Of a stretch of 64,000 nt of DNA, positions 1 to 64,000 are shown piece after piece. Numbering within the stretch: position 1 is the first letter of the stretch; each line of letters begins with the position of its first letter. Location: NCBI RefSeq assembly GCF_001580045.1, contig NZ_LSZP01000032.1, positions 62,001-126,000 on the forward strand, read 5' to 3'. The stretch is from Cephaloticoccus capnophilus. GTDB lineage: Bacteria; Verrucomicrobiota; Verrucomicrobiia; Opitutales; Opitutaceae. The notes under the pieces were generated by a model. It saw only the letters and a program-made list of their open reading frames with translations. It ran no database searches and was not told the DNA's origin. Both the position numbers and the translations under genes were made by a program.

Positions 1-2367
<2,367 letters not shown>

Positions 2368-2375
2368 GCGCGGCC

Positions 2376-2398
2376 AAAACAAAACAGTCTGCGACTGT
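2376..2398 (-). terminator. Rho-independent terminator of rnpB
   Basis: On the minus strand the sequence reads ACAGTC-GCA-GACTGT followed by TTTTGTTTT, directly after the rnpB 3' end. The arms are 2393-2398 and 2384-2389. Confidence 0.75.
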
Positions 2399-2401
2399 GC
2401 A

Positions 2402-2902
2402 CGCTTGGGGCCGGTAAGCCGGATTCTGTTCCGCGCGCCAGCAGCGGTAAACCGCCCCCGCGCGCTTCGATTGTCATTTATCTCAAGCCGAGAGAAAAAA
2501 GATCCCCTCGCCTTGGCTCGTGCGGCTCCTCGCAGCCGAGGCCCTAAGGCCCCAGCTCCGCGAACCGCGACGCGCTGCAGCATACCCGAGACCTATAGGA
2601 CGGGCCGCCCAGTCTCCTATTTTGCCTTGCACCGGATGGGGTTTTTCGTGCCGCCGAACGCTCACGCGCGACGCGGTGGGCTCTTACCCCACCTTTTCAC
2701 CCTTACCCGCTTGGCGCAGTTACGAAGAACCACGCCGCACAGGCGGTTTGTTTTCTGTGACACTATCCGTCGACGCGCCTTGACGCGCGCCGCCCATGCT
2801 TGAGGCCAAAACCTCTCGCACGGCATCCTGCCCTGCGGTGTCCGGACTTTCCTCTCCGTAGCGTTTTGAAAGAACTGCGGAGCGACAATCAGGCCCCAAA
2901 CG
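2402..2902 (-). ncRNA. rnpB: RNase P RNA (catalytic subunit)
   Basis: Catalytic RNA of RNase P, which matures tRNA 5' ends. Read on the minus strand, the 5' end (CGTTTGGGGCC) pairs with the 3' end (GGCCCCAAGCG) to form P1. Next come the conserved GAGGAAAGTCCGGAC (about 2850-2865), GCAGGATGCCGTG, ACAGAAA, the P15-type GGTAAGAGCCCACC and the terminal AGAATCCGGCTTACCGG. All diagnostic bacterial RNase P blocks are present in order. A T-rich hairpin follows immediately. The short reading frames seen over this stretch are not genes. Confidence 0.96.
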
Positions 2903-3026
2903 TGCGGCGCGCACTAGGACGCGCCTCCCTCACCACTACGAGCCATTTATTTTGACTAAGCTTAATTTATTGACCTGCGCCCTCAGCTTTGGCTCGTTCG
3001 CCGCTTTCGTTTAACGACTCCCCTCA

Positions 3027-3290
3027 ATGGCCAACACCAAATCCGCTATCAAAGCCGCGCGTAAAACCGTGCGCCTCACGGCTCGCAACAAAGCGACCAA
3101 GACCCGCCTAAAGACCCTGCACAAGAAGCTCGACGCAGCCGCCAAAGCAGCCGATCCCACCGCACTCAAAACAGCCGCTGCGAACTACGCCTCCGCGATG
3201 GATAAGGCGGTAAAAAGCGGCGTCGTTCACAAAAACGCCGCCAACCGCGCCAAATCCCACGCGGCGATTAAGCTCAAGCTCGCCGCCTAA
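3027..3290 (+). CDS. rpsT: 30S ribosomal protein S20
   Basis: 87 residues, the usual S20 length. It binds 16S rRNA early in 30S assembly. It starts MANTKSAIKAARK, is very rich in Lys, Ala and Arg, and carries the family's conserved C-terminal helix with VVHKNAANRAKSHAAIK. It is monocistronic: rnpB lies upstream on the other strand and a strong terminator follows 28 bases after the stop. Confidence 0.97.
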   Translation: MANTKSAIKAARKTVRLTARNKATKTRLKTLHKKLDAAAKAADPTALKTAAANYASAMDKAVKSGVVHKNAANRAKSHAAIKLKLAA

Positions 3291-3318
3291 GCGCGCCCCG
3301 CAAGGCCAGCCCATACAC

Positions 3319-3346
3319 GCCGCAGCTCACCCGCTGCGGCTTTTTT
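3319..3346 (+). terminator. Rho-independent terminator of rpsT
   Basis: Perfect 8-bp stem GCCGCAGC / GCTGCGGC (3319-3326 and 3333-3340), six-base loop, then TTTTTT. Confidence 0.9.
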
Positions 3347-3382
3347 CGTAGCTTAGCCAAGCACAGACTCTTGCCGCCGCTT

Positions 3383-4294
3383 CTACGTAGAGCGACTGGC
3401 GCAAGTGCCCAGCACATCGCCCATGCGCGCGTAGGTCTCGATATGGACTGCGCTTTGAGCGACGAGGTCAGGCGCAAATTGGATTCGCCCGCGTTGGAAA
3501 ATCGTAATCACGCAGGAGCCGCCAAACGCGAAAAGCCCCTTCTCCTCGCCTCGCGCAACAGCCCGTCCCTCGACGTAGCTTTGGCGAATGCTCCCGACAT
3601 TGGTCGCGCCAACTTCGAACATCGCTACGCGCCCAAACGCCTCGGTCTCCATCAGGGTCAGCATCCGTTTATTTTGCACGAGGTAGCCGATGTTTCGCCG
3701 AAGCGCGATAGGGCTCACCGAATAGAGCCAACCCTTTATCAGTCGCGCGGGGCCCGGACTGCCCGATACCGGAAAGTGAAACCGGTGATAGTCCACCGGA
3801 CAAAGGCGTGAGATCAGCATCGCGCCGCCCGAAAACTCCCTCGCTAGTGACGCATCAGCGAAGAGTTCGACGAGCGAAAACTTCGCTCCCTTCACGTAAA
3901 ACCCAGCCGCCGCGTCCACATCGGGAAACACGAGATGCCGCCCATCCGCCGGAAGCACCGCCACACCCGCGCCCTCTGAAATCGGACGGCACTCCGGCTT
4001 TAGCGTGCGATAGAAAAACTCGTTAAAGCTGCGATAGGTAAAAGCCGACTTGGCGAACTCCTCCACATTAAGATCGTACTTCGCAATGAAGGGCAGCACC
4101 CGCAATTGGCTCCGCCTCCTGCTCATTTTCCACCCGTAATAGGCCGAGAAAAACTTGCGCCGCGCCAAGAGCCACAGCCCTGCCCGCCCCATCGGGTTCT
4201 CATAGGCAAAGCGCAACCAACGCTCGCCAAAGATTTGCTCGGTTTCGAGTGCCTGCGTGTAGCGGTTGTAAAAGCGGATAGGGTCAGCAGCCAT
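3383..4294 (-). CDS. psd: Phosphatidylserine decarboxylase
   Basis: 303 residues. It converts phosphatidylserine to phosphatidylethanolamine at the inner membrane. The proenzyme self-cleaves before a serine to make a pyruvoyl group. That site is visible as FGGSCVITIF near residue 265, a GGS variant of the LGST motif. Other family marks are the PADGRHLVF segment, SRLCPVDYHRFHFPVSG (catalytic His region) and MFEVGATNVGSI. The N-terminus (FYNRYTQALETEQIFGERWLRFAYENPMGR) is typical of the PSD subgroup found in Verrucomicrobia and Planctomycetes. The start is taken at ATG 4294; an in-frame extension to 4357 looks non-coding. Confidence 0.93.
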   Translation of the reverse strand: MAADPIRFYNRYTQALETEQIFGERWLRFAYENPMGRAGLWLLARRKFFSAYYGWKMSRRRSQLRVLPFIAKYDLNVEEFAKSAFTYRSFNEFFYRTLKPECRPISEGAGVAVLPADGRHLVFPDVDAAAGFYVKGAKFSLVELFADASLAREFSGGAMLISRLCPVDYHRFHFPVSGSPGPARLIKGWLYSVSPIALRRNIGYLVQNKRMLTLMETEAFGRVAMFEVGATNVGSIRQSYVEGRAVARGEEKGLFAFGGSCVITIFQRGRIQFAPDLVAQSAVHIETYARMGDVLGTCASRST

Positions 4295-4423
4295 ATGAAA
4301 AGGAGGCGCAGAGAAGGCGGAAAAGAGCGGAGACTGACCAATCGCGACAACCAACACCAGTTTCGAGTTTACAGCCTGCCGCTCAACCGTAGCGTCCGCC
4401 TCCGCTGTTCTTTCAGCGACCTT

Positions 4424-4508
4424 GCCCGGGTGGCGGAATTGGCAGACGCAGCAGACTCAAAATCTGCCGCCCTTTAAAGGCTTGTGGGTTCGACCCCCAC
4501 CCCGGGCA
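4424..4508 (+). tRNA. tRNA-Leu (anticodon CAA)
   Basis: 85-base class II tRNA. The acceptor stem is GCCCGGG / CCCGGGC with discriminator A4508. The D arm contains TGGCGGAATTGGCAGACGC, the anticodon arm reads GCAGA-CTCAAAA-TCTGC (anticodon CAA, codon UUG), there is a long variable arm, and the T loop is TTCGACC. CCA is not encoded. Confidence 0.96.
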
Positions 4509-4669
4509 CGTTTTTAGGCGCGTTCTTATCGGCCCATAGCCGCTCGCGGCTGCAGCGCTTTTATAAAAACCGCTCGTCCAAGCGTAAACGCCCCTCCGCC
4601 CCTAAAGAAACGAGTCATTACTGGTATTTACTCTTGAAGGGCTGAGTGCCCCTGTGTGCGGTCGGGGCC

Positions 4670-5551
4670 GTGTCTACACCACCGATTTTGATGATAGGGC
4701 TCCCCAAGGGCAGCCTAGAAGAAGCCACCAAAAACTTATTCCACAAGGCCGGCTGGCGCATCACCACCAGTTCGCGCTCCTACCGGCCAGCCATCGACGA
4801 CCCTGAGCTCGAAGGCCGCTTCGTCCGCGCACAAGAGCTTAGCCGCTATGTCGAACACGGCTTCTTCGACTGCGGGCTCACCGGCAGCGACTGGATTTGC
4901 GAAAACGAGAGCGACGTCCACGAAGTCTGCGACCTCATCTACAGCCGCGCCTCCTCAACCCGCTCGAAATGGGTTTTGTGCGTGCCCGAGTCCTCATCGA
5001 TCACCCGCCCCGAAGAGCTCGCCGACAAACGCGTGGCGACCGAACTGGTCGGCACCGTGCGCCGCTACTTCGCCGAGAGAAAAATCCCCACCCATGTCGA
5101 GTTCTCTTGGGGCGCGACCGAGGTCAAAGTCCCCGACTTAGTCGACGCGATTGTGGACATCACTGAGACGGGCAACTCCATCCGCGCCAACAAGCTGCGA
5201 ATCATCGACACGCTCCTCGAAACCAACACCAAGCTCATCGCTAACAAGCGCAGTTGGGAGAACCCCACAAAACGCAAAAAAATCGAGACCCTTGCGCTCC
5301 TCCTCCAAGCCGCGCTCGAAGCCGAGACCAAGGTCGGCCTAAAACTCAACATCCGCAAAGACGCACTCGACAAGGTGCTCGCCACCATCCCCGCGCTGCG
5401 CAACCCGACCATCTCCCCGCTGAGCAACCCCGACTGGGCCGCGCTCGAAACCATCATCGACGACCGCGTCGTGCGCGAAATCGTCCCCCAACTCAAGTCG
5501 CTCGGAGCCGAAGGCATCGTCGAGTATCCGCTCAACAAAGTTGTTTACTAA
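4670..5551 (+). CDS. hisG: ATP phosphoribosyltransferase (long-form HisG)
   Basis: First enzyme of histidine biosynthesis: ATP plus PRPP to phosphoribosyl-ATP. 293 residues, which is the long form with a C-terminal ACT-like regulatory domain and does not need HisZ. Motifs are GLPKGSLEEATKNLF at the N-terminus, FDCGLTGSDWICE, and the PRPP-binding loop VDAIVDITETGNSIRANKLR, followed by the ~75-residue regulatory tail ending EGIVEYPLNKVVY. The start is uncertain. GTG 4670 gives a STPPILMIGLPKG N-terminus of normal length; GTG 4646 and ATG 4691 are alternatives. It stands alone: hisI is 38 kb away. No His-rich leader peptide was seen upstream. Confidence 0.94.
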   Translation: MSTPPILMIGLPKGSLEEATKNLFHKAGWRITTSSRSYRPAIDDPELEGRFVRAQELSRYVEHGFFDCGLTGSDWICENESDVHEVCDLIYSRASSTRSKWVLCVPESSSITRPEELADKRVATELVGTVRRYFAERKIPTHVEFSWGATEVKVPDLVDAIVDITETGNSIRANKLRIIDTLLETNTKLIANKRSWENPTKRKKIETLALLLQAALEAETKVGLKLNIRKDALDKVLATIPALRNPTISPLSNPDWAALETIIDDRVVREIVPQLKSLGAEGIVEYPLNKVVY

Positions 5552-5733
5552 AGCGTAGCCACCTAGCGAGCGCGGGCACCTGCCTCTCGCACTACGTGTG
5601 ACCTGCGCTCCTGTGCTCGCCCTCCGCTCCTCACACACGCCGCGCTGCAAATCTCCCATCATCTGCAGCGACTACGGCGCAGTCGCACACACACGCACCG
5701 CCACCTCCCTTCCGGCCCCTCGCCCCACCTGTA

Positions 5734-6609
5734 ATGAAACGCACACTCGGCCTCCTCCAACACGCCTGCACGAGCGCCCCCGCCGCAAACCTCGAAAAAA
5801 CGCTCGCGCTCGCCGAGCAGGCCGCGCGCGGCGGGGCACAGATTATCTGCACGCAAGAGCTGTTTCGCTCGCAGTACTTTTGCCAGAGCGAGGACCACAG
5901 TAACTTCGCGCTCGCCGAGGAAATCCCCGGCCCCAGCACTGCCGCCTTCCAGGCGCTCGCCAAGAAATACGGCGTCGTGATCGTCGCCTCGCTCTTCGAA
6001 AAACGTGCCGCCGGACTCTACCACAACACCGCCGTCATCATCGACAGCGACGGCGCGCTTTTGGGCATCTACCGCAAGATGCACATCCCCGACGACCCGC
6101 TCTTTTACGAAAAATTCTACTTCACCCCCGGCGACACCGGCTTTCGCGCTTGGCGCACAAAGCTCGGCAAAATCGGCGTCCTCATTTGCTGGGATCAATG
6201 GTATCCTGAAGCCGCCCGCCTCACCGCGCTCCAAGGTGCGGACATCCTCTTTTACCCGACTGCCATCGGCTGGCACCCGTCCGAAAAAGCTCACTACGGC
6301 GCGACCCAACACAGCGCGTGGGAAACCATCCAGCGCGGCCACGCAGTCGCCAACGGCTGTTATGTCGCCGCCGTCAACCGCATCGGCCACGAGACGCCCA
6401 TCGGCGGTGACGGACTAGAGTTCTGGGGCCAAAGCTTCATCGCAGGCACCAGCGGCCAGATCCTAGCCAAAGCCAGCCCTGACCGCGAAGAAGTCCTTCT
6501 CCACGAAGTCGACCTTGGCTCACTCGACGTCACCCGTACGCACTGGCCCTTTCTGCGCGACCGCCGGATCGACGCCTACGGCGATATTACAAAACGCTTC
6601 CGCGACTGA
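5734..6609 (+). CDS. aguB: N-carbamoylputrescine amidohydrolase
   Basis: 291-residue nitrilase-superfamily enzyme that hydrolyses N-carbamoylputrescine to putrescine, CO2 and ammonia. The catalytic triad is visible: Glu in ICTQELFRSQYFC, Lys in YRKMHIPDDP, Cys in LICWDQWYPEAAR. The YFCQSED and PTAIGWHPSEK segments are characteristic of the AguB subgroup. It is followed after four bases by agmatine deiminase, so the two form an operon for agmatine to putrescine conversion. Confidence 0.95.
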   Translation: MKRTLGLLQHACTSAPAANLEKTLALAEQAARGGAQIICTQELFRSQYFCQSEDHSNFALAEEIPGPSTAAFQALAKKYGVVIVASLFEKRAAGLYHNTAVIIDSDGALLGIYRKMHIPDDPLFYEKFYFTPGDTGFRAWRTKLGKIGVLICWDQWYPEAARLTALQGADILFYPTAIGWHPSEKAHYGATQHSAWETIQRGHAVANGCYVAAVNRIGHETPIGGDGLEFWGQSFIAGTSGQILAKASPDREEVLLHEVDLGSLDVTRTHWPFLRDRRIDAYGDITKRFRD

Positions 6610-6613
6610 GAAC

Positions 6614-7660
6614 ATGGGCCTAACGAGCGAGCCAATTTCCGAGCATGGATTCCGCATGCCCAGTGAGTGGGAGCCGCAAGACGCCGTATGGCTGTCTTGG
6701 CCGCACAACCGCAAAACTTGGCCCGGCCAATTTCGCCCCATCCCCTACGCCTTTGCCCAATTCGTCGCCGCAATCAGCCGCTACGAATCCGTCCGCATCA
6801 ACTGTGCGCAGCCCCTCCAGCCCCGCGCCCAACGACTCTGTGCCAAGGCAGGCGCAGACATGACGCGCGTCCACTTTTACGACCATCCGACCAACGACGC
6901 GTGGTGCCGCGACCACGGCCCAATTTTCGTAAAAAAGCGCACGACCGGTGAAGTCGCCGTAACCGATTGGCACTACAACGCGTGGGGTGACAAATACCCG
7001 CCCTACGATCTCGATAACCGCATCCCTGCCCTCATCGCCGAAAAACTTGGGCTGCGCCGCTTCGCCTACGAAATGGTGCTCGAAGGCGGCTCCATCGACG
7101 TCAACGGCCGCGGCCTGCTCCTCACCACCGAGCAATGCCTCCTACACCCCAACCGCAACCCGCAGCTCAACCGCGCCCAGATTGAGCGCAGACTAATAGA
7201 CGCGCTCGGCGTCACTCAAATCCTTTGGCTCGGCGAAGGCATCGTCGGCGACGACACCGACGGCCACATAGACGACATAACCCGCTTCTACAGCGCCGCC
7301 GGCATTCTCACCTGCATCGAGCCCAACACCCGCGACCCGAATCACGAAATCCTAGAAGCCAACCTAGAGCGACTGCGCGGCTTCCGCACGCCCGAGGGTG
7401 CCCCCTTCGACCTCGTCACGCTGCCCATGCCGCGCCCCCTCGCCTTCCAAGGCCAGCGCGTCCCGGCCAGCTACGCGAATTTTTTAATCATTAACGGCGC
7501 AGTGCTCGTCCCTCAATTCCGCCAACCCAAGCGCGACGCCGAAGCCCGCGAGATAATCGGCCACTGCTTCCCCGACCGCGAAATCGTAGGCATCGACTGC
7601 TACGATCTCATCTGGGGGCTCGGCACCCTCCACTGCCTCTCCCAACAACAACCGCAGTGA
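6614..7660 (+). CDS. aguA: Agmatine deiminase
   Basis: 348 residues. It converts agmatine to N-carbamoylputrescine, the substrate of the preceding gene. It belongs to the peptidylarginine-deiminase fold family: MPSEWEPQDAVWLSWPHN, WCRDHGPIFV, LEGGSIDVNGRG, the His/Asp motif DDTDGHIDDITRF, and the catalytic Cys near the C-terminus in GTLHCLSQQQP. ATG 6614 lies four bases after the aguB stop; a longer in-frame extension starting inside aguB is discarded. The ending QQQPQ is typical of the family. Confidence 0.95.
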   Translation: MGLTSEPISEHGFRMPSEWEPQDAVWLSWPHNRKTWPGQFRPIPYAFAQFVAAISRYESVRINCAQPLQPRAQRLCAKAGADMTRVHFYDHPTNDAWCRDHGPIFVKKRTTGEVAVTDWHYNAWGDKYPPYDLDNRIPALIAEKLGLRRFAYEMVLEGGSIDVNGRGLLLTTEQCLLHPNRNPQLNRAQIERRLIDALGVTQILWLGEGIVGDDTDGHIDDITRFYSAAGILTCIEPNTRDPNHEILEANLERLRGFRTPEGAPFDLVTLPMPRPLAFQGQRVPASYANFLIINGAVLVPQFRQPKRDAEAREIIGHCFPDREIVGIDCYDLIWGLGTLHCLSQQQPQ

Positions 7661-7666
7661 GCTGGC

Positions 7667-7687
7667 AAAAAAAACAGCCTGCGGCTG
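7667..7687 (-). terminator. Short hairpin terminator after the 5' nuclease gene
   Basis: On the minus strand CAGCC-GCA-GGCTG is followed by eight T. The stem is only 5 bp. The same AGCCGCAGGCTGTTTT motif recurs at 32235, 33722 and, without terminator context, inside a coding region at about 26388. Confidence 0.65.
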
Positions 7688-7707
7688 CGCTCGCGCGACG
7701 CGCCCCT

Positions 7708-8607
7708 TTAGAAAAGTTCGGGCTGCGCGTAGCGACGTTGGGCTTCGGCTTGAGCGCTTTTCATTTCTAGCTCGCCCAGTAAACGAAGCAACTCGCCCAA
7801 GTTGATGTGCTGCGATTGCGCCAACTCCTCGCGCGTGAGCGTCGGCAGCGAAAGGTCAAAACGCGTAAGCTGCCGATTCAGTCGCAGCCGCTCCGCCGCG
7901 CTGGCGAGTTCTTGCCGAAAGCGCTCGGGCTTTATCTCGGCTGCATTCGCGAGGACGCCTTCCAAGGAGCCATGCGCCTGCAGCCACTTCGCGGCAGTCT
8001 TCGGGCCCACGCCCGCAAGGCCCGGGATGTTGTCCGACGTGTCACCCACGAGTGCCAAAAAATCGGCGATTTGCCCGGGGCCGACGCCAAACTTTTCGGT
8101 GACACCCACCGCATCGAGATGCCGCCAACCGATGCGCGGATTGGCCGTAGGCGGCGGCAAAAGCAGCGTCACTCCCCCGCCTACGACTTGGGCAAAGTCT
8201 TTGTCCGCGCTAACGATTCGGACGGTGTCCCCACCGCCCGCCAAAGCCACCGCTTGGGCCGCGAGCAAGTCGTCGGACTCCACGCCCTCGCGCTCGATAC
8301 CGCCCAAGCCCATCGCCCGCGTAAGCTCCCGAATAAACGGTAGCTGCTGGGTAAGGGCCTCGGGCGTCTCGCGCCGCTGCGCCTTGTACTCTGGATGCAG
8401 CGCGAGCCGCTCTTGCGAACCGCCAAGATCGAAAAACACCAGTGCGCCGCCGGCCGGCCTCTGCTCGTCGATCAGCCGCCACAAGGCTTTTACCCAGCCG
8501 TGTAGCGCGCCCGTAGGGAAACCATCACTACTGCGCGTGAGTTCGGGCATCCCGTAGAACGCGCGAAACGCGAGATTAAACCCGTCGATAAGAAGCCAGT
8601 TTGCCAT
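7708..8607 (-). CDS. Stand-alone 5'-3' exonuclease (FEN/Pol I N-terminal domain family)
   Basis: 299 residues, matching the 5' nuclease domain of DNA polymerase I without the polymerase. Metal-binding acidic residues appear in LLIDGFNLAFRAFYG, VFFDLGGSQER, GVESDDLLAAQ, VSADKDFAQVV and LVGDTSDNIPG. The last is followed by the helix-hairpin-helix GVGPKTAAKWL (H3TH). Expected role: flap and RNA-primer removal. The C-terminal 40 residues are charged and not conserved. It is convergent with aguA and followed by a terminator. Whether a full-length Pol I also exists elsewhere cannot be told from this window. Confidence 0.9.
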   Translation of the reverse strand: MANWLLIDGFNLAFRAFYGMPELTRSSDGFPTGALHGWVKALWRLIDEQRPAGGALVFFDLGGSQERLALHPEYKAQRRETPEALTQQLPFIRELTRAMGLGGIEREGVESDDLLAAQAVALAGGGDTVRIVSADKDFAQVVGGGVTLLLPPPTANPRIGWRHLDAVGVTEKFGVGPGQIADFLALVGDTSDNIPGLAGVGPKTAAKWLQAHGSLEGVLANAAEIKPERFRQELASAAERLRLNRQLTRFDLSLPTLTREELAQSQHINLGELLRLLGELEMKSAQAEAQRRYAQPELF

Positions 8608-8704
8608 ATTGGCCGGAGCCCACCCGCGACATAACGCACACGCAACGCGGAACTGGTGGCTGGACGCTAATGCGCGCGGCGGCGCCCAGGCTCCGCCTCT
8701 TCGC

Positions 8705-10861
8705 CTACGGGGTGCGCGACTGGCTGCTTTCGGGCGTGATGATGACGGGGTTTTGAAAGAGAGCGTTCGCGCTCACATTAGGCAGGGCTTGTTTCTTCGG
8801 TGCGCCACCGGGGCTAAGCAGGTTGGCCGTTACGAAGATGAGTAGGTTACGCTTTTGCGCGCTCTCGCCCTTCGACTTGAAGAGTCGTCCGAGCACCGGG
8901 ATGTCACCGACCACGGGCACCTTGTCGTTGACCTTTTTGACCTCTTCGCGCGTGAGCCCGCCCATGATGAGTGTCGCCCCATCCCAGATCGTGACCTTTG
9001 TCGAGATGTCACGCACAGAGAAGATGGGTTGGTAAAACCCGGAGGGCACGTTGACGGTCGTGCTGCCGGAAATCGCAACGCTAGGGCCGCCGTACTCCAC
9101 AAAGCCGTCGAACTCGGTAACACGCGGGTTGAGGTCGAGGCTGATGCTGTAGTCGTCCTCCTCAACGGTGGGCGTGACCTTGAGCTCCACGCCAATGTTA
9201 CGCGTCGTGAAGTCTTGGGGCGTGCCCGCAGTGATCGCCACACCCGCCGAGCCACCGCCGCTCGCGCTGCCTGTGCCGACTTGGCTTTGCGTTTGCCCAA
9301 AACTCTGCGGGTAACGCAGTTCTTGGGCGACGGTGATAGTCGCCGGGTTGCCCGAGAGGACGGTGACTTTGGGCGCGCTGAGCAGGTCCGTCCCCTGCTT
9401 TTGCGAGAGTGCGCGAATGACCGCGTTGACGTCGAACTCGCCAATCACACCGGTCACGCTCGCGAGTGCACTCGCGCCGACACCGAGGTAAGGCGCGTTG
9501 GGAATCGCCGGCGGACTGTTAGCAAAAACGGTGTCAATGCCCGCCGTGATTTCGCCGCTTGGGCCAATCGTCACGGGCCGCGTGATGCTGCCCTGCTGTG
9601 TGGCGACGTTGCTCGCAAAGGCAGTCGAGAGGTTGCGCCCCGAAGTCATGTAGCGGGCCTGTGCGCCGGCGTTGCGCTGCGTCGCTTTGGTATTGAGGTT
9701 CCAGTTTACGCCAAGCTCTTCGAGCGCACCTTCCTGCACTTCCATAAACTTGGCCTCAATCTCGACCTGCCGAATGTCGTTGTAGCGGTTCAGGATGTTG
9801 CGGATTCGCTCCAAGTTTCGCGCAGTATGCGTGACGATGATTGAGGAACCGTCGTAGGCGAGGCTGCTGTCGGGCACTGCGTCAAAGTTCACGCCCGCCT
9901 GCTGTAGAAAGTGGCGCAGTGCCGGAGCCTCTTGGCCTGTTGGCGGCGACTCATTACTCGCACCGAACGAGGAAAACGGGCTCGGCGACACAGAGGGCGT
10001 GGAGGCAGCGCCGTTGCCCAAAGTTTGGCCCGTCATCCTCAAAACCGTTGCCCGCGAAACAGGGAAGAATCCCGTTTCGAGCAAACTCGACTCACCGCCC
10101 GGCCGCACCACCACCGCATCACTTTGCACTTCGTATTGGTAGCCGACCGCTTGGGTCACGAAGTCCAGAACGCGCCGGAGTGACGTATTGCGCAACGTGA
10201 GCGTCACGAGCGGCTGCCGGTTACTCGGGTCGAGCAAGACGATGTTGGCGCCGCGTGGGGCGCGAGTGCCTTCGCCCTCACCCGCCCCTTGGGCACTGCG
10301 GTCAAACTCGACTGACGCCGCGCTCAAAGCACTCACCACGCGCCCAATTTCCACGCGGGTGAAGCTCACGTTGGGCAGCACGATTTCGTCCAGCTTGCGA
10401 ACAAGCGGAGCAAGGGCGGCTTCGTCGAAGGGATCACGCCCCTGCTCTTGGAAGAGCCCCGGCCTGCGCCAACTTTGGTCTACCTCGGCCAACATTTCTT
10501 GGCGCGTTTGAAGCCGCGGCGGTGTGCGCCGCGCCTCAAGCTCCTGCTCCAAACGGTCAATCGCCGCCGCCAACTCGCGATTTCCCGGTGAGCGCTGGTC
10601 AAGCTCACGATACGTCGCCAATGCCGCCTCGGGCGCTCCCGCCACATACTGGCTCCGTGCCCGCAAAAGCAGAGTTTTAACCTCAGCATCGCCGAGCGAC
10701 TGGGAGTGCGACGAATCGCTAACCAAAGGCTCGGGCGCAGCCGACGCACTGCTCCCAACGCCCACACTGCCCTGCTGCGCATAGAGTGGCGGGCTGCCGG
10801 ATGGCGCAGAGCTGAGCCCGACAAACAAGGAACCGAAAAGGAGAGTGTTTTTTGAAAGCAT
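8705..10861 (-). CDS. Type IV pilus-like secretin, Amuc_1098 family (PilQ/GspD-like)
   Basis: 718 residues. Outer-membrane channel of a type IV pilus/type II secretion-like machine. The N-terminal signal region is MLSKNTLLFGSLFVGLSSAPSGSPPLYAQQ. A short TPR-like segment follows at about 60-110 (LLLRARSQYVAGAPEAALATYREL). Then come N0/STN-like and N1-type domains (about 155-370, including VTLTLRNTSLRRVLDFVTQAVGYQYEV) and the secretin core (about 480-690; LSAPKVTVLSGNPATITVAQE, then GATLIMGGLTREEVKKVNDKVPVVGDIPVLGRLFKS). Last gene of a three-gene operon with the PilM/N-like and inner-membrane proteins. The order matches the Akkermansia Amuc_1098-1101 cluster. Confidence 0.9.
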   Translation of the reverse strand: MLSKNTLLFGSLFVGLSSAPSGSPPLYAQQGSVGVGSSASAAPEPLVSDSSHSQSLGDAEVKTLLLRARSQYVAGAPEAALATYRELDQRSPGNRELAAAIDRLEQELEARRTPPRLQTRQEMLAEVDQSWRRPGLFQEQGRDPFDEAALAPLVRKLDEIVLPNVSFTRVEIGRVVSALSAASVEFDRSAQGAGEGEGTRAPRGANIVLLDPSNRQPLVTLTLRNTSLRRVLDFVTQAVGYQYEVQSDAVVVRPGGESSLLETGFFPVSRATVLRMTGQTLGNGAASTPSVSPSPFSSFGASNESPPTGQEAPALRHFLQQAGVNFDAVPDSSLAYDGSSIIVTHTARNLERIRNILNRYNDIRQVEIEAKFMEVQEGALEELGVNWNLNTKATQRNAGAQARYMTSGRNLSTAFASNVATQQGSITRPVTIGPSGEITAGIDTVFANSPPAIPNAPYLGVGASALASVTGVIGEFDVNAVIRALSQKQGTDLLSAPKVTVLSGNPATITVAQELRYPQSFGQTQSQVGTGSASGGGSAGVAITAGTPQDFTTRNIGVELKVTPTVEEDDYSISLDLNPRVTEFDGFVEYGGPSVAISGSTTVNVPSGFYQPIFSVRDISTKVTIWDGATLIMGGLTREEVKKVNDKVPVVGDIPVLGRLFKSKGESAQKRNLLIFVTANLLSPGGAPKKQALPNVSANALFQNPVIITPESSQSRTP

Positions 10862-10895
10862 GGGAGTCTTGGGGGAAAGCGTTCAGTACTCGGGG

Positions 10896-12554
10896 CTAGT
10901 GCGGGGAACCGGCAGGTGCGGATTCGAGCGTGAAGACGAGCCACTCGGACTCGGGGGCAGTGGCGTGGCTTTTCATAACGGCACGAGGCTGGGGCGCGCA
11001 TTGGATTTCTGAGACGGTGAGCAGTGCCCCTTCTTCGCCAGCCACCACGTCGCCCTCGCGTAACTCAAGGCGCTCTCCATACCACTCCACTTCTGCGATT
11101 AACGCGTGCCCCTCGGCGCGCTCGCCTTCGTAAAGACTGCGCCGCTCCCCCTGCACGTCGCGAATCCTCGCAACGGCCCGCGGCGCGCGAAATGGGGTGC
11201 CTTCATCGTGAGCGACGGACTGCATCTCTACACGAAAGTCGAGCACCTCAATACCGAGTGACTCCACGCGATCACCTCCTCGCAAAAGTAGCAGCTCGCC
11301 GCTCTCTCGATTTTCAAAAAGTCCTAAAAATGGGCCAACGCAGTCACCCCTTAAGCCGTCGCTCCCAGCCCCCCCGATATAGCCACTGAGTTGCAGCGGA
11401 TAGTCTTCGCGGCGCACGCCCAGCAGTCGCGGCACAGTGAGTTCCCCGTTCTGTGAATCAGGCAGTGCGTGGGCCGTAAGCGCAGGATCAGCGGAAGGAC
11501 GCAGCGCTTTGACGCGAAACTGCTGCTCGGCCGGATGGTAGAAAATCTCCGGAGGCGTAAAGACATCGAAGATCCACTGTGGCCCGCGTACTTGCGACTC
11601 CGGCGCAGGCCAAGTCATTACCCGCTCGGGCGAGTTTTCAGAAAAACGGGAAAATCCTTCCGTCAGGGCTTCGACCTCTTCTTCTGCACCTAGCTCCACA
11701 TAGTCGAGTGTCACGAGGAACTCACTCCCACTCGGTCGCACCAGCAGCTCAAAGCCATCGCTATCACCAGTCTCGCCGAAAGAGCTCAATGAAAGTGCAG
11801 CCGTAGGACGACCTCGATCAGGAATGACTTGTCGCTCTGCACCGGGCTCAACTGTCACGCTGCGCACCAGGACGGGGAGCCGATCACTCGCTAATTCGTT
11901 AAGCCATGTGCGGAGTACCGCAGTCGTTCCGAGAAACCGGATTTGGAAGCGATAGCTCGCGTCCGCCGAACCGGACTCGTCTTGCCAAGGTGCTTCAGGA
12001 GATGCGTTTCGCTCTTCGCGAATGACTGCCAGTAGCCGTTGGGGCTTGCTGCGAAAGAGAGCCCCCAACACTCGCTCAAGGCCGAGCCGCTGCGTGTAGA
12101 CCCGTAAGATATCCGCTTCAGAGGGCCCTACGTTGGCGTAGGCACGAAACCCAAAGAACTCGTCTTGTGCGATTTCGATACCCTGCTCGCCCGCGAGGCC
12201 CGCAAGCGCCTGCCTATAACGCGCGATCTCAAAGTAAGCCGCACGGCTGTTCGGCGGAGGGGGCGAGTCGCAGAGTGCACGCGTAATTGAGTTATCCCGC
12301 CACAGCGACTCGGCTTGGCCGACAGCATTGCGCAGCTCGGCGAATTCACGAGCGAGTGCATCCGCCACAGCTTGAGTCGGCGCGGGCTCAGCATTGGCAA
12401 GACTCGTTAGCCACCCCTCTTTAGCGGCAAGTTCCGACTTGGCTTTGGCCAAGGTCTTCGCCCCCAGAAACAGACTCACACCTTGCCCCACAAAAGCCAC
12501 AGCTGCCGCAACGAGCAGAAGTAGCGCAGCGCGTGAGCGAGGTTTTGCGAACAT
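10896..12554 (-). CDS. Inner-membrane pilus-like protein, probable Amuc_1100/Amuc_1099-like fusion
   Basis: 552 residues. A single N-terminal membrane segment (about residues 9-30, ALLLLVAAAVAFVGQGVSLFLGA) is followed by a coiled-coil stretch (35-90) and a PilO-like periplasmic region (about 100-310). The second half starts near GPQWIFDVFTPPEIFYHP and resembles, from memory of the family, the separate Amuc_1099 protein. I infer that the two Akkermansia genes are one here: the operon has no separate fourth gene and the protein is nearly double the usual Amuc_1100 length. It lies 39 bases after the PilM-like gene and 34 bases before the secretin. Confidence 0.65.
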   Translation of the reverse strand: MFAKPRSRAALLLLVAAAVAFVGQGVSLFLGAKTLAKAKSELAAKEGWLTSLANAEPAPTQAVADALAREFAELRNAVGQAESLWRDNSITRALCDSPPPPNSRAAYFEIARYRQALAGLAGEQGIEIAQDEFFGFRAYANVGPSEADILRVYTQRLGLERVLGALFRSKPQRLLAVIREERNASPEAPWQDESGSADASYRFQIRFLGTTAVLRTWLNELASDRLPVLVRSVTVEPGAERQVIPDRGRPTAALSLSSFGETGDSDGFELLVRPSGSEFLVTLDYVELGAEEEVEALTEGFSRFSENSPERVMTWPAPESQVRGPQWIFDVFTPPEIFYHPAEQQFRVKALRPSADPALTAHALPDSQNGELTVPRLLGVRREDYPLQLSGYIGGAGSDGLRGDCVGPFLGLFENRESGELLLLRGGDRVESLGIEVLDFRVEMQSVAHDEGTPFRAPRAVARIRDVQGERRSLYEGERAEGHALIAEVEWYGERLELREGDVVAGEEGALLTVSEIQCAPQPRAVMKSHATAPESEWLVFTLESAPAGSPH

Positions 12555-12593
12555 GGTCGGCTAAGGGATTGAGCAAAGTTTTGGCGAAACGAC

Positions 12594-14339
12594 TCAGAGG
12601 AGTTTTTCGGGAGCGATGAGGATCGTGGCATCGAAACGAATGACTCCCGGGCGCTTGCGATCATAGCGCTCGCCCACAACTCCCTGCACGAAGTCCAAAG
12701 CCTGTAGTGAATCGAAAAACCGCTGCAGCGACTCGTCCGTGCGACCGCTTTCCAAAAGCCAGCCACCGATCTCGATGGTCGCCGCCTGAGGCGAACCCGT
12801 TTCGTCGACTTGGTCCGTGCTCGGCGCGTTGTAGTGGAACCGCTCCAACCACACATCGCCCACGCCGATAAGTCGCGCCTGCAAGTCCGCAAAAAAACCG
12901 AGCCAGCTTTCCCGTTGAGCGTTGAGTGCATCGAGGTGGGCGAGTCGCACGCGAAGCGCGTCCACCTCTGTTTGCGCTTGGGCGTTAAGCGCTCCTAGCC
13001 GAAGAAGCGGAGCTGCCCTTGCATCGACTGCCGCGGCTCGCGTGTGCAGTGCTGCAATCGCCGAGCGTTGTTGGAGCAGCAGCAGAAAAGGTAAAAGCAC
13101 GAGTAGCGCAGCAGCGGCTAGCCCCCATCGACGCCGGGCTCGCACTTCTCGCGCAACACGCCGCCCCAGCGGAAATAGGTTGAGTACTTGCGCCTCGGGC
13201 AAAGCCGCGCCCAAGGCTAGGCCATAAAGCGCATACAAATCGCTAGCGCCAACTGGCGCTCTTCCCACCGACGAAGGCGCGACCTCGATACTAGCGGGTG
13301 TCGGCAACTCGAAAACTGGCAGCGAAAGCCTTTCCGCAATTTCCTCACGTAGCCCGAGCAGCACACTCCCTCCTCCACCGAGATAGACCCGAGTCGGACT
13401 AAGCACGCCCGACTGGCGAAGGTACGCAAGTTTCGCCAAAAGGAGTTCGGCGCCGAGTTTTTGCACAAAGGGACTGGCCGCCTGCCCAACAGCCTCGCGT
13501 AAAAGAGCTTCGCTTTCTTGCGACGGCTTGGCGTTTTCAAGTAACTGCGAGGCGCGTCGCTTGGCTGCTTCAGCTTCGGCAAAATCGCAGCCCAGCCCCT
13601 GCGCAAGCGAGCGTGTTACCGTGTTTCCGCCAAAATTGAGCGTGCGCAAGTAAGGGGCCGCCCCACCGCCACCGATAATCACTTGAGTCGACCGTGCGCC
13701 AACATCGACGAAAAGCGAGGGCGCGTCGACTTCACGCGAAAACGCACGCCAAAGCGCGAGTGCCGCAGGCTCGCAATGAGTCGGCAATAAATGCGCGGAC
13801 TCCGCCGCCGCGCAGAGTGGCTCCACAGCGTCGAGCTTCGCCGCAGAAATCAGGATCTCCATTTCCTCTCCCTCGTTTCGCTGCACCACCGCGCCCCATG
13901 AAACCTTATCGAGCGGAAACGGGATAGCCTGCCCAACCTCGAAACGCAGCGCTTGGGCGAGGGCTTCACCCGCAACAGCAGGCGTTTTAACCCGCTTGGT
14001 AAGTGCAAGATGCCCCGGTATCGTGAGCCGGCATTCACGCTCCCGGCCAAACCCGATCCGCCCCCAAACCCTATCGAGTGCGGCACCGACTTGCGCGAGC
14101 CAAGCGCTGCTGTGCGCGGGCGAGCAAACGAAGTCCTCACGCGCATAAGCTTCGAGTCGCAGCGACCTAGCGGCCCCACCACCCGCCTCCCTGCTTTCCC
14201 CACGAAGCGAAAATACCCCAGCCGAGACGTGCGCACCGCCGCAATCAATGACCACTCGCTGCTGCGTTCTCTTGGGGAGCATAGGCTTCGGGGGTGAACC
14301 TGCCGCGCGGGGTGGCGCGTCTCGCTTGATGAGCGGCAA
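12594..14339 (-). CDS. PilM-like pilus complex protein with fused PilN-like domain, Amuc_1101 family
   Basis: 581 residues. The N-terminal two thirds form an actin-like PilM ATPase fold (RVVIDCGGAHVSAGVF, LRFEVGQAIPFPLDKVSW, SLFVDVGARSTQVIIGG, VYLGGGGSVLLGL). A C-terminal PilN-like part follows: a membrane segment near 405-425 (WGLAAAALLVLLPFLLLL), a coiled coil, and a periplasmic domain ending in QGVVGERYDRKRPGVIRFDATI. In proteobacteria these are two proteins, a cytosolic PilM and a membrane PilN. First gene of the pilus operon. The start is 14339 or internal ATG 14282. No assembly ATPase, pilin or prepilin peptidase is nearby. Confidence 0.8.
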   Translation of the reverse strand: MPLIKRDAPPRAAGSPPKPMLPKRTQQRVVIDCGGAHVSAGVFSLRGESREAGGGAARSLRLEAYAREDFVCSPAHSSAWLAQVGAALDRVWGRIGFGRERECRLTIPGHLALTKRVKTPAVAGEALAQALRFEVGQAIPFPLDKVSWGAVVQRNEGEEMEILISAAKLDAVEPLCAAAESAHLLPTHCEPAALALWRAFSREVDAPSLFVDVGARSTQVIIGGGGAAPYLRTLNFGGNTVTRSLAQGLGCDFAEAEAAKRRASQLLENAKPSQESEALLREAVGQAASPFVQKLGAELLLAKLAYLRQSGVLSPTRVYLGGGGSVLLGLREEIAERLSLPVFELPTPASIEVAPSSVGRAPVGASDLYALYGLALGAALPEAQVLNLFPLGRRVAREVRARRRWGLAAAALLVLLPFLLLLQQRSAIAALHTRAAAVDARAAPLLRLGALNAQAQTEVDALRVRLAHLDALNAQRESWLGFFADLQARLIGVGDVWLERFHYNAPSTDQVDETGSPQAATIEIGGWLLESGRTDESLQRFFDSLQALDFVQGVVGERYDRKRPGVIRFDATILIAPEKLL

Positions 14340-14704
14340 AGGCTTATTCGGAAACTAACACGCTGTCACCTTATAATGTGCATAAATCCTTTTGCGCGAA
14401 CCGTGTGCAGTGCGTGCCAATTGGCACGCACAAAAACAGACAGTGGCCTACGCTATTTGGGGCGGCCAACTGTGGCCGATTTCGGAAAACGAAGTGCTCT
14501 AAAAAACGAAGCGCTCTACTTTCCAGCCCGCGCACACGTAAAAAACAACGGGCCGCCAGCAAACGACCGGTACGCTACGAGGCGCATTGGCCGGTGCGCC
14601 AGCAAGCGACCGGTGCGTCTCGCAGCGGCCAGTGCATCTCGCGACACCCGCTGCGTCTCGCGCCGGCCCATCGCTCCTCGCAGCGGCCGATCAATAAAAG
14701 CGGT
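14340..14704. other. 365-base gene-free interval with a 19-bp degenerate repeat array
   Basis: Lies between the convergent-side end of parC and the start of the pilus operon. The part next to the operon is AT-richer and holds a palindromic TTATAA box at 14371-14376 that could be a -10 element for the pilus operon; no convincing -35 was found. The remainder is the tandem array listed separately. No plausible coding frame. Confidence 0.5.
14556..14693 (+). repeat. Degenerate tandem array, seven units of about 19 bp
   Basis: Units begin at 14556, 14575 (24 bases), 14599, 14618, 14637, 14656 and 14675; six of the seven are exactly 19 bases. The consensus is close to TCTCGCAGCGGCCGGTGCG, and two units start CCAGCAA(A/G)CGACCGGT. 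It ends 11 bases before the parC stop codon on the opposite strand. There are no unique spacers, so this is not a CRISPR array. Confidence 0.7.
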
Positions 14705-16825
14705 CTAGGACCGCCGTTTTACGCTTTTGATTGTCCACTTGGTGACGGTGAGGCCCTTGGCGGAGCGGGTGGACAGTGGCACGCGCGTTAGATCGAAGTC
14801 CAACTCGCGAATACGCGCGCCGCTGCGCCCGTCGATCGCGATGTGCACCGCCTTGGGCATCGCTGCCTCGCTCTCTGCCACATCCAAATACACCACGCGC
14901 GCCGGGCCCTCCGTCTTCGCAAGCGAGTAGAGTTTGTCGCGAGAGAGCCCGCCGATCTGGAAGCGCTTCGCGAAGGCGCGGCCCGTCTTCTCGTCTTGGT
15001 AAATCAGCGTGTAAAACCGGCCGTCGCCCTCCTTCGGCCAAACGCCGACGTGTAGGATATTGCGGCCCATAAAAACTTTATCCGCGACCTTCGAGACCTT
15101 GAGCGAGCAGTCCGCCATAAGGCACAAAACGCTGTCGAGGATGGTGCACTCTTTTACAAATTCGTGCTGCCGCCAATTCAGCCCGATAAAGCCTTCCTCG
15201 CGATTCACGTAGAGTCGCTGGTTTGCCGAGGCGACTTCCGCTGCGCTGATTTGCTCAATCTCATCGTAAGTCGTCCGCCGCTTATGGCCTTTGCCAAACT
15301 TTTCCTGCAAGCGCTCAAACCACGCGATCGCGTAATCGATCAAGTGCGCGAGGTCATGCTTCACGGCCTCGATTTCGGCCTCGATTTTCTTAATCCGCTC
15401 GTCCGCCTGAAAGCGGTTGTAGGCGGAGATTCGCTTAATCCGAATCTCGGTCAGCCGCGTAATATCGTCTTCGGTCACCTCGCGACGCAGCCCCGCAATA
15501 AACGGCTTTAGCCCTTCGCGAATCTCTTCGAGCACCTCCTCCCATGTCTTGGATTTCTCGATACGCCGGTAAATCCGCTCCTCGATAAAAATCCGCTCTA
15601 GCGAATCCCAGTGCCACTGTTGGTCGAGCTCGCCCAAGCGGATTTCCAACTCGCTACGCAGCAGCTCGACGGTGTGGTCAACACTCCGCCGCAAAATCTC
15701 GCGCACGCCGATAAACTGCGGCTTATCGGCCCCCGTCTCAGGATCGCGCACAATCACACACGCCGAGGGCGACAGATTCATCTGCGCCTGCGTAAACACA
15801 TAAAGCTGCTGTGTGACTTGCTCGGGGTCGCTCCCGGGCGGTAAATGAACGAGCAGTTCGACTTTATCGGCGGTGTTATCGTCGACATGTTTGACCTTGA
15901 TTTTGCCCTTCGTGTTGGCGGCCACGATCGACTCGATGAGCGACACCGTATTCGTCCCGTAGGGCAGCTCGGTAATGGCGAGGAGCGTCTTGCTGCGCGT
16001 TTCTATTTTCGCGCGCACGCGGACTTTTCCGCCGCGCTCGCCGTCGTTGTATTCGGAAAAATCCGCAATCCCGCCGGTCGGGAAATCGGGGTAAATCCTA
16101 AACGCTTTTCCTTGCAGATGGTTAATCGCCGCGCGGCACAGGTCGTTAAAGTTGTGCGGCAGGATCTTCGTCGCCAGCCCCACGGCGATGCCCTCCGCGC
16201 CTTCGAGTAAGGTGATGGGAAACTTGGCGGGCAAGGCGACCGGCTCTTTCGCTCGCCCATCGTAGCTGAGCTGCCAAGTCGTCGTTTTCGGGTTAAAAAG
16301 CACCTCGCGCGCAAAAGGCGTTAACCGCGCCTCAATGTAACGCGGGGCCGCCGCTTCGTCCGCAGTAAAGGGGTTTCCAAAGTTGCCCTGCGGCTCAATC
16401 AGCCAGCCGCGCTGCGCAATCGCGACCAGTGCCGCACCGATGGATGCGTCGCCGTGCGGGTGCAGCCGCATGGTCGTGCCGACGATATTGGCGACTTTGT
16501 GAAAGCGGCCATCATCCATGTCCCAAAGCGTGTGTAGGACGCGGCGTTGCACGGGTTTTAGCCCGTCATCGAGATGCGGCACCGCGCGGTCGAGAATCAC
16601 ATAGCTCGCGTATTCGAGAAACCAGTTCCGGTAGTGCTTTCGGAGGGCGGGCTCTTGAGCGGGAGCTGCGTCTACCGGGTTTAACCCTTCATCTTCCAAA
16701 TCCGCCAAACCGGGGGACGCAGCCCCTTCTTTTGGGCGAGCTTCAGCACCGGTCGCGGCGTCAGCGCTATTCGAAAACTCGAGTTCGGCTTGGTCGGTAG
16801 TCTTTTTTGAAATACGTTTAGCCAT
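14705..16825 (-). CDS. parC: DNA topoisomerase IV subunit A, Bacteroidetes/Verrucomicrobia type
   Basis: 706 residues. Breakage-reunion subunit of the decatenating topoisomerase; works with the adjacent parE. Seen: Lys-rich N-terminus, YRNWFLEYASYVILDRAVPHLDDGLKPVQRRVLH, RLHPHGDASIGAAL, and the active-site region AAPRYIEARLTPFA with the catalytic Tyr. A long coiled-coil tower follows (about residues 400-500), then a short C-terminal region instead of the six-blade beta pinwheel of proteobacterial ParC. It starts six bases after parE, so the two are co-transcribed. Confidence 0.93.
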   Translation of the reverse strand: MAKRISKKTTDQAELEFSNSADAATGAEARPKEGAASPGLADLEDEGLNPVDAAPAQEPALRKHYRNWFLEYASYVILDRAVPHLDDGLKPVQRRVLHTLWDMDDGRFHKVANIVGTTMRLHPHGDASIGAALVAIAQRGWLIEPQGNFGNPFTADEAAAPRYIEARLTPFAREVLFNPKTTTWQLSYDGRAKEPVALPAKFPITLLEGAEGIAVGLATKILPHNFNDLCRAAINHLQGKAFRIYPDFPTGGIADFSEYNDGERGGKVRVRAKIETRSKTLLAITELPYGTNTVSLIESIVAANTKGKIKVKHVDDNTADKVELLVHLPPGSDPEQVTQQLYVFTQAQMNLSPSACVIVRDPETGADKPQFIGVREILRRSVDHTVELLRSELEIRLGELDQQWHWDSLERIFIEERIYRRIEKSKTWEEVLEEIREGLKPFIAGLRREVTEDDITRLTEIRIKRISAYNRFQADERIKKIEAEIEAVKHDLAHLIDYAIAWFERLQEKFGKGHKRRTTYDEIEQISAAEVASANQRLYVNREEGFIGLNWRQHEFVKECTILDSVLCLMADCSLKVSKVADKVFMGRNILHVGVWPKEGDGRFYTLIYQDEKTGRAFAKRFQIGGLSRDKLYSLAKTEGPARVVYLDVAESEAAMPKAVHIAIDGRSGARIRELDFDLTRVPLSTRSAKGLTVTKWTIKSVKRRS

Positions 16826-16831
16826 GAGGGT

Positions 16832-18688
16832 TTAGGCGGCGGGAGAGAGGGTTTCGACGAGGTCTTTTTCGACGCGCAGGTTATCGATGATGAACTCTTG
16901 GCGGCGCGGCGTGTTCTTACCCATGTAGAAGCCGAGGAGTTCCTCGCTGTCGTGTAGGTGTGCAAGTGATACGGGCTCGAGCCGGATGTTCTCGCCGATG
17001 AAGTCTTTAAACTCGCTGGCAGAGATTTCGCCCAAGCCTTTGAAGCGGGTGATTTCGTGGCCCGCGCCGAGCGCGGCACTGGCGGCCTGTTTCTCGGTTT
17101 CGGAGTAGCAGTAAATGGTGCGGCGTTTGTTGCGCACACGGAACAGCGGGGTCTCCAAAATGTAGAGGTGCCCGGCGGCGATGACTTCGGGGAAAAACTG
17201 CAGGAAAAACGAGATAAGCAGCAGTCGGATATGCATGCCGTCGACGTCGGCATCGGTGGCGATGACCACGCGATTGTAGCGCAAGCCGTCGAGCCCGTCT
17301 TCGATATTGAGCGCGGATTGGAGGAGGTGAAATTCCTCGTTCTCGTAGATGACTTTTTTGGAGAGCCCGTAGGTGTTGAGCGGTTTGCCTTTGAGCGCGA
17401 AGACGGCCTGCGTCTGCACATCGCGGCAGGCGGTGAGCGAGCCCGCGGCAGAGTCGCCCTCGACGATGAAGAGCGTGCTCTGCTCAGCGAGCGCGGCACG
17501 GGTACCGAGATGCTGGCGGCAGTCGCGGAGTTTGCGATTGTGCAGCGAGGCTTTTTTCGCGCGCTGGCGGGCGAGGTTGCGGATGCCCGCGAGGTCTTTG
17601 CGCTCGCGCTCGCTTTCTTGGATTTTGGCGAGGAGCGCGTCGGCAGTCGCCTTGTTTTTGTGCAGGTAGACGTCGAGCGTCTGCTGCACGAACTTGCCGA
17701 TAAACTCCTTGATCGTGGGGCCACCCGGGCCGACTTCGGTGGAGCCGAGCTTAGTCTTTGTCTGCGACTCGAAGACGGGCTCCTGCACGCGCACCGAGAC
17801 GGCGGCGACGATTGCTTGGCGGATGTCAGCGGCCTCGAAGTCTTTTTTGTAAAAATTGCGCAGCGTGTTAACGACGGCTTCGCGAAAGGCGAGCTGGTGG
17901 GTACCGCCCATCGTGGTGTGCTGGCCGTTGACGAAGGAGTAGTACTCCTCGCCGTAGTGAGCACCGTGCGTCATCGCGATTTCGATGTCGGGGCCTTCGA
18001 GGTGGATGATCGGGTAGAGCGTCTCGACCGTGAGGTTTTTCTCCAAAAGGTCGCGGAGGCCGCCAGCGGAGCGGAAGGCGCGGCCATTGAGCGTGAGGGT
18101 CAGCCCGCGATTGAGGAAGGCGTAGTTCCACAACAAGTCCTCAATGAACTCGGGGCGAAACCGCCAGTCCGCGCCGAAGAGGGCCGCATCGGGGGTGAAG
18201 CGAATCAGCGTGCCACTGCGCTCGGAGCAGTGCGCGACTTTGCCTTCCTTGACGAGGCGGCCTTGGGCGAATTCGACGATTTTGGTTTGGCCGTCGCGAA
18301 TGGATTGCGCGGTGTAAGAGAGCGAGAGCGCGTTGACGGCCTTTTGGCCAACGCCGTTTAGGCCGACGGATTTTTGAAAAGTCTGGCTGTCGTATTTCGC
18401 ACCCGTGTTGATGACTGATACGCACTCGACGAGCTTTCCCAGTGGGATGCCGCGCCCGTAGTCGCGCACGATCACTTCGCGCTCGCTCAGCTCGATCTCG
18501 ATGCGCTTGCCATTGCCCATCGCAAACTCGTCTACCGAGTTGTCGATCGTTTCCTTGAGCAGCACATAAATGCCGTCCTCGGCGTGCGCCCCATTGCCCA
18601 AACGGCCAATATACATGCCCGGGCGCAGCCGGATGTGTTCGGTAGAGGAAAGGGTCTTGATGCTCGCTTCGGTGTAGGCGTTTGCCAT
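16832..18688 (-). CDS. parE: DNA topoisomerase IV subunit B
   Basis: 618 residues. ATPase subunit of topoisomerase IV. The GHKL motifs are [15 protein letters not shown] (near residue 45), DYGRGIPLG and [21 protein letters not shown] shows [18 protein letters not shown] and [13 protein letters not shown]. Ends [18 protein letters not shown] 18688 is chosen because the 45-residue upstream extension has no family similarity and would overlap the promoter region of the divergent AsmA-like gene. Operon with parC. Confidence 0.94.
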
Positions 18689-18803
18689 GAGAAAAACCCC
18701 TAGGCACGAAAAGCCCGCACAGCATGACAAGCGAAATTGCCCCCGCAGCTCTGCGCGCTCATGGCTCCGCGTGCTCCCTAGTCTCCTCCCCCACACATCG
18801 CGT

Positions 18804-19526
18804 ATGAAAAAGTTTTTCCTCATCCTCCTCGGCGGGCTCGTCCTGCTCGGGGCCGGGCTCTACTACGGGCTCGGGCCCGTGCTCAACTCGGGCGTGCTCA
18901 TCGGCGTCAACAACCTCGGCCCTAAAGTTACCCAGACGCACGTCTCGCTCGCCGATGCGCGGCTCTCCCCATTCACAGGACGCGGAACCCTCACCGGCCT
19001 CGTCGTTGGCAACCCGCCCAACTGGACCGCGCCGCACGCCTTCACACTCGGCAAAATCGACCTCAAGGTAAACCTGCGCTCGCTGCGCGGCGACGTCATC
19101 GAAATCGAGGAAATCGTCATTGAGCAGCCGGAGTTCGTTTACGAAACGCGGCTCGTCTCCAGCAACCTCGGTGACCTGCTCAAAGCCATCGAGCAATTCA
19201 CTGGCACGAGTGCGCCCACCCCCGACGCGACAAGCGAAAAACCCGCGAAACCGGTGAAGCTGATTGTGCGCAAGTTCCGACTCGTAGGCGCGAAGGCCAG
19301 CCTCGGCGTCGGCCCTGCCGCGCTCCCCGTTTCGCTCCCCACAATTGAACTCCAGGACCTTGGCTTAGCTAAAGGCGGAGCCACGCCCGCCGAGCTTTCG
19401 GGAGAAGTGCTGAGCCAAGTCTTGGGCGAGATCGCGAAAGCTGCCGCCAACCCCATCAACGCCGGAGCCGCCGCTGGAAAAGGCGTTGGCGGAGCCGTCA
19501 AGGGACTCAAAAAGCTCTTACGGTAA
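18804..19526 (+). CDS. AsmA-like membrane-anchored periplasmic protein
   Basis: 240 residues. An N-terminal membrane anchor (about 4-24, [21 protein letters not shown]) is followed by a beta-rich domain with AsmA-family character: [45 protein letters not shown], then [29 protein letters not shown]. The C-terminus is Ala/Gly/Lys-rich ([19 protein letters not shown]). Such short AsmA proteins are common in Verrucomicrobia and Planctomycetes; a role in envelope lipid homeostasis is inferred from the family only. Divergent from parE; the putative start follows a 39-residue upstream extension that is rejected. Confidence 0.7.
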
Positions 19527-19593
19527 GGAGCCATAGGCCGCCCTTTACATTGGCGCGGTGTCGTGGCCCCTGCGTCAGTTTGGTGCTGTAGCG

Positions 19594-19646
19594 TTGACAA
19601 GCGAAACCCGCCCCACCTTCCTCCCTCCCCTCGTTAAGAAAAGACG
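19594..19646 (+). promoter_or_regulatory. Candidate promoter and leader region of the orphan attenuator
   Basis: A perfect TTGACA lies at 19594-19599. No good -10 hexamer sits at standard spacing, so the promoter call is tentative. An AAGAAAAG purine stretch (19637-19644) just before the ATG could serve as the ribosome-binding site. Confidence 0.35.
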
Positions 19647-19763
19647 ATGACTCCCTCCGCGAACACGATTCTCAGCCGCTCGGCCCATGACGCCTCCTCC
19701 GTCGTGGTACTCTCCGCTGCTGCCGTCGTCGTCGCTATTAAAGCTACGCCGCGAGGGGCCTGA
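19647..19763 (+). CDS. Branched-chain amino acid type leader peptide (38 residues)
   Basis: ATG 19647 to TGA 19761-19763. The middle is a control-codon run: SSVVVLSAAAVVVAIK, with six Val, one Leu, one Ile and four Ala in 16 residues, the composition of ilvB/ilvG leader peptides in enterobacteria. The run ends just before a segment (19753-19759) that can pair with the left arm of the downstream terminator, exactly where attenuation requires it. The frame closes at TGA immediately after that segment. Unlike known ilv leaders, no ilv, leu or other biosynthetic gene follows. The next plus-strand gene starts 1.4 kb away, beyond a minus-strand gene. Confidence 0.75.
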   Translation: MTPSANTILSRSAHDASSVVVLSAAAVVVAIKATPRGA

Positions 19764-19829
19764 TCGTCGAACATCACCAGACACGCTGACAATCACCCGC
19801 CCCTCCGGTCAAAAGCCGGAGGTTTTTTT
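19753..19829 (+). promoter_or_regulatory. Transcription attenuator (antiterminator/terminator switch)
   Basis: Antiterminator: GAGGGGC at 19753-19759 is perfectly complementary to GCCCCTC at 19799-19805. Terminator: CCTCCGG 19802-19808, loop TCAAAAG, CCGGAGG 19816-19822, then seven T. The two structures share bases 19802-19805 and so exclude each other. A ribosome stalled in the Val run leaves the antiterminator free; a ribosome reaching the stop codon covers 19753-19759 and lets the terminator form. Confidence 0.8.
19802..19829 (+). terminator. Intrinsic terminator of the attenuator
   Basis: Perfect 7-bp GC stem, 7-base loop, run of seven T (19823-19829). Confidence 0.88.
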
Positions 19830-20189
19830 GTCCTCACGGCCAGCGACAGGAGTGGCGCCACACACGCTCAACCGCCACACCGCCATGCATCCTGCCACCG
19901 CCACCACGCCCTTCACTTTACTCTGGGCGTCGATCGCAAGAAACGAAGAAGACCCACCGCAGCGGTCACTCGCTCCGGCGCCGCGCGCCCTCGCACAACA
20001 GACGAGCCGCGCGCCAATGCCGACGGCTGCGCCCAAGGGGAGCTCCAGCCAATCAATCACACGCGCCACAGCGCAGCCCACAGACGCACGAGCACGGAGT
20101 GTGAGCACCCCTGCACGAAATGAGCGCGCCGCCGACGCCTTCATCCCTGCCGACTTTCTCGTTACGAATCTGCGGCCCGACCTGCTCGA
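19830..20189. other. 360-base interval after the attenuator, no recognisable gene
   Basis: A plus-strand frame (about 100 codons from ATG 19885) and an overlapping minus-strand frame are both open, but neither shows a known motif. Composition is Ala/Arg/Pro/Thr-rich, as expected from high-GC chance frames. This is where a target of the attenuator would be expected, so it may hold the decayed remains of a regulated gene. Confidence 0.4.
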
Positions 20190-21095
20190 CTAGTGAGCGG
20201 CAAGCGGAGCCTTCTCCCCAGCGCGCACCGCTATCGACAACACATTTTCTGAGGGCGGCAGTGGGCAAGTCGCGTAAGGCGTAAACGCGCAAGGCGGGTT
20301 AATCGCCTTGTTAAAATCGATGATTACGCGGCCCGACTCGTCGGGCGGATCGGCATAAACGAAACGCGCCGCGCCATAGGTCTCGTGCCCGCTCGTCTCA
20401 TCCGCGATGATGAAGAAGAGCGGTTCGCCGAGCGTCTCTTGGAGCGGCAGCAGTGCCAGCCGCTGGCCCTCGCGTTCGAAAACGGCACGGCCCAACACGA
20501 GTGCCTGCGACTCTTGTCCGAGCGTGTTGGTAATCGTGACCTCGCGCGGTGCAGCGAAAGCCTCCCACTCAGCCTCCACCCGCCAACTTTCGTCGGTCGG
20601 GAAACGCTCGATTCCCGCAAAGCCCCTGCGGCGCGGCGAAGCAGTATCCTGCACGCGAAGTGCCATCCGCCCGCCGCGCACGATCACGTAAAAACTCATC
20701 GAGCCGCACGAGACAGTCGTCGTCTGCCCACGCGGCCCGCGCCCTTGAGGGATGAGTTCTTCCGAAAGCACTTCGCGCCCATCGACTCGTACGCCCGCCC
20801 CCGGCGTCACGCGCAACATCACGCGCCCGCTGGGTTGTAGGTCGATTACACCGAGACTCAGAGGCCCAGCGCCGAGCACGATATCGTTACCTTCAGCAGT
20901 ACCGACCTGCTGCTCACCTTCGCTCAAGAAATGAAGCCCGATGAGCGAAAGCCAACCCTCGGCAGCCGTGAGCCGCGCCACTCGCTGTGCGTGCCACTCG
21001 GTAAGCTCCGCTTCATAGTCCCCGGGCGGGGACACTGCCAGCCCCGTCGCGAGTAATAACATGAAACAGAAAGCTCTTTGGGAAAACCGCAGCAT
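20190..21095 (-). CDS. DUF1684 domain protein, exported
   Basis: 301 residues with an N-terminal signal peptide (FCFMLLLATGLAVSPPG). The DUF1684 family signature is clear: early WHAQRVARLTAAEGWLSLIGLHFLSEG and the C-terminal RVIIDFNKAINPPCAFTPYATCPLPPSENVL. The central part contains a forkhead-associated-like beta sandwich (LPxSxGxxxLxPxG type; here GAGPLSLGVIDLQPSGRVMLRV). Biochemical function is unknown. No co-oriented neighbours within 100 bases. Confidence 0.88.
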   Translation of the reverse strand: MLRFSQRAFCFMLLLATGLAVSPPGDYEAELTEWHAQRVARLTAAEGWLSLIGLHFLSEGEQQVGTAEGNDIVLGAGPLSLGVIDLQPSGRVMLRVTPGAGVRVDGREVLSEELIPQGRGPRGQTTTVSCGSMSFYVIVRGGRMALRVQDTASPRRRGFAGIERFPTDESWRVEAEWEAFAAPREVTITNTLGQESQALVLGRAVFEREGQRLALLPLQETLGEPLFFIIADETSGHETYGAARFVYADPPDESGRVIIDFNKAINPPCAFTPYATCPLPPSENVLSIAVRAGEKAPLAAH

Positions 21096-21225
21096 GGCCC
21101 CATGCTAGAAACGCAAAAGACGCGCTGGCAACGACCATGCAGAGGATGAATCTTGAAGCCGCTGAGTACAGCGGCCTTGTTCACCCCCAACTCCCCCACT
21201 CCGCACTCAACTGCTCCAGCCCACA

Positions 21226-22899
21226 ATGATCGGTCAACTCCTCGGTGGTATCGGCTTATTCCTGCTCGGCATCTTGTTGCTGACGGACGGGTTGCGCACA
21301 GCCGCAGGGCAGACGCTCAAGCGGATCCTCTCACAGTTTACCGAGCGTAAAACTTCGGCGTTTCTTTCGGGGCTCACCATCACGGCCATGGTGCAGTCCT
21401 CGAGCGCGACGACGCTGGCGACCATTGGTTTCGTGAGTGCGGGGCTGATTACCTTTTCTCAATCGATCGGTGTCATCATCGGCAGTAGTGTAGGCACGAC
21501 TACGACGGGCTGGATCGTCTCGCTACTCGGGCTAAAGTTGAGCCTGTTTACCATCGCCATGCCGCTGGTCGGTATCGGGGCCTTGATGCGGCTGATGCTC
21601 AAGGGCCGCATCGCCTCAGTCGGCTTCGCCATCGCGGGCTTCGGGCTAATCTTTATCGGGATCGATACGCTGCAACACGGCATGAATAGCCTCGCTGCCC
21701 ATGTGCAGCCCGAGGCCTTTCCAGAGCCCAGCCTCACCGGGCGGCTCATCCTCGTGGGCATCGGCATCGCACTCACCGTCATCATGCAGGCGTCGAGTGC
21801 CGCCGTGGCGACCGCCATCACCGCCTACCACTCCGGCACGCTCGATATCGCCCAAGCCCTCTCGATCGTCATCGGTGCCAGTATCGGCACCACCCTTACC
21901 GCGGGTATTGCCGCTATCGGCGCAAGCACATCGGCGCGGCGCACTGCGCTCGTACACATCCTCTTCAACAGTTTCTCAGCCGCAATCGGCTTTGCGCTAA
22001 TGCCGCTCTATGTGTGGCTACTCACGCACCTCGATCCCGAAAGCAACAGCGCGCCCGGAGCGTGGTCGATTGCGGTTTTTCACACGCTTTTTCACATCGT
22101 TGGCGCGGGCATCGCACTGCCCGGAGCGGAGGCGTTTTCGCGCATCATCACGCGGCTCATTCCTGAGCGTAAACCCGCGCCGACTAGCCACCTCGACGAC
22201 AGCCTCGCCCAAGTGCCCGAAGTCGCCTTCGAGGCACTGCGCCGCGCCCTCGTCGAGTGCACGCTTATCCTCACCGCTTGGATCAAGCACCGCAGTGACT
22301 CGCGCCACCCCGAGGCCGCGCTCTCCCCCGAGGCCGTTCACGACAGCCTAGAGCACGGCTACGCATTCCTCTCGAGGCTTCCCGCCACTGTTCCCATCAA
22401 GCCTGGAGCGACCAACCCGCGCCTCTCGCTGATCCATGCAATGGATCACCTCGACCAAATCGTCGGCGTGCTCAAGACCGTGCACAGCTACCCCGAAAGT
22501 GACCCCTCGGGCCGGCTCGACCAAGCGCGCGAAAAACTCTTCGCACTCTTCACTGAGCTCGAACGGCTCGTTTCTAGCCACAGCCTCAAGACCGACGAAA
22601 ACGCGGAAGCACAGCGCAGCGACAGCACTGAAGCCCTCGCGCAAATCGAGCAACTGTCCCAAACACTCGCCGCGCTGCGCCGCACAGGCCGACACGCACT
22701 TTTACGCGAAACTGCCGAAGCCGCACTCTCACCCGCTAAGGCCGATGAACTCCTCGAAGCCGTCCGCTGGATGGATACCGCCGCCTACCACCTCTGGAGA
22801 GCGGCCTACCATCTCGCCCACGCGGCCGACCCCGCCGAGCAAGACCCGCACAAACACGCTCCCGCTCACGGCCCCGAGTGCGCTACGGCAAAGGACTAA
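21226..22899 (+). CDS. Na/Pi cotransporter family protein (NptA/YjbB type) with PhoU-like tail
   Basis: 557 residues. The N-terminal ~300 residues hold two Na_Pi_cotrans repeats, each with a QSSSA motif: TAMVQSSSATTLATIGFVSAG and TVIMQASSAAVATAITAYHSG, plus SIVIGASIGTTLTAGIAAIG. The C-terminal ~240 residues are hydrophilic and helical, resembling a PhoU-like domain. Expected role: sodium-dependent phosphate movement across the inner membrane, export in the best-studied YjbB. No pho box or other phosphate gene is seen nearby. Convergent with the MFS transporter. Confidence 0.9.
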   Translation: MIGQLLGGIGLFLLGILLLTDGLRTAAGQTLKRILSQFTERKTSAFLSGLTITAMVQSSSATTLATIGFVSAGLITFSQSIGVIIGSSVGTTTTGWIVSLLGLKLSLFTIAMPLVGIGALMRLMLKGRIASVGFAIAGFGLIFIGIDTLQHGMNSLAAHVQPEAFPEPSLTGRLILVGIGIALTVIMQASSAAVATAITAYHSGTLDIAQALSIVIGASIGTTLTAGIAAIGASTSARRTALVHILFNSFSAAIGFALMPLYVWLLTHLDPESNSAPGAWSIAVFHTLFHIVGAGIALPGAEAFSRIITRLIPERKPAPTSHLDDSLAQVPEVAFEALRRALVECTLILTAWIKHRSDSRHPEAALSPEAVHDSLEHGYAFLSRLPATVPIKPGATNPRLSLIHAMDHLDQIVGVLKTVHSYPESDPSGRLDQAREKLFALFTELERLVSSHSLKTDENAEAQRSDSTEALAQIEQLSQTLAALRRTGRHALLRETAEAALSPAKADELLEAVRWMDTAAYHLWRAAYHLAHAADPAEQDPHKHAPAHGPECATAKD

Positions 22900-22944
22900 G
22901 AAACGCACTTTTCCCGATTAGAGCCACAACGCCACGCTGATAGA

Positions 22945-24108
22945 TCAACGGCTCGCGTGCCTCCTCATCACGAGCACCAGCGGCGCCATCAAAAGGGGCG
23001 CGACGACTGAAATCACCAAGCCCCAATGCATATTACTCCGGTCGGCGACTATACCCACCGCCCACGGCATAAAGACCCCGCCCACATTTCCCGTTGCTGA
23101 AAGCAGCCCATACATACTCGCCCCACCACGCGGATAACGATTGGCCGTCACCCCCAGCATCGTCGGCCACAAACAGCTGCCCGTAAACCCGACCGCAATA
23201 CACGCCGCCAAAGCCATCCACGGAATCGGCAAAAACGAACCCGCGATAAATAGCACGACCGAGCTCGCGCAGGCCCAAGCCATCATACGATACATATCCC
23301 AGTTTTTGCCAAACCAGCCCACCGCCATCCGCCCCAGCGTCATCGTCACCGAAAACAGCAAAAGCGACATCCCGCCCACCCACGGCGCATAGCCCAGCGA
23401 ACGCTCCGCATATGCCGGTAGCCACTGCGCGATCCCCAGCTCCGCCGCCCCGCCCAGCGAGATTGCCAGCATCGCGCCCCAAAACCACCACTCGCGCGCC
23501 AAACTCCGTATCGATAAAACCACTTCACCCTCCGGCACTAACGCGGGGAATTTCATCGGCGCAAAGCATGCGATTAGCCCCACCGGCAACACCAACATCA
23601 CCAAGCACGCGCCACGCCAACCAAGGCCCGCCTGTAAGGCCACAGTCCCCAGCGCGATCGTCACCACCGCCCCCACGCAGTAAAATGAGTGCAGCCAATT
23701 CATCGCGACCGTCCGCCGCTCAGGATTCAATGCGGCCACGACTGGGCTTAGCACCATATCGAGGACGCCCGCGCCCAGCCCCATCCCGAACAACGCCACC
23801 GCCAACGACAAGTAACTCGGCGCAAATGCCGCCCACAACAAACTCACCGCCATCAACACATTGCCAATCTGCACAAAGCGCTTCGCCCCCCAACGATCCA
23901 CGAGCGGCCCTGCCGCCAAAATCCCTAGCACCAGCCCGCCAAACGGGCTCGCCGTTAGCCGCCCCATCTCCTCTTGGCTAAGCCCCGCCTCGCCCCCATA
24001 GGTCACCCCGAGCGAGGTCAAAAACACCGGCAGCAAATTTAGCCCGATCGACAGGCACATCATTGCCAAGTAGCACAAGTTCGTGAGTAAGCGCGGCGCG
24101 ACTTTCAT
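22945..24108 (-). CDS. MFS transporter, sugar-permease-like
   Basis: 387 residues with about 12 membrane segments. Loop 2-3 carries the MFS A-like motif GPLVDRWGAKRF. GLGAGVLDMVLSPVVAALNPERR and the second-half GRMAVGWFGKNWD are typical of the FucP/YfkF-like branch. The substrate is not deducible. It is divergent from a D-2-hydroxyacid dehydrogenase (120-base shared upstream region), which suggests a common substrate such as a sugar acid or hydroxy acid. Confidence 0.85.
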   Translation of the reverse strand: MKVAPRLLTNLCYLAMMCLSIGLNLLPVFLTSLGVTYGGEAGLSQEEMGRLTASPFGGLVLGILAAGPLVDRWGAKRFVQIGNVLMAVSLLWAAFAPSYLSLAVALFGMGLGAGVLDMVLSPVVAALNPERRTVAMNWLHSFYCVGAVVTIALGTVALQAGLGWRGACLVMLVLPVGLIACFAPMKFPALVPEGEVVLSIRSLAREWWFWGAMLAISLGGAAELGIAQWLPAYAERSLGYAPWVGGMSLLLFSVTMTLGRMAVGWFGKNWDMYRMMAWACASSVVLFIAGSFLPIPWMALAACIAVGFTGSCLWPTMLGVTANRYPRGGASMYGLLSATGNVGGVFMPWAVGIVADRSNMHWGLVISVVAPLLMAPLVLVMRRHASR

Positions 24109-24228
24109 AAACAGTTCCTCAAAAAAACGCGCAGGAGAGTCTGCCCCTTTTTAAAGGCAACTCTGGAAACGTGTTTTATCCCGACACGCGTTTCGCCCTC
24201 ATCATCGCGACCGCAACTCCCGCTCCCT

Positions 24229-25236
24229 ATGACAGCAAAGCCCCCCGCCGTCCTCCTCCTCGCGCCCTACTCGCTCAACCTCGCTTACGGTGGCCCCGTC
24301 CTCGACCGCCTCCGCGCCACGGTCGACCTGCGCGCCATCATCACCCCCGGCGACACCTGGCGCGAACACCGCGCCGCCCTCGCCGAGGCACAAGTCCTCT
24401 TCTCCAGTTGGGGCATGCCCGTCCTTGATACCGAACTGCTCGACGCCCTCCCCCAGCTCCGCGCCATCTTCTACGCAGCGGGCTCCGTCCGCTCCTTCGT
24501 CACAGACGCCATGTGGGCGCGTGGCATCCGCCTGAGCGCCGCCTCCGCGCAAAACGCTATCCCAGTCGCCGAATACGCGACCGCCGCGCTCATCCTCGGT
24601 CTGAAACACTTTTGGCACTACCCTCGCGGACTCTACGCAGCACACTCTACCCACCTCGAAAAACCGCCCGCTCCCACGCCCTACCGCTCCACCATCGGCC
24701 TCATCTCCTACGGGAAAATCGCCCGGCTCGTCCGCCAACGCCTCCGCACTTACGACGTCAGCGTCGCCATCTACGACCCATTCCTCAGTGCCGAAGAAGC
24801 CCAGCGCGAGTCCGTCCGCAAAGTCGATACCCTCGACGAGCTCTTCGCCACTGCCGACGCCCTCTCTCTCCACACCCCGCTGCTCCCCGAGACCGAAGGC
24901 ATGCTCCAAGCCCGACACTTTGAGGCGATGCGCCCCGGCGCCTTCTTCCTCAACACCGCACGCGGGGCCCTCATCGACGAACCCGCCATGATCGAGGTCT
25001 TCCGCCGACGCACCGACCTCACCGCGGTCCTCGACGTCACCTATCCCGAACCGCCCGCGCCCGCCTCGCCCCTTTTCACCCTACCCAATATCATCCTCAC
25101 TCCTCACCTCGCCGGCTCCGTCGGCCCCGAGTGCCAACGCATGGGCGACGCCATGATCGACGAATTCCTCCGCTACCGCGCCGAAGCCCCCCTCCACTGG
25201 GAACTCAACGCCGCCCAAGCCGAACTCCTCGCCTAA
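24229..25236 (+). CDS. D-isomer-specific 2-hydroxyacid dehydrogenase
   Basis: 335 residues. NAD-binding Rossmann region STIGLISYGKIARLVRQRL with a GLISYG variant of GxGxxG. Other family marks are LDELFATADALSLHTPLLPETEGML, MRPGAFFLNTARGALIDEPAMIEVFRR (catalytic Arg region), LDVTYPEPPAPASPLFTLPNIILTPHLAGSVG (catalytic His). Expected reaction: NAD(P)-linked oxidation or reduction of a D-2-hydroxy acid; substrate unknown. ATG 24229 fits the family N-terminus AVLLLAPYSLNLAYGG. Divergent from the MFS gene. Confidence 0.9.
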   Translation: MTAKPPAVLLLAPYSLNLAYGGPVLDRLRATVDLRAIITPGDTWREHRAALAEAQVLFSSWGMPVLDTELLDALPQLRAIFYAAGSVRSFVTDAMWARGIRLSAASAQNAIPVAEYATAALILGLKHFWHYPRGLYAAHSTHLEKPPAPTPYRSTIGLISYGKIARLVRQRLRTYDVSVAIYDPFLSAEEAQRESVRKVDTLDELFATADALSLHTPLLPETEGMLQARHFEAMRPGAFFLNTARGALIDEPAMIEVFRRRTDLTAVLDVTYPEPPAPASPLFTLPNIILTPHLAGSVGPECQRMGDAMIDEFLRYRAEAPLHWELNAAQAELLA

Positions 25237-25255
25237 AAAAGACATAACCGCGTGG

Positions 25256-26611
25256 TCACTGGCCGCGCGCCAAAGTAATCACGCATTCGAGATGCCGTGT
25301 TTGCGGAAACAGGTCGAAAGGCTGCACGGCTTTGAGCGCGTAGCCCGCTTCGAGGAACAACCGCAAGTCACGCATTTGCGTTGCCGGGTCGCAGGACACA
25401 TAGACCACCGCGCGCGGGCCGAACGCGAAAAGCTGTCCCAGGAACCCCTCATCACAGCCCCGCCTCGGCGGGTCGATGATGACCGCCGTTTCTTCAGGCG
25501 GAAAATCGAGTCCCGCAAAAATCGCCGCCGCATCGCCCGCTAAAAACCGCGCGTTAGTAATCCCGTTGGCCACCGCGTTTTCTTGGGCAAAGCGGATCGA
25601 GCTCTCGCTAATCTCGACCCCCGCCGCCTGCTCGAAGGCACTCGCCGCGCTCAGCGCGAAAAGCCCGCTCCCACAATACGCATCGACCAAAAACCGCCCG
25701 CCCGAGCTCGCGGCCTGCTCGCGCACATAGCCCGTAAACGCAGGCAGAATGAAGGGGTTATTTTGAAAAAAATCCCGCGCCAAAAAACGCAGCTTTAAGG
25801 GCTCCTGTGCATCCCCTCGTGCCAGCTCTTCGGTAATCACCGCATCATAGTCGGTCACGACGCCCTCGCTCGCGTGCCGCAGTAGCAACGTCGCATCCCG
25901 CTTATACTCGCGGCGTTCGAGCCGCTGCCGCGTGCGCTCGCGTACCTCCACTAGCCGCGCATTAATCTCGGGCGTCGCAATCGCGCACTCCGGCACATCA
26001 ATCACCTCGAAGCGCGTCCCTTGCCGCAAAAACCCGATGGCGGGCCGCCCCACCTTAAAGTGCGGCGTAATTTTCGACCGATACCCGTACTGCCTCGGCG
26101 AACCAATCACCGGGGCAACCTCGTGCTCAATCCCCACCATGTGCTGAAGCAACTCCTCCACCTGCCGCCGTTTCCACACTAATTGCTCCGCGTAGTCCAA
26201 ATGCTGATACTGACAACCGCCGCACTGCCCAAAAAGCGCACAATACGGCTCCACCCGATGCGGAGAGGCACGCAGCACTTTTAGCAAATCTGCCTCCGAG
26301 TAGTTCTTATGATTCCGAAACACCCGCACCCGCACCCGCTCCCCGGGCAGACAAAACGGCACCATGACCACCCACTGCCGCAGGCTGTTTTTACTAGGCG
26401 TGGAGCGCGTTGGCTCCAGGTCCGGCGGCCCCTCTTTATCGGGCGTACCGGCGTTGTCGGCGCGTCCGGCGTCAAGGCCCTCGCGTGGCGCCGCGCCCTC
26501 TTCCGGCAACTCCACGCGGCCGAGCCCGTGGCCGCGATTGGTTAAAGTCGAGATCTCTAGCTCGATCTCAGCGTGATAGGCGAATGGGTAGGCGTTGAAT
26601 TTCTTAGCCAC
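25256..26611 (-). CDS. Class I SAM-dependent RNA methyltransferase, TrmA/RlmD (RumA) family
   Basis: About 451 residues. Expected to methylate uridine-5 in rRNA or tRNA. An N-terminal TRAM-like segment is followed by iron-sulfur cysteines (CALFGQCGGCQYQHLDY), the SAM site LVDAYCGSGLFALSAA, IIDPPRRGCDEGFLGQL and catalytic Cys in VVYVSCDPATQMRDL. Oddity: about 40 residues (EEGAAPREGLDAGRADNAG to KNSLRQW) interrupt the TRAM domain between GRVELP and VVMVPFCLPGERVRV. That DNA contains a repeat-like palindrome. Start uncertain: GTG 26611 or TTG 26623; no ATG is available. Exact target (RlmD, RlmC or TrmA) not assigned. Confidence 0.88.
   Translation of the reverse strand: MAKKFNAYPFAYHAEIELEISTLTNRGHGLGRVELPEEGAAPREGLDAGRADNAGTPDKEGPPDLEPTRSTPSKNSLRQWVVMVPFCLPGERVRVRVFRNHKNYSEADLLKVLRASPHRVEPYCALFGQCGGCQYQHLDYAEQLVWKRRQVEELLQHMVGIEHEVAPVIGSPRQYGYRSKITPHFKVGRPAIGFLRQGTRFEVIDVPECAIATPEINARLVEVRERTRQRLERREYKRDATLLLRHASEGVVTDYDAVITEELARGDAQEPLKLRFLARDFFQNNPFILPAFTGYVREQAASSGGRFLVDAYCGSGLFALSAASAFEQAAGVEISESSIRFAQENAVANGITNARFLAGDAAAIFAGLDFPPEETAVIIDPPRRGCDEGFLGQLFAFGPRAVVYVSCDPATQMRDLRLFLEAGYALKAVQPFDLFPQTRHLECVITLARGQ
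26388..26430 (+). repeat. Palindromic repeat fragment inside the RNA methyltransferase gene
   Basis: CCGCAGGCTGTTTTTAC here matches the intergenic hairpin motif GCCGCAGGCTGTTTTAC at about 33725 almost exactly, and is followed by the hairpin GGAGC-GCGTT-GGCTCC. It falls in the ~40-residue insertion that breaks the TRAM domain, in frame. Confidence 0.5.
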
Positions 26612-26679
26612 AGTTCGGTGCAAAGCCGCTCACAATTCAAAAAAACGTGAACTTCCCAATCCTGTTTTTCTCTTCTGCT

Positions 26680-27504
26680 ATGGAAACCGCCGTGCCTGCA
26701 CCCGCTCCCGAATTCATCACCAGCCTGCAAAACTCGCGCATTAAACTGCTCGTCAAACTGCGCGACCGTCGCCCCCGCGACGCCGCCCGCATCTTCCTCG
26801 TCGAAGGCTACCGGCAGATTCGCCGCGCGCTGGATAAATCCATCCCGCTCCTAGAGCTGTATTTCTGCCGCGAGTGTTTCCTGGGCAAAAACGAGGACGC
26901 ACTCCTCGAAGAGGCCCGCGCTGCGGGTGCAGAGCTCATCGAGCTCTCCAAGCCCGCCTTTGAAAAAGTCGCCTACCGCGAACGGCCCGACGGGCTCCTC
27001 GCCGTCGCGCCACAATGGCGGCGCCGACTCAGCAACTTAGCCTTAAGCGAGTCGCCCTTCGTTCTCGTCGTCGAAGGCATCGAAAAGCCCGGGAACCTCG
27101 GCACCATCCTACGCAGCGCAGACGCCGCAGGCTGCGACGCCGTAATCGTCTGCGACCCAGTCACCGATATTTTTAACCCCAATGTCGTGCGCGCCTCGAC
27201 TGGCGTCCTCTTCTCCGTGCCGCTCGTCGTCGCCGAGAGCCGCGAGGTCGCCGCTTGGCTGCGTGCCAAAGGCATCCGCACCGCCGCCACCACTCCGCAC
27301 AGCGAACAGCTCTACTCGCAAGCCGACCTGCGCGGCCCAATCGCCCTCATCATGGGCAGCGAGCAATACGGGCTAAGCGACTTTTGGCTGCAAGAAAGCG
27401 ATCTGACACTGCGCATCCCAATGGCCGGACAAGCCGACTCGCTCAACGTCGCAATGGCCACCCTCGTCACCCTCTTCGAAGCAGTGAGACAACGCGGGCT
27501 ATGA
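26680..27504 (+). CDS. TrmH/SpoU-family RNA 2'-O-methyltransferase
   Basis: 274 residues. N-terminal SpoU substrate-binding domain (FITSLQNSRIKLLVKLRDRRPRDAARIFLVEGYRQIRRAL). A SPOUT knot domain follows with motif 1 VVEGIEKPGNLGTILRSADAAG, motif 2 IALIMGSEQYGLS and motif 3 LRIPMAGQADSLNVAMATLVTLFEA. Methylates a ribose 2'-OH in rRNA or tRNA; the exact site is unknown. ATG 26680 is preferred to the GTG at 26647 because the upstream 11 residues are unlike the family. Divergent from the uridine methyltransferase, so two RNA methyltransferases share one upstream region. Confidence 0.9.
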   Translation: METAVPAPAPEFITSLQNSRIKLLVKLRDRRPRDAARIFLVEGYRQIRRALDKSIPLLELYFCRECFLGKNEDALLEEARAAGAELIELSKPAFEKVAYRERPDGLLAVAPQWRRRLSNLALSESPFVLVVEGIEKPGNLGTILRSADAAGCDAVIVCDPVTDIFNPNVVRASTGVLFSVPLVVAESREVAAWLRAKGIRTAATTPHSEQLYSQADLRGPIALIMGSEQYGLSDFWLQESDLTLRIPMAGQADSLNVAMATLVTLFEAVRQRGL

Positions 27505-27570
27505 CCCTTTTACTTTGCGAAACGGCCCACAACCTTCCGCGCGGTCAGTGACCGCTCTCTCTCTGAGCTT

Positions 27571-27865
27571 CCACTACGCGTGGGGCGGCAGCGTGTCGCT
27601 GCACCCATTTACCGAACGCTTGGCCGCCGTGCATAAGCACGGCAACCAAGCGTTCGGTAGAAAGGACCCCAAACTTGGAGGCGGATGTTTACTGGTGATT
27701 TTTCCCACCTCGCCCAAGCGGGTTATCACTCTACTTTCCCCTCCCTGTCGCAACGCGACAGGGAGAATGTTTTCAAATTTGGGATTTCGCTTTCGCGCGA
27801 TAGCGCGTTGCGAAATCCCAAATTAAATGGAAGCGGTCACTGACCGCCGCCCCACGCGCAGTGGG
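27571..27865 (+). repeat. Composite palindromic element, copy 1 (full)
   Basis: Outer inverted repeat CCACTACGCGTGGGG / CCCCACGCGCAGTGG. Inside, in order: hairpin A (GCAGCG-TGT-CGCTGC), hairpin B (ACCGAACGCTTGG / CCAAGCGTTCGGT with an inner GCCGTGC / GCACGGC), a non-palindromic core from CCCAAACTTGGAGGCGG to TTATCACTCTAC, hairpin E (CCTGTCGC / GCGACAGG), hairpin D (TTTGGGATTTCGC / GCGAAATCCCAAA) and hairpin A' (GCGGTCA / TGACCGC). Sits between two convergent 3' ends, with a similar GCGGTCAGTGACCGC at 27541. Confidence 0.9.
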
Positions 27866-27899
27866 AAAAAAGCGTATCAGCGCGGCTGCCGTGCGAGCG

Positions 27900-28025
27900 T
27901 CAATGGCTGTGTTCCCTGAGCACGTAGAGCACTGCTGGAATCGCGATCAGGAGCACCACCAGTGCGTAGAGCAGTAGGATGACGCGACGCGCCTTATCTT
28001 TTTCAGCCTTTTCAGGGTCGAGCAT
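27900..28025 (-). CDS. 41-residue single-pass membrane protein
   Basis: ATG 28025 to TGA 27900-27902. It starts MLDPEKAEKDKARR, then has one hydrophobic helix (VILLLYALVVLLIAIPAVLY) and ends VLREHSH. The charge pattern suggests the N-terminus stays in the cytoplasm. A good ribosome-binding site (AAAGGCGGG) precedes the ATG. No family recognised. It is divergent from the EVE gene (62 bases), and repeat copy 1 lies directly after its stop. Confidence 0.6.
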   Translation of the reverse strand: MLDPEKAEKDKARRVILLLYALVVLLIAIPAVLYVLREHSH

Positions 28026-28087
28026 GCCCGCCTTTACTGCTGCTGGCCCTCCGAATGTCGAGGGCGCAGGCTGCCTTCCCGACCGCC

Positions 28088-28531
28088 ATGAAAAAACAAC
28101 ACTGGCTAGTGAAATCCGAACCGAGTGCCTATGCGTGGGCCGATCTGCTCCGCGACGGTGAGACCGACTGGACGGGCGTGCGCAACTACCAAGCCCGTGC
28201 GCACCTCGCGGCGATGCGTGTGGGCGACCTCGTCTTCTTTTACGAAAGTGTCAGCACCAAGGCCGTCCTCGGCATCGCCGAAGTCACACAAGCTGCCTTC
28301 CCCGACGCCACCGCCACCGGAGCCGATGCCGCAAAAGGCTGGATTGCCGTAAAACTACGGGCTGTCCGCGCACTCCCGCGCCCCGTCACGCTCGCACAAA
28401 TCAAGGCCCAGCCCGAGGCGAGCGGGCTCGCAGACATCCCCCTGATCCGCCAAAGCCGCCTCTCTGTCATGCCGCTCAGTGCTGCGGTTTTTGAAAAAAT
28501 CGAGCAACTTGGCCGCGCCTCAGTGCTTTAA
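28088..28531 (+). CDS. EVE domain protein
   Basis: 147 residues, a complete EVE (PUA-like) domain: KKQHWLVKSEPSAYAWADLLRDGETDWTGVRNYQARAHLAAMRVGDLVFFYES, then GIAEVTQ, with DIPLIRQSRLSVMPLS near the end. The family binds modified bases in DNA or RNA. This form is the common stand-alone version related to thymocyte nuclear protein 1. ATG 28088 is chosen over an upstream in-frame GTG at 28055. It is followed after seven bases by tyrA, so it may be co-transcribed with the aromatic pathway genes. Confidence 0.93.
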   Translation: MKKQHWLVKSEPSAYAWADLLRDGETDWTGVRNYQARAHLAAMRVGDLVFFYESVSTKAVLGIAEVTQAAFPDATATGADAAKGWIAVKLRAVRALPRPVTLAQIKAQPEASGLADIPLIRQSRLSVMPLSAAVFEKIEQLGRASVL

Positions 28532-28538
28532 AGACATA

Positions 28539-29384
28539 ATGACTTCCCACTTAAGCATTATCGCCCCCGGGTTACTCGGAGCCTCCGTCGCCAAGGCTGC
28601 GCACGAACGAAAGCTCGCCGGACGCGTTTCGATCTGGGCGCGACGCGCAGAAGTCCGCCGCGCAATCACTCAACAGCCGTGGTGCGCCGCCGCGCCCGAA
28701 GCCCTCGCCGACTCAGTCCGCGAGGCCTCGCTTGTCGTAATCGCCGCGCCGGTCACGCACATCGTGCCGCTCATCTGCGAACTCGCGCCGCAGCTACCCG
28801 CTGGCGCAATCGTCACCGATGTCGGCAGCGTAAAGGGCGAGATTTGCCGCGACGCACACGCCGCACTCGTGGGCACACACGCTCACTTCGTGGGCTCACA
28901 CCCGATGGCCGGCTCGGAAAAGACCGGCTGGGAACACGCTCAAGCCGACCTCTTCGAGGATCGCACCTGCTTCGTCACCCCACTCATCGAGAGCGACCGC
29001 CACGCGACCGAAACCGTCTCCCGATTTTGGCAAGCACTCGGGGCCAAAGTCGTCCAGACCACACCCACTGCGCACGACGAAATCGTGGCCCACATCAGCC
29101 ACCTGCCGCACGCCCTCGCCGCAACGCTCTGCGCCGCGCTCGGGCGAAAGGATGCGAACTGGCCTGCCTACGCCGGAGGCGGGCTGCGCGATACGACGCG
29201 CATCGCAGGCAGCGACCCGCAGCTTTGGCGCACGATTTTTGAGCAAAACCGCGACGCGATTCTCCGTGCGCTCGATCATTTCGAGGCCGAGCTGTGCGGC
29301 TTTCGCGCCGCTCTCGCCGCCAAGGATTACGACGCGCTCACCGATACCCTTGCACGCGGCCGACACTACCGACAGCAGTTTTGA
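28539..29384 (+). CDS. tyrA: Prephenate dehydrogenase
   Basis: 281 residues. Oxidative decarboxylation of prephenate to 4-hydroxyphenylpyruvate, the tyrosine branch. NAD fold near the N-terminus (LSIIAPGLLGASVAKAAHER; the GxGxxG reads APGLLG), then VTDVGSVKGEI, HFVGSHPMAGSEKTGWEHA (catalytic His and substrate Arg region), and DEIVAHISHLPHALAA. The C-terminal helical domain carries GGGLRDTTRIAGSDPQLW. No ACT domain is fused. First of a tyrA-aroA-cmk-plsC run. Confidence 0.95.
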   Translation: MTSHLSIIAPGLLGASVAKAAHERKLAGRVSIWARRAEVRRAITQQPWCAAAPEALADSVREASLVVIAAPVTHIVPLICELAPQLPAGAIVTDVGSVKGEICRDAHAALVGTHAHFVGSHPMAGSEKTGWEHAQADLFEDRTCFVTPLIESDRHATETVSRFWQALGAKVVQTTPTAHDEIVAHISHLPHALAATLCAALGRKDANWPAYAGGGLRDTTRIAGSDPQLWRTIFEQNRDAILRALDHFEAELCGFRAALAAKDYDALTDTLARGRHYRQQF

Positions 29385-29463
29385 AACGCGCGCGCGCACA
29401 GCGTCAGCGTCTTTTGCGGCGAGCCAAAGCCCGCTGACTGCGCCGCGCCACCCGCCCTCATTC

Positions 29464-29469
29464 TATAAT
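29464..29469 (+). promoter_or_regulatory. Candidate -10 box (TATAAT) upstream of aroA
   Basis: Perfect TATAAT 29 bases before the aroA ATG in an otherwise GC-rich spacer. No matching -35 at normal spacing, so an internal promoter is only suggested. Confidence 0.35.
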
Positions 29470-29497
29470 ACCGTATTCACATACCACATACCGCTTC

Positions 29498-30766
29498 ATG
29501 GCCAAGCTGCTGCCCGACCCGCTCCCGATTCTCCCGTTTACCGCGCCTGCTCCGGGCTCGGTCACCCTCCCAGGCTCGAAGAGCATCACGAACCGCGCAC
29601 TCATCCTCGCCGCGCTTGCTGAGCAGCCAGTCACATTGCGCGGCGCACTCTTTAGCCGCGATACGCGGATTATGGTCGCCGCACTCCGCGCGCTCGGGTT
29701 TCGCGTCGAGACCGATGAAGCCGAGCTGACGACTACCGTTTGGGGCCTTGGTGGAGAGATCCCCAACGCGGAGGCGACGATCGACGTGGGCAACGCAGGC
29801 ACCGCCGCCCGCTTCCTCACTGCGCTCGTCTGTCTGCGCAAAGGCGGTGTGTATCACTTCGACGGAGACGCCGCCATGCGTGCCCGGCCCATCGCGGGAC
29901 TCCTCGACGCACTCGCCCAACAAGGCGCCAGCGCCGACTCCCAGACCTTTCCCTTCACGCTGCGCACAAACGGACTGCCCGGCGGCACGGTCACGCTCAA
30001 CGCCTCCGCAAGCTCGCAACTCGTCTCCGCACTGCTCCTCGTCGCACCTCGCGCCACCACTCCGCTGCGCGTCGAACTTTTGGGCGAAACCGTCTCCAAG
30101 CCGTTCATCACAATGACCGAGCGGATGGTCGCACAATTCGCCGCCCAAGCCCTTTCCGACTACGCGATCGAAGGCGATGCCACCGCCGCCAGCTACTTCG
30201 CCGCACTGCCGATTGTGACCGGAGGACGCGTCCAAATTAATGGACTCACACTCGGCCCCGCCGCGCTCCAAGGCGACACCGCCTTCTTTTCGCTCCTGGA
30301 AGAGGGGAAGTTAATTACCCGCGTGGGCGAGTGGGTCGAAAGCCTGGGTAAGTCGCACAAGCGCGGCCTCAGCGCCGACTTCAACGCCTTCTCCGACACC
30401 TTTCTCACGCTCGCCGCGATCGCGCCGCTCCTCGACGGCCCGACCAAAATTACCGGCATCGCACACACCCGCCACCAAGAAACTGACCGCGTCGCCGGTA
30501 TGGCCCGCGAACTGCGCAAGCTCGGCCAAGCGGTCATCGAGACCGAAGACTCGCTCGAAATCCATCCGCGCACGCTCGTCCCCGGCCAAGTAATCGAGAC
30601 TTACCACGACCACCGCTTCGCGATGAGTTTCGGCGTGCTCGGTTGCCACGACCTTCACGGCAACGGCCAGCCTTGGCTCTCAATCAAAGACCCGGGCTGC
30701 TGCGGAAAAACCTTCCCCCACTTTTTCGACGTGCTGGAAAAGCTCCGACGCGCTTCCCTCGCCTAA
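29498..30766 (+). CDS. aroA: 3-phosphoshikimate 1-carboxyvinyltransferase (EPSP synthase)
   Basis: 422 residues. Sixth step of the shikimate pathway. Signatures: LPGSKSITNRALILAALAE at the N-terminus, DVGNAGTAARFLTAL (family LxxGNAGTAxR), DGDAAMRARPIAGLLDAL, SSQLVSALLLVAP, and the second-domain DHRFAMSFGVLG and DPGCCGKTFPHFFDVLEKL. The N-terminal LPGSKSITNRALI and GNAGTAxR forms match the class II-like EPSP synthases with sequence drift; glyphosate response is not predictable. Three bases separate it from cmk, so they are one operon. Confidence 0.96.
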   Translation: MAKLLPDPLPILPFTAPAPGSVTLPGSKSITNRALILAALAEQPVTLRGALFSRDTRIMVAALRALGFRVETDEAELTTTVWGLGGEIPNAEATIDVGNAGTAARFLTALVCLRKGGVYHFDGDAAMRARPIAGLLDALAQQGASADSQTFPFTLRTNGLPGGTVTLNASASSQLVSALLLVAPRATTPLRVELLGETVSKPFITMTERMVAQFAAQALSDYAIEGDATAASYFAALPIVTGGRVQINGLTLGPAALQGDTAFFSLLEEGKLITRVGEWVESLGKSHKRGLSADFNAFSDTFLTLAAIAPLLDGPTKITGIAHTRHQETDRVAGMARELRKLGQAVIETEDSLEIHPRTLVPGQVIETYHDHRFAMSFGVLGCHDLHGNGQPWLSIKDPGCCGKTFPHFFDVLEKLRRASLA

Positions 30767-30769
30767 TTC

Positions 30770-31471
30770 ATGACTAAGGCCCCTGCCCCACCCCCTGCAT
30801 CTGCGCCAATCATCGTCGCAATCGACGGCGGCGCGGCCTCCGGCAAGTCGTCCACCGCACGCGCCCTCGCCGCACGCTTCGGACTCCTGCACGTCGACAC
30901 CGGCTCCTTCTACCGCCAAGTCTGCGCCAAGCTCATGGCGCAAAGGATCGCTCCGGACCAGACCGAGCCCATCGAGGCGGGCTTGGCCGCAGTCACCTTT
31001 TCTACGCAGGTCGTGGGCAACACCGCGCAACTCCTCATCGATGGTCACGCCGCAGGAGACGACATCCGCAGCGAGCAGGTAAATACCCACGTCTCGCACT
31101 ACGCCGCGCTGCCCGCGGTGCGCGCCGCACTGCTCGCCTACCAACGCTCCCAGCCCGAAGTCGCCCGCAAGCACGGGTTTCGCGGCGTCGTCATGGAGGG
31201 CCGCGACATCGGCTCAGTGATTTTCCCCAACGCAGATTTTAGGATTTTCCTGCATGCCGACCAGGCCGCGCGTGCCGCCCGCCGCGCCGCCGAAGGCCGC
31301 GTAGACGCAGTCGCCGAGCGCGACCGGCTCGACACCTCGCGCAAAGCCGCCCCGCTCCTTTGCCCGCCCGGTGCAGTCGATATTGATAGCACCCACCTGA
31401 CGCTCGAAGAAGTCGTCGAAAAACTAAGCGCACTCATCGCGCAAAAACTCCCTCCCCTATCTTCGTGCTGA
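30770..31471 (+). CDS. cmk: Cytidylate kinase
   Basis: 233 residues. Phosphorylates CMP and dCMP. P-loop AIDGGAASGKSSTARALA at residues 17-34, DTGSFYRQVC, EGRDIGSVIFPNADFRIFLHAD, and a lid-like Arg-rich segment (RAARRAAEGR). The central insert is short and the C-terminus ends DSTHLTLEEVVEKLSALI. The aroA-cmk order is widespread in bacteria. A few tens of bases separate it from plsC. Confidence 0.95.
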   Translation: MTKAPAPPPASAPIIVAIDGGAASGKSSTARALAARFGLLHVDTGSFYRQVCAKLMAQRIAPDQTEPIEAGLAAVTFSTQVVGNTAQLLIDGHAAGDDIRSEQVNTHVSHYAALPAVRAALLAYQRSQPEVARKHGFRGVVMEGRDIGSVIFPNADFRIFLHADQAARAARRAAEGRVDAVAERDRLDTSRKAAPLLCPPGAVDIDSTHLTLEEVVEKLSALIAQKLPPLSSC

Positions 31472-31502
31472 CGCTTCGCCCTGCCCGCCCCTGTTGCCCG
31501 CC

Positions 31503-32198
31503 ATGAGTCACGGATTCCGCCAAGTCGAGATGGAGCCAGTGTATGGGCTCTTCCATTACCTTTTTGCGTCCGCTTACGGGATGTTTTTTCGTGGCGAGGT
31601 CGAGGGCCAGGCGCACTTGCCGCGCGAGGGCGGCTTCCTCATCGCCGCCAATCACGCCAGCTTCCTAGACCCGCCTATGATCGGGGCACAGGTCTCGCGG
31701 CAACTCGCCTTTTTCGCACGCAAAACTCTCTGGGGCAATGGACGCAGCGACAACAAGTGGCTCAGCCTTGGCGGCTTCGCCTCGTGGTGGCTCGACACAG
31801 TCGGGACAATCCCCGTCGACCGCGACGGCGGCCAAGACGTGAGTGCGATTAAGCGCGTGCTCGGCGCACTCAAAACCGGACGCGGGCTAATCCTCTTCCC
31901 CGAAGGCACACGCACGAGCGACGGTCAGCTACAAGCGCCCAAGGCAGGCGTCGGGCTCATCGCCTGCCGCGCACAAGTGCCAGTCGTGCCAGCGCGGATT
32001 TTCGGCTCGCGCGAAGCGATGGGCAAAGGCCAGCCCCTGCGGCTGGGAACGCCAGTCAGCGTGGTTTTTGGCCCGCCGATTTTGGCCAGCAACTACGACC
32101 CAGGCTCCAGCGCAGGCAAAGAACGCTACCAAGTCGCCAGCGAGCGGATTTTTGAGCAAATCGCCGCACTAGAAGCACCCACGCGGCACATCATTTAA
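31503..32198 (+). CDS. plsC: 1-acyl-sn-glycerol-3-phosphate acyltransferase
   Basis: 231 residues. Adds the second acyl chain in phospholipid synthesis at the inner membrane. Acyltransferase motif I NHASFLDPPMIG (HxxxxD reads NHASFLD), motif III FPEGTRTSDGQLQAPKAGVGLIA, motif IV VVPARIFGS. The first 30 residues are hydrophobic. ATG 31503 is preferred over TTG 31494. Last gene of the tyrA-aroA-cmk-plsC run; a palindromic element follows within 20 bases of the stop. Confidence 0.93.
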   Translation: MSHGFRQVEMEPVYGLFHYLFASAYGMFFRGEVEGQAHLPREGGFLIAANHASFLDPPMIGAQVSRQLAFFARKTLWGNGRSDNKWLSLGGFASWWLDTVGTIPVDRDGGQDVSAIKRVLGALKTGRGLILFPEGTRTSDGQLQAPKAGVGLIACRAQVPVVPARIFGSREAMGKGQPLRLGTPVSVVFGPPILASNYDPGSSAGKERYQVASERIFEQIAALEAPTRHII

Positions 32199-32217
32199 GC
32201 GCGCGGTCAGCAGGGCT

Positions 32218-32553
32218 CCACTACGCGTGGGGCGCAGCCGCAGGCTGTTTTATTTGGCGGCGGGCTCGTTGGCCCGCCGTCCATCGCTGCACCCATTTAC
32301 CGAACGCTTGGCTGCCGTGCTCATGCACGGCAACCAAGCGTTCGGTAGAAAGGAGCCCAAACTTGGAGGCGGGAGTTTACTGGTGCTTTTCCCCACCTCG
32401 CCCAAACGGGTTATCACTCTACTTCCCCCTCCCTGTCGCAACGCGACAGGGGGGAATGCTTTCAAATTTGGGAATTGGTTTCGTCGCGAAGCGACGAGGC
32501 CAATTCCCAAATTGAACGGGTGCAGGCACAGCCTGCGGCCCCACGCGCAGTGG
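32218..32553 (+). repeat. Composite palindromic element, copy 2 (full, with insert)
   Basis: Same plan as copy 1. Hairpin A on the left is replaced by GCAGCCGCAGGCTGTTTTATTT plus GGCGGGC-TCGTTG-GCCCGCC, and hairpin A' on the right reads GCAGGC-ACA-GCCTGC. Hairpin D has a different stem, TTTGGGAATTGG / CCAATTCCCAAA, again self-complementary. It lies between convergent plsC and trpS, 22 bases from the trpS stop. Confidence 0.9.
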
Positions 32554-32574
32554 GAAAGCAGGAGAAGCAGTCCT

Positions 32575-33540
32575 CTAGTCCAAGCCTGTGGCGTTGCGGA
32601 CGCGTTTCATTACGCTCGAGGCGACTTCGCGAGCGCGGGCTGCGCCCTCGGCCAGCACATGATCGACATAGGCGGGGTCGGCAGCGAGCTCGGCGCGTTT
32701 TTTGCGGAAAGGCGCGAAGAACTCCCAGTAATGTTCGAAGAGGGCCTTCTTGAGGTCGCCGTAGCCGAGCCCGCCCGCGCGCAGCCGAGCCTCATAATCG
32801 GCGGCGACTGCTTCTGGCGCGACGAGCCGGAAAAGCTGGATCGCCGTGTTTTGGTCGGCATCCGGCTTGGGCTCCTCGCGCGTACGGCTGTCCATCACGA
32901 TGGACATGATTTTTTGGCGCATCAGTTTTTCTTCGCCGAAGATTTCGAGCGTATTGCCGTAGCTCTTACTCATCTTCTGTCCATCGAGCCCGGGCACAGT
33001 CGCCACGCCGTAGCGCGACTCATACTCGGGGATAACGAAGGTTTGGCCGTAAGTTTGGTTAAACTTCGCGGCGAGGTCGCGGGTCATCTCGACATGCTGC
33101 TTTTGGTCTTTGCCCACCGGCACGCGCTCGGCGTCAAAGGCGAGGATATCGGCAGCCATGAGCACCGGGTACGCGAAAAGCCCAAAGTGGGGCGAGATGC
33201 CGCGCGCGACTTTGTCCTTATAACTGTGCGCACGCTCGAGGAGCCCCATCGGCGCGAGGGTGCCGAGAATCCAAGTCAACTCGCAGACCTCAGGCACAGC
33301 ACTCTGCTTCCAGAAGACGCTCCGCTCGAGGTCGATGCCACAGGCGAGCCAATCAAGCGCGGCCTCGCGAGTGTTGGCGCGGCGGCGCGGGCCATCCGTC
33401 AGCGACGTCATCGAGTGATAATCGACGATGACAAAGAAGCAGTCGCCCTCTGATTGGGCGGCAAGCGCGGGCTTAATCGCGCCAAAGTAATTGCCGATAT
33501 GCAGGGAGCCCGAGGGTTGAATGCCGGTAAGTGTGCGCAT
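32575..33540 (-). CDS. trpS: Tryptophanyl-tRNA synthetase
   Basis: 321 residues. Charges tRNA-Trp. Class I motifs: GSLHIGNYFGAIKP (HIGN at 14-17), GQKMSKSYGN (KMSKS), plus VIVDYHSMTSLTDG, LWKQSAVPEVCELTWILG-like sequence and MAADILAFDAERVPVGKDQKQHVEMTRD. The length is normal. ATG 33540 is chosen; the 36-residue upstream extension lacks similarity. Convergent with plsC. No Trp-rich leader or T-box was seen upstream. Confidence 0.96.
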   Translation of the reverse strand: MRTLTGIQPSGSLHIGNYFGAIKPALAAQSEGDCFFVIVDYHSMTSLTDGPRRRANTREAALDWLACGIDLERSVFWKQSAVPEVCELTWILGTLAPMGLLERAHSYKDKVARGISPHFGLFAYPVLMAADILAFDAERVPVGKDQKQHVEMTRDLAAKFNQTYGQTFVIPEYESRYGVATVPGLDGQKMSKSYGNTLEIFGEEKLMRQKIMSIVMDSRTREEPKPDADQNTAIQLFRLVAPEAVAADYEARLRAGGLGYGDLKKALFEHYWEFFAPFRKKRAELAADPAYVDHVLAEGAARAREVASSVMKRVRNATGLD

Positions 33541-33868
33541 TTTGGGAAGGTCGAGGGGGGAATCGAAAAATGAGCGCGGACTCTTTTGGGCGATATTCGC
33601 TAAGTCGAGCGACAAGCAAGGCGGGGCGCACTCGCAGCGGCTCGCCACTCACGTGTGCTGCGCGCGTCGGCCCCGCGTCAGCGGGAAGAGCCGACGCGCC
33701 TGCGGCACGCTGTCGGCGACGCAGCCGCAGGCTGTTTTACTTATGTGAAGAACTCCGCCCCTGCGGTCGGAGCTTCTCCTCCACAAGCTAGGGGAGCCTT
33801 CGGCTCCATATGACGATGACCTCGCTTGACCTCGCCGTGAACGGCGAGGTGCGCGCTTTGGCGCGTGG
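33541..33868. other. 328-base gene-free interval made of short hairpins
   Basis: Contains a CACTCACGTGTGCTGCGC segment also found at about 60327, the hairpin motif GCAGCCGCAGGCTGTTTTAC (33721-33740), the short repeat listed at 33745, and hairpins GGAGC-CTTC-GGCTCC (about 33802-33814) and CCTCGCCGT-GAA-CGGCGAGG (about 33832-33852). No coding frame is convincing. Confidence 0.6.
33745..33784 (+). repeat. Short hairpin repeat, copy 1
   Basis: GTGAAGAACTCCG, variable loop, CGGAGCTTCTCC(T/G)CCAC. A second copy lies at 36231-36270. In this copy the stem has one mismatch (CTCCGCCC / GGTCGGAG). Confidence 0.75.
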
Positions 33869-34573
33869 TTAGCGGCGACACACCACTCTTCTGGAAATTG
33901 TCGGCCGACAGCGCGCGCTAGTATCGGCCTCGAGCACACCGCCGAAAGGCGTGAGCGGCATCACCACGGAGCGCCGCCCGAGCACCGTGCCGGGCATGAG
34001 GACCGCATTACAACCGACCTCGGCTTCATCCCCGAGAATCGCCCCAAATTTGCGCAGTCCCGTCATCACGACCTGCTCACCGACATCGACCGCGATCTCC
34101 GCTTGGTCGAGTCGCAGATTCGAGCACACGACACCCGCGCCGAGGTGAGTGCGATTCCCCAGCACGCTGTCGCCCACATAGCTAAAGTGCGGCACTTGCA
34201 CGCGGTCGAGCAGCAGCGCGTTTTTAAACTCGCAGGCATTGCCCAACACACAGCCTGCGCCGACGATAACGTTTCCGCGCAAGTACGCGCCCGGGCGAAT
34301 TTCGGTGCCCGCGCCAATCCACAAAGGCCCAATCAGCGTCGCATACGCAGGCAACTTCACGCTCGGGTCCAGATGCACCCAACCTTCGATATGTACGCCC
34401 GAGGGAATCTCGGCAGGCGGCAAGCTTGGAGAAAGACGCTGCGTTTGCTGCTGTGCGACGGCGAGTGCAGGGCCGATTTGCCGCAACCACTCCCAAGGCG
34501 CAGCCTCCGCCGCGAAGTGCGGTGTGAAACAGGAGAGGGATTCTGGGAGGGCGAAAAAATCTGCAGCGTGCAT
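33869..34573 (-). CDS. Left-handed beta-helix (hexapeptide) transferase-like protein
   Basis: 234 residues. Short N-terminal region (MHAADFFALPESLSCF), then hexapeptide repeats: KLPAYATLIGPLWIGAGTEIRPGAYLRGNVIVGAGCVLGN, VPHFSYVGDSVLGNRTHLGAGVVCSN, GDEAEVGCNAVLMPGTVLGRRSVV. This resembles the C-terminal acyltransferase half of GlmU-like sugar nucleotidyltransferases without a nucleotidyltransferase domain. Likely an acyl- or acetyl-transferase, or a scaffold, acting on sugar phosphates; the substrate is unknown. The last ~17 residues (ARCRPTISRRVVCRR) are Arg-rich and may be read into repeat-derived DNA. Confidence 0.8.
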   Translation of the reverse strand: MHAADFFALPESLSCFTPHFAAEAAPWEWLRQIGPALAVAQQQTQRLSPSLPPAEIPSGVHIEGWVHLDPSVKLPAYATLIGPLWIGAGTEIRPGAYLRGNVIVGAGCVLGNACEFKNALLLDRVQVPHFSYVGDSVLGNRTHLGAGVVCSNLRLDQAEIAVDVGEQVVMTGLRKFGAILGDEAEVGCNAVLMPGTVLGRRSVVMPLTPFGGVLEADTSARCRPTISRRVVCRR

Positions 34574-34681
34574 TCTTGCAGAAAGCAGAGAGAGCGCCCG
34601 CACGCGGTGCGAGAAATTGTTAGGCGCTGCGCACCGCCGTTTTCGCCGCCGTTTTCGCCGCCGGACTAGCCGCTGTTTTAG

Positions 34682-34924
34682 TTACGGCCCGATCCGTATA
34701 TTCGGGTCTTGGGTGTTAATGACGCCGCGCGCCGCGTCAGCCCGGTACAAGGTGTTACCTCCAGTCTCGCTAATCGCCTCGGGCGGCAGCCCCTCATTAT
34801 TAAAAGGCGAATGGGCAGGGATATCAGTAGGCCCAAACAAAGGATAATCGCGAAACGCGCTGAGCCCCAGTCGGCAAAGCAAGGCCGCAATGAGTAGTGC
34901 CACGAAAAAGCGAAAGTATGCCAT
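34682..34924 (-). CDS. 80-residue membrane or exported hypothetical protein
   Basis: Starts MAYFRFFVALLIAALLCRLGLSAF, one hydrophobic helix that could be a signal anchor, followed by a short polar region (RDYPLFGPTDIPAHSPFNNEG ... PNIRIGP). No family recognised. ATG 34924 is chosen rather than the ORF start at 34987. It is divergent from the MBL hydrolase gene (96 bases between) and 108 bases upstream of the hexapeptide gene in the same direction. Confidence 0.55.
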   Translation of the reverse strand: MAYFRFFVALLIAALLCRLGLSAFRDYPLFGPTDIPAHSPFNNEGLPPEAISETGGNTLYRADAARGVINTQDPNIRIGP

Positions 34925-35020
34925 GATTGCCTCCAAAACTCCGAAATGAGCCCACACCGTAAACCGGAAGCTCGCCCGCAGCACCACGCAGTGCCCTAGT
35001 AATTTCCGACGCCCGCCCCC

Positions 35021-36229
35021 ATGAAAAAACTCCGCACGCCCATGTTAATCCTGCTCTGCCTCGCTTCGCTCCTCGGGCTCACTGCTAGCACCGCACTCCT
35101 CTATTACTGGGTGCATCCGATTTTCGGCGCGGCTCCCCAAGGCGCACGACTGGATCGCATCACCGCTTCACCCAATTACGCAAACGGCGCGTTCCAAAAC
35201 CAGATTGAGACGCCGATGCTCACAGCCAACGAGTCGCGGCTCTCACTCATGTGGCGCGGCTTTGCTACGCGCAAACGCCCCGAGACCCGCCCACCGCGCC
35301 CGCTGCCCACAATCAAAACCGACCTGCGTGCGCTCGACCCCGCACAAGACCTCGTTATCTGGCTCGGCCACTCGTCGTACTACGTGCAACTCGACGGACG
35401 GCGGATTTTGATCGACCCGATTTTTAACGATCACGCCGCCCCTTTCCCTTGGATGAACCGCAGCTTCGCAGGCACCGACCTCTACACCGCAGCCGATCTA
35501 CCCGACATCGACTTACTCGTTATTACGCACGATCACTACGACCATCTCGACTACAAGACCGCCCGCGCCCTGCGGTCCAAAGCCTCGAAAGTCCTCACCC
35601 CACTCGGCGTCGGCGCACACCTCGAAGCCTGGGGCTACCCCGACTACAGGGTTAACGAAATCGATTGGGGAGACGTGTTTCGTGTGGGCGCAATCGGCAG
35701 CAACCGCGCGAGTCGCCGCGACGGAAGCGCACAAAGCGGAAACCGCGCAGAAAAACCCGCCCTCGAAATCATCGCCACGCCCGGGCGGCATTTTTCAGGC
35801 CGCACTTTTAAACGCAGCCAAACACTCTGGATGGGCCTCATCCTGCGCACGCCTACTCGGCGGCTCTTCTTTAGCGGCGACACCGGCTACGGTCCGCATT
35901 TTGCGCAAATCGGCGCGCAGTACGGCCCCTTCGACTGGGTCACACTCGACACCGGCCAATACAACCCGCGCTGGGCCTTTATGCACATGCAGCCCGAAGA
36001 AGCCGCACAAGCCGCCGAAGCCCTCCGCGCCCACGCCTACACTCCCGGACACGTAGGCCGCTTCACCATTTCCGATCACGATTGGGACGAACCGTTTAAG
36101 CGAGCCAGCGCAGCGAGCGCGGGCCGCAGTTACGCATTGTGGACGCCCGAGATTGGCCGCCCTGTTTACCTCGATGGTCGCCCCCAGCACTTCGCCCCTT
36201 GGTGGGAGGAGGAGGAAAACGGTCACTGA
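35021..36229 (+). CDS. MBL-fold metallo-hydrolase, NAPE-PLD/UlaG-like, membrane-anchored
   Basis: 402 residues. N-terminal membrane helix (residues 6-30) anchors it, active domain probably periplasmic. The metal-binding motif HDHYDHLD (ITHDHYDHLDYKT) is complete, with IWLGHSSYYVQLDGRRILIDPIFNDHAAPFPWMNRSF before it. The downstream ligands are TPGRHFSGRT, FFSGDTGYGPHF and PGHVGRFTISDHDWDEPFKRA. This layout matches bacterial relatives of N-acyl-phosphatidylethanolamine phospholipase D. An Asn/Arg/Ser-rich insert of about 25 residues (near 225-250) is unusual. Substrate unknown. Confidence 0.9.
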   Translation: MKKLRTPMLILLCLASLLGLTASTALLYYWVHPIFGAAPQGARLDRITASPNYANGAFQNQIETPMLTANESRLSLMWRGFATRKRPETRPPRPLPTIKTDLRALDPAQDLVIWLGHSSYYVQLDGRRILIDPIFNDHAAPFPWMNRSFAGTDLYTAADLPDIDLLVITHDHYDHLDYKTARALRSKASKVLTPLGVGAHLEAWGYPDYRVNEIDWGDVFRVGAIGSNRASRRDGSAQSGNRAEKPALEIIATPGRHFSGRTFKRSQTLWMGLILRTPTRRLFFSGDTGYGPHFAQIGAQYGPFDWVTLDTGQYNPRWAFMHMQPEEAAQAAEALRAHAYTPGHVGRFTISDHDWDEPFKRASAASAGRSYALWTPEIGRPVYLDGRPQHFAPWWEEEENGH

Positions 36230-36230
36230 A

Positions 36231-36270
36231 GTGAAGAACTCCGACCTTTCGGTCGGAGCTTCTCCGCCAC
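36231..36270 (+). repeat. Short hairpin repeat, copy 2
   Basis: GTGAAGAACTCCG...CGGAGCTTCTCCGCCAC. Stem CTCCGACC / GGTCGGAG is perfect here, unlike copy 1. It begins right after the MBL hydrolase stop codon. Confidence 0.75.
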
Positions 36271-36385
36271 CAGTCAAAGAGGCGGCAGGCAGGGACGACG
36301 CGTAAGCACTCACTCGATACGTGCCCAGTGCCCATGACTTCCGCCTCGCCGCGCGCGCGCCGTTCCGCTTCGCTCCAGCCCGCCT

Positions 36386-39307
36386 ATGACCTTAACCCAA
36401 GTCGGACAACGCTGTGTCAGTGAACGCGAACCAGAGCTCGGCCTAGGACTCATCAGCGAGCTCGACCACAATCAGATCACGATCGAGTTCCCCGCGACTC
36501 GCGAGCGGAGGATTTACGCGCGCGGCACCCCAGTTTTGCGGCGCGTGCGCTTCAAGGTCGGCGATAAGATCGCCACGCGCAGCGGCACCGCCTTCACCAT
36601 AGAAGCAGTCCTCGGCAGCGACTCAGCGCCTGACGCAGACGGCAGCAGTCCCAGCGAAAACACCGAGCCCGCGACTGGCCTGCTCACCTACCTCGGCAAC
36701 GGCGGAGCGCTCCACGTCGCCGAGTCGGAAGTCGCCGACGCGACTAGCGCAAACTCCCCCGCAGACCGCCTCCTCACCGGCCAAGCCGAGCCCAGTGAAG
36801 TCTTCGACCTGCGCTACCGCACGCTGCAATGGCAAGCCACGCTCGCCCGCAGCGAGGTACGCGGGATGCTCGGCGGGCGCGTCGATCTCATCCCCCACCA
36901 GTTTTACATTCTTGGGGAAGTCTCCCGCCGCCAAATCCCTAGGGTGCTCCTCTCCGACGAAGTCGGCTTGGGCAAAACGATCGAAGCCTGCCTCATCCTT
37001 CAACGACTCCTCGCCACAGGCCGCGCCAAACGCGCCCTCATCCTCGTCCCCGAATCGCTCGTCCACCAATGGTTCGTCGAGCTGCTCCGCCGCTTCAATC
37101 TGTGGTTCACCCTCTTCGACGAAGCACGCCTCCAAGCGACCGAAGCCAGCGAGCCGGAGAAAAACCCCTTTCATTCGAGCCAGCTTTGGATTGCGCCAAC
37201 GAGCACACTTGCGAACCACGAAACCCGCCGCGCACAAGCAATCGCCGCTGGCTGGGATCTCCTCATTGTCGACGAAGCGCACCACCTCGGCTGGTCGCCC
37301 CAAGACGCCTCTAGCGATTACCAGCTCGTCGAATCACTCGCCCAGACCACGCCCGGGCTCCTGCTCCTCACCGCCACGCCTAACCAACTCGGCGCGAGCG
37401 GACACTTTGCCCGTCTCCGGCTCCTCGATCCACACCGCTACAGCGACTACGAAGCCTTCCTCGAAGAGACCGAAGGCTACGCCTCAATCGCAGATGTCGC
37501 CGACGCGCTAGTCGAAGGCCGTCCGCTCAGCAAAAGTGATCACAAGGCACTTCTAAAAATCTTTGACCGCGACCCCGAGGGCCTCGCCTCACATCTCAGC
37601 GCACTCGAGACAGGAGGCGCCGAAGCCCGAGCCGCGCTCCTACGCACGCTGCTCGATCAACACGGCACCGGCCGCATGGTCTTCCGCAACACCCGCACTG
37701 CGATGAAAGGCTTCCCCAAGCGGCAGTACTGCCCAGCGCCGATTGAGGGCGCGACTGCCGAAGTGCTCGATCGTGTGGCACGCGAAATCGAAACCGAGGA
37801 AGGCAGCGCCCCACACGCAGCCACTCGACTCGCCTACACCTTTAAAGATGACCCACGGCTCGATTGGCTGCTCGGCTTCCTCAAAAAACACGCACGCGAA
37901 AAAGTCCTCCTCATCTGCAAAACCGCCCGCAAAGCACTCGCCCTCGAAGAAGCGATCAAGGAACGGCTCAACCTAAACCTCGCCCTCTTCCACGAAGGCC
38001 TCTCACTCATCCACCGCGACCGCCAAGCCGCCTGGTTCGCCGAGCCCGACGGCGCACAACTGCTCATCTGCTCGGAAATCGGCAGCGAGGGACGCAACTT
38101 TCAGTTCGCCCACCACCTCATCCTCTTCGACCTGCCGCTCAACCCCGGCCTCGTCGAGCAACGCATCGGGCGGCTCGACCGCATCGGCCAAACAGAGGCT
38201 ATCCGCATCCACGTACCCTATCTCCCAGGCGGGGCCGATGAAGCCCTCGCCCATTGGTATCACGACGGGCTTGCTGCCTTTGAAGCTCCACTCCACGGCG
38301 GTAACGAGTACCGCGACCACTACCACGCCCGCCTCCTCGAACTCGTCGCCGAGTACGCGGCGGGCGACGAAGCGCGCGCTGCCGCTCGGCCCAAACTGGA
38401 GAAACTCATCGCCGAAACCCAAAAGTTCCGCGCTGCGCTCAACCAAAAACTCTCCCAAGGCCGCGACCGCCTCCTCGAGCTCAACTCCTACGATGCGCCC
38501 TGCGCCGCCGCCTTGCTGGAGAAAATCCGCGAAGCCGACCGCTCGCCGACACTCCGCACAAACCTCACCGCGCTCCTCGATCACTTCGGCGTGCGCGTGA
38601 CCGACCACGAAGACGGCGACGTCTCACTCGATGCCTCCCAAGCCTACGTCGAAGCCTTCCCTGGCATCCCCGCCGAGGGCGGCATGCTGGCCACCTACTC
38701 GCGCACCCGCGCCATCTCGCGCGAGGACATCCGCTTCCTCTCTGCCGACCATCCGCTCGTGCAGGACACGATTGACCTACTCGTTAACTCCACCACCGGC
38801 ACCACCGCCTTTTGCCTCCTAGAGTCCGACACGCCCAACCTGCTTCTCGAAGCCGTCTTCGTCCTAGAAACGATCGAGGACACACGCTGGCACCTCGACC
38901 AATTCCTGCCGCCCACGCCACTGCGTGTCCTCGTCGATATCCACGGCCGCGACCGCAGCGCAGAACTCAGCCCCGAAGCATTCGCACGCGACTTAGAGGA
39001 CGCCCCGCTACCCCAGTTTTTGGAAAAACCCGGGTTTAACGCCACACTCCTTAAAGCCCTATTGGAGGGCGCAACCGAACGCGCCGAAGCACACGCCGCC
39101 CCGCTGCGCCAAGCCGCACGCGAAACCGCCGCCACCGCCCTCACCGACGAACTCCAACGACTCGTCCACTTGAGTAAACTCAACCGCAGCGTCAGCCCGC
39201 GCGAAATCGAACTCGCCAAAAAACAAGTCCGCCAAACGCGCAAAGCCATCGAAGCCTCGCGGCTGCGGCTCGACTCTATCCGGCTCATCCTCGAAGGCAC
39301 TCGCTGA
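36386..39307 (+). CDS. rapA: RNA polymerase-associated helicase RapA (SNF2 family)
   Basis: 973 residues, the usual RapA length. Recycles stalled RNA polymerase. The N-terminal Tudor-like region (to about 110) has GQRCVSEREPELGLGLISELDHNQITIEFP. Walker A is DEVGLGKTIEA (about 191-201), the DExH box is LLIVDEAHHLGW (about 291), and the C-terminal helicase part shows GSEGRNFQFAHHLILFDLPLNPGLVEQRIGRLDRIGQ (about 565-601). The RapA-specific C-terminal half is complete, ending LRLDSIRLILEGTR. Transcribed alone; a palindromic element begins 31 bases after the stop. Confidence 0.95.
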   Translation: MTLTQVGQRCVSEREPELGLGLISELDHNQITIEFPATRERRIYARGTPVLRRVRFKVGDKIATRSGTAFTIEAVLGSDSAPDADGSSPSENTEPATGLLTYLGNGGALHVAESEVADATSANSPADRLLTGQAEPSEVFDLRYRTLQWQATLARSEVRGMLGGRVDLIPHQFYILGEVSRRQIPRVLLSDEVGLGKTIEACLILQRLLATGRAKRALILVPESLVHQWFVELLRRFNLWFTLFDEARLQATEASEPEKNPFHSSQLWIAPTSTLANHETRRAQAIAAGWDLLIVDEAHHLGWSPQDASSDYQLVESLAQTTPGLLLLTATPNQLGASGHFARLRLLDPHRYSDYEAFLEETEGYASIADVADALVEGRPLSKSDHKALLKIFDRDPEGLASHLSALETGGAEARAALLRTLLDQHGTGRMVFRNTRTAMKGFPKRQYCPAPIEGATAEVLDRVAREIETEEGSAPHAATRLAYTFKDDPRLDWLLGFLKKHAREKVLLICKTARKALALEEAIKERLNLNLALFHEGLSLIHRDRQAAWFAEPDGAQLLICSEIGSEGRNFQFAHHLILFDLPLNPGLVEQRIGRLDRIGQTEAIRIHVPYLPGGADEALAHWYHDGLAAFEAPLHGGNEYRDHYHARLLELVAEYAAGDEARAAARPKLEKLIAETQKFRAALNQKLSQGRDRLLELNSYDAPCAAALLEKIREADRSPTLRTNLTALLDHFGVRVTDHEDGDVSLDASQAYVEAFPGIPAEGGMLATYSRTRAISREDIRFLSADHPLVQDTIDLLVNSTTGTTAFCLLESDTPNLLLEAVFVLETIEDTRWHLDQFLPPTPLRVLVDIHGRDRSAELSPEAFARDLEDAPLPQFLEKPGFNATLLKALLEGATERAEAHAAPLRQAARETAATALTDELQRLVHLSKLNRSVSPREIELAKKQVRQTRKAIEASRLRLDSIRLILEGTR

Positions 39308-39337
39308 GTGCCTAGCGCTGGCTGATACGCCTTTTTC

Positions 39338-39660
39338 CCACTACGCGTGGGGCGGCAGGCTGTGCCTGCACCCGTTCAATTTGGGATTTCGGCGTCGCGC
39401 TATCGCGCGAAAGCGAAATCCCAAATTTGAAAGTCCCTTCCCTTGTCGCGTTGCGACAAGGAGAGCAGTAAAAGGGGAAGTAGAGTGATAACCCGTTTGG
39501 GCGAGGTGGGAAAAATCACCAGTAAGCTCCCGCCTCCAAGTTTGGGGTCCTTTCTACCGAACGCTTGGTTGCCGTGCGAATGCACGGCGGCCAAGCGTTC
39601 GGTAAATGGGTGCAGCGACACGCTGCCGCCCCACGCGCAGTGGACGCTCAGAGAGAGCAG
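39338..39660 (-). repeat. Composite palindromic element, copy 3 (full, inverted)
   Basis: Inverted relative to copy 1. Hairpin A reads GCAGGC-TGT-GCCTGC at one end and GCAGCG-ACA-CGCTGC at the other, hairpin E has an extended stem CCTTGTCGC / GCGACAAGG, and hairpin B is the ACCGAACG type. The flank after the outer repeat (GCTCAGAGAGAGCAG) matches the inverted flank before copy 1. Sits between convergent 3' ends. Confidence 0.9.
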
Positions 39661-39676
39661 CGCTGCCAACGGCGGC

Positions 39677-39901
39677 TCACGGCGCGGCGTAGTACGGGAT
39701 GATTTGTTTGAGATGTCCTTGGATGATGCTGCCGATTGTTTGCGCAGGGAGCGTGCCTTTGTGCAGTTCGAAAATCGCCACTAATAGCGCGAGCTCGATA
39801 TCGACCGTCTGCCCGTTTGTCGCGCGCATCTCGGCGAGCAGCTCCAGGGCTTTTTTCTCAACGCGTTTGTAGTCTTTAAAGTTTTCTTCGGTCGCAGCCA
39901 T
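39677..39901 (-). CDS. 74-residue hypothetical protein
   Basis: MAATEENFKDYKRVEKKALELLAEMRATNGQTVDIELALLVAIFELHKGTLPAQTIGSIIQGHLKQIIPYYAAP. All-helical, acidic/basic mixed, no signal peptide or membrane helix; small soluble protein. Codon usage looks normal for the window and the frame is complete, so it is likely real. Family not recognised. Ends 17 bases from the palindromic element and lies downstream of xerD in the same direction, 100 bases away. Confidence 0.65.
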   Translation of the reverse strand: MAATEENFKDYKRVEKKALELLAEMRATNGQTVDIELALLVAIFELHKGTLPAQTIGSIIQGHLKQIIPYYAAP

Positions 39902-40001
39902 TTAGGGAAATGAGTTTGGAGAGTAACGAAGTGAAAACGGGGCCGGTCAATCTCGGGAAGCCGCGGACGAGCGAGCAACAGGAACTCGCCCATGAGCGCC
40001 G

Positions 40002-40967
40002 TCAAAGACTGTTACGCGGGTGGTATTTTGCGTGGCCTTCGATGAGCCGCTGCGGCTCGACTGCCGTGTAAATCTGGGTCGTCGCGATACTCGCATGGCC
40101 AAGCATCTCCTGAATCGCACGCAGATCCGCTCCGCCGGTCAGCAGGTGCGTCGCGAAGGAGTGCCGCAGCAAGTGCGGTTTTACCGGCTTGGTGATTCCG
40201 GCGAGGCGAGCGTATTTTTTTACGATCACCCAGAGCGTAACCCGCGAGAGCCCGCGCCCGCGCGCACTTAAGAACAGTTGGCTGCCGGTGTGCGTCCTCA
40301 CGTAGTAGGGGCGGCCCGCCTCCAACCAGCGCGCAATCGCTGTGAGCGCCTTGCTGCCGACGGGGACGACGCGCTCTTTCGAGCCTTTGCCAAAAACGCG
40401 CAAAAACCCGTGCTCAAGATCGATTTGCTGGAGCGTGAGTGCGCCGAGCTCGGAGACGCGCAAGCCGCTGGAGTAGAAAAGCTCGAGGAGCGCCTTGTCG
40501 CGGAGCGACTGCGGGTCACCGCCGCTGGGCGCGGCGAGCAGCCGCTCGACCTCTTCGTTTGTCAGCGTGCCGGGCATCTGCCGGCGGTGTTTGGGCGCAG
40601 TGAGGAGCGCGGAAAAATCATCCTCGCGCAAGCGCTCACGAACGAGGTGGTGGGCGAGCCCACGCAGCGCGGCCAGCTTTCGCGCCAAACTCGCCACTGC
40701 GTAATCCGCCCCGCTCAAACTCTGTATCCACAAGGCCACTTCGCCGCCCGAGACGCTGCGCCAGTCGCTCGCCGTCCCCCGCTTGGCGAGAAAGGCCGCG
40801 CATTGGTCGAGGTCGTTTAGGTAGCCCTCTTGGGTGTTCGGCGAGAGGCCGCGCTCTAGGCCGATGTAGCTAAGGAAACGATCGATGTCCTCGGCAAAGT
40901 CCCCCGGTGCGGCGCTGCTAAAAGTCGCCCGGCGCGCGGCACTGACCTTTCGCTTGGGCGACGACAT
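40002..40967 (-). CDS. xerD: Tyrosine recombinase XerD-like
   Basis: 321 residues. N-terminal core-binding SAM-like domain (DIDRFLSYIGLERGLSPNTQEGYLNDL), then the catalytic domain with all active residues in view: Arg in SSGLRVSELGAL, Lys in GKGSKERVVPVG, HxxR in HLLRHSFATHLL, and the His/Tyr block LGHASIATTQIYT. Ends EGHAKYHPR, as in XerD. Expected to resolve chromosome dimers at dif. Housekeeping rather than prophage by its similarity and location. No dif site was found in the window by eye. Confidence 0.9.
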   Translation of the reverse strand: MSSPKRKVSAARRATFSSAAPGDFAEDIDRFLSYIGLERGLSPNTQEGYLNDLDQCAAFLAKRGTASDWRSVSGGEVALWIQSLSGADYAVASLARKLAALRGLAHHLVRERLREDDFSALLTAPKHRRQMPGTLTNEEVERLLAAPSGGDPQSLRDKALLELFYSSGLRVSELGALTLQQIDLEHGFLRVFGKGSKERVVPVGSKALTAIARWLEAGRPYYVRTHTGSQLFLSARGRGLSRVTLWVIVKKYARLAGITKPVKPHLLRHSFATHLLTGGADLRAIQEMLGHASIATTQIYTAVEPQRLIEGHAKYHPRNSL

Positions 40968-41051
40968 AGCGAAAAAAATGCTGGGGCTGGGCTACGGGAT
41001 TATTTTTCGCGTGTTGCGAAAACGCAGGCCACCAAGCCGAAGCGAGTCCGC

Positions 41052-41312
41052 TTAGCGGCGGCGGCGCTGGAAGTTGGGCCGGTGGGCGTTTTGCTCGCGC
41101 ACGCGGTAGGTGATCCGCGCCTTCTCTAAGTCGTAAGGGCTCATCTCCATCTTCACCGTGTCGCCCGTGGCGATCTTGATAAAGTGCTTACGCAGCTTCC
41201 CCGAAATGTGGGCTAAGACGACATGCCCGTTGGACAGCTCGACCTTGAACATCGTGCCGGGGAGGACGGCCACGACCTTTCCCTCCACCTCAATCGCGTT
41301 TACATCAGCCAT
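41052..41312 (-). CDS. infA: Translation initiation factor IF-1
   Basis: 86 residues. Single OB fold: [65 protein letters not shown]. The tail is slightly longer and more basic than usual ([15 protein letters not shown]). ATG 41312 gives [13 protein letters not shown]; the longer upstream reading frame to 41432 is rejected. Lies upstream of xerD in the same direction, 84 bases away. Confidence 0.96.
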
Positions 41313-41517
41313 ACGGGAGCGAGGGGAGCTATTGTGGGTGCTTGGTGCATAGAAAAGAGACAGCAGGAGGAGCCAACGCGCGGTGCGCCGAAAAACGAAA
41401 AGCCACCTGTAAGCCCTAGCGCCCGCCCCCAAGTCAAGGTTTTACACGAGGCAACTCCACGCACTGTGTAGGTACGCGTCGTTGCGCTCAAAACGCTGCG
41501 CAGCGCGCACGCTACCG

Positions 41518-42054
41518 ATGCAAGCCACCCGAAAGCCCTTTCCCGAGTGCCCGTTTGAAAAACGCTTCCCCTCGCAACTCGTACGCGACGACACGTTTTT
41601 TATGAGTTTGGCCTACAACCAAGCGATCGACGCATGGCGACGCGGCGAAGTGCCTATCGGTGCAGTCATCGAGCGCGGCGGCGAGGTCATCGCGCTCGCG
41701 CACAACACGGTCGAAACCGCACACGACCCGACCGCACACGCCGAGGTCTTGGCAATCACCCAAGCCGCCGCCGCACTCGGCGATTGGCGGCTGGAAGGCT
41801 GCACGCTGTATGTCACCAAAGAGCCTTGCCCGATGTGCTCGGGAGCCGTCCTCATGTCGCGCCTCGCCCGCGTGTGCTACGCAGTACGCGACGCGAAAAT
41901 GGGCTGCCTCGGCGGTGCGACCGACCTCAACGCCATCGCCACGCTCAACCATCACCTCGAAATCTCCGCGGGCGAAATCCTGGAGGCCGAGTGCCGCACA
42001 CTCTTGCAGACTTTTTTTAAGCTGAAGCGTGAATCAAGTGCCGCTGGCAGTTGA
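41518..42054 (+). CDS. tadA: tRNA-specific adenosine deaminase
   Basis: 178 residues. Converts A34 to inosine in tRNA-Arg(ACG). Zinc ligands: His in PTAHAEVLAIT (HAE at 74-76, catalytic Glu) and PCPMC (Cys104 and Cys107). Other marks are VPIGAVI and MGCLGG. The start is debatable: ATG 41518 gives a 28-residue N-terminal extension that includes FEKRFPSQLVRDDTFF, sequence often present in this group. An internal ATG at 41602 would give the standard length. Divergent from infA by about 200 bases. Confidence 0.93.
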   Translation: MQATRKPFPECPFEKRFPSQLVRDDTFFMSLAYNQAIDAWRRGEVPIGAVIERGGEVIALAHNTVETAHDPTAHAEVLAITQAAAALGDWRLEGCTLYVTKEPCPMCSGAVLMSRLARVCYAVRDAKMGCLGGATDLNAIATLNHHLEISAGEILEAECRTLLQTFFKLKRESSAAGS

Positions 42055-42123
42055 CGCCGCAAGCGACACGCTCAAATTCTGCGCTTCCTCAGTATTAGCT
42101 GAACCCGAAACCCTTATAAAATC

Positions 42124-42759
42124 ATGGCATACACACTCAAACCGCTCCCCTACGCCCACGATGCGCTAGAGCCGCACATCGACGCACGCACGATGGAGAT
42201 CCATCACGGCAAGCATCACCAAGCTTACGTCAATAACCTCAATGCCGCGCTCGAAAGCGCAGGCGTCACCCCGCCGAGCTGCCTGTGCAACCTCATCTCC
42301 AACCTCGATAAACTCCCCGAGTCGATTCGCGGCGCAGTCCGCAACAACGGCGGTGGAGTCGCCAACCACAACCTCTTCTGGAAAATCATGGGCCCCGGCA
42401 AAGGCGGCGCACCGACCGGCGCCCTCGCTACCGCGATCGATGCGACCTTCGGCTCCTTCGATAAGTTTAAGGAAGAGTTCGCCAAGGCAGGCGCGACCCG
42501 CTTCGGCTCCGGTTGGGCCTGGCTCTACGTCACGCCCGAAAAGAAACTCGCCGTGGGCTCGACCGCCAACCAAGACAGCCCGCGCATGGGCAAGGCGATC
42601 GCCGGGATCGAGGGCACGCCCATCCTCGCAATGGACGTCTGGGAACACGCCTACTACCTCAACTACCAAAACCGCCGCCCCGACTACATCGCCGCCTTCT
42701 GGAACGTCGTAAACTGGGACGCCGTCGCTGAGCGCTACACCGACGCACTCGAAGACTAA
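42124..42759 (+). CDS. Superoxide dismutase (Mn/Fe family)
   Basis: 211 residues. Metal ligands are visible: His in [15 protein letters not shown], His in [11 protein letters not shown], then [28 protein letters not shown] (Asp and His ligands). The YVNNLN and [11 protein letters not shown] contexts and the C-terminal [12 protein letters not shown] fit the Mn/Fe-SOD superfamily. Metal choice is not safely predicted from sequence alone. Cytosolic: no signal peptide. A strong terminator follows, so it is monocistronic. Confidence 0.95.
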
Positions 42760-42782
42760 GCGGCGCAGGCTGTTTTTATTGG

Positions 42783-42812
42783 CAGGCCGCCTCTTGGCGG
42801 CCTGTCTTTTTT
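42783..42812 (+). terminator. Rho-independent terminator of the sod gene
   Basis: Stem CAGGCCGCC / GGCGGCCTG (42783-42791 and 42796-42804), TCTT loop, then a T run to 42812. Ends seven bases before the DUF971 start. Confidence 0.88.
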
Positions 42813-42818
42813 GGGACT

Positions 42819-43130
42819 GTGGAAAGACCGACCAACATACAACTCATTGGGAAGGAACTCGGCATCGTATGGAGCGATGGTTGCGAGACCTACTACGACC
42901 CGGCGCGACTGCGCGCGGCTTCGCCTAGTGCCCAGGCCCAGGGCGAACGCGATATCCTAGGCCAAGTCCACGGCGGCGAAGGCCCCACGACTGCCCGCGA
43001 CCACAGCGGCGTCACCATTCACGGCTGGCAAATTGTCGGAAACTACGCTGTGCGCTTCGAGTTTAGCGACGGCCATAGAACGGGGCTTTACTCGTTCGAT
43101 TTCCTGCGCGAGCTCGCCGCAAAACCCTAA
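42819..43130 (+). CDS. DUF971 (gamma-butyrobetaine hydroxylase N-terminal-like) protein
   Basis: 103 residues. GTG start at 42819. DUF971 signature: PTNIQLIGKELGIVWSDGCETYYDPARLRAASPSAQAQGE and VTIHGWQIVGNYAVRFEFSDGHRTGLYSFDFLRELA. Members often sit near iron-sulfur or quinone-related genes, but neighbours here (sod upstream, hisI downstream) give no clear context. The terminator just upstream means it probably has its own promoter; none is clear. Confidence 0.88.
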   Translation: MERPTNIQLIGKELGIVWSDGCETYYDPARLRAASPSAQAQGERDILGQVHGGEGPTTARDHSGVTIHGWQIVGNYAVRFEFSDGHRTGLYSFDFLRELAAKP

Positions 43131-43245
43131 ACGCCTGCACGGCAGCGGAAAACCCCACGCAACGCGCCAAAGAGCGGTTGCCAACCGTTGCTACACACAG
43201 CGCACGCTTCCACTCCACACCTCACACACTCTATTTTAAGCACTC

Positions 43246-43704
43246 ATGAGCTCCTTCGTTTTTCCTGCACGCAGCACTACCGCCGAGATTGAACTCGGAA
43301 CCACGCTCCAGCCCAAATTCGACGCCGACGGACTCATCCCCTGCATCACCACCGACCACCTCACCAACGAAGTGCTGATGTTCGCCTTCATGAACGCGGA
43401 GTCGCTCGCCCACACGCTGCGCAGCGGTAAAGCGACTTACTGGAGCCGATCACGCGGCAAACTCTGGTGCAAAGGCGAAGAATCCGGCAACGTGCAACGC
43501 GTCAAAGCCATCCTGACCGACTGCGACCAAGACGTGCTCCTGCTCAAAGTCGAAAGCATCGGCGGCGTATCCTGCCACAACGGCTACAAATCCTGCTTCT
43601 ACCGCCAACTCAGCGAAGACGCCGACCCCAGCGACGAAGCCAGCCTCAAACTCCAATTCGTCGCCCGCCGCCTCATCGACCCCGCCAAACTCTACAAAAA
43701 GTAG
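43246..43704 (+). CDS. hisI: Phosphoribosyl-AMP cyclohydrolase
   Basis: 152 residues, third step of histidine biosynthesis. Core motifs: [43 protein letters not shown], with metal-binding [11 protein letters not shown] and the C-terminal [13 protein letters not shown] cysteines. The HisE half is absent, so phosphoribosyl-ATP pyrophosphatase must be elsewhere. The N-terminal ~20 residues vary. Its TAG stop lies three bases before palindromic element copy 4. Confidence 0.95.
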
Positions 43705-43706
43705 AT

Positions 43707-43935
43707 CCACTACGCGTGGGGCGGCAGGCTGTGCCTGCACCCGTTCAATTTGGGATTTCTCATCGCGCTATCGCGCGAAAGCGAAATCCCAAATTTGAAA
43801 GCATTCCCCCTGTCGCGTTGCGACAGAAACGGAGGGCTTATTTCAAAATCACGATTTGTGTTCGGTTGCGAAGCGACCGAGCCAAATCGTGATTTAAATG
43901 GGAGTGGCAGCATGCCACCGCCCCACGCGCAGTGG
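43707..43935 (-). repeat. Composite palindromic element, copy 4 (hairpin-only variant)
   Basis: Outer inverted repeat intact, but the core and hairpin B are missing. Instead hairpin D appears twice: TTTGGGATTTC / GAAATCCCAAA, and a new stem AATCACGATTTG / CAAATCGTGATT with TTCGG-TTGCGAAGC-GACCGA inside. The end hairpin is GTGGCA-GCA-TGCCAC, another complementary replacement. Lies 3 bases from the hisI stop and 7 bases from the stop of the opposing regulator gene. Confidence 0.85.
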
Positions 43936-43941
43936 GAAAAG

Positions 43942-44178
43942 TTACCTGCTTTGTCCTGCCGCTTCCTCGGGCCCTTCTCCAAAAATATCGGGCCGCAACT
44001 CGTAGCGGGGCACTTCCCCGCCACTCGCCTCATCCAGCCGCCGTGCTAAAACGCCTCCAAAGCGGGAGCCCACGCTGAGTGACTTGCGCAAATACCCGAG
44101 CGAAGTCCCCGCCCGCTCCGCATACTCGTGCTGCTGCGGAACAGCTAGTTTCTGCAAGTAGGCTCGAAGCGATTCCAT
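43942..44178 (-). CDS. YdaS/Cro-like helix-turn-helix regulator (phage type)
   Basis: 78 residues: MESLRAYLQKLAVPQQHEYAERAGTSLGYLRKSLSVGSRFGGVLARRLDEASGGEVPRYELRPDIFGEG. This is the YdaS-antitoxin/Cro-like pattern (helix-turn-helix followed by EASGGxVxRxxLRPDIF), known from lambdoid and other prophages, where such a protein opposes the CI-type repressor. Divergent from a repressor-like gene with an operator-rich AT region between them. ATG 44178 is taken; an upstream in-frame stretch runs into the operators and is not coding. Confidence 0.8.
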   Translation of the reverse strand: MESLRAYLQKLAVPQQHEYAERAGTSLGYLRKSLSVGSRFGGVLARRLDEASGGEVPRYELRPDIFGEGPEEAAGQSR

Positions 44179-44297
44179 GACAACTCTGCTATTACCTTTA
44201 TAAATTTTAGTCAATTTACTCGGGTAAATATTAAGCGAATCTGCTGAACGAGTTATTCGGGGAATTTTAATCGTAATTACCCAAAGGTAATAAAAGC
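44179..44297. promoter_or_regulatory. Divergent promoter-operator region of the phage-like switch
   Basis: About 119 AT-rich bases in a GC-rich genome. Three related sites: ATTACC half site next to TTTATAAA (44191-44204), ATTTAC-TCGG-GTAAAT (44214-44229) and ATTACC-CAAA-GGTAAT (44276-44291). The third overlaps the likely ribosome-binding site of the repressor gene. All share an (A/T)TTACC half, as expected for one dimeric repressor. Confidence 0.65.
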
Positions 44298-44759
44298 GTG
44301 TTCCGAATGAGTCATACCCCAACCAGAATTATGGAGGCGCGCCGGGCTCGGTTACGCGCTTGGATCGATGCCCACCATGCTGGCTCGCAAGCGGCCTTTG
44401 TTAAGGCGACTGGTATCAATCAAGGGGGGCTTTCTTCGCTGCTTCGCTCCAAGGCTTTTGGGGAAAATCGCGCGGCGGCCATTGAGCGCTTGGCGGACAT
44501 GCCTGAGGGCTACCTCGTGTTTCCTTTGGATGAGGCGGAAAAAACGCCCGTCGCAGTCCAACTGGTCACGCGTCGCTTTGAGGATTTCGGTCCGAAGCTG
44601 AAAACGCTTCTCTGCGAGCTTGGCGAAGCGGCCCAAGCTTCGCCCGAAATCGCGGCCCATCTCGAAACCCTAAAACCCTTGGCGCGTAAACACCTTCAGG
44701 CCTGTGCGGCCTCCGCCGAGCTGAAGAAACTGAAGCGGCGTGGGGCGGTTTTGTCATGA
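44298..44759 (+). CDS. Phage-like repressor-type regulator
   Basis: 153 residues from GTG 44298, which has a usable ribosome-binding site (AAAGGT); ATG 44307 or 44331 would be shorter forms. N-terminal helix-turn-helix with RAWIDAHHAGSQAAFVKATGINQGGLSSLLRSKAFGENRAAAIERL, the pattern of small CI/Cro-type and host-phage helix-turn-helix proteins. The C-terminal part is mixed charged helix (LKTLLCELGEAAQASPEIAAHLETLKPLARKHLQACAASAELKKLKRR) without a protease-like domain. Pairs with the divergent YdaS-like gene. No integrase or structural phage gene is adjacent. Confidence 0.7.
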   Translation: MFRMSHTPTRIMEARRARLRAWIDAHHAGSQAAFVKATGINQGGLSSLLRSKAFGENRAAAIERLADMPEGYLVFPLDEAEKTPVAVQLVTRRFEDFGPKLKTLLCELGEAAQASPEIAAHLETLKPLARKHLQACAASAELKKLKRRGAVLS

Positions 44760-44882
44760 TACGCATGAGCCGATGCGGACTTCTTGTTTTGCGGATCGTC
44801 TTTGTCCTAGGCTTTGCCTCCTTGACGCCGCGGCGCGCGTTGTTGAGCGTTCCGCCGCTCTAAGCGAATCGCGCGACTCAAC

Positions 44883-45340
<458 letters not shown>

Positions 45341-45480
45341 AGGGCCTGTTCCCGTTTCAAACTCCCGCCTCCAAGTTTGGGCTCCTTTTCACAGAGCCGC
45401 TTGGCTGCTGTGCGAATGCACGGCAACCAAGCGGCTCTGTAAATGGGTGCAGCGACACGCTGCCGCCCCACGCGGAGTGG
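45341..45480 (-). repeat. Composite palindromic element, copy 5 (truncated)
   Basis: Only the part from the core to one outer end remains: CTCCCGCCTCCAAGTTTGGG, hairpin B of the alternative type (ACAGAGCCGCTTGG / CCAAGCGGCTCTGT), hairpin A (GCAGCG-ACA-CGCTGC), then CCCCACGCGGAGTGGG. The left edge is joined directly to a GGGCCTGTTCCCGTTTCAA motif (45342-45360) that also flanks copies 7, 8 and 9. Ends 26 bases before the M16 protease stop. Confidence 0.8.
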
Positions 45481-45505
45481 GAGCGGTCGCTAAGCGCGGC
45501 GTGTC

Positions 45506-48436
45506 TCATTCTGTCGCGGGAACGTCACTGGCTGCGGCCGCCGGCCTCTCTGGCAGGATGATGACTCGTGAGGCGCGGGTGGCAGGGAGGTATGTCTTGG
45601 CCAGCTCGCTCAGTTCCTCAGCGGTGATTGATTCGATATCGCTCACGCGCGAACGCGCCCAGTCGATCACCTCGGGCTTCTCCTGCGCACGCGACAGCAC
45701 ACTTCGCAGCCAATACGTGTTATTGCGCAGCGAGTCGCGCACGCTCGTCATCACGGGTTGGCGAGCGCGCTCCAGCTCATCCGCCGTCACGCCGTTTCGC
45801 GCGAGGTCGTCGCCGATTTCCACAATCAAGTCCGCGATCTGCTCGGCCTGGCTCGGGTCGACCACGCATATCGCTTGGAAGTAGCCGTAGCCCGGGAACA
45901 CATTGCTCGCAACGTTGCCCGCATAGGGGCTATAGCTGCCGCCTATTTCCTGGCGCACTTTTAGCCGCAGCCGGTCGTCAAGCACCGCACCGAGCAACGA
46001 AAGTCGACGTGAGCGGCGCACATCGAGTGCGTCGTGGCTTGGCCAATACACGCGCACATCGCCCTTATCGATTTCGGTCGGGATTCCGTAATTTTTGTTA
46101 AACGGCTGCGCGGGAAAACGAACCTGCTTGCGCTCATCAAGTGCACGCCGTTCCGCGCGCTGCGGCAGTGCCCCCAAGGTCTCGGCCACCGCAGCAATTA
46201 CGGCCTCGGGCTCGAAGTCGCCCACCACCGCGACCTCAAGCGGACCGCTCGCAAGTTCTGGATCAATCCACTCCCGCGCTTCCTCCAAGTTCCGCGAAAG
46301 CATGACATCCTTCTCGGGCAAGCCGAAGCGCGGGTCGCCGCTCGCCAGTAGGTTCGCAACCTCAGTGACGAGCGGCCCGCCCGTCGTGTATTTAAAACTT
46401 AAATACAGTTGCTCAAGTTGCTTACGCGCTTGGCGCAGTGCCTCGGGCCTCCAACCCGGGTCGGTGAGCTTGGCCGTCATGAGTTGAAGCTGGAGTCGCA
46501 AGTCCTCGCTCGTCGTCGCGCCCGCGAGCGTGAAGGCATCGACACCGACAGTAAAACCTACGCCGACCGTGTGCCCCGCGAGGATGCGCCGCAACTCGTC
46601 CGCGCTGTGTGCCCCGAGCCCACCGGCATCAAAGGTGGCGCCTGCCAAATCGCCGATCCCAGGGGCTTGCTCAGCAGGCGCGGTCAACTCGCCCTCCCCC
46701 ACACGCAGCGACACGTAGATGGGGCCTTTTTCAAAATCCGTCTGCTTAAGGTTGAGCCGCACGCCGTTGGCGAAGCGGACTAAGCGCAGGTCGAGGTCTT
46801 CCACTCGCTCGTCGCTGATCACCGCGCCCGGCTCTCCCCAGCTCGCGTAAGCCCACTCGCTCGTCTCACGCACAGCAGGCGGCGCGACCGGCTCGCTGTG
46901 CGAGGCTTGAAACGCCGCGAGTATTTCCTGCTCAGCGAGGGCAGCCGAGGCATTGCCAGACTTGTCCACACTGAGCTTCGCGTTGCCGATAACGCTCACG
47001 TAAAACCCATCTCCCTCAAAGGCCTCGCGCAGCGCAGCGAGGCAGTCTTCGGGCGTCACTTGTGCGAGCGGCGCCTCAAGCAGTGCGAGGTCAAACTCAG
47101 GACTCGTGAACACCGTGTCGGTAAATAAAGCCTCAGCGATCTCGCTCGAAAGCTGCGAGGAGTGCCGCGTCGGCGCACCGCGCACGCTCTGCGCCAATGC
47201 GTTTTTAAAATCGGCCACGACCTCCGCAAGCTCATCGGGCTGGAAGCCGTGCTCGAGCGCACGACGAAGCTCCTGCTCGCCAACCTGAAGTGCCTTGCGC
47301 CAGAGCTTCGGATTGGTCGACACCGTGATCTCCGCCTCTTCGACGAAGCGATAGTAGTCGCCCGCAGTCGCTCGCGCAGTATTGAAGGGCGCATCCTCGC
47401 CCTTCGCTAGCTCGCTGTAGCGGCGGTTGAGCATCGCAAGCGCGAGGTTGCGCGGCAGCTCGGCCAGGCGTTTCTCCACGCTGTCCGGCGCCTCTTTGTA
47501 GGGCCGCAGCCATGTCAGGATCACATCCGTCCCCGGCGCCTCCGGTTCGTAGTGATAAAATAAATGCGGCTCTTCCAGCTCGGTCACGCGCCCCATGTCG
47601 GGCAGCTCACGAGCCGGAGCGCGCGCCACGAGCGGCACAAAGGTGTCGCGGATCTGCCCCTCGGCCGCCTCCACATCGAAATCGCCCACCGCCACCACAA
47701 TCATGCGCTCAGGCCGATACCAAGTGTCCCAAAAATCCACGAAGCGATCGCGCCCCGCCTCCTCAATCACTGACTCCAGCCCGATAGGCAGCCGCTGCGG
47801 CAGGCGCGCTGCCGGCAGCATCGCCCCAAACTGAGCGACAAAGCTCCGGTAGGCGACGCTGTCGCGTGCACGTTTTTCGTTGAGGATGACGCCGCGCTCG
47901 CGGTCGATTTCCTCGTCGAGCAGCAAGAGCCCGCCCGCGTAATCGCTCAGCACGCGCAAGCCCTCGGCGAGCGTGTCCGCATCCGTGCGCGGCAGTTCGA
48001 GCCGGTATTGCGTGCGGTCGAAGCTGGTAAACGCATTCGTGTCGCCGCCAAAACTCATCCCCATCCGTTGGAAAAACTCGATAAGCGTCCCGGGCGGATA
48101 GTGCGTGCTCCCGTTAAACGCCATGTGCTCCAAAAAGTGAGCGAGCCCGCGCTGCTCCTCGGTCTCATGTAGTGATCCAGCCAATACGACCAGCTGTAGC
48201 GACGCTCGGCCCTGCGGCTCCTTGTTCGGATAAATCGCGTAGCGCAGCCCATTGGGCAGCTCGCCCGTGCGCAACACAGGGTCGGGCACAAGCGAGGCAG
48301 CGGGATTAGTGGAAGCCGCAAGCGCAGACGCAGTTTCGGCTGCGGGCGCATCGGCTCGGGAGATCAGTCCCGTAAGCGGGAGTAAGAGGGCGAAAGCAAA
48401 GAGGCAGTGGAAACGGGCGGGCTTAAATCGCGTCAT
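45506..48436 (-). CDS. M16-family zinc protease (insulinase/pitrilysin type), exported
   Basis: 976 residues. Signal peptide (FHCLFAFALLLPLTGLISRADA). The inverted zinc motif HFLEH is at 100-104 in GLAHFLEHMAFNGSTHYPPGTLIEFFQRMGMSFGGDTNAFTSFDRTQY, with the third ligand region ERGVILNE downstream. Two M16 halves are present, the second without a zinc motif (about 530-930). Degrades peptides, presumably in the periplasm or at the outer face. Its start overlaps the stop of the GH32 gene by four bases, so it is translationally coupled to it, an unexpected pairing. Confidence 0.93.
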   Translation of the reverse strand: MTRFKPARFHCLFAFALLLPLTGLISRADAPAAETASALAASTNPAASLVPDPVLRTGELPNGLRYAIYPNKEPQGRASLQLVVLAGSLHETEEQRGLAHFLEHMAFNGSTHYPPGTLIEFFQRMGMSFGGDTNAFTSFDRTQYRLELPRTDADTLAEGLRVLSDYAGGLLLLDEEIDRERGVILNEKRARDSVAYRSFVAQFGAMLPAARLPQRLPIGLESVIEEAGRDRFVDFWDTWYRPERMIVVAVGDFDVEAAEGQIRDTFVPLVARAPARELPDMGRVTELEEPHLFYHYEPEAPGTDVILTWLRPYKEAPDSVEKRLAELPRNLALAMLNRRYSELAKGEDAPFNTARATAGDYYRFVEEAEITVSTNPKLWRKALQVGEQELRRALEHGFQPDELAEVVADFKNALAQSVRGAPTRHSSQLSSEIAEALFTDTVFTSPEFDLALLEAPLAQVTPEDCLAALREAFEGDGFYVSVIGNAKLSVDKSGNASAALAEQEILAAFQASHSEPVAPPAVRETSEWAYASWGEPGAVISDERVEDLDLRLVRFANGVRLNLKQTDFEKGPIYVSLRVGEGELTAPAEQAPGIGDLAGATFDAGGLGAHSADELRRILAGHTVGVGFTVGVDAFTLAGATTSEDLRLQLQLMTAKLTDPGWRPEALRQARKQLEQLYLSFKYTTGGPLVTEVANLLASGDPRFGLPEKDVMLSRNLEEAREWIDPELASGPLEVAVVGDFEPEAVIAAVAETLGALPQRAERRALDERKQVRFPAQPFNKNYGIPTEIDKGDVRVYWPSHDALDVRRSRRLSLLGAVLDDRLRLKVRQEIGGSYSPYAGNVASNVFPGYGYFQAICVVDPSQAEQIADLIVEIGDDLARNGVTADELERARQPVMTSVRDSLRNNTYWLRSVLSRAQEKPEVIDWARSRVSDIESITAEELSELAKTYLPATRASRVIILPERPAAAASDVPATE

Positions 48437-49998
48437 GGCTCGCAGTTATCGACGTGCAGCGCATACGCCTCCAGCGAAAACGTGGCTCCGGTACTCTCCG
48501 CCGAAAATCCCATCTCCGTAAATGCCGCACTCGGGTAGACGCTAGCCGTCACGCAGCGCTCGCCCCGATTGGCGAAACACTCCAGAGAGGTCTTATCGAG
48601 GCAGAGCAACATCCGCATCGAATTGCGCATTCCACCTGCAAGCGGGGCGACCATGAGTGGCACAGGAAAGTTCTTCGGCAAGACCTCCGAGCCTGCATCG
48701 CTACGGTCAACGAAAAGCTCCGCGCGCGCCGAGCCCTCCACGTTATTGACTCCTAGGCGCAGCTCTTGGCCCCAAGGATTGCGAAAAGTAATCGTGCTTT
48801 GGCCTGCGCCCAAGCCGTGCAAGCTGACTTTGATCATGCCGCGCTTCAGGTCGAGCTCCCCAAACGGAATCATCGGCACTTCCTCGTTAGCGACCTCTAC
48901 TTTACCACAGCGAAACAGTCGGCTCCCCTGCTCACGCCGCGCAAAGAGCTCGGGCACCGGATAACTTTTGAGCACATAACCCTCGCTGTTCACGACTAGC
49001 GAAAGCTCACGCGGAATCGTCATTTGGCCGAGCCAGCCGTCCGCCGCGCTCGGGAGTTCAGCGGCATAGTCCCAGTTCGACATCCAGCCAATCATCACCC
49101 GCCGGTCACCAGGCACATTGTTAAAAAGCACACCCGCATAGTTGTCTCGCCCCCAGTCCACCCAACGCGCGCTCGCGCAGGGCTGACTCTCATCGAGCGT
49201 AAAGGTCGTCCCGTCGAAATCGCCCACGAAGTACTGCGTGGCCGAGCCTTCGTTGGGCCCGCCCGGGTTGATGCTCACCAGCAGCACCCACTTCTCTTTC
49301 TCAGGAGCGCAACCCTCGCTGTCATCCGCATCCAAGCCATCCTCCCAAAATTCGTTTTTGACCGGCAGCGAAAACAAGTCGGGGCACTCCCAAACGCCGC
49401 CGTGCGCGCCACACTCCGCACCAAACTCGGAGAGGAAGCGCCAGTTAATCAGATCCGCCGACTCGTAAAAATGCACGCGGTCGCCCGCCGCCAAAACCAT
49501 TAGCCAACGCCCGCACTCCGCATCCCAACTCACCTTTGGGTCGCGAAAATCCGGCAGCCCCGGGCTCTGCAAAACGGGATTCCCCGCATACTGCGCCCAC
49601 GTCATCCCGCCATCCAGCGAGTAAGCAAGCGCCTGATTCTCGACCTGGTTTGGGTCAGTTTCCGCGATGTCGTGCGCAGTGTAAATCGCCACAAGCGGCG
49701 GTGTCGTCCCGTCGCCAAAACCCGACGTGTTCCCGTAGTCCACGACCGCACTGCCCGAAAACATGTAAATGGAACCCTGAGGGCACAGCGCAACCGGCTG
49801 CTCCTGCCAACACACGAGGTCGCAACTCGTCGCATGCCCCCAATACATCGGCCCGTGGATAGGCGCATGCGGGTAATACTGAAAAAACAAGTGCCAAGTG
49901 CCGTCGAGGTAGAGCAGCCCGTTGGGGTCGTTTATCCAGCCCTTGCGTGGACTGAAGTGATACAGCGGACGGTAGTTTTCGGAGTGAGACGCATTCAT
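48433..49998 (-). CDS. Glycoside hydrolase family 32 (beta-fructofuranosidase type), first copy
   Basis: 521 residues, no signal peptide, so probably cytoplasmic. GH32 signatures: RKGWINDPNGLLYLDGTWHLFFQYYPHA (catalytic nucleophile Asp in NDPNG), HATSCDLVCWQEQPVAL, FSGSAVVD, FRDPKVSWD (transition-state stabiliser), WECPDLF (acid/base Glu). A C-terminal beta-sandwich domain follows, including ECFANRGERCVTASVYPSAAF. Predicted to release fructose from sucrose or fructan oligomers. Overlaps the M16 gene start by four bases. A closely related paralogue lies just upstream in the same direction. Confidence 0.93.
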   Translation of the reverse strand: MNASHSENYRPLYHFSPRKGWINDPNGLLYLDGTWHLFFQYYPHAPIHGPMYWGHATSCDLVCWQEQPVALCPQGSIYMFSGSAVVDYGNTSGFGDGTTPPLVAIYTAHDIAETDPNQVENQALAYSLDGGMTWAQYAGNPVLQSPGLPDFRDPKVSWDAECGRWLMVLAAGDRVHFYESADLINWRFLSEFGAECGAHGGVWECPDLFSLPVKNEFWEDGLDADDSEGCAPEKEKWVLLVSINPGGPNEGSATQYFVGDFDGTTFTLDESQPCASARWVDWGRDNYAGVLFNNVPGDRRVMIGWMSNWDYAAELPSAADGWLGQMTIPRELSLVVNSEGYVLKSYPVPELFARREQGSRLFRCGKVEVANEEVPMIPFGELDLKRGMIKVSLHGLGAGQSTITFRNPWGQELRLGVNNVEGSARAELFVDRSDAGSEVLPKNFPVPLMVAPLAGGMRNSMRMLLCLDKTSLECFANRGERCVTASVYPSAAFTEMGFSAESTGATFSLEAYALHVDNCEP

Positions 49999-50183
49999 GG
50001 GAAAAGGTGCCGCACGCGCAGCAGATTCTCCGCGCAGGCACTTTTTTGAGAACGCGAAGCGCCCCTCTTTGTTCGCGCTGCGGGCGGCCTATGTGCGTCA
50101 TCTGCGTCACAAACAGAGAGCACACATTAACCTTGGGAGAAGGGGCGTGCGGGGCTGCGCGACGAGCCGTCATGGCCACGCCA

Positions 50184-51866
50184 CTACAGCGCGATTTCCT
50201 CGACTTCGATTGCGTAGGAGGAGCCCGCTACGTCCGACGAGTACAGCAGCGTCGTGTAGGGCCAGTTGGGGAAAAACAGGACCGTAATCGCACGCTCGCC
50301 TCCGTTGCAGAAAATCTCCGCCGAGGTCTTATCGAGGATGATCATGAAGTTCGTCTCCGAACAGCACAGCCCTTGCTCCTCGACCGGCACGATGGGCGCA
50401 GCAATCACGGGGCCGGCAAAGTTTTGAGAAAAGTCCCCCTCGCCCGCCGAGTGGCGATTGACGATAACCGGCGTGCCGGGGACGGCGTTGTGTTGGAGAA
50501 TCTCCAGCCGCTCGCCCTGCTCGTTGCAAAACACAAGCCGGTAGCTCCCCATCGGGCTCATCTGCCTAATCTTAATCCTCATGATTGCCCGCGTAAGGTC
50601 GATTTCGCCCGACTCAATCAGCGTAGTGATGGGCGCGATACCCACCTGTGCGAGCGGGCCATTGGCCTTGAGCGTGCCGCTGCGGCGGATCTTGCGTGTC
50701 GGGTCAAGGTCGCCCCCAAATTCGCTCGGCAGGTGGCTTTTGATAACGTAACCCGACACGGACGTCTTCGCCAAAATCAGCTGACGCGGCAAAGTCATCT
50801 GGCCCAGCCAGCCCTCTGCGGAAGTCGGGAGTTTTTTAGCGTAATCCCAATTCGACATCCAACCGATCATCACGCGCCGCCCATCCGGCACGTTGTTAAA
50901 GAGCACGCTTGCGTAGTTGTCCCGCCCCCAATCCAGCCAAGCGTAGGGGCTGCAAATCGTTTCGAGGACAGTCGGGTTATTGAGCGGCTTACCCACGATT
51001 TGTTTTGCCGCGTTTTTTTTATGATTCGGCGGCGCGGTAAACTGTTTGTCGGGCGTGAATTTCGTCCCGTCGAAATCGCCCACGAAATACTGTGTGGCCG
51101 AGCCGCCATTTGGGCCGCCCGGGTTTAGACTGACGAGCAGCACCCACTTCTCTTCGGCATCCGGCGGGGGCGGCTCACCGTGCACCTTTTCGACCTTCAT
51201 TGAAAAAAAGTCCGGGCACTCCCAGACACCGCCGTGCGCGCCAATCTGCGCGCCAAACTCCGAGAGAAACGCCCAGTCCTTGAGGTTTGGCGAAGTGTAG
51301 AAGTGCACACAGTCGCCCGCTGCGATCACCATCAACCACCGCCCGCGCTCCGCATCCCAGCTCACCTTCGGGTCGCGGAAATCGCGCAAGCCCGGATTAG
51401 GCAAGACAGGGTTTGCCTCGTAGTGCGTCCACCTCGTCCCGCCATCCAGCGAATAGGCGATTGCCTGCGTCTCTGCGGCGAGCGCGGCATCGCCGCCCGA
51501 CTTTGCCTTAGCTGCATCGTGCGCAGTATAAATTGCCACGACTGGCGGCACAGCGCCCTCGGCTCGCTCCGCTTCTGCGGCACCGAAGCCCGCCGTGTTT
51601 TGCGCATCGACCACGATGCTTCCCGAAAAAATACTGCGCGACGCATCGGGAAAAAGCGCAATCGGCTGCTCCTCCCAATGCACCAAGTCACGGCTCGTCG
51701 CATGCCCCCAGTGCATCGGCCCGTGCTCTGGCGCATGCGGGTAATACTGGAAATACAAGTGCCAGACTCCGTCCAAGTAGAAGAGCCCGTTGGGGTCATT
51801 TACCCACCCGTCGCTAGGCGCAAAGTGGAAGTTCGGGCGGTAGTGGTTTTTTTGAGACACGCTCAT
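50184..51866 (-). CDS. Glycoside hydrolase family 32 (beta-fructofuranosidase type), second copy
   Basis: 560 residues. Same family motifs: SDGWVNDPNGLFYLDGVWHLYFQYYPHAPEHGPMHWGHATSRDLVHWEEQPIALFPDASRSIFSGSIVVD, DFRDPKVSWD, VWECPDFFS. The C-terminal module has TSAEIFCNGGERAITVLFFPNWPY. Compared with copy 1 it has a ~35-residue insert after DGTKFTPDKQFTAPPN (KKNAAKQIVG), shortly before the motif LDWGRDNYASVLFNNVPDGRRVMIGWMSNWDYA. ATG 51866 is chosen; the 26-residue upstream extension looks spurious. The pair probably arose by tandem duplication. Confidence 0.92.
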   Translation of the reverse strand: MSVSQKNHYRPNFHFAPSDGWVNDPNGLFYLDGVWHLYFQYYPHAPEHGPMHWGHATSRDLVHWEEQPIALFPDASRSIFSGSIVVDAQNTAGFGAAEAERAEGAVPPVVAIYTAHDAAKAKSGGDAALAAETQAIAYSLDGGTRWTHYEANPVLPNPGLRDFRDPKVSWDAERGRWLMVIAAGDCVHFYTSPNLKDWAFLSEFGAQIGAHGGVWECPDFFSMKVEKVHGEPPPPDAEEKWVLLVSLNPGGPNGGSATQYFVGDFDGTKFTPDKQFTAPPNHKKNAAKQIVGKPLNNPTVLETICSPYAWLDWGRDNYASVLFNNVPDGRRVMIGWMSNWDYAKKLPTSAEGWLGQMTLPRQLILAKTSVSGYVIKSHLPSEFGGDLDPTRKIRRSGTLKANGPLAQVGIAPITTLIESGEIDLTRAIMRIKIRQMSPMGSYRLVFCNEQGERLEILQHNAVPGTPVIVNRHSAGEGDFSQNFAGPVIAAPIVPVEEQGLCCSETNFMIILDKTSAEIFCNGGERAITVLFFPNWPYTTLLYSSDVAGSSYAIEVEEIAL

Positions 51867-51899
51867 GGGGCTAGTGCTAGTGCGGGGAGTAGGGGTAAT

Positions 51900-51931
51900 A
51901 AAAAAAGCCGCCGAGTTTACGCGGCGGCTTT
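51900..51931 (-). terminator. Rho-independent terminator downstream of the YugP-type gene
   Basis: On the minus strand AAAGCCGCCG / CGGCGGCTTT (arms 51922-51931 and 51904-51913) runs into a T tract of seven (51900-51906). It separates the peptidase gene from the GH32 pair. Confidence 0.85.
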
Positions 51932-51977
51932 GCGCAAAAGGCAAAGGTTCTATTTGGGTAAATACGCCAGTAACGGC

Positions 51978-52679
51978 TCAATCCCGACTGCGGCCTCCTG
52001 CCAAGATGAGCAAGATGTGCAAAAGCGAGCCGAGCGCAGCGACAAAGGCGGCGACATACGTCAACGCCGCGGCGTCGAGCGTCTCGTGCACCCCCTTCAT
52101 CTCGTCTTTCTCGACAATCCCGAGCGTCACGAGCTGCGCCTTCGCACGGCGGCTCGCATCAAACTCCACCGGCAAGGTCACGAGTTGAAAAACCACGATT
52201 ACGCCAAGTGCCCATGCCCCCAAGGCGAGCAGGTTGTAGCCAAAGGCCGAGCCCGCAAAACTGAGCAGCAAAATACCCGCCATAATCACGTAACTCGAGA
52301 TGCTGGAGGCGATTTGCGTCGCCGGTACCAGCGTTTGGCGAACCTTCATCATGGAGTAGCCAACCTTGTGCTGGATGGCATGACCGGCCTCGTGCGCAGC
52401 GACGCCCAACGCAGCGAGGCTCGTCCCGTGGTAGTTCATCTCAGAAAGCGCAAGGCGGCGGCGGATCGGGTCGTAGTGATCGGTGAGCTCGCCCGGCACC
52501 TTGATAATCTCCACGCCCTGGACGCCCGCCGAGCGCATGACCGCTTCGGCCGCCTCACGGCCCGTAATCCGCCCACGCGAAGCGATCCTCACATTTTTGT
52601 TATAGGCACTGCGCACACGAGTCTGCGCATAGAGCCCGAAGAGCATGGGGACGATGATAAGAATGATCCAAATAAGCAT
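51978..52679 (-). CDS. YugP-type neutral zinc metallopeptidase
   Basis: 233 residues. An N-terminal membrane helix (2-20) is followed by a cytosolic or periplasmic catalytic part with HEAGH at 96-100 (AALGVAAHEAGHAIQHKVGYSMMKVRQ). Two or three further membrane helices follow (SSISSYVIMAGILLLSFAGSAFGYNLLALGAWALGVIVVFQLVTLPVEFDAS and the last 25 residues). LPVEFDASRRAKAQL is the family's second conserved block. Matches the Zn_peptidase_2 family. Function poorly known. Its own terminator follows. Confidence 0.92.
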   Translation of the reverse strand: MLIWIILIIVPMLFGLYAQTRVRSAYNKNVRIASRGRITGREAAEAVMRSAGVQGVEIIKVPGELTDHYDPIRRRLALSEMNYHGTSLAALGVAAHEAGHAIQHKVGYSMMKVRQTLVPATQIASSISSYVIMAGILLLSFAGSAFGYNLLALGAWALGVIVVFQLVTLPVEFDASRRAKAQLVTLGIVEKDEMKGVHETLDAAALTYVAAFVAALGSLLHILLILAGGRSRD

Positions 52680-52889
52680 GATAAAAAAATGGGGGGAGCT
52701 CTGCTTCGAGTCTGCGCTACCTTATGAGGTTCCTCAAAACGTCAAGGCGCGAGTCGCACATAACGCGCGCCCACGAGCCATCCACGACGCGCCGCTGGAA
52801 GGAAAACGGCGCGCGGCACTGCGCCCCACCGCAGCGGGGCGCTGCGCGAGCTGCGTGCTGTATCTCGCTGCGCGAGCTGAATCTCAGAA

Positions 52890-54035
52890 TCAGCACGCCT
52901 CGACATCTACCCAGCGGCGTTCGGCCCAGGACTTCAGCCCCAGTTCAGCGAGTTGCACGCCCTTGGCCCCCTCGCGCAAGCTCCAGCGAAACGGTTCGTC
53001 CTTCACGACGTGCCGTAGGAATAGCTCCCACTGGACTTTAAAGGCGTTGTCGTAAACGGCATTGGTCGGCACGCGGCTCCAGCCCGCTTTGTAGTCGATG
53101 GGGCTATCAATGTCGGGGTTCCACACCGCGCGCGGCGTGGCCGCGAGTGGCTGCGCCTTGCAATCGCGCAGCCCCGCGACTGCCGAGCCGTGCGTGCCAT
53201 CGACTTGGAGTGTGAGCAGGTCGTCGCGATCGACGCGCACGCACCACGAGGAGTTGAAGTGGCAGATCGTGCCGTTCGCGAGCTGGAAGGTCGCATAGGC
53301 CGCGTCGTCCGCCGTGCATTTATAGGGCTGCCCCGCCTCATCCCAACGCTGCGGGATATGCGTCGCACCGAGACACGACAGACTCTGAATCTCCCCAAAC
53401 AGGTTCTGAATCACATACTGCCAATGGCAGAGCATATCGACGATGATGCCGCCGTCCTCCTCCTTACGGTAATTCCACGAGGGGCGTTGGAGTGCCTCGT
53501 GCTCGCCGGTAAACACCCAGTAGCCGAACTCGCCGCGCACGCTCAAAATCCTCCCGAAGAAACCGGTATCGATCAGATACTTCAGCTTGAGCAGCCCGGG
53601 CAGCCAAAGCTTGTCCTGCACGACGCCGTTTTTGAGCCCGGCGGCCTCGACTTCTTGAGCGAGCGCAAGGGCCTCGGCGGAGGTCGTCGCCGTGGGCTTT
53701 TCGCAATAAATATGTTTGCGCGCGGCAATGGCTTTGCGAACCCCATGCGGACGTTGGCCCGTGAGCGTCGCGTCGAAATAAATCTGGTTACCCGCATCGG
53801 CGAGTGCCGTATCGAGGTCGGTCGTGTAACGCGAGATGCCCGCACGGGCCGCCAGCGCGGCGAGCTTTGCCTCGCTGCGGCCCACCAAAATCGGGTCGGG
53901 CAAGATCCGCTCCGAATCACTCAAGCGCACGCCCCCTTGATCGATGATCGCTTTGATCGAGCGCAACAGGTGCTGGTTCGTGCCCATGCGGCCCGTGACG
54001 CCGTTCATGATGATGCCGACTTTGTGCGTAGTCAT
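52890..54035 (-). CDS. Gfo/Idh/MocA-family oxidoreductase
   Basis: 381 residues. An N-terminal Rossmann domain begins [23 protein letters not shown] (GxxGRMG-type dinucleotide site) and [44 protein letters not shown], with the family EKP motif. The C-terminal domain has [74 protein letters not shown]. Expected to oxidise or reduce a sugar or inositol derivative with NAD(P); the substrate is unknown. Lies 217 bases downstream of the cupin gene in the same direction. Confidence 0.92.
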
Positions 54036-54212
54036 AAGCCGCTCGAACTAAGGAAAACTCAGCCGACTACCAGCACCGACGCCGAAAAATCTGCTCGACC
54101 GCTTCAGGAGCGCACGGGCGCAGCCGCAGGCCGCTTTATTTGGCAGCAGGCTCGCTGGGCGCGCCGGAGCCGCCCAACGAGGGAAGCGGGCAGTGCTAGA
54201 GGTCGCAGACCT

Positions 54213-54256
54213 CCAACTACGCGTGGGGCGGCAGGCTGTGCCTGCACCCATTTACA
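54213..54256 (+). repeat. Composite palindromic element, copy 6 (fragment)
   Basis: CCAACTACGCGTGGGGC, hairpin GCAGGC-TGT-GCCTGC and ACCCATTTACA, the left end of a full element cut off at the hairpin B boundary. The TAA stop of the cupin gene (54252-54254) lies inside it. Confidence 0.75.
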
Positions 54257-54713
54257 GGGGCGCTTGTGCTTTGTCCGTGCACTGCGGCTGGGCTCCGGCA
54301 GGGAGCGCAGGGATGTCCCCTTCCCCCGCGCGCGGCAGCGTCCCCTCAAGCTCCTGCCGCCAGTGCGCGACATCGCCGCCCGGACAGTAACAATACATCA
54401 TGTGTAGCGGCGAATCGCCTACATTGGTCAGTTGGTGAAATACCGTAGCCGGCAAGTAAACCATCTGCCCCGCCGTGATTTCGCTCTTCTCCTCACCTAC
54501 GCAGATCTCGCCACGCCCTTGGAGCACCATGTAAACCTCTTCTTGCTCTTGGTTATGCCAAGGCACCTGCCCGCCATTAGGCTCTAGGATAACGTAGCCC
54601 ATCGTGAAACCTTTTGCCGGAATAGGTTGACCGGATTGGCCCGCGAGCCCACGCCCCCAACGGCGAGCCGGAAACGTGTTACCCGGTATTTTGGCAATGT
54701 CTGCGATGATCAT
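54252..54713 (-). CDS. Cupin-domain protein with repeat-derived stop
   Basis: 153 residues. Single cupin: GYVILEPNGGQVPWHNQEQEEVYMVLQGRGEICVGEEKSEITAGQMVYLPATVFHQLTNVGDSPLHMMYCYC. Metal ligands are plausible at HNQEQEE and H near FHQLTN. Probably a sugar isomerase/epimerase-like or oxygenase-like protein; function unknown. The last ~15 residues (AGAQPQCTDKAQAPL) are low-complexity, and the stop codon lies within a fragment of the composite repeat, so the original C-terminus may have been replaced. ATG 54713 is chosen. Confidence 0.82.
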   Translation of the reverse strand: MIIADIAKIPGNTFPARRWGRGLAGQSGQPIPAKGFTMGYVILEPNGGQVPWHNQEQEEVYMVLQGRGEICVGEEKSEITAGQMVYLPATVFHQLTNVGDSPLHMMYCYCPGGDVAHWRQELEGTLPRAGEGDIPALPAGAQPQCTDKAQAPL

Positions 54714-54856
54714 AGGATCGTGTAAATGCGTAGCACTCAAGCCCATGTAAACCGCAAAGCAGATGCGCATAGCTACGTATTTAATACACAGTAACCGCAG
54801 CTATTAGCGCTCTCGCTCGCTCACTCGTCAACGCACGACACGACCGCAGACCACCT

Positions 54857-55161
54857 CCACTACGCGTGGGGCGGCAGCGTGTCGCTGCACCCGTTCAATT
54901 TGGGAATTGGCCTCGTCGCTTCGCGACAAAACCAATTCCCAAATTTGAAAGCATTCCCCCCTGTCGCGTTGCGACAGGGAGAATAGTAAAAAGGAAAGTA
55001 GAGTGATAACCCGTTTGGGCGAGACGGGAAAAATCACCAGTAAACTCCCGCCTCCAAGTTTGGGCTCCTTTCTACCGAACGCTTGGTTGCCGTGCATGAG
55101 CACGGCAGCCAAGCGTTCGGTAAATGGGTGCAGGCACAGCCTGCCGCCCCACGCGCAGTGG
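54857..55161 (-). repeat. Composite palindromic element, copy 7 (full, inverted)
   Basis: Outer repeat CCACTACGCGTGGGG / CCCCACGCGCAGTGG. Hairpin D is the TTTGGGAATTGG type as in copy 2, hairpin B the ACCGAACG type, and hairpin A shows AGCG-TGT-CGCT on one side and GGC-ACA-GCC on the other. Flanked on the left by CACTCGTCAACGCACGACAC (54822-54841), shared with copy 8. On the right (55163-55182) it meets an inverted GGGNCTGTTCCCGTTTC motif. Lies 18 bases from the M3 peptidase stop. Confidence 0.9.
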
Positions 55162-55178
55162 TGAAACGGGAACAGCCC

Positions 55179-57239
55179 CTAGATGCCTGAGCGCGCTAGG
55201 TGTGCCTGCAAGTCTGGCTCACGGCCCATAAACTCGCGATACAGCTCCATCGGCGGCGCGGCGTTTCCACGCGATAAGATCGCTTCGCGAAACGCTCGCC
55301 CTGTTTGCCGATTAAAGAGCCCCTCGCGCTTGAAGCGCGTAAACGCATCGGCATCGAGCACCGCCGCCCACTGGTAAGAGTAATAGCCCGCGGCGTAGCC
55401 CACCGGGTCGGAAAAAATGTGCCCGAAGCGCGTCAACACCGTTGGCGCGCTCGGTTCGGTCGGCACTAGGTGCGGCGCGATAGCCGCGCGGATCGCCGTC
55501 TCGATATCCGACGCAGCGAGGTAGCGCGCGCTGTCCGTGTGCAGTAGCAAGTCAAGTTTCGCCAAGCTCACTTGCCGCATCAGAAAAGTCGCCGAGCGAA
55601 AATTCCGCGCCGCGCTCATCGCCTCAAACAGCGCATCGGGGATCCGCTCGCCGGTCTCGTAGTGCCGCGCGAACAAGTCGAGTGCCTCGCGCTCCCAACA
55701 CCAGTTTTCCATGATCTGCGAAGGCAGCTCCACAAAGTCCCACGCGACATTCACGCCGTTGAGCGACTTCACCGCGATCTCGCCCAGCAGGTGATGCAGC
55801 AAATGCCCAAACTCGTGAAAAACCGTCTCGACCTCACGATGCGTCAACAGTGCCGGACGCTCGCCCACCGGCGGCGTGAGGTTCCCGCAAATTAAGCCCA
55901 GATGAGGCGTGCGCATGTCAGCGCTACGCGCGCCCGTTCGCAAATAATTCATCCACGCGCCGCCGCGCTTCGCGTCGCGCGGATGCCAGTCCGAGTAAAA
56001 CGAGCCAAGCTGCTCCCCGCTGTCCGCGTCGAACAAATCGTAAAACCGCACCTCCGGGTGCCAGACCTCCGCAGCCCCCGCCGCGCGCTCTTTCACCACG
56101 ACGCCAAACACCCGCCGCACCAACTCAAAGAGCCCTTCGACCACCGAACCCAGCGCGAAGTAAGGCCGCAGTGCCTCCTCGTCGAACGCGTGTTTCTTTT
56201 GGCGCAACTTCTCCGCCCAGAACGCCAAGTCCCACGGCGCGAGCTTTGCGACCGGCTCACTCGTCTGGGCGGCCTTAAATTTTTCCAGTTCGCTCGTGTC
56301 CTGAGCAAACGCCGCCGCCGCCCGCGCCCCCAAATCCTCCACAAACGCCAAAGCCCGCGCCCCGCCCTGCGCCATCCTCCGCTCCAGCACGACCTCCGCA
56401 AAGTTCGGCTTGCCGAGCAAGGCCGCCTTCTCTGCGCGCAACGTTAAAATCTGGCGCACCAGCGCAGTGTTATCGTGCGGCTCGCGTGTCCCCACCGCGA
56501 CCGCCGCTTCCCAAAGCTCGCGCCGCAACGACTCGTCCTGCGCGTAAACCATCACCGGTTCTTGCGATGGCTGATGCAGCGTAAAGCGCCACCCCGTGCT
56601 CCGGCCCGCGCCCGCCGCGCTCTGCCGCGCCGCCTCTTTTGCATGCTCCGGCAAGCCAGCCAGCCGCGCCTCGTCCTCGACGATCAGCTCCCAGGCATTC
56701 GTCGCATCGAGCACGTTTTCCGAGTACTTCTGCGTCACCTGCGCTAACTCACTTTGCAACGCAGCCAAACGCGCTCGCTTCTCATCCGGCAAGTCTGCCC
56801 CAGCCTGCACAAAATCCGCCAGCGTCTCCTCCATTAAGCGCCGCTCAATCCCCTGCACTTCGCCCGCCGCCGCACTTTCATTAAACGCTTTGAGCCGCCG
56901 CCACAGCTCGGGATTAAGCGGAATACTCGAGTAAAATGCGCTGACCTGCGGCAGCATCGCATTGTGCGCCTGGCGCAGAGCCGGACTATCCGCGACCGAC
57001 TGCCAATGCGTCACCAGCCCCCACGCCGTGCCCAGCCGCTCCGTCGCCTTTTCGAGAGCGAGAAAAGTGCTCTCAAACGAGAGCCCTTCGAGCGGCTGTG
57101 TAGCGATTTTCTCAATCTCCCCCCGCGCCTCAACAAGTGCCTCCACAATCGCAGGCTCGACACACTCGGGCCGACACCGCTGCCAACGCACTTCAAACAC
57201 AGAATCAAGAAACGGATTGGGAGAAGAAAGAGCCTGCAT
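55179..57239 (-). CDS. prlC: M3-family oligopeptidase (oligopeptidase A type)
   Basis: 686 residues. Zinc site HEFGH at about 474-478 in REVETVFHEFGHLLHHLLGE, with the third ligand Glu in ELPSQIMENWCWEREALDLF. Other M3 marks are GGAWMNYLRTGAR, GNLTPPVGERPALLTH and AGYYSYQWAAVLDADAF near the C-terminus. Cleaves peptides of a few to about 20 residues in the cytoplasm, including signal peptides. ATG 57239 is chosen over GTG 57269 because the upstream sequence is a repeat flank shared with copy 7. Followed within 18 bases by copy 7. Confidence 0.94.
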   Translation of the reverse strand: MQALSSPNPFLDSVFEVRWQRCRPECVEPAIVEALVEARGEIEKIATQPLEGLSFESTFLALEKATERLGTAWGLVTHWQSVADSPALRQAHNAMLPQVSAFYSSIPLNPELWRRLKAFNESAAAGEVQGIERRLMEETLADFVQAGADLPDEKRARLAALQSELAQVTQKYSENVLDATNAWELIVEDEARLAGLPEHAKEAARQSAAGAGRSTGWRFTLHQPSQEPVMVYAQDESLRRELWEAAVAVGTREPHDNTALVRQILTLRAEKAALLGKPNFAEVVLERRMAQGGARALAFVEDLGARAAAAFAQDTSELEKFKAAQTSEPVAKLAPWDLAFWAEKLRQKKHAFDEEALRPYFALGSVVEGLFELVRRVFGVVVKERAAGAAEVWHPEVRFYDLFDADSGEQLGSFYSDWHPRDAKRGGAWMNYLRTGARSADMRTPHLGLICGNLTPPVGERPALLTHREVETVFHEFGHLLHHLLGEIAVKSLNGVNVAWDFVELPSQIMENWCWEREALDLFARHYETGERIPDALFEAMSAARNFRSATFLMRQVSLAKLDLLLHTDSARYLAASDIETAIRAAIAPHLVPTEPSAPTVLTRFGHIFSDPVGYAAGYYSYQWAAVLDADAFTRFKREGLFNRQTGRAFREAILSRGNAAPPMELYREFMGREPDLQAHLARSGI

Positions 57240-57301
57240 GCGCGCGGAGAAAGCCGCGTCCCCACTCACTCGTCAACGCACGACACGACCACAGCCCACT
57301 G

Positions 57302-57596
57302 CCACTACGCGTGGAGCGGCAGCGTGTCGCTGCACCCGTTTACCGGACGCTTGGCTGCCGTGCATTCGCACAGCAGCCAAGCGTTCGGTAGAAAGGAGCC
57401 CAAACTTGGAGGCGGGAGTTTACTGGTGATTTTCCCCACTTCGCCCAAACGGGTTATCACTCTACTTTCCCTTCCCTGTCGCAACGCGACAGGGGGAATG
57501 CTTTCAAATTTGGGATTTCGCTTTCGCGCGAGAGCGCGTTGCGAAATCCCAAATTAAATGGAAGCGGTCACTGACCGCCGCACCACGCGTAGTGGG
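57302..57596 (+). repeat. Composite palindromic element, copy 8 (full)
   Basis: Same orientation and order as copy 1: hairpin A (GCAGCG-TGT-CGCTGC), hairpin B (with one mismatch, ACCGGACG / CGTTCGGT), core, hairpin E, hairpin D of the ATTTC type, and hairpin A' (GCGGTCA / TGACCGC). An extra TCCCACGCGCAGTGGGA follows (57612-57628). The left flank matches copy 7 (57267-57299), and the inverted GGGCCTGTTCCC motif lies at the right (57645-57668). The slam stop is 69 bases away. Confidence 0.9.
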
Positions 57597-57664
57597 AAAA
57601 AGTCCCACGCGCAGTGGGAAAAAAGCGCAGCAGCGCGGCGCGCGTTTGAAACGGGAACAGGCCC

Positions 57665-59161
57665 TTAGAAGACCACATCGGCCACCTCCACCATCCACCC
57701 GCCACTCTGTCGGCTATACAAGGCCGGGATATTGCTCCGAATATCACTGAACCGGTACACCAGTTTCGGCGTGATTTTCATGACCCTGAGCTTTCTGTGC
57801 CATATTCCGACGCTCCCGATCAGCTCCTTATCCCGTCGCGTCATGCCAAAGAGCGGATGCATCGCATCGAAATTTCTTTCGCCCACATGCAGGCTGACCT
57901 GTGTGCTCCAGCCTCCCTTTGTCCGGTAGCTGCCGCCCAGGCGCAGCGCGAGTGTCTTTGACGACTCAGCTTTTTCATTGAGGACATCTTGCTGGTAAGA
58001 CCCGCCAGCCGAGATTGCCGTGCCCGGCTTCAGTTGATGGACCCACATTAGCCCTGCTCGGTAACTGTCCCCCTCATAGCGGTTCAGCGCTGGCGAGTCA
58101 TAGCGCTTGTGCGTGTACTCCGCATGCGGAATCAGGTAATGCTTGGGCAGAATCTGCCTGCCCCATTCGGCCTGAGCGCCCACGCGGCTGCCGTACTGCG
58201 AACCACCCAACCAGTTTTTCTCATAGACCGGCCCCGCCCTGAACCACTGGTTATGGGTTTGGTAGTGGTAAGCCGGATTCAAGCGCAAGGTGCTCTCGCT
58301 ATAGTCCTGCTGGTCCCAGTAATGGATGCCGCTATAGCGAAGCCCCGCCGACAGCCCATGATTGCCCGCCAGCGGCAGCATCTTGCGTACGCCCAAGCCG
58401 TACATGAAGCCATGCCCGGTCTTGGGCAGGCTCTCCGGGTTCTTGACGAACTCCAGCCCCGCAAACTCGATCGTGCGTTCGGCCGATGCCTGGTTCACGT
58501 TGTCGTTGCGGGTAAAGTTCCCGCTGACCGTGAATTCGACCGCATAAAGCTTCTGTAGCTGCGCCAGCTGGTTCTGCGCCAACTGTTTGATCGGCGGCGG
58601 CGTTTGAGCGTGCTGCACCAACTGCGCCAGCGTCTTGATCGCATCGCCATAGCGCTTATCCTCGACCTGCATCATCGCCAGATCCAGGCGCACATAGGTC
58701 AGCTCAGGTTTCAGATCCAGCAGCGCCTGAAACGCGCCGGTCGCCAGAGGGTAGTTCTTCTGCTGCCGGTACAGTGCTCCTTTGGCATACAACACCAGAT
58801 GAGGATCGGCCTCTTGGTGGGCCTCATAGTCAGCCAGCATGGCCGGCAGCAGCGCCCATTGTCGCTGTTTGATCAATTGTTCGATTACCTGTGCCATCAG
58901 GCGCGGGTGATCGCGCAGTTCTTGGCCGGAAAGCTGACGCAGCGCGTTATCCTGCACGGCCTCTTCAACCTCCGGATCGGTCTCTACAGGCGCTGTATTC
59001 GTCACCGGGGCGGGCACCGCCAGCGGTGCCGATTGCTCGAAGCGATGAGTATCTGCCTGTGCGAATAAGGTCACCCCGCAGCCCCACAGAAACAGCCCTG
59101 CGCTCCCCAGACGGATTTGCCAGTGTCGTCGCACGGTGGGGGCTCTCAAAATAAAAGACAA
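57665..59161 (-). CDS. Surface lipoprotein assembly modifier (Slam, DUF560)
   Basis: 498 residues. Outer-membrane protein that exports surface-exposed lipoproteins in Neisseria, Moraxella and related bacteria. Signal peptide region at the N-terminus (LFLWGCGVTLFAQA), then a TPR-like N-terminal domain (about 70-205, YAKGALYRQQKNYPLATGAFQALLDLKPELTYVRLDLAMMQVE), then a membrane barrel of about 14 strands with aromatic-rich hairpins, ending SRQSGGWMVEVADVVF. Lies 62 bases after its likely substrate gene. Its base composition looks lower in GC-ending codons than its neighbours, which suggests transfer, not measured. Confidence 0.88.
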   Translation of the reverse strand: MSFILRAPTVRRHWQIRLGSAGLFLWGCGVTLFAQADTHRFEQSAPLAVPAPVTNTAPVETDPEVEEAVQDNALRQLSGQELRDHPRLMAQVIEQLIKQRQWALLPAMLADYEAHQEADPHLVLYAKGALYRQQKNYPLATGAFQALLDLKPELTYVRLDLAMMQVEDKRYGDAIKTLAQLVQHAQTPPPIKQLAQNQLAQLQKLYAVEFTVSGNFTRNDNVNQASAERTIEFAGLEFVKNPESLPKTGHGFMYGLGVRKMLPLAGNHGLSAGLRYSGIHYWDQQDYSESTLRLNPAYHYQTHNQWFRAGPVYEKNWLGGSQYGSRVGAQAEWGRQILPKHYLIPHAEYTHKRYDSPALNRYEGDSYRAGLMWVHQLKPGTAISAGGSYQQDVLNEKAESSKTLALRLGGSYRTKGGWSTQVSLHVGERNFDAMHPLFGMTRRDKELIGSVGIWHRKLRVMKITPKLVYRFSDIRSNIPALYSRQSGGWMVEVADVVF

Positions 59162-59223
59162 AAAAGTACTGCTGGATCAAAGCTCTGACCCAGCAGTACG
59201 GAGAAGGACGAAGAATGGGTTAA

Positions 59224-60132
59224 TCAGCGCTTGCCACCAAAGCCGATTTCACTCGCGCCTTCGAGGGCGGGATCGTTTGTCCAAACGGCGCCGGCGACTT
59301 CTTCCGCGTTGGGACCGTAGAAGCCAAGCGTATAGTCGACGTCGGCATTCGGTGCAACCGCGACCGTCGCCTTGCCGTTAATCCTGTTGCCCATGACTTG
59401 GGCCGCCTCCAGATCGACCTTGCCCGACTGGGCCAAGCCCACGATTGATCCGAAACCCCAGCCAGTCGCAAAGTTCATAATATAGCTCAGAATGCCTTCC
59501 TGCGTGCCATTGAAGGCGGTTCCCTCTTAGGTAGCGGTGATAGTTAGGGCATCGATCACTGCGCTGGTCGTCTCCAGCCCCCTCACATCTTCCACCTCAT
59601 GCACGTTGAGGTCGTCCGCATCCATGAGAGTCCCGGAGTCCTGCGTGTAGACGGTGCCAATCACCATCGAATACGGCTGTTCATAGATGCGCAGATTGCC
59701 GGTGACCGTCCCGCTGCTCTGGTTATTCGAACCCGGCTCCGGGCCATAATCGACTTCGAGAAGCAGAGTGTTCAAGCCATTCTGAAGCCCTGAGAAGCTG
59801 TATGGGGCATCCGGCACCGTTTGGCCGCTGACTCTGAGCGCCTTGAGCTCTGTGCCAGGGACAGCAGCAAATTCCGCTCCCATGGCACCTAGCGGATCCG
59901 GTATGGTCTTGGCGGCCGCGATCTCCTCAGCAAGCGTGGGCGGTGGCGTTTCACCGCCGGGAGGTGGCGTTTCACCGCCGGGAGGTGGCGTTTCACCGCC
60001 GGGAGGTGGCGTTTCACCGCCGAGAGGTGGTGGAGGCTGGCCATTGCCACCGCCGCTATTGCTGCTGCTGCAACCGGCGAGGATGAGAGAAAGCGAGAAG
60101 AGGGCCGCGAGGGCCAAAGAGGTCTTTTTCAT
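59224..60132 (-). pseudogene. Slam-dependent surface lipoprotein interrupted by one in-frame stop
   Basis: N-terminal part (201 residues, 60132 to 59530): signal peptide with lipobox LILAGC (Cys21), Ser/Gly linker, four GGETPPP repeats, then a lipoprotein domain ending VIDALTITAT. A TAA at 59527-59529 stops it. The same frame continues without another stop for 100 residues (EGTAFNGTQEGILSYIMNF ... GFYGPNAEEVAGAVW ... GFGGKR), the C-terminal barrel typical of Slam-dependent lipoproteins. So one nonsense codon splits an otherwise whole gene of about 300 residues. Readthrough or sequencing error is also possible. It precedes slam in the same direction. Confidence 0.75.
59940..60025 (-). repeat. 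Tandem 18-bp repeat encoding GGETPPP-type linker
   Basis: GTGGCGTTTCACCGCCGGGA-type 18-base units, four copies with the last one slightly different, encode the (GGETPPP) linker of the surface lipoprotein. Such repeats can change copy number by slippage. Confidence 0.8.
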
Positions 60133-60170
60133 GGGATTTCAGGGTTTTGGCCTTTCCCATGAGACTCAGG

Positions 60171-60208
60171 GTTTCCCACGGGATTTGAGGTGTTTCCCAC
60201 GGGATTTT
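60171..60208. promoter_or_regulatory. Candidate paired operator upstream of the surface lipoprotein
   Basis: GTTTCCCACGGGATTT occurs twice, at 60171-60186 and 60192-60207, so centres are 21 bases (two helical turns) apart. Each contains the short inverted repeat TCCC-AC-GGGA. A third, weaker copy (TTTCCCATGAGA) is at 60153. They lie 40-75 bases before the lipoprotein start in an AT-richer leader. No known consensus was recognised. Confidence 0.45.
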
Positions 60209-60279
60209 CTAAGAAGAAAAGTTATCAGTTTGATATTAGGAAGCAAATTTTATTTTTAAATAAAACTAATGGCGCTCAG

Positions 60280-60711
60280 GGCCTGTTCCCCTTTCAAACG
60301 CGAGGCCTCTGGCTCGCGGCTCGCCACTCACGTGTGCTGCGCACGACACGACCACAGATCCCTTCCACTCCGCGTGGGGCGGCAGCGTGTCGCTGCATCC
60401 ATTCAATTTGGGATTTCTCATCGCGCTATCGCGCGAAAGCGAAATCCCAAATTTGAAAGCATTCCCCCTGTCGCGTTGCGACAGGGAGGGGAAAGTAGAG
60501 TAATAACCCGTTTGGGCGAGGTGGGAAAATCACCAGTAAGCTCCCGCCTCCAAGTTTGGGTTCCTTTCTACAGAGCCGCTTGGTTGCCGTGCGAATGCAC
60601 GGCAGCCAAGCGGCTCTGTGAATGGGTGCAGGCACAGCCTGCCGCTCCACGCGTAGTGGAAAAAAGGTGTTTCAGCGCGGCTCGCGTTTAAAACGGGAAC
60701 AGACCCTATTC
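60280..60711. mobile_element. Candidate 432-bp MITE-like element carrying composite repeat copy 9
   Basis: Left end AGGGCCTGTTCCCCTTTCAA ACGCGAGGC at 60280-60308 is matched by an inverted right end (GCTCGCGTTTAAAACGGGAA CAGACCCT) at about 60683-60710, giving about 25-bp imperfect terminal inverted repeats. Copy 9 of the composite element lies inside. No transposase is encoded. A target duplication was not seen. Confidence 0.5.
60365..60659 (-). repeat. Composite palindromic element, copy 9 (full, inverted)
   Basis: Outer repeat CCACTCCGCGTGGGG / CTCCACGCGTAGTGG. Hairpin D of the ATTTC type, hairpin E, the core, and hairpin B of the alternative ACAGAGCCGCTTGG / CCAAGCGGCTCTGT type, as in copy 5. 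The slot order is inverted relative to copy 1. Left flank GCACGACACGACCACAG (60340-60356) is shared with copies 7 and 8. The lnt stop is 70 bases to the right. Confidence 0.9.
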
Positions 60712-60728
60712 TAACCGTCCTTAAAGCC

Positions 60729-62432
60729 CTACAAATCACTCGGCTCGGTGGGTGGGGCGCTGAGGCGTAGGAGTGCGCCAGCCGCGCTCGCGAGCACTGC
60801 GCTCATGAGCACGAACCAATCTCCGTAACGCACGTAGACACTCTGGCGGTCGGCCCAGCGCATGTCGCGTGAGACGCTAATTGTCTTTACCCCGCGATAG
60901 TAGATGGAGCCCTCGGCGTCGGCCATCATCTCGCGCACGTTTCCAAACTCATCAATCCAGCCGCTCCAGCCGCTATTGCCGACGCGCACGAGGGGTCGCC
61001 GCGTCTCAATCGCCCGCAGCACCGCGTGCGCCGCGTGCTGCACCGCCGCCCCGTCTTCGCCAAACCAGCCGTTGTTCGTGTGCACGGTGAGAATCTCCGC
61101 ACCACTGCGCACGCTCGCTCGGGCGAGTTGCGGATAGGTATCTTCGTAGCAAATCAGCGGGCCGAGCACCGCAATCCCGCGCTGCATCGGTAGAATCAAC
61201 GGATGCGGGTCGTGGCCACGCGCGAAGTCATCGCCGACCGGCACGACTTTAGAGAGCCAGCCGAGCAAGGGGCGCAGCGGCACATATTCGCCAAAAGGCA
61301 CGAGACGCCGCTTCGCGTAAAAACTCGGCGAAACACCGCCTTCAGGCGTCGCGATAAGCACGGCGTTAAACCACGCCTCGTCTGCGCGATCGGCCTCCTC
61401 GATAGCGATCGACCCGAGCACGAGTGGCACGCGAGCACGCAGCGCGAGCGTGCTCACAAAGTCGCGGGCGCGCGGCTCACCCTGCACCGCCCAAGGCGTC
61501 ACGGCTTCCGGCCACAAAATCGCGTCCGGCCACTGCCTCGCGGCCTCTAGTGTGAGGGCTTCGAGCGTTGCCGCGATTTCCGTGCCATGCGCGGGCTCCC
61601 ACTTTATCTCTTGCGGGATGTGCGGCTGCACGAGTGCGAGCCGCGCCACATCCACCCGCTGCTGCCTAAAGGTATCGCCCAGCATCAGAAACGCCGGAAA
61701 GATCAGCAGCATCAGGGCAAACATGAACTCAGGGCAGCGTTTCCTCAGCCCCTGATGCGACTGACGCAGCAGCCGATGCGCATAGGCCGCAATCCCTAGG
61801 TTAAACAGTATCAGTAAAAAGGATACACCGGCGCTGCCCGTCAGCGAGGCGACTTGGAGGACGATTGAGCGTTGCCACTGGCTGGCGGCGAGCGGCAGCC
61901 AGGGGAAACCGCCCAAGACCCAGCCGCGCGTCCACTCGATCAGCGCCCAAAGTCCCGCGAGCCCCAAGATCACCAAAATCCGCTGTAAGGGCCGCCGCGT
62001 CCACATGCGCGGCATCGCCCACCACACCGCCAAATACCAGAGCCCAATCCACGCGCCGACGAAGGGCCCGAGCAGGAGGAGTCCGACCCAGGTCACATGA
62101 TGCAACCAACCGAGGATCACACACCAGGCGACTGCTTGCGCGGCGAGGAGCGTCCCCGCGTAGAGTCGAAACGAGGGCCGCAAGTAAGCCCAAAACACGG
62201 CGGGCGCAGCAAAGGCGTAGGCAAACTCCGAGGTGTTAAATGGGGGGAAGCTCAGCACCGTGAGCACGCTCGTGACGAGAAAGACGCCGATCGCCGCGAG
62301 CCTATCCCGGTTTCGCTTTAGAAAGGAGAGCTCAGTGAACTCTGCCGTTTCTGTGGGCCGCTCGGAGGCGCTGCCTTTTTTATTTGGCGTGCTGTCGTTA
62401 CCCGCACGGCTCGGGACTTGGTCGTCGTTCAC
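60729..62432 (-). CDS. lnt: Apolipoprotein N-acyltransferase
   Basis: 567 residues. Adds the third acyl chain to lipoproteins in the inner membrane. Six or more membrane helices in the first ~250 residues (FLVTSVLTVLSFPPFNTSEFAYAFAAPAVFWAYL, GGFPWLPLAASQWQ). The nitrilase-like domain carries the triad: Glu in ILWPEAVTPW, Lys in SFYAKRRLVPFGEYVPL, Cys in LGPLICYEDTYPQLAR. A C-terminal membrane helix closes the protein. The long, charged N-terminal 40 residues precede the first helix. Follows secA in the same direction (about 90 bases). The Slam locus beside it is also lipoprotein-related. Confidence 0.95.
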   Translation of the reverse strand: MNDDQVPSRAGNDSTPNKKGSASERPTETAEFTELSFLKRNRDRLAAIGVFLVTSVLTVLSFPPFNTSEFAYAFAAPAVFWAYLRPSFRLYAGTLLAAQAVAWCVILGWLHHVTWVGLLLLGPFVGAWIGLWYLAVWWAMPRMWTRRPLQRILVILGLAGLWALIEWTRGWVLGGFPWLPLAASQWQRSIVLQVASLTGSAGVSFLLILFNLGIAAYAHRLLRQSHQGLRKRCPEFMFALMLLIFPAFLMLGDTFRQQRVDVARLALVQPHIPQEIKWEPAHGTEIAATLEALTLEAARQWPDAILWPEAVTPWAVQGEPRARDFVSTLALRARVPLVLGSIAIEEADRADEAWFNAVLIATPEGGVSPSFYAKRRLVPFGEYVPLRPLLGWLSKVVPVGDDFARGHDPHPLILPMQRGIAVLGPLICYEDTYPQLARASVRSGAEILTVHTNNGWFGEDGAAVQHAAHAVLRAIETRRPLVRVGNSGWSGWIDEFGNVREMMADAEGSIYYRGVKTISVSRDMRWADRQSVYVRYGDWFVLMSAVLASAAGALLRLSAPPTEPSDL

Positions 62433-62523
62433 GGGTGCGCAGCCCCTTTCTTTTTGCGCGTCGGTGGCACCGACGCGGCGCGTTTGGTTTCGTCGCTCAC
62501 GTTTAGAAAAGTTTCAGCCCGGC

Positions 62524-64000
62524 TCAGCGTCCGTGGCAGTTCTTGTATTTCTTGCCCGAGCCGCAGGGGCACGGGTCGTTGCGACCGACCTTGGGCATGT
62601 CGCGGCGAATGGTCACTTTGGGCAGTTGGATTTCGCGACTCCCGCCCGGCGCACTCGCCGCGCCGCTAGCAGGGGCAGCGCCCGACGACGACGACGCGCC
62701 CAAGCGATTCGCAGTGTTAACCGAGCCTCTGGCGCCCGCCGCCCCAGCGGGTAAGGCATCTGCCGGGCCTTGCGCACGCGCCGATCGGCTGAGGAGTGCG
62801 AGCATGTTTTCAAAGGCTTCGATATTCGACGCGCTGCGGAAGAGCCCCGTGCAGATTTGCAGCCGCACGTTATTCATGAGCTCCTCGAAGTACTTAAATG
62901 CCTCTCCTTTGTATTCCACCAAGGGGTCTTTTTGGCCGTAGCTGCGCAGCCCGATCGAGCGGCGAAGCTCCTCCATCTCGGTAAGGTGCTCCTGCCAATG
63001 GCGATCGATGGCGTTGATGATGACGTAGCGCTCGAGCGCGCCGAGCGCCTCGGGGATTTCGACCGACTCTTTAACGGCGTAGGCTTTTTCGACACGCGCG
63101 AGGACGTCGGCAGCGAGCGTGTCGAGGTCGCCCGTTGCAGAGAGCTCCTCGGGTTTTAGCCCGATGGGGAAGTGCGAGTTTATCCAGCCGACCAGTTGGT
63201 CGATTTCCGCCGCGCCGGGCGCGGCCTTCTCGCCATAACCCGCGTTTTCAAAGCGCGTGAGAATCTCCTCTTGGACTTGCTCGAAGATGATGTCTTTGGG
63301 CCGCTCGGAGTGAATCGCGGCGTTGCGGATGCCGTAAATGACTTCGCGCTGTTGGTTGAGCACGTCGTCGTACTGGAGGAGCCGCTTGCGGATAGAGTAG
63401 TTCTGTTGCTCGACTTTTTTCTGCGCGCTCTCGATCGAGCGGTTTAGCCACGGGTGCGCGAGTTCCTCGCCTTCCTTCATCGAGCCTTCCATGAGGCGTG
63501 AGGCGAGGTTTCCTTGGAGGAAGAGCCGCATGAGGTTGTCCTCCAGCGAGAGGAAAAACTTGGTCATGCCGGGGTCGCCTTGGCGCGAGCAACGCCCGCG
63601 CAGCTGGCGGTCGATGCGGCGCGACTCGTGCCGCTCGGTGCCGATGACGTAGAGCCCGCCCGCTTCGCGCACCCCGGGCCCGAGCTTAATGTCGGTGCCG
63701 CGGCCAGCCATGTTGGTCGCGATAGTCACTGCGCCCGAAAGGCCCGCACGCGCGACGATCTCCGCCTCTTGTTCGTGGAACTTGGCGTTGAGAACGGTGT
63801 GGATGATGCCCGCGCGCTTGAGCATCCGCGAGAGCACTTCGGACGACTCGACCGAGACCGTGCCCACAAGCACGGGCTGGCCGCGCCGGTGCGCGTCTTC
63901 GATTTCCTTAACGACGGCGTTATATTTGTCGCGGCGGGTTTTGAAGATGGAGTCGTTGGCGTCGATGCGGATGCAGGGCTTGTTCGTGGGGACGACCTGC
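62524..64000 (-). CDS. secA: Preprotein translocase ATPase SecA (partial, C-terminal 492 residues)
   Basis: The N-terminal part lies outside the window. Present: the end of the second nucleotide-binding fold ([64 protein letters not shown], then [30 protein letters not shown]), the helical scaffold and wing, and the C-terminal zinc-binding tail [17 protein letters not shown]. An Ala/Pro/Ser-rich linker of about 60 residues precedes the tail. Drives Sec-dependent export of unfolded proteins, including the lipoproteins that Lnt modifies. Confidence 0.97.

Follow-up and report, generated by a model that had tools for sequence, protein, structure and literature searches.

The window, that is, the whole stretch of 64,000 nucleotides analysed here (G000:C32, positions 62001-126000), derives from a 2.09-Mb draft genome of 66 contigs. 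On its forward strand, a predicted promoter (19594-19622, with TTGACA at 19594-19599 and, after a spacing of 17 nt, CTTCCT at 19617-19622) precedes an ORF of 38 codons (ATG at 19647, TGA at 19761-19763) encoding the leader peptide MTPSANTILSRSAHDASSVVVLSAAAVVVAIKATPRGA, in which valine runs are found at codons 19-21 and 27-29. Downstream, an intrinsic terminator (19802-19829) is formed by an 8-bp stem including one G-U pair (19802-19809 with 19815-19822) and seven T running to 19829, as deduced from pair counts and folding. The competing antiterminator is longer than the 7-bp core GAGGGGC/GCCCCTC (19753-19759/19799-19805) first noted, as it continues past a bulged C at 19752 with CCG/CGG and a G-U pair. 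Hence, its 5' arm (19748-19759; unprompted helix scan and pair counts) lies within the last leader codons, while its 3' arm (19799-19809; helix scan, pair counts and folding) overlaps the terminator 5' arm. When folded alone, the antiterminator segment reaches -28.4 kcal/mol (z -3.7) and the terminator segment -16.1 kcal/mol (z -2.75), in both cases beating nearly all shuffles. The leader TGA lies directly 3' of the antiterminator 5' arm, and a ribosome positioned at this stop would cover the arm. Behind the terminator, where the initial annotation had seen only 360 bases of unrecognised DNA, a conserved small ORF of 102 codons plus stop (19885-20193, forward strand, ending ..DFLVTNLRPDLLD) is present, which we propose as the regulated gene. 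It meets, tail to tail and with a 4-nt overlap, a minus-strand DUF1684 gene (20190-21095; Pfam PF07920, E 3.6e-45), which is a neighbour outside the unit, the gene at this place differing between genomes.

The attenuator unit was found in three genomes of the same genus by DNA search and subsequent alignment. A profile of the downstream ORF (A2) led to further leader copies, and a covariance model of the leader (R1, built from the 11 copies of alignment A3) matches 139 of the 252 Opitutaceae genomes at E<1e-6, counted as 146 listed rows minus seven second copies. Given this conservation, the unit is not a chance arrangement, and the leader, antiterminator and terminator initially annotated are all real. 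Outside the Opitutaceae, R1 gives weak matches alone, namely in four other genomes of the order (E about 3e-5 to 8e-5), and the named records from an exact pattern search with the window's terminator type are Opitutaceae, Opitutae or Verrucomicrobia MAGs. In Rfam, the window leader and seven tested relatives match no family above gathering score, loose thresholds yielding sub-threshold matches to unrelated families and nothing else. The same leader layout can be seen in about 105 relatives, with most peptides ending in ..APRG[VAFS] and valine as the richest residue in every leader class (18-24% of residues). An unprompted search of 100 aligned copies for helices in common recovered both the terminator and the antiterminator with its two parts; the other helices returned were trivial U-run pairings. 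Across these 100 sequences, 98.6% of the terminator cells are paired and 5 pairs have changed on both sides; for the antiterminator, the values are 91.1% (versus 51-58% when slid) and 8 cells, its count being the freer of the two because the alignment was fitted to a model holding the terminator stem only. Moreover, 92 of 105 units have a TTGAC(A) no more than 80 nt before the leader ATG and, with a spacer of 17 nt, a C-T-T-Y-Y-T box behind it. In the window as well as at the same place in the 92 units, this promoter-like -10 box is almost devoid of A. Most often, 41 nt separate the start of TTGACA from the leader ATG, placing the predicted transcript start only a few bases 5' of the ATG (near-leaderless); in the window this distance amounts to 53 nt.

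For assigning the switch, 111 leader copies from 105 genomes were read together with the genes directly 3' of them. In 24 copies this gene is ilvB, in 15 it encodes a class I/II aminotransferase and in four an MFS transporter, whereas 68 copies, including that of the window, are seemingly orphan. The check for ilvB behind the same leader, suggested with the initial annotation, was therefore positive, one of the 24 ilvB units belonging to the window's own genus (G007), and identifies the element as an ilv attenuator; its earlier designation as a branched-chain switch, more precisely a valine one, is well founded. Two hallmarks of the ilv type, a short leader ORF containing consecutive codons for the amino acid sensed and a mutually exclusive antiterminator and terminator, are found in the window and kept in relatives, while another, linkage to a branched-chain biosynthetic gene, is found in the 24 relatives and absent in the window's genome. 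The ilvB units carry a short IlvN of the AHAS-I type. Among 22 genomes tested, only G057, G007, G062 and G012 have this type of small subunit. The small-subunit query matches somewhere in every one of the 22, with weaker matches in the others, as would be expected if these have the longer IlvH type. In G012, ilvN follows the leader directly, without an intervening ilvB. The window's leader, as already observed, has no ilv or leu gene behind it, and the ilvB of the same genome, on contig C27, shows no such leader within 1.5 kb upstream. The genome also encodes class IV aminotransferases, the family of the branched-chain aminotransferase. The four MFS transporters behind leader copies (L164, L165, L168 and L169 in G013b, G258, G253b and G255b) are of unknown substrate. 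The aminotransferases resemble MocR-type proteins lacking the DNA-binding part. In ilvB and small-ORF units alike, a purine-rich GGAG/GGGG stretch is located about 15-30 nt before the start codon, often with an inverted repeat next to it, which may bring a distant ribosome site near the start or cover the start.

Together, orphan and aminotransferase units number 83, of which 81 are informative (exceptions are G225, at a contig end, and G012, where ilvN itself follows), and all 81 carry a small ORF of one family. The description of the locus as an orphan switch lacking a regulated gene hence does not hold. These ORFs comprise roughly 60-110 codons, start 38-86 nt downstream of where the leader match ends and span about 24 genera by genus code. 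An early profile of four small ORFs gave mostly chance matches past the first few, and it was the motif that led to the true copies. Of the 81, 69 were found by the strict HD[FML][LM] pattern (the window's by its known position), and 12 needed a relaxed motif chosen after inspection. The usual motif is HDFLVxNxRPDL; the window ORF, ending in ADFLVTNLRPDLLD, is without the leading histidine (ADFLV). In ungapped pairs, pN/pS is 0.53 in frame versus 1.17 and 1.23 in the other frames, and changes are distributed over the codon positions as 50:55:113, with pairwise dN/dS mostly between 0.2 and 0.7. The small ORF is under purifying selection; its middle part varies in both length and sequence. The small ORFs tested match no Pfam or NCBIfam family, an ACT domain being absent, and a search of a plasmid collection with one small ORF gave no match. 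For the window's small protein, AlphaFold predicts one weak helix and no fold (mean pLDDT 62.5, pTM 0.17).

Taken together, the locus is very probably an ilvB-type, ribosome-mediated transcription attenuator whose regulated gene, here and in most relatives, encodes the DFLVxNxRPDL small protein. This assignment draws on the parts of the switch, their conservation, the mutually exclusive helices, the selection on the ORF and the occurrence of the same leader before ilvB elsewhere, all of them readable at sequence level. By analogy with known attenuators, the switch would respond to valine. When valyl-tRNA is short, the ribosome would stall in the valine codons of the leader, leaving CCG-c-GAGGGGC free for pairing with GCCCCUCCGG; the antiterminator thus formed would block the terminator, and transcription would reach the small ORF. 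With plentiful valyl-tRNA, the ribosome would proceed to the stop codon and cover CCG-c-GAGGGGC, and transcription would end at 19829. Given the valine codons, the competing helices and the stop just past the antiterminator arm, valine shortage should consequently switch on the small ORF. The initial annotation had alternatively considered that the terminated leader RNA, here about 200 nt, or the leader peptide acts in trans, for which Sinorhizobium rnTrpL/peTrpL provides a reported precedent (PMC7298713), likewise an amino-acid attenuator of interest beyond enzyme genes in cis. However, the N-terminus of the leader peptide varies freely among the relatives, it is the bases of the cis switch that are conserved, and a downstream ORF is retained throughout. 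With this conserved gene in cis, trans action is no longer needed to explain the site and appears rather improbable.

The conserved end of the small ORF resembles the C-terminus of IlvN, the regulatory subunit of AHAS I (HDVLAVRQRPDLxxxFF; PDB 2lvw, 6lpi); for example, HDLLVLTQRPDLTPEFFPRL from G105 agrees with the IlvN composite HDVLAVRQRPDLTPEFFTRL in 15 of 20 positions. An IlvN C-terminal profile ranks the small ORFs over their own shuffles (Mann-Whitney p 5e-14, with related and thus non-independent sequences). For locating the source, real IlvB and IlvN proteins were cut into about 156 windows and scored against the small ORFs. The IlvN C-terminus came out top among these for a hand-picked subset of 20 small ORFs and, with four of five source proteins each, over all 81 small ORFs as well as for the window's genus. 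In 11 of 15 source/group tests, the three best windows are all from the IlvN C-terminus. In the four remaining tests, the IlvN C-terminus is rivalled or outscored by an IlvB window, usually one around residue 120 (KHNFLV), which leaves the source of the HDFLV part uncertain. Overall, genus g2 shows a strong likeness to IlvN and the window's genus a clear one, with the IlvB segment competing for some sources; against a general ORF database, the IlvN match is weak (E 2.3 and above), though repeated. A similarity to the start of IlvB at p<=0.01 is seen in six small ORFs from a few genera, the best being G030 with MKTQGATLTRSL..LPFLD, against a chance expectation of about one in 81. It is convincing in about these six of 81 sequences only and does not stand out in the whole set, the IlvB N-terminal profile giving no overall excess over all 81 (Mann-Whitney p 0.14). 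Unlike IlvN itself, the small ORF encodes no ACT domain and is at most an IlvN fragment. We consider it reasonably likely that the small protein is a relic of ilvB-ilvN, presumably an ancient in-frame fusion of both operon ends, the N-terminal part of which would since have worn away in most lineages. No gene order shared between ilvB loci and the loci with the small ORF was seen, and deletion in place is thus without support from gene order.

Regarding the leaders themselves, those of ilvB group apart from those of the small-ORF and aminotransferase units (9 changes versus 24.7 when shuffled), and constraining the ilvB leaders to one group improves the tree by 20 log units over a free search (AU p 0.71). 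Both results point to two old paralogous leader lineages, likely albeit not proven, so that the leaders before the small ORF would constitute a separate line and not the outcome of recent losses. The initial suggestion that the regulated gene was lost or moved accordingly survives in an ancient sense, in that the ORF looks like an ilvB-ilvN relic, but not as a recent event. A related view, namely that an ilv operon was lost, leaving the leader behind, and that the ORF after it is decaying debris without a role, would fit the similarity to ilvB-ilvN, the variable middle of the ORF and the location of the window genome's ilvB elsewhere without such a leader. Nevertheless, it is improbable, as no informative copy, in about 24 genus codes, has a disrupted ORF, pN/pS falls well under 1 in frame only, the attenuator helices remain paired, and the small-ORF and aminotransferase leaders group apart from the ilvB leaders. 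In aminotransferase units (L078, L069 and others), the small-ORF stop overlaps the enzyme start by ATGA or GTGA, but a main role in translational coupling or regulation of the next gene, rather than as a protein, is quite unlikely, since the ORF and its motif are retained in the window and in most orphan units, although the gene that follows there is unrelated or encoded on the opposite strand.

Attenuators sensing amino acids are usually interpreted as switches for biosynthetic enzymes, and the ivbL-ilvBN attenuator of E. coli combines a Val-rich leader peptide with an antiterminator overlapping an intrinsic terminator. Val-rich leaders with antiterminators overlapping terminators are also known from the uORF attenuators of Corynebacterium ilvBNC and ilvB-II (PMC11857589, PMC10272879). 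As in these systems, the 24 relatives described above have ilvB behind the leader and then a short IlvN. In contrast, the window and most relatives have a microprotein gene in the place of ilvB, apparently served by a separate paralogous leader lineage. The Rfam ilvB motifs (ilvB-OMG and others) likewise represent ilvB leaders whose ORFs abound in branched-chain codons (PMC10272879), but none of them matches the window leader or the seven relatives tested. With the terms used, a literature search revealed no paper joining attenuation with Opitutaceae or Verrucomicrobia, the nearest being those on the Corynebacterium ilvB leaders and peTrpL. Hence, the switch is of a known type, while its target is widespread in the family, uncharacterised and new to us.

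One leader family of the Opitutaceae, with paralogous copies, thus precedes ilvB, an aminotransferase, a transporter and, most often, a small protein under selection. Conserved microproteins for which an inducing condition, valine limitation, can be predicted are thereby available as a ready-made set, and an enzyme operon may here have been reduced to a regulatory peptide. From its descent and company, an action of the small protein on acetolactate synthase can tentatively be proposed. Specifically, a valine-attenuated microprotein derived from both AHAS I subunits might, though this is a speculative reading, modulate the acetolactate synthase that remains, for instance through mimicry of the IlvN tail. 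If true, a whole bacterial family would possess a second, protein-level arm of branched-chain control.
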